From positions 1 to 31,635 of IMG/VR virus record IMGVR_UViG_3300037540_000280: a stretch of DNA of 31,635 nucleotides. One strand, 5' to 3'. Positions 1-31,635 of the stretch are shown in pieces (position 1 is the first letter of the stretch; each line of letters starts with the position of its first letter). This DNA comes from a virus. The notes below the pieces were generated by a model, which worked only from the letters and a program-made list of their open reading frames with translations, did no database searches and was not told where the DNA came from. The position numbers and the translations under genes are program-made.

Positions 1-1
1 A

Positions 2-553
2 TCCCTTCTTTGCGACAATCCTGATAATGTAGATAATTGTAGTTTTGTATCAGATGGATCGAATCATGCCATTGAATTAACTGCTGCCTGTGCAGGTAAT
101 TCTTATACATTAACTGATTTTTTTGTATCTGGTTATGCCACTGAAGATGGCAGTACGGGAAATGAGGTTATTTATAATAACTCAGGGGGATCAGTCACCA
201 TCAATATTGATGGTGGTAGTGGTGTCTCTGCAATGTCAATTCGTGGTGGTAATGTAACTCTCGTTGCCAATTACTCTTTTACAGTTACAGGTCTTGAACT
301 AAATACTGAAGTAACCATTGTCACGGCAGGAACTTCAACGGTCTTGCATCATACTGAGAATGCAACAACTTCAGATGGTGATGGTAAATATCAAATAACC
401 TATAGTCATGGAGGAGGAGCGAGTGTCGATGTTTTGATTCATCATATAGATTACAAACCGGATATTTCAAATATTTATGGACTCACATTACCAGGAAATA
501 ATTCATCGGCAAAGGTTTCCATGTTTGCCGATGAAAATTATGAGAACCCTTAA
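2..553 (+). CDS. Phage structural protein with C-terminal beta-sandwich (5' truncated)
   Basis: The reading frame is open from base 2, with no stop before the TAA at 551-553, so the start lies upstream of the window; 183 residues are visible. The ATG at 233 is internal, because the coding frame continues upstream without a break and no Shine-Dalgarno sequence precedes it. The visible part is Gly/Ser/Thr/Asn-rich (NINIDGGSG-type stretch, then VTLVANYSFTVTGL), which suggests beta-strands or a fibre-like fold. The last 100 residues resemble the Ig-like beta-sandwich seen at the end of many phage structural proteins, closing with DENYENP. The next gene ends almost identically (DELNYENP), so the two probably share a terminal domain or docking function. 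Exact role unknown; a capsid- or tail-associated decoration protein is the best guess from position. Confidence 0.7.
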   Translation, partial: SLLCDNPDNVDNCSFVSDGSNHAIELTAACAGNSYTLTDFFVSGYATEDGSTGNEVIYNNSGGSVTINIDGGSGVSAMSIRGGNVTLVANYSFTVTGLELNTEVTIVTAGTSTVLHHTENATTSDGDGKYQITYSHGGGASVDVLIHHIDYKPDISNIYGLTLPGNNSSAKVSMFADENYENP

Positions 554-587
554 TTAAAAACTAATTATTATTTAGGAGGAATTAATC

Positions 588-2498
588 ATGGCTAAAGTAT
601 TTGATCCAACTGACCTTTCTCATATCGTTGATGCGTCTGGTACTACTGAAGATCTTGAAATACAAACTGGTGCTAAGACAATTGAGATTACCACAGATGG
701 TAATATTATTGATAATGAAACTGGTGCATTAACAGGTGTTACCGGAAAATGTGTTTATTCCAAACTCAAAGAGATTTGGAAAACAGATGATGATTTGAAT
801 AAGCATAAATTTCCTATCCAAATGATTTATGAAGCATCGTTTGTGTGGATTAATGGATGGGGGCCATTAGATCAGACTTCAAGAGATTTGATTCGGGATG
901 CTGGTTTTCAGGAAACAGATGGTCGTGAAAATGCTTGTATTATCTCTCTTGGTGCAATGGATGATGCTGCTGATCAACCATACTATGTAAATGATTTTGC
1001 GACTGAGTTTGCTGAAACTAAAGTTGATTTTACCTTTCCTGGTGAAATGAATGAAAATATTCAGACTAAAGGTACAGGAGGAAGTCCTGATGATTCTGGA
1101 TATTTGAAAGTCTTTTTAAGGGAGGAGCAAAAGACATTTGCTTCTTATGACCTTATCAGTGAACAGACCCTTCCTGCACTTAAATTTGAAGCTTACCGTC
1201 TTCCTGTTGCCAATGGTGCTGACCTTGATGTTATTGATGATGATACTGCGATTGTTGGTGATGCTGGTTCGGTTTCTGGTGTCACATATTCCGAATTGAC
1301 AATTGACTATATCAGTGGATCATTGTTTGAACCTGCTGATGATACAACTGGTGGGGCTTCAGGAGATGGCAGCTATGTCATTGGTGAAGTCGTACAGGAT
1401 ACCGCCGGTCGATGGGCCAGATGTACTACCGCAGGAACTATTACGGATGACACGCAACCCTATGCATCTTTTGGTGGAACTTCAGTATGGGAAGCATATC
1501 CTGGAGAACGTTTAATTGGTACGACTTACTATGCCTTTAATAGAATCCTTGATGTGGAAGATGTAGGTACTACCAAGGCGAGATTACAGGAAATTCATTC
1601 ATGGGCGCAATGGAAGTTAAGACAAGCATCAGATATTAATGATGATGGCGGTGGTGATGCTTTTGGAACGGTTAATGGAAATATCGCTTTACCGTTTACC
1701 TACTTTGTTGGTAGTACCCTGCATACACAACCAGGAGTTTATATCGATAATTTTGATAATAATGATAAAAACGATTTGAACTTTTGGGATATTACCATAG
1801 ATCCTGGAGATGGTACAGGTGGTCTTGATTCAGAGTATGCGCCAAATCTTACGACTGTAAGGATTTTCCCCTTTACTGCTGCTGGAAATATTAACTTCTC
1901 ACAAAATTTTGTTGATGAACCTGATGGTGAAACCAGATATACCATGTATTTTCAGTATATCAAATCTCAGGCAATGACAGCATTGAAGGTGTCTGGTTCT
2001 TCTGGTGCTGACTGTACGTTGGATTGGACAGGGGCTGATGCCGGTCTATTGGATTTTTTGCAAAGTGGTGACTATATTAGTATTTCAGGTTTTACTACTG
2101 AGACCGGAAATAATGGTCTTTATTCAATCACAGGCGCACCGACAACAAATACTATCACAGCATCAAAGGTTGATGGAGTCAATCCCACCGATGAAGCCAC
2201 AGGTGATTCTTGCACCGTCCTTGAAAATCCGTTTGAATCTCCCAAAGCAACTATTGTCGATAACAACTCTGCTGCTGACATCGATGGCGAAATCACATCA
2301 GCATCAATTGCCTTTGATTTTGATTATACCAATAATAATCAAGAAGGTAGAACAGCCAATGTTAATGCTGATGTTTATGTAGTAGCAGTAGCCTATGATG
2401 GAGCGCAGTACGTCCTTGCCTCCCATACCATTACCAAAACAACAGGTCAAAACGTTCCTGTCAATGCGGTTGATGAACTCAATTACGAAAATCCTTAA
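588..2498 (+). CDS. Large phage structural protein, role unassigned
   Basis: 636 residues. The start is fixed by AGGAGG (573-578) before ATG 588. The N-terminal 200 residues contain a conserved-looking block (YSKLKEIWKTDDDLNK...FPIQMIYEASFVWINGWG, residues about 58-102) that I associate with large structural proteins of long-tailed phages, but I cannot name the family. Residues about 465-550 form a separable Ig-like module with the pattern SGDYISISGF...NNGLYSITG, a motif common in phage virion proteins. The C-terminus ends DELNYENP, like the upstream gene. It is rich in Asp, Gly and Thr, with no signal peptide or membrane segment. Just ahead of the tail chaperone genes, it could be a tail-tube-associated or virion decoration protein. 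No enzymatic motif seen. Confidence 0.75.
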   Translation: MAKVFDPTDLSHIVDASGTTEDLEIQTGAKTIEITTDGNIIDNETGALTGVTGKCVYSKLKEIWKTDDDLNKHKFPIQMIYEASFVWINGWGPLDQTSRDLIRDAGFQETDGRENACIISLGAMDDAADQPYYVNDFATEFAETKVDFTFPGEMNENIQTKGTGGSPDDSGYLKVFLREEQKTFASYDLISEQTLPALKFEAYRLPVANGADLDVIDDDTAIVGDAGSVSGVTYSELTIDYISGSLFEPADDTTGGASGDGSYVIGEVVQDTAGRWARCTTAGTITDDTQPYASFGGTSVWEAYPGERLIGTTYYAFNRILDVEDVGTTKARLQEIHSWAQWKLRQASDINDDGGGDAFGTVNGNIALPFTYFVGSTLHTQPGVYIDNFDNNDKNDLNFWDITIDPGDGTGGLDSEYAPNLTTVRIFPFTAAGNINFSQNFVDEPDGETRYTMYFQYIKSQAMTALKVSGSSGADCTLDWTGADAGLLDFLQSGDYISISGFTTETGNNGLYSITGAPTTNTITASKVDGVNPTDEATGDSCTVLENPFESPKATIVDNNSAADIDGEITSASIAFDFDYTNNNQEGRTANVNADVYVVAVAYDGAQYVLASHTITKTTGQNVPVNAVDELNYENP

Positions 2499-2515
2499 TT
2501 TTTAACTGATTAAAA

Positions 2516-2549
2516 TATACCCAATCTTCTTTAGGGGAGATTGGGTATA
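2516..2549 (+). promoter_or_regulatory. Strong intergenic stem-loop
   Basis: Arms 2516-2527 (TATACCCAATCT) and 2538-2549 (AGATTGGGTATA) are perfect 12-bp inverted repeats. Three further pairs (T-G, C-G, T-G) can form inside them, leaving a TTAG tetraloop at 2531-2534. It lies 18 bases after the stop of the 636-aa gene and 18 bases before the ATG at 2568. No U-tract follows on the + strand (CTAACAAATAAGG), so it is not a standard intrinsic terminator for this operon. A 3'-end stabiliser, RNase processing site or partial attenuator is more likely. On the - strand it would be followed by a short T-run. Confidence 0.7.
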
Positions 2550-2567
2550 CTAACAAATAAGGAAAAT

Positions 2568-2897
2568 ATGGAATTTAAAGAAATTAAATATAAACTTGCA
2601 TCACTTAGATCTTCTGCTCTTTATGATAGACCTTGTAGAGTAGAAATACCAGAAGGATTTAAGGAGTCCTTTGAAAATCAGAAAAATTTTAGGGGTTGGA
2701 TTAATTATCATGTAACCTGGGATGTTTATGAGGATGATCCCTGGAAATGTGTTTTGAGAAAAAAATCACAGGAACAGGAATGGAATGAAGTATTAGAACA
2801 AGTCTGTCCTGTTATAACTCCAGAAGGCGAAATAGTAACCGCCGAAGAATGGGAGCAGAGGAGTTTAGATAATGGGGGCAAAAGTAACGTTCAATGA
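2568..2897 (+). CDS. Hypothetical small phage protein upstream of tail chaperones
   Basis: 109 residues from ATG 2568, which has AAGGA (2560-2564) four bases upstream. A longer reading from TTG 2541 is possible, but that codon sits inside the stem-loop 2516-2549 with a GGGGAG too close to it, so I reject it. The protein is charged and soluble, rich in Trp and Glu (GWINYHVTWDVYEDDPWK; AEEWEQRS near the C-terminus), with no signal peptide or membrane helix. It overlaps the next gene by 26 bases, implying translational coupling. The sequence matches no family I can name. Position between two structural genes suggests a virion or assembly role. Confidence 0.65.
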   Translation: MEFKEIKYKLASLRSSALYDRPCRVEIPEGFKESFENQKNFRGWINYHVTWDVYEDDPWKCVLRKKSQEQEWNEVLEQVCPVITPEGEIVTAEEWEQRSLDNGGKSNVQ

Positions 2898-3870
2898 ACT
2901 AACAAAAATTATTGAGATTGACGAAGCTCCAGATGGCAACGGAGATATTTTAATTGATGTTAAAGTAGATTTGTATAGTGACGGTAAAGAAGATTGGGTT
3001 GCCAATGAGAGTTTACGAAAATTTTATTTTCCTATTTCTGTTGAAGGTGGAAAACCTTTACCAGGAGAAAAAGACCTTGGATCAACCTTCTTTTTAGCTT
3101 CCGATTGGAAAATTAGACCATATAATATAGACCATCGAATGATTGTTGATGGTAATCTCTATGCTGTTGATGGTTCTGATCCCTTTCTTGATACCATTGG
3201 AGATTATACCGTCCGTATCATGCAGCAGGTTTCAGATCTTGTATCCACTGTTTCAAGTGGATCTGGTGTTACTGAGCAAGATAAATTTGATATTGCTGAC
3301 CAAGTATGGGATGAAATTTTAATTGGAGCTACCCACAATGTACCAGCATCAGCAGGAAGAAGATTAAGACAGCTTGGTGATGTTGTTTCTTCCGATGTAA
3401 ATGATGCTACCCCTTCCAATCTTAAATTCATAACCAATTTAACTAATACATATCCTGATTTTTATAAAGATCAATTAATTCGTTTTACCACAGGAAATTT
3501 AAGTGGACACGTAAGAGTTATTGCTGCTTACGATGAAGTTACCAAAGAAATAACTGTTGAAGAACCAATGGTAGATATTCCTGTTGATGAAGATGAATTT
3601 GATATTATTCCAACTCATACTCATCCAATGATAGAGCAAGCCGATGTTATATGGGAACATATAACCGGATTAAAATTGCTTGGTTTGGTTCAGGAAAATT
3701 TTGTAATGGATCAACAGGTATATCAGGATTACAATGGTGCTAAACTTTTAACAAGTGCCAGGATAAGAACATATCAGGATAATGCCAAAACCCAATTAAT
3801 TGCCACTTATCAGGTGACAGCAACATGGTCTTCTGGTCAGTGTACATCATATGAAATGTTAATAATATGA
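2872..3870 (+). CDS. Phage structural (tail/neck-associated) protein
   Basis: 332 residues; ATG 2872 follows a GAGGAG at 2856-2861 and lies within the end of the previous gene. Residues about 135-168 carry the pattern DIADQVWDE...HNVPASAGRRLRQLGD, a short helical motif (ADxVWDE..., then SAG+RL) recurrent in phage minor structural proteins. Residues about 207-226 (GHVRVIAAYDEVTKEITVEE) match another recurrent phage pattern, a Gly-x-R-x-I turn followed by a beta-hairpin. The N-terminal 120 residues look like an all-beta domain (PLPGEKDLGSTFFLASDWKI). These parts suggest a multi-domain virion component, but its position in the particle cannot be told from sequence. Its last four bases overlap the next start (ATGA). 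Confidence 0.7.
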   Translation: MGAKVTFNELTKIIEIDEAPDGNGDILIDVKVDLYSDGKEDWVANESLRKFYFPISVEGGKPLPGEKDLGSTFFLASDWKIRPYNIDHRMIVDGNLYAVDGSDPFLDTIGDYTVRIMQQVSDLVSTVSSGSGVTEQDKFDIADQVWDEILIGATHNVPASAGRRLRQLGDVVSSDVNDATPSNLKFITNLTNTYPDFYKDQLIRFTTGNLSGHVRVIAAYDEVTKEITVEEPMVDIPVDEDEFDIIPTHTHPMIEQADVIWEHITGLKLLGLVQENFVMDQQVYQDYNGAKLLTSARIRTYQDNAKTQLIATYQVTATWSSGQCTSYEMLII

Positions 3871-4112
3871 GTTTAGGATTAGCGACAAAAGGAATATTAT
3901 CGGATTTTACAGGTACAGGTGGTTCAGGTAAGACCATTTATGTGCTGGAGGATATAAACGTGGAAGTATCACATGAAGATTTGGCAATTGAGGTCTCCCT
4001 GGTGGACGATGTATCAATAGATATATCGGAAACAGGGGTAATTATAGACCTTGATCAAGATCAGGCTGAGATCGTCCTCTCAGAGGATGAAACAATCAAT
4101 ATTGAGGTATAA
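3867..4112 (+). CDS. Small acidic hypothetical protein
   Basis: 81 residues starting in an ATGA overlap with the preceding gene and without a clear ribosome binding site, which fits translational coupling. The C-terminal 50 residues are very acidic and alternate hydrophobic with Asp/Glu (VEVSHEDLAIEVSLVDD; IVLSEDETINIEV), a pattern of regular beta-strands with about ten-residue periodicity. The N-terminus holds a Gly/Thr-rich stretch (FTGTGGSGKTIYV) that resembles a P-loop only superficially. No family recognised. Conserved packing between two structural genes argues for a real product. Confidence 0.6.
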   Translation: MSLGLATKGILSDFTGTGGSGKTIYVLEDINVEVSHEDLAIEVSLVDDVSIDISETGVIIDLDQDQAEIVLSEDETINIEV

Positions 4113-4114
4113 TC

Positions 4115-4453
4115 ATGGCGAATGCAATTAAGATAAAACAGGGTGAAGCGAAAACGGTTAATTTTTATATTACCAAAGGTGGAGTAGCCGTATCAGATGC
4201 CACATTGACCTTTGAGGTTAAAGAAAAAGCAGATGATAGTTCTCCAGCTTTGTCAAAGGCAGATAGTGCTTTCAATAAAGATGACAAAGCCAATGGTAAT
4301 TACACCCTAAATTTTGTGGTTGATGATACTAAAGGTCTTAAAGCTAAGACATATGTATCTGAATTGAAAACGGTGATTACAGCAAGCACCGATGTTGATA
4401 AAAGTTATGACATACCTTTTATTGTAGAACGTGCGGTTATTGCAGATTCTTAA
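4115..4453 (+). CDS. BppU-like / Ig-like small virion protein
   Basis: 112 residues; GAGG at 4104-4107 precedes ATG 4115. The layout 'I-K-I-K-Q-G-E..T-V-N-F-Y-I-T-K-G-G..V-S-D-A-T-L-T-F-E-V-K' followed by 'G-N-Y-T-L-N-F-V-V-D-D-T' and a final 'Y-D-I-P-F-I-V-E' matches the beta-sandwich plan of small phage proteins related to the N-terminal domain of baseplate protein BppU. This is pattern recognition only, without an alignment. The size fits a single such domain. It sits directly before the tail chaperone pair. An attachment or decoration role on the tail is plausible; a tail completion role is an alternative. Confidence 0.6.
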   Translation: MANAIKIKQGEAKTVNFYITKGGVAVSDATLTFEVKEKADDSSPALSKADSAFNKDDKANGNYTLNFVVDDTKGLKAKTYVSELKTVITASTDVDKSYDIPFIVERAVIADS

Positions 4454-4486
4454 CTAAAAACTAATTGTTAATTAAGGAGAATTAAA

Positions 4487-4858
4487 ATGACTGAAACAAA
4501 TGTGATAGATCTTAATGATTTGGTACAATCGATTAAATTTACAGTGTTAGAAAAGAATTTTGAGATTTCACCTATGAATGACATTAAAATGAAAAAGGTG
4601 ATGGGTCTCAGTAAAAAAATTACAGCACTTAGCAAAGATGAAGATGAAATATCTGATGAAAAAGAACTTGAACTTTTAGAAACTCAAAATACCATTCTTC
4701 ATGAATGTGTTAGTATTAGCATTGACAATGATTTAACACAGGTATCAAAGGAAGATTTTTCTGAATGGCCTATGCGATTGAAAAATAAAGTATTGGAATT
4801 GGTTTTTAGTCAAATAGGTGGTGGTGAAACTCCTGATGAAGAAGCGGAAAAAAACTAA
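4487..4858 (+). CDS. Tail assembly chaperone (gpG-like), zero-frame product
   Basis: 123 residues; AAGGAG at 4473-4478 sets the ATG at 4487. It is a small, charged, mostly helical protein with an acidic C-terminus (GGGETPDEEAEKN) immediately upstream of the tape-measure gene, the exact position of lambda gpG. Tail chaperones coat the tape measure before tube assembly and are absent from the finished virion (known for the family). The decisive evidence is at its 3' end: the last codons are AAA AAC before TAA TAG, creating the heptamer A AAA AAC, and the -1 frame is open from there. Sequence similarity to gpG itself is not apparent, as is usual for these fast-evolving proteins. Confidence 0.85.
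   Translation: MTETNVIDLNDLVQSIKFTVLEKNFEISPMNDIKMKKVMGLSKKITALSKDEDEISDEKELELLETQNTILHECVSISIDNDLTQVSKEDFSEWPMRLKNKVLELVFSQIGGGETPDEEAEKN
4849..4855 (+). promoter_or_regulatory. -1 programmed ribosomal frameshift site A AAA AAC
   Basis: The heptamer A-AAA-AAC occupies 4849-4855 in the zero-frame phase required by the X-XXY-YYZ rule: codons are GAA(4847) AAA(4850) AAC(4853) then TAA(4856). Slipping back one base gives CTA at 4855 and a frame open to 5178. The zero frame ends one codon later in tandem stops TAA TAG. This is the canonical arrangement for lambda-type gpG/gpGT tail chaperones. Confidence 0.88.
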
Positions 4859-5178
4859 TAGCACGTTGCAAGGAATTTGCAGCAATTATTAATTTCCTTG
4901 GTGGGGCTTATACATTCGATGATCTTAATGATATGCCATATAACAAATATTACTATGTTAAGATGGCAATTGATTTTGAAATGATTCGACAACGTAAGTT
5001 AATGATAAGCGATATTGCTTCTGCTTTCTCCGATCCAAAAAAAGGTGTTACACAGTTAGAAAAACAAGAAAGTCAATTGTCAAGTGTTTATAGAGGATCT
5101 AAAAGTGAACCATCTGCTGATATAAGTTGGGATTTTCCAGAGGATTCAGCAGATAGAATGAAAAAATGGCAACGATAA
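4855..5178 (+). CDS. Frameshift extension of tail assembly chaperone (gpT-like domain of gpGT)
   Basis: The -1 frame is open without a stop from the slippery site to 5178, encoding 107 residues that begin LIARCKEFAAIINFLGG. Fused to the 123 zero-frame residues, the product (join 4487-4855, 4855-5178) is about 230 residues. The ATG at 4933 is probably internal: it lacks a Shine-Dalgarno sequence, and 78 upstream bases are coding-like in the same frame. In lambda, the gpT part recruits tube subunits while gpG binds the tape measure; the same division is inferred here. The C-terminus ends (ISWDFPEDSADRMKKWQR) 10 bases before the tape-measure start. Confidence 0.85.
   Translation, partial: LIARCKEFAAIINFLGGAYTFDDLNDMPYNKYYYVKMAIDFEMIRQRKLMISDIASAFSDPKKGVTQLEKQESQLSSVYRGSKSEPSADISWDFPEDSADRMKKWQR
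4869..4900 (+). promoter_or_regulatory. Possible frameshift-stimulating stem-loop
   Basis: CAAGGAA (4869-4875) is complementary to TTCCTTG (4894-4900), with an 18-base loop. It starts 13 bases after the slippery heptamer. The spacing is a little longer than the usual 5-9 bases and the stem is short, so its role as a stimulator is uncertain; the loop could instead participate in a pseudoknot. Seen by eye only, without energy calculation. Confidence 0.35.
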
Positions 5179-5188
5179 GGAGACAACC

Positions 5189-8100
5189 ATGCCTGGTGGT
5201 TCTGGTGCAGGAATGTCAATGGAAGTTTCTAAGATTGTTTTAAAATTAGAAACTAATTTTCAGCAAGTCTTAAAACAACAGATTACCTCCTTTGATAAAT
5301 TTACAAGGGATGCCAATCAGTTGACACGGCAAGTTGGTACTAATATGAATCAGCTTGCAAGGACGACTTCAAAGACATTTAGTGCTGTATATAAAAGCAA
5401 TCGTAAAGAGATTCAAGAGTTTGTTTCTTTCACCAGAAACGCCTTGCAAGGTGTTCGTAAAGAAACCCTTCAGATGCAAGCTTTTCAGGAACGTTTAGAG
5501 AAAGCTACAATTGCACGTTATCGAAAAATGCGTTCTGAAATGGCAGCAATAAAACGTAAATCTGATTTAGTTAGCAAGTCTGAAGGATTCACTGAAGAAC
5601 AGAAAAAATCAGCATTTAAAGCATTTGAAAAACAGAAGCAGGATGTAGAGGATAGGTTTAAAGCTTCAGTTGATAAAATGACAGGGCAGGTTAAGTCATT
5701 GATGATAAAACATCTTGCTGGTGCTGTAAAAGAATCTATGAAGACAATTGAAAAAGGTTCTCGATCAGCAGCAGTTACGGTGAATAATGTTGTCAATGAT
5801 ATGGAGAAAAGATTTAAACAGTTGTGGAGAAGAAGGGGAATAATGCCCACAGCAGATTTAGCTGGACAAGGGGTATCTTTTTTAAAACAACGTGCTGAAC
5901 AAATAAAAGTTTTAGAATCTTTACTTTCTGCACATCAAAAGAAACAGGTACAAGCTGAACAATATTTGGAAAAACAAAAACGATTATTGTCTGAACAAAC
6001 GAATAAGACATTAATTCGTAATCAAAAACAGATGGTTAATGAAGCAAGGGCGGTGGTTAAAAAACTCGGCGGTGAATACGAGTTTATGTTTAATTCGATT
6101 CAAAAATTTTCCAGAGGACAAACTGCACTTGCAGGGGTATTTAAAACACAAGCAGAGCAAGGCATTGCAGCAATTAAACAAACTCTCAGAGGTGTGAATT
6201 TAAAGAGAGATTTTGAAAAAATGTGGATGAATTTGGAGCAAACTGCAAGACTTGCTGGAGAAAAATCAGGTAAAGCATTTTATGATTCTGTTAGAAAAGG
6301 TAAAGCATTAGATCAAGCATTAATTGAAAAACGAAAACATTTTGAAAATTTATTAAAAATAGCGAAACAACTTCAGGCTACCGGATTAATTGATGCAAGT
6401 AAACAAATTGCAAGATTAAAAACAGTTATAGGTGGTCTTAAAGAATTTAGAACAGAGTATAGTAAAGTTAAAAAGGAAATGTCGGCTGTTCCTGAAATAT
6501 CTAAACAACAGTTTTATAAAGGTGGAGCGCAACAAGCAAGAAACCTTGCTGTGGAAGTTAGAAAAGCAATTGCGGTTATGAAGCAGTTGGGGCCAGTATC
6601 AGAACATAATGTTATTGAAGTTCAAAAACAATTAAAAATAGTTCAAAGTTTATATAAACAACATGGAACTAAAGTAGTTGCTACTCAAAAAGTAATTTCA
6701 AAATTAGAAGAACAAATTTTAATGGCAAGAGCAAAGGTTAGAAATTCTACGAATGAAGCATCTATTGCATCATGGCAAGCGTATGAAAGAAAAGTAACAG
6801 CAATTATTAAATTATTAAATAAAAGTTTAAGGAAATCTGTATTACCAAGAGATCCTTATGATCAATATAAAAAAGATACGTTGGCAACATTGCGAATGAT
6901 TAGAACTGAAGCAGCAAAAAGTCTATTGCCCACAGATAAAATTAAAGCGGATTCTAAAATAATTCAAAATGAATATAAAAGAATTGGGCAAAGGATGGAT
7001 GAACTGAGCAAAAAGAGAATGATCAGGCCAAAGCATATGGCTGAAGCTAAAGGATTCATTGAAAAATTAGAAAATAAGGTAAAAGAATATAATGCTCAAA
7101 TTGTTTTATTAAGTAAACAATTAGATAGATTACGTAGAATACAAAAAACCACTTTTGGAGGAGCAGGGTTATCAGATCAGATAACAGGAATGAAAACACG
7201 AATGAAAGAGTTGCAACAAATGGTCAGGCAATACGAAAGAGCGCAAGTACAAATGCAACGTAGAATGGCAGTTTCTAATAGGCAATCATTAAAATCAATG
7301 CTTCAAAGTGGATGGGAAATGATTAGAAATTTTCGTTGGCAGGTTGCAGCAGTTATTTATTTAATTACCAGAGCAGTTAGAGCAGTAAAACGTGTATTCT
7401 TTGATGTAATGGGTGAGATTGCTAAATATAGACGAGAGGCAATGACCCTTGCAGCACAGTTTTCTTTTAAGATGTTGGGTGATATGGAAAAGAATTTTGA
7501 AAGTGTGTATCAGTATTCCCGACAATTAATGAATAAAATGGAGCAGGAAGCAGCAAGAACCATATTAACAATGGAAGATATGACCATGCTTGTGAGGACA
7601 TTTTCACAGGCAGGTTTTGTTCCTGATCCTAATAAAGATGTTAGAAAGATAGCAATTATAGGTACAGCCATTAAGACATTAACTGAGGGTATGGCTAATG
7701 CTGGAACTCAGATGCGCCAGGAATTATATGCCATCATTGCTGGTAGACAACGGGCAACCGATCAGTTGGCAATGATGTTTCAGATGATGGGTACTGATAT
7801 TCAAAAAATTATTGCTGATGAAAGGGCAGGGGGTAAACTGATGATTGAATCTCTGTCTGAAGCATTGGCTCCTTTTGGTATTCTTAATGAAAAACTTGCT
7901 AATGAATGGGAAGCAATTCTCAATAAAATGAAATTGGCATGGCAGGTTATTAAACGTATTGGTATGGAAGATGCTTTATTGAAAGTGACAAAAGAATTTA
8001 GTGATTTTGCTGATAAATATTATAGTACTATATCAGGTATTACTAAAGAGGGCAGAGAAATAGCTGCAATATTACGTGCTGCTTTTGAAATAGTTAAAGC

Positions 8101-10705
8101 TCCAATTAAAGTTATTGGTGAATTATTATCAGTTGTTGTAAAGTTTGCAAGTGTTATTCTTCAGGTGATGCGAAATATTTATGGAAATTTTTCACCGATG
8201 ACAAATAGTTTAGATGGAATCAGTGATTCAATGAAGGGAGTACTCACTATTACTGAATTTATTTTAAAAGCTTTTATTGTATTAAAAGGGGTGGTAAGGC
8301 TTGTTGGTTCAGCAATGACAATTGCTTATAAAATACTTACTGCAATTCATGCACTTGTAATTGGTATTGTAAAAATAATATTGAAATCAATTCCGGCAAT
8401 TGGTTCTTTAGTTGATAAGTTATCTTTTGGTTTGCTTGGTGCAGGTTTTGAAAAGATAAAAGGTTTGATGGAAGATTTGATTCCTGACGATCTTAAAAAG
8501 GAATGGGAGGGAGTTAATGATGTTATTAAAGAAATGCATCATAATTTATTACAATTATCTAAAGTTCCTATTAATATACAAGAGCAAATGAAATTGAAAT
8601 ATGATCCAATGCAAGTAGTAGATATGGTGGGTAAGTTTGAAAATCAAATAAAGGAGATGGAATTAGCAGGGTTAGATACGAAAGAAAGAGCAGAACGTGA
8701 ATATAAAATGCGATTGGCTGACATTAAATTGTTAAAAATTGCAGCAACATCTAATCTTCAGACTATTCAAGCTTATTATAATGAAATGAAAACAATGGGA
8801 ATTGAATTTACTGAAGATGATGAAAAACGGCTTAAAGGTTATATTAAAGCTCATTCTGATGCAGTGTCAAAAACAGTTGATTATCAACGATTTGCTAAAA
8901 GAGATCGTGATAAAATACTTGCTGATGAAGCGGAAAAACAAAGACAACGAATGGCAGGATGGGAAAAACAAGCCAAAACCTTTTGGGAAAGTCTTTCTCC
9001 AAAAGATTTTGCAAGAGAACAAAAGACTGAGAAGTGGTTTGTGAAAATGAGTGCAAGGTTAGATGAACTCAGGGTTAAAAATCCTCTTGTCACAGCAGAA
9101 TTTAAGAAATTTTCTGATCAATTAGATGAAGCATTAGGTCAGCGTAAGTTAGATGATGCAGCAGCAATCAATAATGAAATGGAAAAAATGAAGCTGACAT
9201 TAACTTCACATCGTCCGGTAGATGCTATCTCAAAAATAAATACTGAATTTGAAAAAATGAAATTAAAGATAGTATCTAATAAGGATTTTATAGCTGAAGG
9301 TTTAACACCTGAAATGATGAAGTTGTGGGAGATTACTAAAAAAGAACGAATTGAAGTTGAAAGACTTAATATGGCATATCAAGCCAGTAGCGCAAGTATG
9401 GAGGTAATGTCAGCAAGAGCAAGTTTTTTAGTAGGTAGTTATTCTCCTGCAAAAAAAATGCAAGGTGAGATTCAACAATTAAAAATAAATTATAAAAAAG
9501 AATTATTAGCGATTCAAAAAGAAATTGATAAAACATATCGAATATGGGTTGAAAATGGTCAATGGGCAACCAGAGAAGGATCTGCTGAAGCTCAAAATTA
9601 TGTTAAAGCATTGCAAGAACAAATGGAGGAATTGACTAAAGTAACTGAAAGGGAATTAAAGAAAAAACAAATGCCTATTTGGAATGATTTAGTTGAAGCA
9701 TCTAATTCCTGGGCTGATGGATTTACTGATGCTTTATCACAGATAGTCGATGGTGTTGATTCTGTGTCTGAGGCATTAAATCAATTACAAACACAAATTT
9801 TAAAAGATACTTTGAAAATAATTATTAAACGTGGTGTTACTGATCAATTACAAAGTGCATTAGGATCTGGATCTGAATCACCAATGGCAGGATTTTTTGG
9901 AATGTTTCCTGGTGGTAAAGCAAAAGAAGGTAAAGTTCAGGAGATTATGGCAACTAAACCAATACCTGTGACAGTTTATAATCCTCAAGATTTAATGGAT
10001 GGTACGTTTAAATCAATGAGTAAATTGGAGGAAATACCTTCAGATGGAATGATTGGTTCAAAAGTATTTGTTACCAATTGGCCCATAGGTGGGGGAGGAG
10101 CATCAGAATTATTTAGTAGTGGTATAGGAGAGGTTACAGAAACAGGTGTACAAGGTGTCTCTCAAGATCTTGCTGATATATCCGCTGAGATAGCCGATAA
10201 TACAGAAGCAGCAAGTCAAAGTTCTAAATCCTGGTATTCTGATATTACTAATACTTTTTCACAAATGGGTAGTTGGATCTCCGGTTTATTTAATAGTGGT
10301 GGTGGAGGTGGTGGTGGATCAAGCACAGGTTCACAGGTTGGCGGTTTGGCAATGACCGCAGTATCAGCATATGGTCGTGCCTATGGTGGTGGTGGTTACG
10401 GTTTTGCTGAAGGTGGTGTTATCTCAGAACCTGTTGTTGGAAAAGGATTACAGTCCGGTAAAGTTTATAATTTTGGAGAAAAATCTAAATATGGAGAAAA
10501 TGAAATTGTTGCTCCAATGAGAAAATTTCAAAAATCTGCTCCTCAAAATAAATATTCATATCATATGCCAATTCATATAAGTGCTATCGATACACAATCC
10601 GGTGTTCAATTTTTGTTGAAAAATTCTGATGTTATTCAAGGCCAGATGGTTAAAAATTTAAAACAAAATAAACCCATTAGAAAGGGTATTCAAAATTCCT
10701 ATTAA
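5189..10705 (+). CDS. Tail tape measure protein
   Basis: 1838 residues; AAGGAG (5177-5182) precedes ATG 5189. The first 700 residues are Lys/Gln/Glu-rich and strongly helical or coiled-coil. Hydrophobic segments follow at about 712-735 (WQVAAVIYLITRAV), 967-993 and 1018-1075 (FILKAFIVLKGVVRLVGSAM onward), typical of tape measures that insert into the host membrane. Residues about 884-912 (FGILNEKLANEWEAILNKMK) resemble the tape-measure core domain. The C-terminus is Gly-rich (seven Gly in a row near 1704) and then beta-like (FAEGGVISEPVVGKG). It follows the frameshifted chaperone, as the family requires. No muramidase or peptidase motif was recognised. The length predicts an unusually long tail, roughly 270-320 nm from about 0.15 nm per residue or by scaling from lambda. 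Confidence 0.95.
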   Translation: MPGGSGAGMSMEVSKIVLKLETNFQQVLKQQITSFDKFTRDANQLTRQVGTNMNQLARTTSKTFSAVYKSNRKEIQEFVSFTRNALQGVRKETLQMQAFQERLEKATIARYRKMRSEMAAIKRKSDLVSKSEGFTEEQKKSAFKAFEKQKQDVEDRFKASVDKMTGQVKSLMIKHLAGAVKESMKTIEKGSRSAAVTVNNVVNDMEKRFKQLWRRRGIMPTADLAGQGVSFLKQRAEQIKVLESLLSAHQKKQVQAEQYLEKQKRLLSEQTNKTLIRNQKQMVNEARAVVKKLGGEYEFMFNSIQKFSRGQTALAGVFKTQAEQGIAAIKQTLRGVNLKRDFEKMWMNLEQTARLAGEKSGKAFYDSVRKGKALDQALIEKRKHFENLLKIAKQLQATGLIDASKQIARLKTVIGGLKEFRTEYSKVKKEMSAVPEISKQQFYKGGAQQARNLAVEVRKAIAVMKQLGPVSEHNVIEVQKQLKIVQSLYKQHGTKVVATQKVISKLEEQILMARAKVRNSTNEASIASWQAYERKVTAIIKLLNKSLRKSVLPRDPYDQYKKDTLATLRMIRTEAAKSLLPTDKIKADSKIIQNEYKRIGQRMDELSKKRMIRPKHMAEAKGFIEKLENKVKEYNAQIVLLSKQLDRLRRIQKTTFGGAGLSDQITGMKTRMKELQQMVRQYERAQVQMQRRMAVSNRQSLKSMLQSGWEMIRNFRWQVAAVIYLITRAVRAVKRVFFDVMGEIAKYRREAMTLAAQFSFKMLGDMEKNFESVYQYSRQLMNKMEQEAARTILTMEDMTMLVRTFSQAGFVPDPNKDVRKIAIIGTAIKTLTEGMANAGTQMRQELYAIIAGRQRATDQLAMMFQMMGTDIQKIIADERAGGKLMIESLSEALAPFGILNEKLANEWEAILNKMKLAWQVIKRIGMEDALLKVTKEFSDFADKYYSTISGITKEGREIAAILRAAFEIVKAPIKVIGELLSVVVKFASVILQVMRNIYGNFSPMTNSLDGISDSMKGVLTITEFILKAFIVLKGVVRLVGSAMTIAYKILTAIHALVIGIVKIILKSIPAIGSLVDKLSFGLLGAGFEKIKGLMEDLIPDDLKKEWEGVNDVIKEMHHNLLQLSKVPINIQEQMKLKYDPMQVVDMVGKFENQIKEMELAGLDTKERAEREYKMRLADIKLLKIAATSNLQTIQAYYNEMKTMGIEFTEDDEKRLKGYIKAHSDAVSKTVDYQRFAKRDRDKILADEAEKQRQRMAGWEKQAKTFWESLSPKDFAREQKTEKWFVKMSARLDELRVKNPLVTAEFKKFSDQLDEALGQRKLDDAAAINNEMEKMKLTLTSHRPVDAISKINTEFEKMKLKIVSNKDFIAEGLTPEMMKLWEITKKERIEVERLNMAYQASSASMEVMSARASFLVGSYSPAKKMQGEIQQLKINYKKELLAIQKEIDKTYRIWVENGQWATREGSAEAQNYVKALQEQMEELTKVTERELKKKQMPIWNDLVEASNSWADGFTDALSQIVDGVDSVSEALNQLQTQILKDTLKIIIKRGVTDQLQSALGSGSESPMAGFFGMFPGGKAKEGKVQEIMATKPIPVTVYNPQDLMDGTFKSMSKLEEIPSDGMIGSKVFVTNWPIGGGGASELFSSGIGEVTETGVQGVSQDLADISAEIADNTEAASQSSKSWYSDITNTFSQMGSWISGLFNSGGGGGGGSSTGSQVGGLAMTAVSAYGRAYGGGGYGFAEGGVISEPVVGKGLQSGKVYNFGEKSKYGENEIVAPMRKFQKSAPQNKYSYHMPIHISAIDTQSGVQFLLKNSDVIQGQMVKNLKQNKPIRKGIQNSY

Positions 10706-10716
10706 GGAGTGATGTT

Positions 10717-11082
10717 ATGGCAGCAGGTGATCCTTTTAACTTTGAAATTCATTCTATTAAACCTCATACTCCACAATGGAATGTTTTACAAACTGACATG
10801 GAGGGATGGAAACGTAAGACTCGTTTAAAGTCAACGGATTCTATTCGTAGATGGACAGTTGAGGTGCGTGGAAGAACAAATTCAGAGAAAGATATAATTG
10901 TTGCTCATTGGGATGATAATCAAGGCCCATTGACAAATTTTGCTTGGAATGTTCTCCCTGCTATTTGGAATGCTGGATATGGAACACAATACCAAGTTCA
11001 ATATGAAACAATGGAATATGATAATCCTGATGAAATTGCAAATGTTTGGGATTTTTCAATCACGTTTAGGGAGTGGTTATAA
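10717..11082 (+). CDS. gpM-like minor tail (tail-tip) protein
   Basis: 121 residues; AAGGAG (10704-10709) precedes ATG 10717. The arrangement 'RRWTVEVRGRT...HWDDNQGPLTNFAWNVLP...YQVQYETMEY...NVWDFSITFREWL' fits the small beta-sandwich of lambda gpM-type minor tail proteins: an aromatic-rich core, a G-P-L-x-x-F-x-W turn and a final F-S-I-T-F-R-E strand. Gene order (immediately after the tape measure, before a gpL-like gene) agrees. In lambda this protein is part of the tip complex that starts tail assembly. Family assignment is from pattern and position, not alignment. Confidence 0.75.
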   Translation: MAAGDPFNFEIHSIKPHTPQWNVLQTDMEGWKRKTRLKSTDSIRRWTVEVRGRTNSEKDIIVAHWDDNQGPLTNFAWNVLPAIWNAGYGTQYQVQYETMEYDNPDEIANVWDFSITFREWL

Positions 11083-11915
11083 TGCCAAAAGATATTGATG
11101 CTGATAAAATAAAATATTTTTTTCAAAGTGGTATAACAGCTTTAACCGGATATATATTTTCCCTTCCTGCTGGAACGCAGAGATTTATAGCCAATACTGC
11201 TGATGTTCATGATGGGAGTAATACATATACAGCATTGGCAATAAAAAGAAATCCAATTCGATCTGAAGAAGGTACGATATTAAATGAATTAGAAATTGGA
11301 TTGGATCATGTTGATCTTACTTTTAAAAATGATGTTATGTCTGGTAAGTATAATGATGTGCCTGTTTCTATTTATCTTATTATTCCAGAGTTACATTTTA
11401 CAGGAGAATATTGGTCTGTTGCTGCTGACATGCTTTTATTTAAAGGATTTACAGATGAACCTAAAGGAGATGAACATTGGATAACTTTATCTGTTAAACC
11501 TTTTCCTTATCTTGATCAACAGTATCCAAAAAGAATATATCAAACTGGTTGTAATTGGACTTTTTGTGGTACTGGATGTAATTTAGATATTGGTAGTTTT
11601 AAAACTAATGTTAATTTATCTGGTGTATCAGATGGAATTACTTTGACTTGTTCACATGGACAAGCAGCAGATTATTTTACTCCAGGATATGTGGAAATAA
11701 AAGGCGGGGCTTTGACAGGGCAGGTTAGACCAATTTTAACTAATACTACAGGAACAGTAGTTGTAAGGATACCTTTTGATGATACTATTGCAAGTGGTGT
11801 CAATGTTGATGTAGTAAAATTGTGTGCTAAAAATTATGAAACCTGTGATATTGATTTTTCAAATTACAGTGAGTATGGAGGTTATCCTTGGGTTCCCAAA
11901 GAACCGATAATATAA
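11082..11915 (+). CDS. gpL-like / DUF2163-type tail-tip protein with cysteine cluster
   Basis: 277 residues from ATG 11082, overlapping the previous stop (TAATG). GGGAG at 11069-11073 gives eight-base spacing, so I prefer this to the in-frame GTG at 11073. Five cysteines sit where gpL-like and DUF2163 proteins have theirs: C157, C162 and C166 (GCNWTFCGTGC), then C248 and C255 (LCAKNYETC). The ending C-x-x-x-F-x-N-Y-x-x-Y-G-G-Y-P-W-V-P is a family hallmark. Lambda gpL is reported to bind an iron-sulphur cluster through its C-terminal cysteines; the same is inferred here. A beta-hairpin motif GQVRPILTNTTGTVVVRIPF (about 209-228) resembles one in the 2872 gene. It is followed by, and overlaps, the NlpC/P60 gene, as L precedes K in lambda. 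Confidence 0.85.
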   Translation: MPKDIDADKIKYFFQSGITALTGYIFSLPAGTQRFIANTADVHDGSNTYTALAIKRNPIRSEEGTILNELEIGLDHVDLTFKNDVMSGKYNDVPVSIYLIIPELHFTGEYWSVAADMLLFKGFTDEPKGDEHWITLSVKPFPYLDQQYPKRIYQTGCNWTFCGTGCNLDIGSFKTNVNLSGVSDGITLTCSHGQAADYFTPGYVEIKGGALTGQVRPILTNTTGTVVVRIPFDDTIASGVNVDVVKLCAKNYETCDIDFSNYSEYGGYPWVPKEPII

Positions 11916-12364
11916 AAGAAAGAATTGTTCAAAACGCACGAAAATTTATAGGCACTCCATTTAGACATACCGGCAGATCGACATTGGGCATTGATTGTGC
12001 CGGTTTATTATATATGGCTTATAATCGTGCAGGTATTGAGCTTCCTAAAAATGATGGTAAAGAATATACTGTTGGATGGTGGAAACGTCCTGATGCAGAA
12101 GAACGATTGTATAATGGATTAATAAAAATAGGGTTTAGAGAATTATCTGATAATGAATTACCAGATAAGGGAGATGTACCTTTATTTAGATTATTTGGTA
12201 AAAATTATCCTGCTCATCACAGTGGTATATTAGTAGATCAAGTATATTTTATTCATGCTAAATGTGGTTGGAAAGAAAAAGATAAAAAAGTTGGGTTTGA
12301 TAGTTTGCATTATTACTCTGATAAAAATAGATTAGCATGGGTATTACGCTATAAGGAGTTTTAG
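11888..12364 (+). CDS. NlpC/P60-family tail-tip peptidase (gpK-like)
   Basis: 158 residues from a TTG start at 11888. GGAGG (11877-11881) six bases upstream supports it, and no ATG occurs in frame before the conserved part. Catalytic elements of papain-like NlpC/P60 enzymes are visible: Cys37 in GIDCAGLLY, His111 in HHSGILV, and the third polar residue His123 in FIHAK. The N-terminal ARKFIGTPFRHTGRS is the usual lead-in. It most likely cleaves stem peptides of peptidoglycan (gamma-D-Glu to diamino acid bond) as the tail penetrates, acting from the tail tip. It is shorter than lambda gpK and lacks the JAB/MPN domain often fused at the N-terminus. The coding start overlaps the gpL-like gene by 28 bases. 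Confidence 0.88.
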   Translation: MGSQRTDNIKERIVQNARKFIGTPFRHTGRSTLGIDCAGLLYMAYNRAGIELPKNDGKEYTVGWWKRPDAEERLYNGLIKIGFRELSDNELPDKGDVPLFRLFGKNYPAHHSGILVDQVYFIHAKCGWKEKDKKVGFDSLHYYSDKNRLAWVLRYKEF

Positions 12365-14617
12365 ATGGGAGAAACAACTGGACAAACCGTAGGAATGATC
12401 GCTGGTGGAATAATTGGTGGAGTCATTGGTGGCTTTCCAGGGGCTATGGTAGGTATGTCTATTGGTGGTCAACTTGGTTTGTGGATTGATCCTCCTTCTG
12501 CTCCTCCACCTCCAGGTATGGGAGATCTTGGAAAAAATTCTTATGTAAGATCAACTCCAGTACCTTTGGTTTTTGGTCAATGTAAAGTTTTTGGTGGAGT
12601 TATTTGGGTAGGAGAATTAGAATCAGGTCAGAATAATGAGGGGTCAAGAAAAAATCCAGAGTGGGTTCCTGAGATGGATGCTGATTATGCTGTTTGTCAT
12701 TGTGAAGGGCCAGTTACTTCTTTTTTAAAATATTGGGTAGATGATAAAAAAGTTGGTGATTTAGAAGATGGATGGAAGATAGATTTTATTTCTTATCTTG
12801 GAACAGATATTCAGACAGCAGATCCTACAATATCTTCTTTTCAATCTGGAAAAACTGCTGGAACAATTCCCCTTAAATATTCAGCTTATACAGTAATTGA
12901 TTTGCATGTTGAAGACGCAATCCTTTCAAAGTTACCTTCTATTTCTGCTGAAATAAAAGCTTTCAGTATAGAGTCTGGAGAAGAAGATGCTAATCCCATT
13001 CGTGCTGTTTATAATTTTTTAACTGATACAAGGTGGGGATGTAAATTAGATGTAAATCTTTTTAATGGTGATCCAGATACCGCAGGAAGCCCTTGGAAGA
13101 TAGCATCAGATTATTGTGATGAATCGGTTCAATTTGTGGATTGGGATGATTCTCTTTCAAATGAACCACGATTTAGATTCTCACAGGTTTATGATGCAAG
13201 GGCAATGGCCTTTGATATTATCACAGATATGATGATGACATGTAGGGGTCTTATCCGGTTAAAACAAGGATTAATTGAACCTCTTATAGAGACTCCAAAT
13301 GAAACTCCTGAATCATATTTTGCTGATCAAACAAAAGATCAATTTGTTGCCGGTGGATCAAGTACAGTAAGTAGACTCTATGCTGATTTTGCAGCTTATC
13401 CAGATATTTTTTGGTTTGGTGATGAAGGTATAATAACTATATCGGAAACAGATTACAGGTTTTTAGTTAAGGATCAAACATCAACCTATATTGATTTGTT
13501 TGATGATCTTCCAGTATCACCAAATCCAAGTGATCCTTTTGAATTAGTAAAAGATAATATTAAAGAAGGATCGTTTAATTTTAAATATACTGGTTATTCT
13601 ACTATTCCAGATAAACATAGACTTGAATATGTACAAAGAGCAGTTAAAGATGAAGATGATGATTTTAGTAATGAATATATTTGGGATGCAGTAGAAAAAG
13701 ATAGTGAATCTTTCCATTCATTTATTAGTGATCAATATGGTTATTTTACAAAAGGCTCTCAATTAAAAACAGTTCGATTAGGAGGAATAAAAAGAAAATC
13801 ACAAGCAATGCGAATGGTTCAGTTTTATTCTGACTTTGCTTTATATTGCAGAAATTGGTGTGAATTTATTACAGGTATGCAAGGTTATTATCATGCCATT
13901 GGTGATATTATAGGTATAAGTCATGCTCAAACTGGATGGAATGCTAAATGGTTTAGAATTATAGGTATGGAGGAAATGGAAAACGATGAAGTTAAATTGC
14001 AATGTTTTGAATATAATTCTAATTGTTATAGTGATAGTATTTCTAAAGTAATAGCGTCAACTGACAATAATCCTCCGACTCCTTATGAAGCTCCTGATGT
14101 GGTTGAACGACTTTATGTTGTACAAGACTTTAGTGAAAATAAAATTTATATTCTTTATAAAAGACCAGATGGTAATCCTTATTTTATGGGAGCAAATATT
14201 TTTGTAAGTGTAAATGGAGGTGATTATAAATGGATTAAAGAAGTTTCATATATAACTCCTTCTGTAAAACTTGATGCAGGAATTGATGATTCGCAAACTA
14301 CTATTGGATATGACAATACCACATTGTATGGGTCATTTCCATCGACAGGTTCCTTTTGGATTGAGGATGAATTGATTACTTATGCTGGAATTTCTGGTGA
14401 TCCTGATTATGAATTTACAGGATGTGGTAGAGGAATCAGTCCTCTTGCTCATACGATAGATAAATATTGTATGTTAAAAGATAGCTATACTGGTTTTATT
14501 ACTTTTGAAGATGCTGATGTTGGTCAAGAATGGACAATAAAAGCGGTATCAAAAACGATTTATAATTTGAAATCAGATTTCGCTACTTCACCGACTAAGG
14601 TAGTTACTATATCATGA
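12365..14617 (+). CDS. Central tail-tip protein, gpJ-like (first paralogue)
   Basis: 750 residues; the start follows the previous stop directly (TAG ATG), with AAGGAG at 12353-12358. Residues 9-38 are a glycine zipper (AGGIIGGVIGGFPGAMVG) that could insert into membrane or pack helices, followed by a Pro-rich linker. Then comes the typical J/Phage-tail_3 opening VRSTPVPLVFGQCKVFGGVIWVGEL. A YADF...TSTYI module lies at about 337-375. Conserved core elements include FRFSQVYDARAM (about 268), KDNIKEGSFNF (about 396) and GDIIGISHAQTGWNAKWFRI (about 515). An FN3-like C-terminal region follows, with GSFWIEDELITYAGI and RGISPLAHT. Such proteins form the hub of the tip and carry adhesion functions. 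The next gene is a larger paralogue. Confidence 0.85.
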   Translation: MGETTGQTVGMIAGGIIGGVIGGFPGAMVGMSIGGQLGLWIDPPSAPPPPGMGDLGKNSYVRSTPVPLVFGQCKVFGGVIWVGELESGQNNEGSRKNPEWVPEMDADYAVCHCEGPVTSFLKYWVDDKKVGDLEDGWKIDFISYLGTDIQTADPTISSFQSGKTAGTIPLKYSAYTVIDLHVEDAILSKLPSISAEIKAFSIESGEEDANPIRAVYNFLTDTRWGCKLDVNLFNGDPDTAGSPWKIASDYCDESVQFVDWDDSLSNEPRFRFSQVYDARAMAFDIITDMMMTCRGLIRLKQGLIEPLIETPNETPESYFADQTKDQFVAGGSSTVSRLYADFAAYPDIFWFGDEGIITISETDYRFLVKDQTSTYIDLFDDLPVSPNPSDPFELVKDNIKEGSFNFKYTGYSTIPDKHRLEYVQRAVKDEDDDFSNEYIWDAVEKDSESFHSFISDQYGYFTKGSQLKTVRLGGIKRKSQAMRMVQFYSDFALYCRNWCEFITGMQGYYHAIGDIIGISHAQTGWNAKWFRIIGMEEMENDEVKLQCFEYNSNCYSDSISKVIASTDNNPPTPYEAPDVVERLYVVQDFSENKIYILYKRPDGNPYFMGANIFVSVNGGDYKWIKEVSYITPSVKLDAGIDDSQTTIGYDNTTLYGSFPSTGSFWIEDELITYAGISGDPDYEFTGCGRGISPLAHTIDKYCMLKDSYTGFITFEDADVGQEWTIKAVSKTIYNLKSDFATSPTKVVTIS
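12401..12432 (+). repeat. Copy 1 of 32-base identical repeat in glycine-zipper coding DNA
   Basis: This segment, beginning GCTGGTGGAATAATTGG, is base-for-base identical to 14689-14720 in the adjacent paralogue. It encodes AGGIIGGVIGG in both. The surrounding DNA is much more diverged. Confidence 0.9.
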
Positions 14618-17600
14618 ATATGGACATAGAAAAAACAGGTCAGGATTTACAAAATAAAGATACACGCAAACATGCTGCTGGTACGATAGCTGGTGGAATA
14701 ATTGGTGGAGTCATTGGTGGATACCCTGGAATGCAGATAGGTATGGCTATTGGGGGATATATATTTAAACCAAGCTCACCAAATAAAAAAGATTATACCA
14801 ATCCTGATTATAAAGTATACAAATCAAGAATAGATCCAGTACCGGTTGTAATTGGTACGGATATGTGTCCTGGAAAAGTAATTTATTTTAACAAAGATGA
14901 TTTTGGAGTTTATGATTCAGGACATTTGCCAAGTATGGAAGGCGCACCACATGAAAATCGATGGAAAGAATTTATTGATGCACTTGCAGATCAAAATGTT
15001 GCTTATTGGTCTGAGTTTGCTGTTAATTTTTGTACTGGTGGTCATATAGGAGTAGTTAAATTTAATGGCAAACCATTTTGGTTTTGGCTTATATTAAGTG
15101 ATTTGTGGGAAAATTATGATGGTGCTTTTAATCCTTATCCTCCTTTAACAGTTCTTGATGCTTCACAAAAGGAACATCGGTCATATATTGATATAGAAGA
15201 TATAATCAATCAGAATGTTCATAGTAATACAATAATGTATTTTAAAGGATTCTTTGCTGATTTTACTGCTCTCTCTACTGCACCGGAAAGTTCTAATTAT
15301 ACCATTGATATGAGGCTTCTTGATGAACTTAAACCTGAAATTCTGCCAGGGCCATTATCTGCCATGCCTATTTTTACTACTGAGATAAATTCATCTTTGA
15401 TTTGGTTAAGTCCTGAGTCAATGATAGGTGGATCAGGTATGCCTACTTATGGAGAACATGATTTTGAAGTTGATCCTGAAATAGGCGGTCTTAGTCATTA
15501 TGGTATAAATTTGAGTCGGTATTGGGGTTGTCGGGATGCAAGAAATACTAAATTTGTAGGAACGTCTGGTTATGCTCCAATTTATATGGAGGGTAGTGAT
15601 CGTAATTGGACTTATGCTGGAAATGATGCAACTTTACCAGAAGTAGGAGATCCTGAACCAGCTATTTTAGATTGGATGTATAATAATATAAGTATAGGAG
15701 GATCATATTTACAAGCTACAGATGTTAATGATAATCGGGTTTATATTTGTGCTTATAGAAATTGGGCTAACCCCAATCAAGGCCAAGGTGTTTATGGAGT
15801 AGATAAAGTTAATCATCATCATGCAGAATATGGAGTTGAATTCGATCTTTATTATTTTGATAGAAGTGATCCAGAATATAAAGTACATTCTCTTATTTAT
15901 AATCAAAAATATGATTTGCCAGATCCAGAAGGAGGAATTGTTGGTGATTCTGGTTCTAATCCAAATATTAAATTTGGAAGTATGGTGGTGGGTACTGATT
16001 ACGTTTATATATTTGGTAGTAGAACTCAAACTGATATTGTATTATCAGATGCAAGGGAGATTGAATCTGGAGATAATTCTTATTTTAAAATTTATGCTGA
16101 TTTTTCCCAATATCCTGATGGATGGTGGGAAGGAAAATATGCAGCATTAGCAAAAAATACCTGGAGAATTTGGCGAGAAATTACTGAACAAACCAGTACC
16201 TATATAAAAGTGGCAAAAGGATTTGCAGCATTACCTACTGCTGGTGATGTAGTTTATCTTTCTAAATATCCTAAATGGGTAGCTGATTGGGGAGTTATCG
16301 GTGCAATTAATAGTGATACAGAAATTATATGTAATCCTCCAACATGGAATTCTGATGGTTGGCTTGATAGTTCCGTCAGTGGTTTAACTCGATGGAATAA
16401 ATGTTTTTTAATTGGTAAATGGTTATATGGGCCAGGAATAAGTAGTATATCAGGATCAGTAATAACTTTATCATCACCATTTGATTATTACTATCCTAAA
16501 GTTGGTGATAGACTTTGTTTTACAATGGCTGCTTCCGGTGATTTTGATAGAAATTATACAGATCCCAATATGACTTCAGAATATGCTGGTATATTTTATG
16601 ATCCTTTAGGATTTGATTATCCTCCTAAAGCTGATTTGCAATTCTTATGGGCAAGTCGCATATCTGGTAATGAATTTAGAGATTCCCATCATGTTTGTTT
16701 GAAGATAGATAAAAGTACGGGGGCAATAGAAAAACATGATACACAAAGAGTGACTACTCCTACCTATTATGTTGGCTCATATCTTACATATACGACTGAT
16801 TATTTAAATACTTATGCCTGTGCCACTGATGTACAGGCTTTTGTTTATTCTCATGAAATGCAATATGGTACTCAGGCAGCAGTTTATTCTTACCTTCTTG
16901 ATTTTGATAATAGTGAAATTCATGAAACAATTCATCGTAGAAATAATAAAGCCGGTGGTCATGCTCCTGCATGGTGTTACATGGGTTGTGTTCCAGTAAA
17001 AGAATGGAATGCAGATGATCATGAATATCAAGATGTTTGGTATACTGTTCTTAGAAGTTATGATAGTGAGGAGAGAACTGGAATTCTTGCAATAGAAACT
17101 GATACTATAGGGCAGGGAACACATTTTTTAAGATTGGGTGATGGAAGATTTTCAAATAAACAAGCATACTTTGATGTTAATAATAGATGGCTTGGGTTAG
17201 ACCTTGATGGAGATCATAGAAATATTGATATGATTTTATTTCGTAAGGATATGGTCACAGGCCCATTGTATTCTGATGTTTATACAAGTTCTTATCCAAA
17301 TGAAAATAATTATCAAATTGGGAAATTTGGAATTACTGAAGATATTTATTTTTATGTAAATAGGAATGGTTCGCCAGATGAAATGTGGCGATTTACAATT
17401 CCTACTGAAAATAATAATGCAGGGGAATTATATTGCATTGCTAAAAGTGCTTTAGAGGATGCAGATAATAATGATCTTGATTATCACTGGTTAGAAATTT
17501 TATCTTGGGGTAATTTTAAGCAATGTAGGTATGGTTGGTATCCAAGTACTTTAACACAATGGAATTCTGGTAACTGGTATCAATGTGATGAAAGTCCAGC

Positions 17601-19647
17601 AGAAGTTATTGGTGGGGGTTTTTGGAGTAGTGAATTGGGTTTATTTAGAGGTTATTTTGGTCATGAATACGCAACGGGTTATTTTCAAATGCTTTATGAT
17701 GAAGCAACGGAGATCTGTAATGAAATAATTGATGCAACAATATATTCTCTTAAAGAACATATTGATATAAGAGAACGGAGGTTTCAATTTTCTCAATGTT
17801 ATGATCAACCAAAAAAATTTCATGATGTAATAGATGAAGTCATGGATACCTGTCAGGGTTTTATATCTGTATGTAGACAAAGAAACAGGAATTTTAAATT
17901 AATAATTCCTAATCCAGATGAAACTCCTGTACATTATTTTGGAATAGATTCAGGAGTATTTACCAGTAATCAATTATCAGATTCTGGCTATCTTTATATA
18001 GATAATTATCGTATCTATGCAGATTTTTCTGCTTATCCAGATAATTACTGGAAGGGTGATGATGTTTATTTTGATGGGATGAATGTAGATTGGAGTGTTG
18101 TTATTGAACAAACATCAACTTATATAACTGTAGGTGATGGTTTATCTGCCTGGCCTTACTTTCCTTTTCCAGTTTCAGAACAATTTACTTTAAAAAAAGA
18201 TAATATGAAGGAAGGCAGTTTTACCTTTGCAGAAAAATCAGCAAAGGATCGTCCTAATAAAGTTAGGATAGAATTTAAAAATAGGTTATTAAATTACATC
18301 AAAGATGTTGCTGAAGCTGAAGATACATATCGATTAGATATATTGGGGGAACCTGAAAAAATTGATTTTTATAAAATGCATGGAATTAAAAGAGCTACAC
18401 AGGCAGGACGTATGGCAATGAGAATTCTTGATCAATGGAATCATCAAAGATATGTCTGTGCATTTGAAACCGACCTAATGGGAATGACTCTTTGTATGGG
18501 AGATATAATAGGAGTGGGCCATGATACTACTGGATGGAATGGTAAATGGTTCAGGATAGTAGCAATGGATGAATTAATGGATTTTGAGGTTAAATTTGAA
18601 TTGGAAGAATTTAATCCTTATTGCTATCATGATTATGGTGTTCCTGTATATCAGGGTTATTCTTATAGTGGTTTTCCTACACCTTATGTACCAAGAAATG
18701 TTGGACGTTTTGAAGTTAAAGAAGATATAGAATTTAATCGATTGTATTTTACTTTTAAACCTCCTTCAAGGGATGCTGGATTTTTTACCGGAGCAAGAAT
18801 ATATCGGAAAACAGGTGATGATACCTGGGAATTTATTGCTCTTATATATGAAACAGTATCATCTGTTAAATTAGCTCAAAGCGTTGGAATAGATGATACC
18901 ACGATCTATTATGATAATGATTATCTATCCGGTTCATTTCCCTCTCAGGGGGTTATCTGGATAGAAAATGAGTTAATGTATTATCATGGTATTGATACCG
19001 TTAATTTCGCATTCACAAACGTTGTGAGAGGATATAAAGACACAGAACAGGTAGAGCATTTAATTGATGAAGAAACAAATCTTTATATTACCTTGAGAGA
19101 TGATGCTACTCTTTATTATGAAATACCTGAATCCTGGTCAGGAACTACTCAAACTTTTAAAGCATCATCTGTTACAATTCATAATTTAACCATAGATCTT
19201 GATACTTCTCCATCATTTACCATTAATATAATCGGTCATGGAGTGTTGCCTTACTTTCCTGAATCAATTCAAAATAAATTACCTGAATATGAAAATATAC
19301 TTGAAACTCTTGGTCTAAGTGATTATTTAATAGAAAAAACGATAGAGGAATTAGTAGAAACTCTTGGTTTGGGTACTTCAGAGGTAGTCACAGAAACGTT
19401 AGCCCAATTAGTTGAAATTCTTGGTATGGGTGATTCGGTTATTGAAACATCTAATAGAATAGAGGAATTATTTGAAACAATGGGAATGGGTGATGTTAAA
19501 TATCAACCAGACTATGTGCGTTTAATTGAAGCCCTTGGTTTAGGTGAATCAACTGAAGATTTATCTGATGGTCTTGGATTAGAAAGTATAAGTGGTTCTC
19601 TTTTACTTGAAAGTAGTGGTAAATTACTATTAGAAGAAGGAAGTTAA
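14614..19647 (+). CDS. Giant gpJ-like tail-tip protein with large central insertion and C-terminal repeats (second paralogue)
   Basis: 1677 residues, starting in an ATGA overlap with the first paralogue. It repeats the same plan: glycine zipper (about 24-48), VPVVIGTDMCPGKVIYF opening, RRFQFSQCYD (about 1055), KDNMKEGSFTF (about 1195), GDIIGVGHDTTGWNGKWFRI (about 1297) and an FN3-like end with GVIWIENELMYYHGI. Relative to the 750-aa protein it has about 700 extra residues between roughly 310 and 1020. These are rich in Trp/Tyr/Asp and beta-strand-like repeats, possibly propeller-like. A YADF...TSTYI module occurs inside this insert (about 492) and again in the core (about 1132). A C-terminal tail of about 115 residues carries six ETLGLGD-type repeats. 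Likely the main adhesin hub; whether both J-like proteins are in one virion cannot be told. Confidence 0.82.
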   Translation: MNMDIEKTGQDLQNKDTRKHAAGTIAGGIIGGVIGGYPGMQIGMAIGGYIFKPSSPNKKDYTNPDYKVYKSRIDPVPVVIGTDMCPGKVIYFNKDDFGVYDSGHLPSMEGAPHENRWKEFIDALADQNVAYWSEFAVNFCTGGHIGVVKFNGKPFWFWLILSDLWENYDGAFNPYPPLTVLDASQKEHRSYIDIEDIINQNVHSNTIMYFKGFFADFTALSTAPESSNYTIDMRLLDELKPEILPGPLSAMPIFTTEINSSLIWLSPESMIGGSGMPTYGEHDFEVDPEIGGLSHYGINLSRYWGCRDARNTKFVGTSGYAPIYMEGSDRNWTYAGNDATLPEVGDPEPAILDWMYNNISIGGSYLQATDVNDNRVYICAYRNWANPNQGQGVYGVDKVNHHHAEYGVEFDLYYFDRSDPEYKVHSLIYNQKYDLPDPEGGIVGDSGSNPNIKFGSMVVGTDYVYIFGSRTQTDIVLSDAREIESGDNSYFKIYADFSQYPDGWWEGKYAALAKNTWRIWREITEQTSTYIKVAKGFAALPTAGDVVYLSKYPKWVADWGVIGAINSDTEIICNPPTWNSDGWLDSSVSGLTRWNKCFLIGKWLYGPGISSISGSVITLSSPFDYYYPKVGDRLCFTMAASGDFDRNYTDPNMTSEYAGIFYDPLGFDYPPKADLQFLWASRISGNEFRDSHHVCLKIDKSTGAIEKHDTQRVTTPTYYVGSYLTYTTDYLNTYACATDVQAFVYSHEMQYGTQAAVYSYLLDFDNSEIHETIHRRNNKAGGHAPAWCYMGCVPVKEWNADDHEYQDVWYTVLRSYDSEERTGILAIETDTIGQGTHFLRLGDGRFSNKQAYFDVNNRWLGLDLDGDHRNIDMILFRKDMVTGPLYSDVYTSSYPNENNYQIGKFGITEDIYFYVNRNGSPDEMWRFTIPTENNNAGELYCIAKSALEDADNNDLDYHWLEILSWGNFKQCRYGWYPSTLTQWNSGNWYQCDESPAEVIGGGFWSSELGLFRGYFGHEYATGYFQMLYDEATEICNEIIDATIYSLKEHIDIRERRFQFSQCYDQPKKFHDVIDEVMDTCQGFISVCRQRNRNFKLIIPNPDETPVHYFGIDSGVFTSNQLSDSGYLYIDNYRIYADFSAYPDNYWKGDDVYFDGMNVDWSVVIEQTSTYITVGDGLSAWPYFPFPVSEQFTLKKDNMKEGSFTFAEKSAKDRPNKVRIEFKNRLLNYIKDVAEAEDTYRLDILGEPEKIDFYKMHGIKRATQAGRMAMRILDQWNHQRYVCAFETDLMGMTLCMGDIIGVGHDTTGWNGKWFRIVAMDELMDFEVKFELEEFNPYCYHDYGVPVYQGYSYSGFPTPYVPRNVGRFEVKEDIEFNRLYFTFKPPSRDAGFFTGARIYRKTGDDTWEFIALIYETVSSVKLAQSVGIDDTTIYYDNDYLSGSFPSQGVIWIENELMYYHGIDTVNFAFTNVVRGYKDTEQVEHLIDEETNLYITLRDDATLYYEIPESWSGTTQTFKASSVTIHNLTIDLDTSPSFTINIIGHGVLPYFPESIQNKLPEYENILETLGLSDYLIEKTIEELVETLGLGTSEVVTETLAQLVEILGMGDSVIETSNRIEELFETMGMGDVKYQPDYVRLIEALGLGESTEDLSDGLGLESISGSLLLESSGKLLLEEGS
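14689..14720 (+). repeat. Copy 2 of 32-base identical repeat in glycine-zipper coding DNA
   Basis: Identical to 12401-12432, at the equivalent position in the second J-like gene. Perfect identity amid diverged paralogues suggests gene conversion or selection at the DNA/RNA level. Confidence 0.9.
19303..19587 (+). repeat. ETLGLGD repeat array 1 (protein-level)
   Basis: Six units, each opening with a heptad of the form E-T-L-G-L-G-D (variants ETLGLSD, ETLGLGT, EILGMGD, ETMGMGD, EALGLGE, DGLGLES), spaced 13-20 residues apart. They occupy the C-terminal tail of the second J-like protein. The same unit type recurs at 20373-20669 in a separate gene. Confidence 0.88.
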
Positions 19648-19648
19648 A

Positions 19649-20296
19649 ATGGCAGATACAAAATTAACAGAATTGACAGAAAATACAAGTCCCGCATTAG
19701 AAGATTTGATATATACAGTAGATGATCCAGGTGGTACTCCTGTTGAAAAAAGCATGACTATAGAAAATGTAAACAGGGGTTTGGTTTTGTTGAAGTCTGT
19801 GACTGAAGGATCAGGAGTTGCATCTATTGATGTGGAAGATTGGTATTCGGCTGATTATGATGAATATCAAATAGAATTTGTTGGTATTGGTGTAGCAACT
19901 GATGGCGTGTCTGTACAGTTGCGAGTATCTACGGATGGGGGGTCATCATATGATTCGGGAAGTAATTATAATGGGGCAGCAATTAGATTTTATCCTTCAG
20001 GAACTGCATCAGACGATCAGCAAGGCAGTACAGAATTAGACTTAACTGGTGGTACTACCATAGGAGATGAATCTTATAATTCAGGAAATGGGTCATTTCG
20101 ATTATTCAATCCTGGGAGTACTTCTTTGTATAAAAGAATTATAGGAGATTTTACCTTTTTAAATACAGCAATAAACAGTATTAGAGTAATGTTGACAGGA
20201 TTATATTCTTCTACTACAGCAGTAAACGCTTTTCAGATTTTTGCGTCTTCTGGAAATATTACTGGAACCGTAAGAGTATATGGAATTAGAAAATAA
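19649..20296 (+). CDS. Tail fibre/adhesin-like protein with beta-sandwich C-terminus
   Basis: 215 residues; AAGGAA (19637-19642) precedes ATG 19649, one base after the previous stop. The N-terminus (MADTKLTELTENTSPALEDLIYTVDDPGGTP) is a recognisable opening of phage tail-associated proteins, probably an attachment peptide. The remainder, about residues 45-215, is Gly/Ser/Thr-rich, ending GNITGTVRVYGIRK. This is the pattern of a galactose-binding-like or knob beta-sandwich found in phage receptor-binding proteins. It lies between two genes that share ETLGLGD repeats, so it may have entered as a cassette. Substrate or receptor cannot be predicted. Confidence 0.75.
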   Translation: MADTKLTELTENTSPALEDLIYTVDDPGGTPVEKSMTIENVNRGLVLLKSVTEGSGVASIDVEDWYSADYDEYQIEFVGIGVATDGVSVQLRVSTDGGSSYDSGSNYNGAAIRFYPSGTASDDQQGSTELDLTGGTTIGDESYNSGNGSFRLFNPGSTSLYKRIIGDFTFLNTAINSIRVMLTGLYSSTTAVNAFQIFASSGNITGTVRVYGIRK

Positions 20297-20312
20297 TTAA
20301 AGATGTGATGCT

Positions 20313-21059
20313 ATGAAAGTATTAAAATTTGTAGGTGGTGACATAGGCCCACCAGAAATAGAATACTTAGAAGAAACTCTTGGTTTAGGTGATGCTCATT
20401 CTTTAGGATTTATTGGTCAGGAAGCATTTACTGAAACCATTGGTTTTAATGATAGCATGTATACCATTGTTGAAATGTTTATTATTGAAACTCTTGGTTT
20501 GGGGGATATACTTCCTGAATTTGTAGATATTGTTGAAACGATGGGTTTGGGTGATGTTACATATCAACCAGATTATGCTTCTATAATTGAATCCCTTGGA
20601 TTGGGTGATGAATTAACTAATACAATGGATATTTTTGTGGAGATAAATGAAACTCTTGGATTAAGAGATGGTGGATTTGGTTATTTAGAAATCAATTATA
20701 ATTTAAGGTGGAGAACTCGAACAAAAAAACTTACTTATGGTTTTGGTACTGCTCCTCATGGTGATCAAATTTCTTATGGTGACGGTGATGTGATCGATGA
20801 ACTTAAAGAGTTTAAAGTAAAAGTGATTCGATTATCTGATGAAACTGTTTTGAGAACAGATACTATTACCATTGCCAATAAACAATTTCCTGATGGATCT
20901 GCTCAATATATTTATACGGCAGCAATGAATGTATCGGATAATACAACTTTTGAACCTAATTTAAGATTTGAAGTTTATCAGATTGATATAAATGATAACT
21001 GGTCTCCAGCTAAATATATTGATATAACAGTTACCGATGAAGGGGGGGATTTAGAGTAA
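20313..21059 (+). CDS. ETLGLGD-repeat tail protein with C-terminal beta domain
   Basis: 248 residues. Only a weak Shine-Dalgarno-like sequence is seen before ATG 20313. Residues about 21-119 contain six ETLGLGD-type units. One unit (ETMGLGDVTYQPDYASIIE) closely matches a unit of the second J-like protein (ETMGMGDVKYQPDYVRLIE). Residues about 125-248 form a separate beta-rich domain with regular hairpins (RWRTRTKKLTYGFGT; FKVKVIRLSDETVLRTDTI; FEPNLRFEVYQIDINDNWS), FN3-like in feel. It probably continues the tip structure of the J-like protein. The stop overlaps the next start (TAATG). Confidence 0.72.
   Translation: MKVLKFVGGDIGPPEIEYLEETLGLGDAHSLGFIGQEAFTETIGFNDSMYTIVEMFIIETLGLGDILPEFVDIVETMGLGDVTYQPDYASIIESLGLGDELTNTMDIFVEINETLGLRDGGFGYLEINYNLRWRTRTKKLTYGFGTAPHGDQISYGDGDVIDELKEFKVKVIRLSDETVLRTDTITIANKQFPDGSAQYIYTAAMNVSDNTTFEPNLRFEVYQIDINDNWSPAKYIDITVTDEGGDLE
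20373..20669 (+). repeat. ETLGLGD repeat array 2 (protein-level)
   Basis: Six units with heptads ETLGLGD, ETIGFND, ETLGLGD, ETMGLGD, ESLGLGD and ETLGLRD, spaced 16-20 residues. They are homologous to array 1 in the J-like gene, with clear DNA-level similarity between 20535-20610 and 19474-19549. Confidence 0.88.
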
Positions 21060-21310
21060 TGGCTTATACAACAGTATTTAATATTTCAAAACCTGCATAT
21101 CGTACAATACGATATGATGAAGAATATAATGATAATATGGATCGAATTGAAGCAGCTTTGCTTGGATTCCCCGGAGATAATCCACCAGGACATGCAACCA
21201 ATTGGCCTGATGTAACTCCAACAGAGGGTATGCGTTGGATAGATACAGCAAATGATCAGGAAAAAGTTTATTATAATAGTTCATGGCAAGTAGTAAAAAC
21301 TTTCACTTAA
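21059..21310 (+). CDS. Small fibre-associated protein
   Basis: 83 residues; ATG 21059 overlaps the preceding stop, with a G-rich stretch (GGGGGG, 21042-21047) as a possible binding site. The sequence reads as an N-terminal helix-forming part (AYRTIRYDEEYNDNMDRIEAALLG) and a C-terminal beta part ending PTEGMRWIDTANDQEKVYYNSSWQVVKTFT. That ending, 'G-x-x-W-x-D-T...x-x-x-Y-x-x-x-W-x-x-v', is common at the ends of phage fibre and fibre-assembly proteins. Probably a structural accessory of the adhesin complex. No enzymatic residues. Confidence 0.65.
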   Translation: MAYTTVFNISKPAYRTIRYDEEYNDNMDRIEAALLGFPGDNPPGHATNWPDVTPTEGMRWIDTANDQEKVYYNSSWQVVKTFT

Positions 21311-21323
21311 TCAGGAGGATCAA

Positions 21324-21956
21324 ATGAAAAAAGTAATATCACTGAATAATCCCGTAGTTAGAAAGGTTGTAAAAGGCTTGATGAAAAAGACAGGTCTTAT
21401 GGGAAGTCTTGGCTTTCATAATATTTATGATTTTACATGTGGTCAGTATGTTGATCCTTGTGGGTTGGTAATTAAAGATCATCATGAATATGAAGGAATA
21501 ATGAATTTTATACCTATATGGCATGAGCGTATTCACAATTTGGTAGTCAATGAAGCATTGGATGATGTCCTTGATGTTTATTTTGAATCAGGTACGCAAT
21601 CAGCTAACTGGTATATTGCCATTTTTGGTTCAGATGATATCCCTGCTGGAGCATGGACATATGCCGTTCCTGTTTGTACAGAGTTTACCAATTATGATGA
21701 AGCGACAAGAGAAGCATGGGTTACGGCTGGAGTATCTTCACAAAGCCTTGATAATTCTGCATCTCCTGCTGAGTTTACTTGTACCTCTGGAACGAATACT
21801 ATTTATGGTGCAATGTTAAATAACACTTCAACCAAAGGTGACGTTGCTGCTGGATCTGGAATTTTGTATTCGGCAGCAAGATTTGGAGCATCCAGACCTT
21901 TCAATGCAGCAGAGGTATTGAAAATAGTTATCACAATAAATAGTCAAGATGTTTAA
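21324..21956 (+). CDS. Phage tail-associated beta protein (HNLV...NxSxSPAEFT type)
   Basis: 210 residues; AGGAGG (21313-21318) precedes ATG 21324. The pattern IWHERIHNLVVNEALDDVLDVYF, then WYIAIFGSD, YDEATREAWV and LDNSASPAEFT...TIYGAMLNN, closing with a GILYSAARF strand, is a familiar arrangement in phage tail-region proteins of about 150-200 residues. I know it by shape but not by a firm family name. The N-terminal 50 residues (basic, MKKVISLNNPVVRKVVKGLM) are extra and could anchor it. No signal peptide is convincing. Likely a structural component near the fibres. Confidence 0.68.
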   Translation: MKKVISLNNPVVRKVVKGLMKKTGLMGSLGFHNIYDFTCGQYVDPCGLVIKDHHEYEGIMNFIPIWHERIHNLVVNEALDDVLDVYFESGTQSANWYIAIFGSDDIPAGAWTYAVPVCTEFTNYDEATREAWVTAGVSSQSLDNSASPAEFTCTSGTNTIYGAMLNNTSTKGDVAAGSGILYSAARFGASRPFNAAEVLKIVITINSQDV

Positions 21957-21966
21957 GGAGTAAATT

Positions 21967-22419
21967 ATGTCTGAGTCACAGATTGCCGTAACTGAAGGTT
22001 CGGGTAAGAACGTTTCAACGGTACAGGTTTCCATTGGTGGCAATACCAGACAGATCGAAAGAGATGTTAAAGGTATGGGTATAATTACTCTTGCCAATGT
22101 TACAACGGCACAAGGATCAACTGGATTATATCCTGCATCTCCTCTTGATTGTCAAGGTAGATATTATATCATATTAAAAAACACGTTTAATGATAATGGA
22201 GCATCGGCAACAATTCGTTTTTTATTTTATGATAGTGCCAGTACGGAGATAGGATATAGTGAGGCTGTACCCATTGCTAATCTTGGAAAATCTGTATCAA
22301 CAAGATTTTGGGGAGATTTAGTTGTTTTCTCAAATATCTATGGTGCAAAGGAATTTAAAGTTTCTTTGGAAGCTATTAGTGCTTCTGATAATATAACAAT
22401 TGATTATGGGGTAACATAA
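21967..22419 (+). CDS. Hypothetical fibre-region protein
   Basis: 150 residues; AAGGAG (21955-21960) precedes ATG 21967. The N-terminus (QIAVTEGSGKNVSTVQVSIGGNTRQIERDV) resembles the short connector found at the start of many phage fibre proteins. The rest is an all-beta domain with alternating hydrophobic strands (RYYIILKNTFNDN; ATIRFLFYDSASTEIGYSE; EFKVSLEAIS). It ends in a TAATG overlap with the first collar/Asp-box gene, implying coupled synthesis and perhaps a shared complex. Confidence 0.65.
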   Translation: MSESQIAVTEGSGKNVSTVQVSIGGNTRQIERDVKGMGIITLANVTTAQGSTGLYPASPLDCQGRYYIILKNTFNDNGASATIRFLFYDSASTEIGYSEAVPIANLGKSVSTRFWGDLVVFSNIYGAKEFKVSLEAISASDNITIDYGVT

Positions 22420-23585
22420 TGACTCTGTTACATCCAAAAGTATCTGAAATTTATTCTATTGGTACAATCATTGAAGCAAATGCACCCCCAAGTGGTAAAT
22501 GGTTGCCTTGTCAGGGGCAGATTTTAGCTCAAGCTGATTACCCTACATTATATGCTATGATGGATAATCCATATTCAATGATCTTTTCTGATTGGGAATT
22601 TTGTGATGATTTTGATACTGGAGAAGTTTATCCTTATAATGAAAGGGTTCAATGGAATGGTAGTACTGGTTCTCCGATATGGTTAGCTATGGATGGTGAT
22701 TATAATTATTGCCGATCAACTGATGGAATTACATGGGCAGTTTTATCTTTACCAGTGTCAGGATATTATTATCTTGGTTGGAATGGTACAGTTTTTTGTG
22801 CTTTAAAATATGAATCGACTCAAGCGTATACATCGACTGATGGAATTAGCTGGACTTCCCGAACTTTACCTTATGCTTATAGATGGAAAGCTGCTCTGTG
22901 GGATGGAACTAACTTTATAGCTTTTGCATCAAATAATGTTCAAACAATATATTCATCAGATGGAATTACCTGGAACAATGGGGGAGTATTAACTGAAACC
23001 CCATTTTATTATGGTGCTTCTGATGGGGCAGGAACAATAGTAGTAATTGATACTGGTAATGATATTGCTGTTTCAGATGATGGAGGAACTACTTGGACTC
23101 ATATAGAAGGGCCACAAGGAGGATGGTATTCAGTAGAGTATTGTAATAGTTATTTTTTGATTGCCACTGAAAGAGGTTATGTTGGTGTTTCTTCAGATGG
23201 TTTTGATTGGGAATGGAGACCTTATTTCATTGACAGGTTTGAAGGTAATGATCAGGAGTTGGGCACAGAATCAGTAAAAGTATGGCGTTGGAGATACCAT
23301 GCTGGTATTTATTTTGCTCCAGCTTACGGTTATGGTCATGGTGTCTATTCATTTGATATGAGAACTTTTTATCCTTGGTTTACTAATCCTCAATACACAG
23401 AACAATATGATACTATTTATAATTCCACATCAGGCAATTTAGTTGTTTGGGGTGGTTATACCTATAGTATGCCCTATTCTAAAAAAGCAGGTCGTTATAA
23501 TCCAAGCACACATTTTCAATTACCTCTTTATTTTAAACATAAATATTATGAACGTGAAAAAAATCGATATATAAGGGTATTATAA
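22419..23585 (+). CDS. Collar-domain adhesin interrupted by Asp-box beta-propeller (paralogue 1)
   Basis: 388 residues. Residues 10-48 (YSIGTIIEANAPPSGKWLPC, then QGQILAQADYPTLYAMM) match the first half of the phage tail collar domain. The second half (THFQLPLYF...NRYIRVL) appears only at about 363-388. Between them lie five Asp-box-like motifs at about 100 (STDGITW), 141 (STDGISW), 180 (SSDGITW), 218 (SDDGGTTW) and 258 (SSDGFDW), at about 40-residue spacing, as in blades of sialidase-like propellers. Asp-boxes are structural, so no glycosidase activity follows from them. It probably binds a receptor. The adjacent gene is a paralogue with the same plan. Confidence 0.82.
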   Translation: MTLLHPKVSEIYSIGTIIEANAPPSGKWLPCQGQILAQADYPTLYAMMDNPYSMIFSDWEFCDDFDTGEVYPYNERVQWNGSTGSPIWLAMDGDYNYCRSTDGITWAVLSLPVSGYYYLGWNGTVFCALKYESTQAYTSTDGISWTSRTLPYAYRWKAALWDGTNFIAFASNNVQTIYSSDGITWNNGGVLTETPFYYGASDGAGTIVVIDTGNDIAVSDDGGTTWTHIEGPQGGWYSVEYCNSYFLIATERGYVGVSSDGFDWEWRPYFIDRFEGNDQELGTESVKVWRWRYHAGIYFAPAYGYGHGVYSFDMRTFYPWFTNPQYTEQYDTIYNSTSGNLVVWGGYTYSMPYSKKAGRYNPSTHFQLPLYFKHKYYEREKNRYIRVL

Positions 23586-24782
23586 ATGGATCTAATACAT
23601 ACTAATATTGAATTAGAAATAGGAAGTGTGATTGAAGCCGTTGGCCCTCCTTCAGCTAATTGGAAATGTGCTGATGGTCAAATATTAGATCAAGCTGATT
23701 ATCCTCAATACGTTGCTTCCTGTCAAGAGTTACATCCTAAAAGATATGAAGGTATGAGGTTTATGAATGAACGTACTGAAGTACCTCATGCCTGTGCCAG
23801 AAAAGGAAATATAATTGTTGTCGTGGGAAAAGGAGATGAGTGTCTTTATACAACTGATGGAGGACAAAATTGGACAGTAAACACTCCATTTGGATCATCG
23901 GCAGATTTTTACTATTGTGTGGGTTGTGATGGAACCACTTTTGTTACCTGTAAATATAATAGTAATGTTGCCTATACATCGACTGATGGTATTAATTGGA
24001 CTTCCCGAACCATGAACCAATCAACAAATTGGGAGTCAGTATTTTGGACAGGTAATTATTGGATGGCAACTGATCGGTATGGTGGAGGAATTGACTACTC
24101 CAGTGATGGAATAACTTGGTACAGTTCTACGCCACCAGATACAGGTTATCGTTCTTATTATCAAGCTTGGGGAAATAATATTTATCTTTATTTTAGTTAT
24201 TATGATTATAAGTGGCATATAACAGATGATGGTGGGCAAACTTGGTCGGAAGATGATGATCATTTTGGATGGTTTTCTCCAGAGTATGAAGGAATAACTC
24301 CTTCTATAGTGGGTTTTGATGGAGTATACTTTATTTGTTTTTATGAACAGCTTATGTCAAATACTTTTTTAAGATCTACTGATGGGATCAATTGGGAGTG
24401 GATGCCTTTTACTAATACCCGATGGGATTATCACGATTTTTTCCCTGGTATTATTCATTATGATGGCGTAGAAGATGTTTTTTTATTACAAAGTTATGGA
24501 ACTAATTACCCTGCTTGGCATATGGCTAAAAAGGGTCATGTTGAACATTATAAAAAAAGAATAAGTCAAGTTATTTATAAATATCCTATAGGAACCTATG
24601 AAGGAAAGCAAAAAGTAGCTGTTATACCTGGAACCGGAATGTTTTGTATTGGGGAGGATCAGATTCAAAACAGAGAGATTTGGGCAGATTTTACTCGTTA
24701 TGATAGTACAACAAAATTTCAACTTCCTGTGTTATCTACCGGATTACCTGGAGGAGTAAAAAAATATATAAGGATGGCTTAA
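23586..24782 (+). CDS. Collar-domain adhesin interrupted by Asp-box beta-propeller (paralogue 2)
   Basis: 398 residues; its ATG directly follows the stop of paralogue 1, with AAGGG upstream as a weak site. Collar first half at about 13-42 (GSVIEAVGPPSANWKCADGQ, then ILDQADYPQY), second half at about 375-398 (KFQLPVLSTGLPGGVKKYIRM). Asp-box-like motifs are at about 88 (TTDGGQNW), 132 (STDGINW), 171 (SSDGITW), 212 (TDDGGQTW) and 263 (STDGINW). Strong local identity to paralogue 1 (YTSTDGI-W-TSRT) shows duplication, while the loops between motifs differ, which fits altered binding specificity. It ends in TAATG with the glycosyltransferase gene. Confidence 0.82.
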   Translation: MDLIHTNIELEIGSVIEAVGPPSANWKCADGQILDQADYPQYVASCQELHPKRYEGMRFMNERTEVPHACARKGNIIVVVGKGDECLYTTDGGQNWTVNTPFGSSADFYYCVGCDGTTFVTCKYNSNVAYTSTDGINWTSRTMNQSTNWESVFWTGNYWMATDRYGGGIDYSSDGITWYSSTPPDTGYRSYYQAWGNNIYLYFSYYDYKWHITDDGGQTWSEDDDHFGWFSPEYEGITPSIVGFDGVYFICFYEQLMSNTFLRSTDGINWEWMPFTNTRWDYHDFFPGIIHYDGVEDVFLLQSYGTNYPAWHMAKKGHVEHYKKRISQVIYKYPIGTYEGKQKVAVIPGTGMFCIGEDQIQNREIWADFTRYDSTTKFQLPVLSTGLPGGVKKYIRMA

Positions 24783-25681
24783 TGGTAGCAGCAGTACCAC
24801 AAGTAATTTTTAAACAATGGCAAGCTCCTGGAGATTTACTAATGTTAACGGTTGCACTTAGAGATCTTCATAAAATGTATCCTGGTTTAATGAAAACTGA
24901 TATACTTTGCTGCTATCCAGAAGTATTTTTTAATAATCCTAATATAATTCATTTACCTAAAGATGATAGTGTTCCTGTTGTAGATTTAAAATATGATAAA
25001 GCAAGAGATAAGCTTGCTCCTCTTGGTTATCATTTTTCATCTGTGTTTATTTATTTGTTTAATGAATTGTATGATCTTAAATTAATAAAAACATCAATGA
25101 GACCGGATATTCATCTGACAAAAGATGAAAAATCAGATAGAATATTAAAACGTCTTAGAATTAAAAAACCTTATTGGTTAATTAATTCTGGAGTAAAGTA
25201 TGATATTCCAATAAAAGGTTATCCACCTTCAATGTGGGAAAAAATTATCGATGGCTTAATTGGTGGGGGATTAAATCTCTATCAAGTTGGAAGTCGTAAT
25301 GATATTCATCCCGATCATAAAAAAGTTAGATCATTAGTAGGTGAAACTGAAAATTTAAGGGATTACTTTTCATTGGTATATCATTCAAATGGATGTGTTA
25401 ATCATGTATCTATGCAGATGCATCTTGCTGCTGCTTTTCATAAACCCTGTGTTACTATTGGTGGAGGACGTGAAGATTGTCGATGGGAAGCTTATCCTGA
25501 TCATCGGTATTTAAATACTATTGGGCATTTGGATTGTTGTCAGGAGAGAGGATGTTGGGTTTCAAAAGCAGAGAAATGTAAACATCTTTGGAAAGATACA
25601 CCTTATGCTACTTGCCTTGCTATGATTGAACCTGAAAGGGTTATTAAAGAAGTTTTAAATTATTGTAGAATAATTAATTAG
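24782..25681 (+). CDS. GT9-like (heptosyltransferase-type) glycosyltransferase
   Basis: 299 residues; ATG 24782 overlaps the previous stop, with AAGGA at 24769-24773. The N-terminus (IFKQWQAPGDLLMLTVALRDLHKMYPG) is the GT9 opening, 'G-D-x-L-x-x-T-x-x-L-x-x-x-x-x-x-x-P'. The C-terminal half has the sugar-nucleotide-binding type region: WLINSGVKYD (about 137), LYQVGSRND (about 170) and NHVSMQMHLAAAFHKPCVTIGG (about 211-232). A cysteine-rich tail (CCQERGCWVSKAEKC, later ATC) is unusual and may bind metal. GT9 enzymes transfer heptose or similar sugars to LPS; here the substrate could be host surface glycan or the phage's own fibres. Its coupling to fibre genes favours a late, virion-related role (inference). 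Confidence 0.8.
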   Translation: MVAAVPQVIFKQWQAPGDLLMLTVALRDLHKMYPGLMKTDILCCYPEVFFNNPNIIHLPKDDSVPVVDLKYDKARDKLAPLGYHFSSVFIYLFNELYDLKLIKTSMRPDIHLTKDEKSDRILKRLRIKKPYWLINSGVKYDIPIKGYPPSMWEKIIDGLIGGGLNLYQVGSRNDIHPDHKKVRSLVGETENLRDYFSLVYHSNGCVNHVSMQMHLAAAFHKPCVTIGGGREDCRWEAYPDHRYLNTIGHLDCCQERGCWVSKAEKCKHLWKDTPYATCLAMIEPERVIKEVLNYCRIIN

Positions 25682-25691
25682 GAGATAAAAA

Positions 25692-26705
25692 ATGGCTTTA
25701 ATATATATGGATGGTTTTGATTATTATAGTAATGATGAGGCTATTTCAAGAGGATGGTCTTTTCATAATACTTATACTACATGGAATTCTCTCTATGGCA
25801 GATTTGGTGGTATTGGTGTTGCGAATACTTATGATAATCAACGATTGAAAAGAAATATTGGAGTAAATAAATCAACATTATACATTGGTGTAGCAATCGG
25901 TAAATGGGAATTTGGTACTCCTGAAATTCAGCTTGCCGATCCTTTTGCTATTCTTACTGATGAATTAGATGTACATCAAGTAAAATTTCATTTAAGTCCA
26001 ACATATGAAATATTAGTTTATCAAGGAGATGATACTTTACTTGCTACTTCTGCTGTTGATGTTCTAAAAAATTTTGTTTGGCAATATTTAGAATTAAAAG
26101 TGGTTATTAGTGCTACGGTTGGTGTGGTTGAAGTTAGAGTAAATGGGGTGGAAGTAATTAATGAAACTGGATTAGATACAAAAAATGGATCAGATTATAT
26201 GCGTAATCTTGGATTTGCCGCTTTTGCATATAATAGGAGTGCTGTTTACGATGATCTTTATATAGATGATGCTCAGTTTCATGGAGATTGTCGAATAAAA
26301 ACTTTTTTTCCTGATTCAGATTCAGCTATTCATACTGATTTTGTCAGATCAGCGGGATCAAATGATTATGAATGTGTAGATGAGACTGATCCAAATGAAG
26401 ATACTGATTACATTTATGCAAATGTAATGGGAGATATATCAACCTTTGGTATTACTACTGGAACATTAGGAACAGTTATAGGTATTCAATTAAATAATTA
26501 TCTTCGTAAAGATGATGCTGGAACCAGAAAAATTAAACCATTAATCAGATCTAATGGTGCTGATTACCAAGGAACAGAATTAGATGATGTACCTGCTAAT
26601 TATATATTTTATTCTGATATATGGGAAACAGATCCTGACGATTCAAATCCCTGGACACAAACAAAATTAGAAGCGGCTGAGTTTGGTTTAGAAATTACTA
26701 CATAA
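25692..26705 (+). CDS. Lectin-like (LamG/concanavalin-type) tail adhesin, paralogue 1
   Basis: 337 residues; TTAGGAG (25678-25684) precedes ATG 25692. Residues 1-200 show the jelly-roll pattern of LamG/concanavalin-like domains: MDGFDYY opening, STLYIGVAIGKW, WQYLELKVVISATVGVVEVRVNG, and YDDLYIDDAQ closing the fold. A separate C-terminal domain starts at GDCRIKTFFPDSD, with SNDYECVDE, and ends DPDDSNPWTQTKLEAAEFGL. Four more copies of this two-domain protein follow (27584, 29502, 30545, 31606). It most resembles 27584. Likely carbohydrate-binding on the virion surface; ligand unknown. The intergenic leader resembles that of 27584. Confidence 0.8.
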   Translation: MALIYMDGFDYYSNDEAISRGWSFHNTYTTWNSLYGRFGGIGVANTYDNQRLKRNIGVNKSTLYIGVAIGKWEFGTPEIQLADPFAILTDELDVHQVKFHLSPTYEILVYQGDDTLLATSAVDVLKNFVWQYLELKVVISATVGVVEVRVNGVEVINETGLDTKNGSDYMRNLGFAAFAYNRSAVYDDLYIDDAQFHGDCRIKTFFPDSDSAIHTDFVRSAGSNDYECVDETDPNEDTDYIYANVMGDISTFGITTGTLGTVIGIQLNNYLRKDDAGTRKIKPLIRSNGADYQGTELDDVPANYIFYSDIWETDPDDSNPWTQTKLEAAEFGLEITT

Positions 26706-26731
26706 CCAATTAACTAATAAGGAGAATTAAA

Positions 26732-27157
26732 ATGCCAGTTTACAAAAATGAAACATCGAATACGATTACCGAAAAAGTTGAAAATGAGGATGGTGTCAGA
26801 AGTACAATCAAAATTGATCCTGGAAAATCAAAAACAACTGAATTTGTTTTACTTGATGCAGGTTTAACGGAAGTATCGGCTGCTCCTTATTATAATCCTT
26901 TAATGAGGACTCAATCAATTACTTCTACCGGAGTGGGGAATGATCAAACCGTGGCAATTAATCGAGAGACTAAAACCATTGTCATTCATAATAACTCTGC
27001 TGCTGATATAACTGCTTTTATAAGAGCTTTGGCTAATACCCCTGGTCTTCCTGTTCCAACAAATACTTTGAGAGAAATATCTGTTGGATGTAATACTGAT
27101 CAGATTATTCTTCAATTTACCGCAGGTGCGACAATTCTTGTAGAGGAAAGGAAATAA
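26732..27157 (+). CDS. Hypothetical fibre-region protein, beta-rich
   Basis: 141 residues; AAGGAG (26720-26725) precedes ATG 26732. It has an N-terminal part of about 65 residues (YKNETSNTITEKVENEDGVRSTIKIDPGKS) reading like an edge-strand sandwich, a Pro/Tyr hinge (SAAPYYNPLM), and a second beta part ending IILQFTAGATILVEE. No enzymatic or metal-binding residues stand out. It sits between two lectin-like paralogues together with the 27165 gene, so these two small genes may travel as a pair within the array. Function not assigned. Confidence 0.65.
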   Translation: MPVYKNETSNTITEKVENEDGVRSTIKIDPGKSKTTEFVLLDAGLTEVSAAPYYNPLMRTQSITSTGVGNDQTVAINRETKTIVIHNNSAADITAFIRALANTPGLPVPTNTLREISVGCNTDQIILQFTAGATILVEERK

Positions 27158-27164
27158 TAAAATT

Positions 27165-27557
27165 ATGTCTAATACAACTTTGATTCCTTTAGGTGGTGGT
27201 GGTGGGAGCAACGATATATCTTTTGCTCTTTCAATTGTTGATCAACCTCTTGATGGTCAGATTATAACCATAGCGATACCATCATATCTCAAAGTCCTCT
27301 TTGCTGCTGCTATGGTAGGATCTAATGGCAAAGCATCGGTACAGGCAGCAGCACAATCAGATTTTGATGTGCAAAAAAATGGTGGATCAGTAGGAACGAT
27401 TCGTTTTGGAGCTACGGAAACGAGTCCATCGTTTATCATGGCAACGGAAACCGAATTTGATGGTGGATCTGGTGACTATCTGACAATTGTATGTCCTAAC
27501 CCTGCTGATGCTACGCTTGCTAATATTGGTATCACTCTCAGGGGTACAAAATCTTAA
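27165..27557 (+). CDS. Fibre domain protein with Gly linker and (F-D-V-x-K-N-G..VGTI-F) beta domain
   Basis: 130 residues, starting 8 bases after the previous stop, with AAGGAA a little far upstream. A short N-terminal peptide ends in a Gly5 linker (LIPLGGGGGSND). The remaining 110 residues contain DFDVQKNGGSVGTIRFG, then GSGDYLTIVCPNPADATLANIGITLRGTK. This combination (F-x-V-x-K-N-G, GTI-x-F, a GDxLxIxxPxPxDATL-like strand, I-x-ITLRG) is a domain I know from many phage fibre proteins, where it is usually part of a larger polypeptide. Here it stands alone. Probably a fibre tip or shaft capping unit. Confidence 0.7.
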   Translation: MSNTTLIPLGGGGGSNDISFALSIVDQPLDGQIITIAIPSYLKVLFAAAMVGSNGKASVQAAAQSDFDVQKNGGSVGTIRFGATETSPSFIMATETEFDGGSGDYLTIVCPNPADATLANIGITLRGTKS

Positions 27558-27583
27558 TTGATAATTAATTAGGAGATAAGATT

Positions 27584-28606
27584 ATGGCCTTAATATTAAT
27601 AGATGGGTTTGATTATTTTTCTGAAGGACAATCTGTAGCAATGGGTTGGACTATGGGTAATTTTTTACAGGTTAGTTGGAGTTCATCTTATGCAAGATAT
27701 GGCGGTGTTGGTATTCGTATTACAGATTCAGGTTCACCAAGTTATATACTGCACAGGAATATGGGGGTAAATAAGTCTACTATTTATTTGGGTATAGCAA
27801 TTTATAAATATGGCACAGGAACACCATATTTTCATAATGATGGTGCTTTTGTGCTTTTTGAAGATGAATCTAATATAGATCAAGTGAAACTTTATGTGAA
27901 TAATAGTTGGGGAATTGATGTTTATAGAGGGGATAATACTTTACTTGGATCTACTGCTGATGATCTTATTGCTAATCGAAGATGGTTTTATTTAGAGGCT
28001 AAAGTTACCATTAGTGCTACTGTTGGAGTAGTAGAATTAAGAATAAATGGGAATCAGGTTTTAAATCTTACTTCTCAAGATACAAAAAATGGTTCTGATT
28101 ATATAAGAAGTTTTGGACTAACCGCTATTCATAGTGATAATGAGACTAATTTTGATGATATATATGTAGACGATGCTCAGTTTCATGGTGATTGTAGAGT
28201 AAAAACTTTTGTACCTGATTCTGATGGAAACTCCACTGATTTTACACGATCAACCGGATCAAATGATTACGAATGTGTTGATGAATTACCAGCTAATGAA
28301 GATACAGATTACATTGTATCGGATACATTGAATCACAAATCAATCTTTGGTATTACCACTGGAGCATTGGGAACGGTCAAAGGTATTCAATTAAGTAATC
28401 GTGTGAGGATTGATGAAGTGGGAACCAAAAAAATTACTCCAATAGTACGATCTAATTCAACTGACTATACAGGTACGGAGACAGAACTTATTACTGCTGA
28501 TTATTTATTTGAATCAGAGATTTGGGAAACAGATCCTGACGATTCAAATCCTTGGGATCAAACCAAGTTAGAAGCAGCAGAGTTTGGTTTGGAGATAACT
28601 ACATAG
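27584..28606 (+). CDS. Lectin-like (LamG/concanavalin-type) tail adhesin, paralogue 2
   Basis: 340 residues; TTAGGAG (27569-27575) precedes ATG 27584. The plan matches 25692: IDGFDYF opening, VNKSTIYLGIAIYK, RRWFYLEAKVTISATVGVVELRINGN, DTKNGSDYIRS and FDDIYVDDAQFHGDCRVKTF, ending WETDPDDSNPW and then KLEAAEFGLEITT, nearly identical to 25692. The middle of the jelly roll differs most, including the loop around FHNDGAFVLFEDESN, where ligand loops usually lie. It forms a subfamily with 25692, distinct from the 29502/30545 pair. The final 80 bases are closely similar in DNA to the end of 25692, indicating recent duplication or conversion. Confidence 0.8.
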   Translation: MALILIDGFDYFSEGQSVAMGWTMGNFLQVSWSSSYARYGGVGIRITDSGSPSYILHRNMGVNKSTIYLGIAIYKYGTGTPYFHNDGAFVLFEDESNIDQVKLYVNNSWGIDVYRGDNTLLGSTADDLIANRRWFYLEAKVTISATVGVVELRINGNQVLNLTSQDTKNGSDYIRSFGLTAIHSDNETNFDDIYVDDAQFHGDCRVKTFVPDSDGNSTDFTRSTGSNDYECVDELPANEDTDYIVSDTLNHKSIFGITTGALGTVKGIQLSNRVRIDEVGTKKITPIVRSNSTDYTGTETELITADYLFESEIWETDPDDSNPWDQTKLEAAEFGLEITT

Positions 28607-28617
28607 GAGATTAAACA

Positions 28618-29496
28618 ATGGCACTTAGAAATACTCAAATAGCAGTTGAGGTACTTGAAACTGAAGCTAATCCTAATCTTAGAAATACTCAAATAGCAGT
28701 TGAGGTACTTGAAACTGAAGCTAATCCTAATCTTAGAAATACACAAATTGCTGTTGAAGTATTAGAAGTGACTAACTTGATGCAGGTTGCACAGCAATTT
28801 GTTCAAGTCATATCTAATAATGATCCTGTTAATACTATTCAGGTTGCACAGCAATTTGTTCAGGTCATTTCTAAAAATCCAATTCAAGAAGCCACTTTTG
28901 TTGGAAATGATGGTGATCCTCCTGATTCAGATGTGTGGTCGGTACAAGCAGGAACACCTGTTATCGATACCAATCAATTAGAGTTTCTTGTTAACTCTGG
29001 TATGACTGATGAAAAGGTAAAGAATAAACAAAAGGTAGCTGGAGATTTTGAAATATATATTGATATAGATGTTGATCAAGAACCTGCTCAAGATAACTGG
29101 AGTTTTGGTTTGGATGTGGAGGTTTCCCTCGATACATATTTTAAGGTTAATCGTGAATATGATAATGTAAATGGTCAAGATGTAGTTGTGCGAACAGCAG
29201 ATGGTGGTGCAGAGACTGTTTACAGAATTTCAGATAATCCATCGACTACTAAATTAAAAATAAAGAAAGAAGGCAATACTTTTAAAGGATGGTATTGGGA
29301 TGGATCTGCTTTTGTTCAAATAGGATCTGATGCTACCGTGGGCTTATCTCCTGATGAATTTTGGGTTTATATGGTAGCTGAAACAAAAAATAATGAAGCT
29401 CAGTTAAGAGTCTTGGTTGATAAATTTACAATACTGTCTGGTTATTTTGCAGATTCATTTTTGCAGAATGTATATTTAACCATCATTGAAGGATAA
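28618..29496 (+). CDS. RNTQIAVEVLE-repeat protein with concanavalin-like C-terminal domain
   Basis: 292 residues; AGGAG (28605-28609) precedes ATG 28618. The N-terminus holds three 18-residue repeats (LRNTQIAVEVLETEANPN type, about residues 3-51), followed by two 19-residue repeats QVAQQFVQVIS (about 56-86). Such R-x-T-Q-x-x-x-E-V-L repeats are known in phage structural proteins of unknown function. From about 97 (FVGNDGDPPDSDVWSVQAG) to 284 there is a jelly-roll domain with GDFEIYIDIDVD, WSFGLDVEV, STTKLKIKKEGNTFKGWYWD and LVDKFTILSG, like DUF1349-type lectin folds. It separates the two lectin-like subfamilies in the array. Confidence 0.78.
   Translation: MALRNTQIAVEVLETEANPNLRNTQIAVEVLETEANPNLRNTQIAVEVLEVTNLMQVAQQFVQVISNNDPVNTIQVAQQFVQVISKNPIQEATFVGNDGDPPDSDVWSVQAGTPVIDTNQLEFLVNSGMTDEKVKNKQKVAGDFEIYIDIDVDQEPAQDNWSFGLDVEVSLDTYFKVNREYDNVNGQDVVVRTADGGAETVYRISDNPSTTKLKIKKEGNTFKGWYWDGSAFVQIGSDATVGLSPDEFWVYMVAETKNNEAQLRVLVDKFTILSGYFADSFLQNVYLTIIEG
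28624..28731 (+). repeat. Perfect 54-base tandem duplication
   Basis: 28624-28677 and 28678-28731 are identical (unit starts CTTAGAAATACTCAAATAGC). A third, degenerate copy begins at 28732 and differs mainly by synonymous changes. The exact copy keeps the reading frame (18 codons), so unit number can vary without breaking the gene. Confidence 0.93.
28783..28878 (+). repeat. Second short repeat pair (QVAQQFVQVIS)
   Basis: CAGGTTGCACAGCAATTTGT at 28783 recurs at 28840, a 57-base period (19 codons). The copies differ at only a few sites over about 39 bases. Within the 28618 gene, directly after the 54-base array. Confidence 0.85.
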
Positions 29497-29501
29497 ATAA
29501 A

Positions 29502-30545
29502 ATGACACTTTTAATGTTTAATGGTTTTGAGGGAAATTATGATACACCTGTTGATCAAAAAAATATGTCTGATGGTATTCTTTCTCTTTCTGGAACACAA
29601 TCAGCTTGGCAGTATGATGTTGGAGGAAGAAATGGAGGGAAAGCATTAAAATCAATTAATGCAACTTGGGATGAAGTTGTTAATATAAAATTTCCTGGAG
29701 TAACAAATGATAAACTTGCTATAGTTGGTTTTGCTATTAAATTTGCATATTTTGGTAGTACTGATATTGGTTTTTTAGGTGATGATTATTCAGGTGATGG
29801 TGGTTATGTGTCCATTAATAGTAATGGTGATTTAATTGGTAAAGTAAAAGCTTTTGGCATACAAGCATCAGAAAGAATAAATATTAAAATTAATCAGTGG
29901 TATTATATAGAATTAAAAATGAAATTACATAGTAGTGCTGGAGTATGTGTTATTAAAGTAAATGAACAAGTACTTCTTGATTATACGGGATATTTATGGT
30001 TTTCAGGTGAGGATTTAACTACTGATCGATTTTGGATAAAAGGACTACGAAATTCAGGTACATTAATAGATGATGTTTATGTAGCTGATAATCAAGGAAC
30101 TGAAAACAATGATTTCTTGGGAGATATTCGGGTTGATAATATTCATCCAAATGGGGCAGGAAATTATGCACAATTAACACCTTCTGCTGGAGCCAATTAT
30201 GAATGTGTAGATGAAGTTTCATATGATGATTCTGATTACGTTGAAGGGATTAATGCTGGAGAAAAAGATTCATATACCTATGGTTCTGTGCCTACTGATC
30301 TTGATGATGCAGGTATTATTGGTCTTCAAATAAAAAATAATTCAAAAAGAACAGCAACCGCTGATAATATAAAAATTGATTCTTTCATAAGAACAGGATC
30401 AACTGATTATAGTCAAACAGTACAAGATTTGCCTGATGCTTTTGGAATGGTTGGTGGTGATATAGTTCTTGATGATCCAAGTGATTCTAATCCCTGGACA
30501 CAAGCGAAAATTAATGCATGTGAATTTGGCATGGAGGTAGCATAA
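29502..30545 (+). CDS. Lectin-like (LamG/concanavalin-type) tail adhesin, paralogue 3
   Basis: 347 residues; AAGGA (29488-29492) precedes ATG 29502. The two-domain plan is that of 25692, but of a second subfamily. The jelly roll holds LMFNGFEGNY, KLAIVGFAIKFAYFGSTD, WYYIELKMKLHSSAGVCVIKVNEQ and LIDDVYVADNQ. The C-terminal domain reads GDIRVDNIHPNGAGNYAQLT, then ANYECVDE and DSNPWTQAKINACEFGMEVA. It is closest to 30545. It ends in a TAATG overlap with that gene, and its last 33 bases plus the next start are nearly identical to the corresponding junction at 31574-31614. Probably displayed on tail fibres for glycan binding (inference). Confidence 0.8.
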   Translation: MTLLMFNGFEGNYDTPVDQKNMSDGILSLSGTQSAWQYDVGGRNGGKALKSINATWDEVVNIKFPGVTNDKLAIVGFAIKFAYFGSTDIGFLGDDYSGDGGYVSINSNGDLIGKVKAFGIQASERINIKINQWYYIELKMKLHSSAGVCVIKVNEQVLLDYTGYLWFSGEDLTTDRFWIKGLRNSGTLIDDVYVADNQGTENNDFLGDIRVDNIHPNGAGNYAQLTPSAGANYECVDEVSYDDSDYVEGINAGEKDSYTYGSVPTDLDDAGIIGLQIKNNSKRTATADNIKIDSFIRTGSTDYSQTVQDLPDAFGMVGGDIVLDDPSDSNPWTQAKINACEFGMEVA

Positions 30546-30553
30546 TGACACTT
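30513..30553 (+). repeat. Gene-junction repeat, copy 1
   Basis: These 41 bases, spanning the end of paralogue 3 and the start of paralogue 4 (AATGCATGTGAATTTGG onward), match 31574-31614 at the paralogue 4/5 junction with one mismatch. Such a conserved junction could mediate gain or loss of a whole gene by homologous recombination. Confidence 0.85.
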
Positions 30554-31606
30554 AAATTTATAGATGGTTTTGAAAGTTATGATAATGCTGCTGATATGAT
30601 ACCAGCGTTTCCTGGAACATCAAATAGTGGTACTATTACTTTCCCAACAACAGGAAGAAGATCAGGAACTAAATGCTTTCAATGGGATGCAGGGTTAGCT
30701 TCTGGAACGCTTCGTTTTCCTGTAGATGTTAGCACATTTGAAGTTAGTGAATATGCTATAATTGGTTTTGCTTTTAAAGTTATTGAAGATGGTTCTGGTT
30801 ATGATATTGATTTTTATTTAGATAACGGCAGTTCAGGTGATGGTGGAGGAATGGCATTTAGCTTTAAAAATAATACTACTACTATAGCTATTAAATATTG
30901 TCGCCAATTTGGTACTACAATTATAGATTATATTACTTATGAACTTAATCAATGGAATTATCTTGAAGTAAAAGTAAAAATAGGTGATGGTACTGATGGT
31001 CATATTGTAGCCCGATTAAATGAACAAGAAATAGTTAACTGGACAGGTGATAATCGTCATTCAGGAACAACAGGTCTTCAAGTTAGTAGGTTTTATGCAG
31101 CCCTTCAAAGATATTGGGATATATCAATAGATGATTTTTATATTGCTGGAGGTAACGGATCATATAATAATGATTTCTTAGGAGATGTAAGAATTGATGT
31201 TATCAATCCAAATGGTGCAGGAAATTATACTCAATTGACACCTTCAGCGGGAAACAATTATGAATGTGTTGATGAGGGTATAATAGATGAATCCGATTAC
31301 GTTGAAGGAGCCAATGCAGCAGAGAAAGATTCATATTCTTATGCTGATGTGCCAACTGACCTTGACGATGTAAGTATCTTTGGAATATGTCTTAGAAATA
31401 TATCACAACGGACAGCAGGATCAGATAATATAAAAATTGATGCTTTAGTAAGAACTGGATCTACTGATTATAATTCTGCTTCTGAAGTATCACTGACAGA
31501 TACTTGGTCAAATAAAGATTTTATGTTTGAAAAAGATCCAAGTGATTCGGGTGATTGGACTCAGGCAAAAATAAATGCATGTGAGTTTGGCATGGAGGTA
31601 GCATAA
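30545..31606 (+). CDS. Lectin-like (LamG/concanavalin-type) tail adhesin, paralogue 4
   Basis: 353 residues, starting inside the TAATG overlap with paralogue 3 and lacking an independent strong binding site beyond GGAGG at 30533-30537. FIDGFESYDNAADM opens the jelly roll, with EYAIIGFAFKVIEDGSGYDIDF, WNYLEVKVKIGDGTDGHIV and SIDDFYIAGG. The C-terminal domain (GDVRIDVINPNGAGNYTQLT; NNYECVDEGIIDESDYVEG; TQAKINACEFGMEVA) is very close to paralogue 3, while the N-terminal lectin-like part is clearly more diverged. That contrast fits a conserved attachment domain carrying a variable binding domain. Confidence 0.8.
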   Translation: MTLKFIDGFESYDNAADMIPAFPGTSNSGTITFPTTGRRSGTKCFQWDAGLASGTLRFPVDVSTFEVSEYAIIGFAFKVIEDGSGYDIDFYLDNGSSGDGGGMAFSFKNNTTTIAIKYCRQFGTTIIDYITYELNQWNYLEVKVKIGDGTDGHIVARLNEQEIVNWTGDNRHSGTTGLQVSRFYAALQRYWDISIDDFYIAGGNGSYNNDFLGDVRIDVINPNGAGNYTQLTPSAGNNYECVDEGIIDESDYVEGANAAEKDSYSYADVPTDLDDVSIFGICLRNISQRTAGSDNIKIDALVRTGSTDYNSASEVSLTDTWSNKDFMFEKDPSDSGDWTQAKINACEFGMEVA

Positions 31607-31614
31607 TGACACTT
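31574..31614 (+). repeat. Gene-junction repeat, copy 2
   Basis: Matches 30513-30553 with one mismatch, again spanning stop, TAATG overlap and the next start codon. Confidence 0.85.
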
Positions 31615-31635
31615 TTACATATGGATGGCTTTGAG
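31606..31635 (+). CDS. Lectin-like tail adhesin, paralogue 5 (3' truncated by window)
   Basis: ATG 31606 overlaps the stop of paralogue 4 and opens MTLLHMDGFE, the same start as paralogues 3 and 4 (MTLLMFNGFE, MTLKFIDGFE). GGAGG at 31594-31598 lies at suitable distance. Only ten codons are in the window, so nothing more can be said except that the array continues. Confidence 0.75.
   Translation, partial: MTLLHMDGFE

Follow-up and report, generated by a model that had tools for sequence, protein, structure and literature searches.

The window analysed here, which is the whole of a 31,635-bp IMG/VR virus record, contains two adjacent genes whose products share the same architecture. P1 (22419..23585, + strand) encodes 388 amino acids arranged as a collar N-half, a seven-bladed Asp-box propeller and a collar C-half, according to sequence and model. 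Its paralog P2 (23586..24782, + strand) encodes 398 amino acids, and the similarity between the two proteins reaches an E-value of 3e-25, with 36% identity over residues 3-278. The two genes abut on the same strand, the P1 stop codon ending at 23585 and the P2 ATG starting at 23586, and the P1 ATG at 22419 overlaps the stop codon of the preceding ORF. They are located 3' of a tail assembly gene and of two genes for long central tail fibre (J-like) proteins (12365..19647, + strand), which match phrog_31 (central tail fiber J) and phrog_1101. Side-fibre genes are usually found downstream of J-like and tail assembly genes. Several repeated elements can also be observed in the window. Short E-[ST]-[LM]-G-L-G-D repeats with irregular spacing are present at 20313-21059, and many more of them occur in a 794-residue protein of another viral contig, L003 (387-2771). 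The 3' end of the window is occupied by four phrog_2448 paralogs (25692-26705, 27584-28606, 29502-30545 and 30545-31606) with small fibre-like genes between them, and the ORF at 28618-29496 begins with three copies of the direct repeat LRNTQIAVEVLE, followed by two (M/I)QVAQQFVQVIS repeats.

In both proteins the collar is reached after only some 13 residues. In P1, the first half of this domain covers residues 14-51 (IGTIIEANAPPSGKWLPCQGQILAQADYPTLYAMMDNP; 22458..22571, + strand), is confidently modelled, and is detected by Pfam, residues 20-52 matching positions 8-39 of the 57 positions of PF07484 with 26.3 bits, above the gathering cut-off of 24; the P1 ortholog reaches 31.0 bits. The corresponding region of P2, residues 12-46 (IGSVIEAVGPPSANWKCADGQILDQADYPQYVASC; 23619..23723, + strand), is recognisable at 13.9 bits, under this cut-off. 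A profile HMM restricted to ordinary collars retrieves both first halves (E 4.8e-10 for P1 and 3.8e-4 for P2), together with those of other members. Both proteins terminate in FQLP...YIR. This second half corresponds to residues 361-388 of P1 (FQLP at 366, terminal NRYIRVL; 23499..23582, + strand), as delimited by unsupervised alignment and by the model, and to residues 370-398 of P2 (YDSTTKFQLP...KKYIRMA; 24693..24779, + strand), as delimited by alignments. The coordinates, the PF07484 match and the common ending confirm the original prediction that each protein starts with the first half of a collar and ends with its second half.

The distance from GQ to FQLP is 333 residues in P1 and 347 in P2, versus 26-52 in the other IMG/VR collars. 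A contiguous PF07484 collar has its F-x-L-P about 26-30 residues after GQ, and the collar of P1 and P2 is therefore a split version of this domain. The spacing was surveyed in 54 IMG/VR stretches retrieved with a DNA pattern for GQ-x-L...DYP-x-L-[YF]. From GQ to F-x-[LVI]-P, 26-33 residues were found in nearly all the readable ORFs and 38-52 in a few; the sole ORF with hundreds of residues (333) is a relative of the window on contig 3300049098_000197. The two halves had been supposed to be adjacent in ordinary collars. This is true of the first half and F-x-L-P, but not of the last strand (YIIK or YIR), which usually comes after a second insertion, often a large one. Indeed, most ordinary collars carry a large insertion of their own between LPD and the final YIIK-like strand. 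This second site is collapsed to about 15 residues in P1 and P2 while the insertion before F-x-L-P is present, which amounts to a relocation of the module between two collar loops. When ordinary contiguous collars and split proteins are aligned together with MAFFT, their T-x-F-x-L-P columns coincide across the 300-residue gap. When the terminal halves were joined before the PF07484 search, the P1 match did not extend into the second half and the P2 score rose by only two bits, from 13.9 to 15.9. The two halves also occur together. Among the matches listed, the second half is present in 11 of the 14 complete Asp-box ORFs with an HMM-detected first half and in 14 of the 180 without (Fisher p 5e-9; the Fisher tests used here compare related sequences and their p-values are indicative only), and a divergent first half can be discerned by eye in all 14 of the latter.

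The insert separating the two halves covers residues 54-359 of P1 (22578..23495, + strand) and approximately residues 50-365 of P2 (23733..24680, + strand). Five Asp-boxes are found in each, with their DG at 102/141/181/221/260 in P1 and 91/134/174/215/266 in P2, a spacing of about 40-50 residues. The five S/T-x-D-G-x-x-W motifs announced for each protein are thus present as Asp-boxes, the strict form being limited to four in P1 and three in P2 (about 0.016 are found per shuffled protein); the looser DG-x2-3-W form occurs five times in each and twice in the 9,585 residues of the other window ORFs. In P1, a sixth blade repeat is degenerate (VYSFDMRTF) and a seventh is devoid of a box. The P2 insert was delimited by its motifs and by alignment with the propeller family.

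A structural model of P1 was produced with AlphaFold2 from a 71-sequence alignment collected from the window and the fetched viral loci. The alignment had been deepened because the four closest sequences gave a pLDDT of 33, and ordinary collars were excluded so that the closure of the collar was not built in. The resulting model has a pLDDT of 79.7 and a pTM of 0.76. Residues 54-359 superimpose on the seven-bladed virginiamycin B lyase with a VIA-align Z of 27.8 (280 residues, 2.5 A). Ycf48 occupies the first rows of a Foldseek search with the model (E 1e-9) and is the best hit of a profile search of PDB sequences (E 4e-6); phmmer with P1 alone returned no real match among PDB sequences. The PDB and BFVD fold-search matches to the model are propellers, and hence bear on this part of the protein. 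According to DSSP, each of blades 1-6 is four-stranded and blade 7 is made of three strands, residues 328-335, 340-346 and 353-359, closed by residues 54-56; blade 7 is the only blade without any trace of an Asp-box. Regular boxes at the C-D turns and a closed propeller in the P1 model are the features of a Ycf48-like Asp-box propeller. The prediction that the middle region is a propeller holds, and the assignment of the P1 insert as a seven-bladed beta-propeller is strongly supported by the model. Outside the propeller, the same model contains strands at residues 17-20, 28-30 and 35-37, a helix at 42-47, and strands at 365-367 and 382-386, with a pLDDT of 85-91 for the first collar block and 87 for the second. 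These elements, from which the packing of the two halves was read with DSSP and pLDDT, are in line with the helix-plus-sheets core described for gp10, gp11 and gp12 (PMC3004832). The structure prediction suggested as a check thus provides, for P1, both the propeller and strands in each collar half. Together with the MAFFT alignment and the co-occurrence of the halves, these ordered ends strongly support the claim that the terminal pieces form one split collar.

The same layout is present in other phages. Asp-box scans of IMG/VR returned at least 298 Asp-box ORFs, a count that represents a sample and not a frequency, and split collars were recognised by HMM, motif and eye on at least 18 viral contigs besides the window. 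Contig 3300049098_000197 carries both paralogs in the same order, with 77% identity for P1 (ortholog in L003) and 88% for P2 (ortholog in L003/L009). Tandem arrays of split-collar genes comprise two genes each in the window and L003, three genes each in L074, L187 and L256, and at least two in L311, L376, L205 and L088. Insert lengths among the matches listed fall into classes of about 290-370 residues (most members), 560-570 (L243, L212) and 860-1010 (L071, L105, L094), as expected for what would be one, two or three propellers. Among the matches listed the layout is essentially viral, with a single occurrence in the 81 Asp-box ORFs of bacterial genomes, on a Verrucomicrobia MAG contig. A 336-residue ORF of L279 (IMGVR_UViG_2892966740_000003, 2390 onwards) combines a good first half (GDILYSADAPGPDWLPCDGSAYLQSSYPVLYGKLG) and Asp-boxes with no clear in-frame second half. 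Sugar-transferring enzymes are also encoded nearby: a GT9 (heptosyltransferase-like) gene (24782-25681) adjoins P2 directly, and a group 1 glycosyltransferase gene lies just 3' of the tandem split-collar genes in L187 (4351-5346, unrelated to the window) and in L074. A role of such neighbours in receptor or fibre modification is possible.

A tblastn search of a phage collection extended the Asp-box relatives to named isolates, including Caulobacter phages KSC (gp039) and Percy. KSC gp039 combines a T7-type N-terminal domain (Pfam), a collar first half (SGFVPADD...YLSSVYPAAAALL), an insert of about 600 residues and a C-terminal AAFRVP...PYVKIG. The tail fiber protein of Percy has an N-terminus 60% identical to that of KSC and the same split-collar layout at its C-terminal end. 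The insertion point, for which a search had been suggested, thus recurs in other phages, both in these isolates and on the viral contigs. Stenotrophomonas phages CM1/RAS14, Limnohabitans phage DC31 and Synechococcus phage B23 gave Asp-box matches to P1, with no split collar in the stretches read. The siblings BL198, BL199 and ERS (L424, L425 and L426) of Percy and KSC have a 408-residue tail fibre with another ending and two extra genes, so that in this group of Caulobacter phages the end of the fibre seems to be swapped as one block. Host range differs between KSC and Percy (PMC11053796); assigning this difference to the propeller was rejected, as siblings with quite different fibres share the host range of Percy. 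The structure 9CUY, whose sequence is found in Pectobacterium phage phiTE, was likewise discarded as a solved split collar: it had seemed one because only its N-half matched, and the collar of the phiTE protein is of the ordinary kind, its loop being shortened.

Conservation is unevenly distributed along these proteins. Between P1 and its ortholog, identity amounts to 97% in the first collar half, 72% in the insert and 90% in the second half, with omega values of 0.05, 0.54 and 0.37, respectively. The L074a/L187a pair follows the same pattern (89%, 60% and 93%); for KSC and Percy the identities are 59%, 30% and 38%. The corresponding values for P2 are 94%, 87% and 96%, the omega of its insert (0.22) being near the 0.10-0.25 of neighbouring genes. 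In three of the five ortholog pairs, conservation is higher in the collar than in the insert; in the b and c pairs of L074/L187 it is not. Pooling the five pairs, differences affect 139 of 380 positions (37%) in the B-C and D-A loops versus 50 of 298 (17%) in the A-B and C-D loops (p 9e-9). The excess is weaker against the A-B loops alone (p 0.004) and is driven by P1 and L074a; the P2 insert compared with its ortholog shows neither faster evolution nor a loop bias. The pooled differences map to the side of the propeller that lies away from the Asp-boxes and the collar, a distribution to be expected of an outward binding face. Columns invariant across 16 members are structural Asp-box and collar residues. 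The specificity diversification proposed at the outset is indirectly supported by the faster change of the P1 insert, but is not clearly apparent in that of P2.

Taken together, these results make it quite probable that P1 and P2 are receptor-binding tail-fibre tips of a lambda-like siphovirus, in which a collar holds an inserted seven-bladed Asp-box propeller. Following the P1 model, the chain would begin the collar with three short strands and a helix, exit after this helix and supply the last strand of blade 7. It would circle the whole propeller and return from the third strand of blade 7, the collar being finished by F-x-L-P and the C-terminal strand. Since residues 54-56, coming from the N-terminal side, close blade 7, both entry and exit of the chain are at the C-D turn of this blade in the model, and the collar accordingly takes the place that an Asp-box turn would have there. 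The likely ligand face would be formed by the B-C and D-A loops, on the opposite side, which are directed away from the collar. The collar, presumably trimeric, would act as a holder at the fibre end and the propeller as the presented module, binding a cell-surface receptor that is probably a glycan; tandem copies may confer different specificities. The view of the collar as the virion anchor does not agree with KSC and Percy, whose fibres are anchored by a separate T7-type N-terminal domain and have their collar at the far end. Solved collars such as those of T4 gp12 and gp37 also lie near fibre tips.

Propellers of the Asp-box type can also act as enzymes or mediate protein-protein contacts, and three other readings have to be weighed. 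The propeller might be a structural or protein-protein module, contacting for example a fibre or baseplate protein, with receptor binding left to other proteins, the J-like ones or the four downstream phrog_2448 paralogs for instance. The very short region ahead of the collar, the many other candidate adhesion genes of the window and the conservation of P2, about equal to that of its neighbours, speak for this reading. It is nevertheless unlikely given that in KSC and Percy the module is located C-terminally in the tail fibre, and that the variable outward face and tandem diversification resemble those of adhesins. An enzyme borne by the collar, that is a depolymerase or a glycosidase as in endosialidase tailspikes and not a pure binder, is quite unlikely. 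The sialidase FRIP motif is absent from P1 and P2, their only F-x-[LI]-P being the collar FQLP, the best profile and Foldseek relatives belong to Ycf48, a non-enzyme photosystem assembly factor, and the invariant columns described above are structural. These observations outweigh the presence of Asp-boxes in sialidases, the weak hit of the family profile to sialidase 7lbu (E 0.019) and the beta-propeller active site of the K1F tailspike (PMC12632334).

The third reading would restrict the collar to the N-terminal half and make of FQLP...YIR an unrelated propeller cap, as the failure of PF07484 to reach the second half in joined P1 could suggest. It is very improbable, because contiguous collars align unsupervised to both ends, the halves co-occur across Asp-box ORFs, both ends form strands in the P1 model, and the same pair of ends is found in KSC and Percy. 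A receptor-binding tip built on one split collar is thus the preferred reading. The presence of the layout in many other phages gives it the appearance of a plug-in design that can be reused in host recognition. In a broader and more tentative proposal, which has a reasonable if lesser chance of being right, the loop before F-x-L-P would be a general plug-in site of collars for one to three serial propellers, the tandem cassettes would constitute a multi-specificity adhesin system spread across unrelated phages, and the collar would replace the seventh Asp-box turn with the variable face outward. If this loop is such a site, host-recognition modules could be predicted in those viral genomes in which annotation currently detects only half a collar. 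The architecture becomes recognisable in proteins left as hypothetical or 'tail fiber' by databases, many Asp-box phage proteins become linked to a collar-borne tip, and the layout predicts which face of the propeller meets the host.

Neither an Asp-box propeller at the collar site preceding F-x-L-P nor its tandem arrays were found in the open-access literature searched. To this extent the original prediction of a family not yet described stands, but related proteins have been deposited under general names and similar predicted folds automatically named as collar proteins. The fibres of Percy (ALF01679.1) and KSC (WCD56176.1) are annotated only as tail fiber protein; like P1 and P2, they have the first half, an Asp-box insert (about 600 residues) and a C-terminal second half, and unlike them a T7-type N-terminal anchor, a long shaft and an insert about twice as long. 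Foldseek matches along most of the P1 model are obtained with the uncultured-phage proteins A0A6J7W9V9 ('Phage tail collar domain containing protein') and A0A8S5VC24 ('Short tail fiber protein'), whose names are automatic annotations and whose likeness to P1 is by predicted fold only. Ycf48 (2XBG, 5OJP) shares seven blades and Asp-boxes with the P1 insert but is a free-standing photosystem assembly factor without a collar. Evolved Dits also carry modules plugged into the loops of a conserved tail domain (PMC7291167), with the difference that their scaffold is the Dit galectin domain and their insert a carbohydrate-binding module. The closest parallel in terms of collar loops bearing large inserts is offered by T4 gp12 (1OCY, found by the ordinary-collar profile; collar residues 342-397) and the 'flower' motif of gp10/gp11, and a receptor module borne as an insertion is known for gp12 (PMC3004832). 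Since inserted receptor modules are already known from gp12 and evolved Dits, P1 and P2 do not represent a new category. The GQ-type half of gp12 stands directly next to its LPD, with the insertion following LPD; the insertion of P1 and P2 precedes F-x-L-P and consists of a propeller, the later site being collapsed. Short tail fibres of the gp12 type are defined by a receptor head after LPD and a trimeric shaft before the collar; P1 and P2 have no such shaft, their collar lying almost at the N-terminus.
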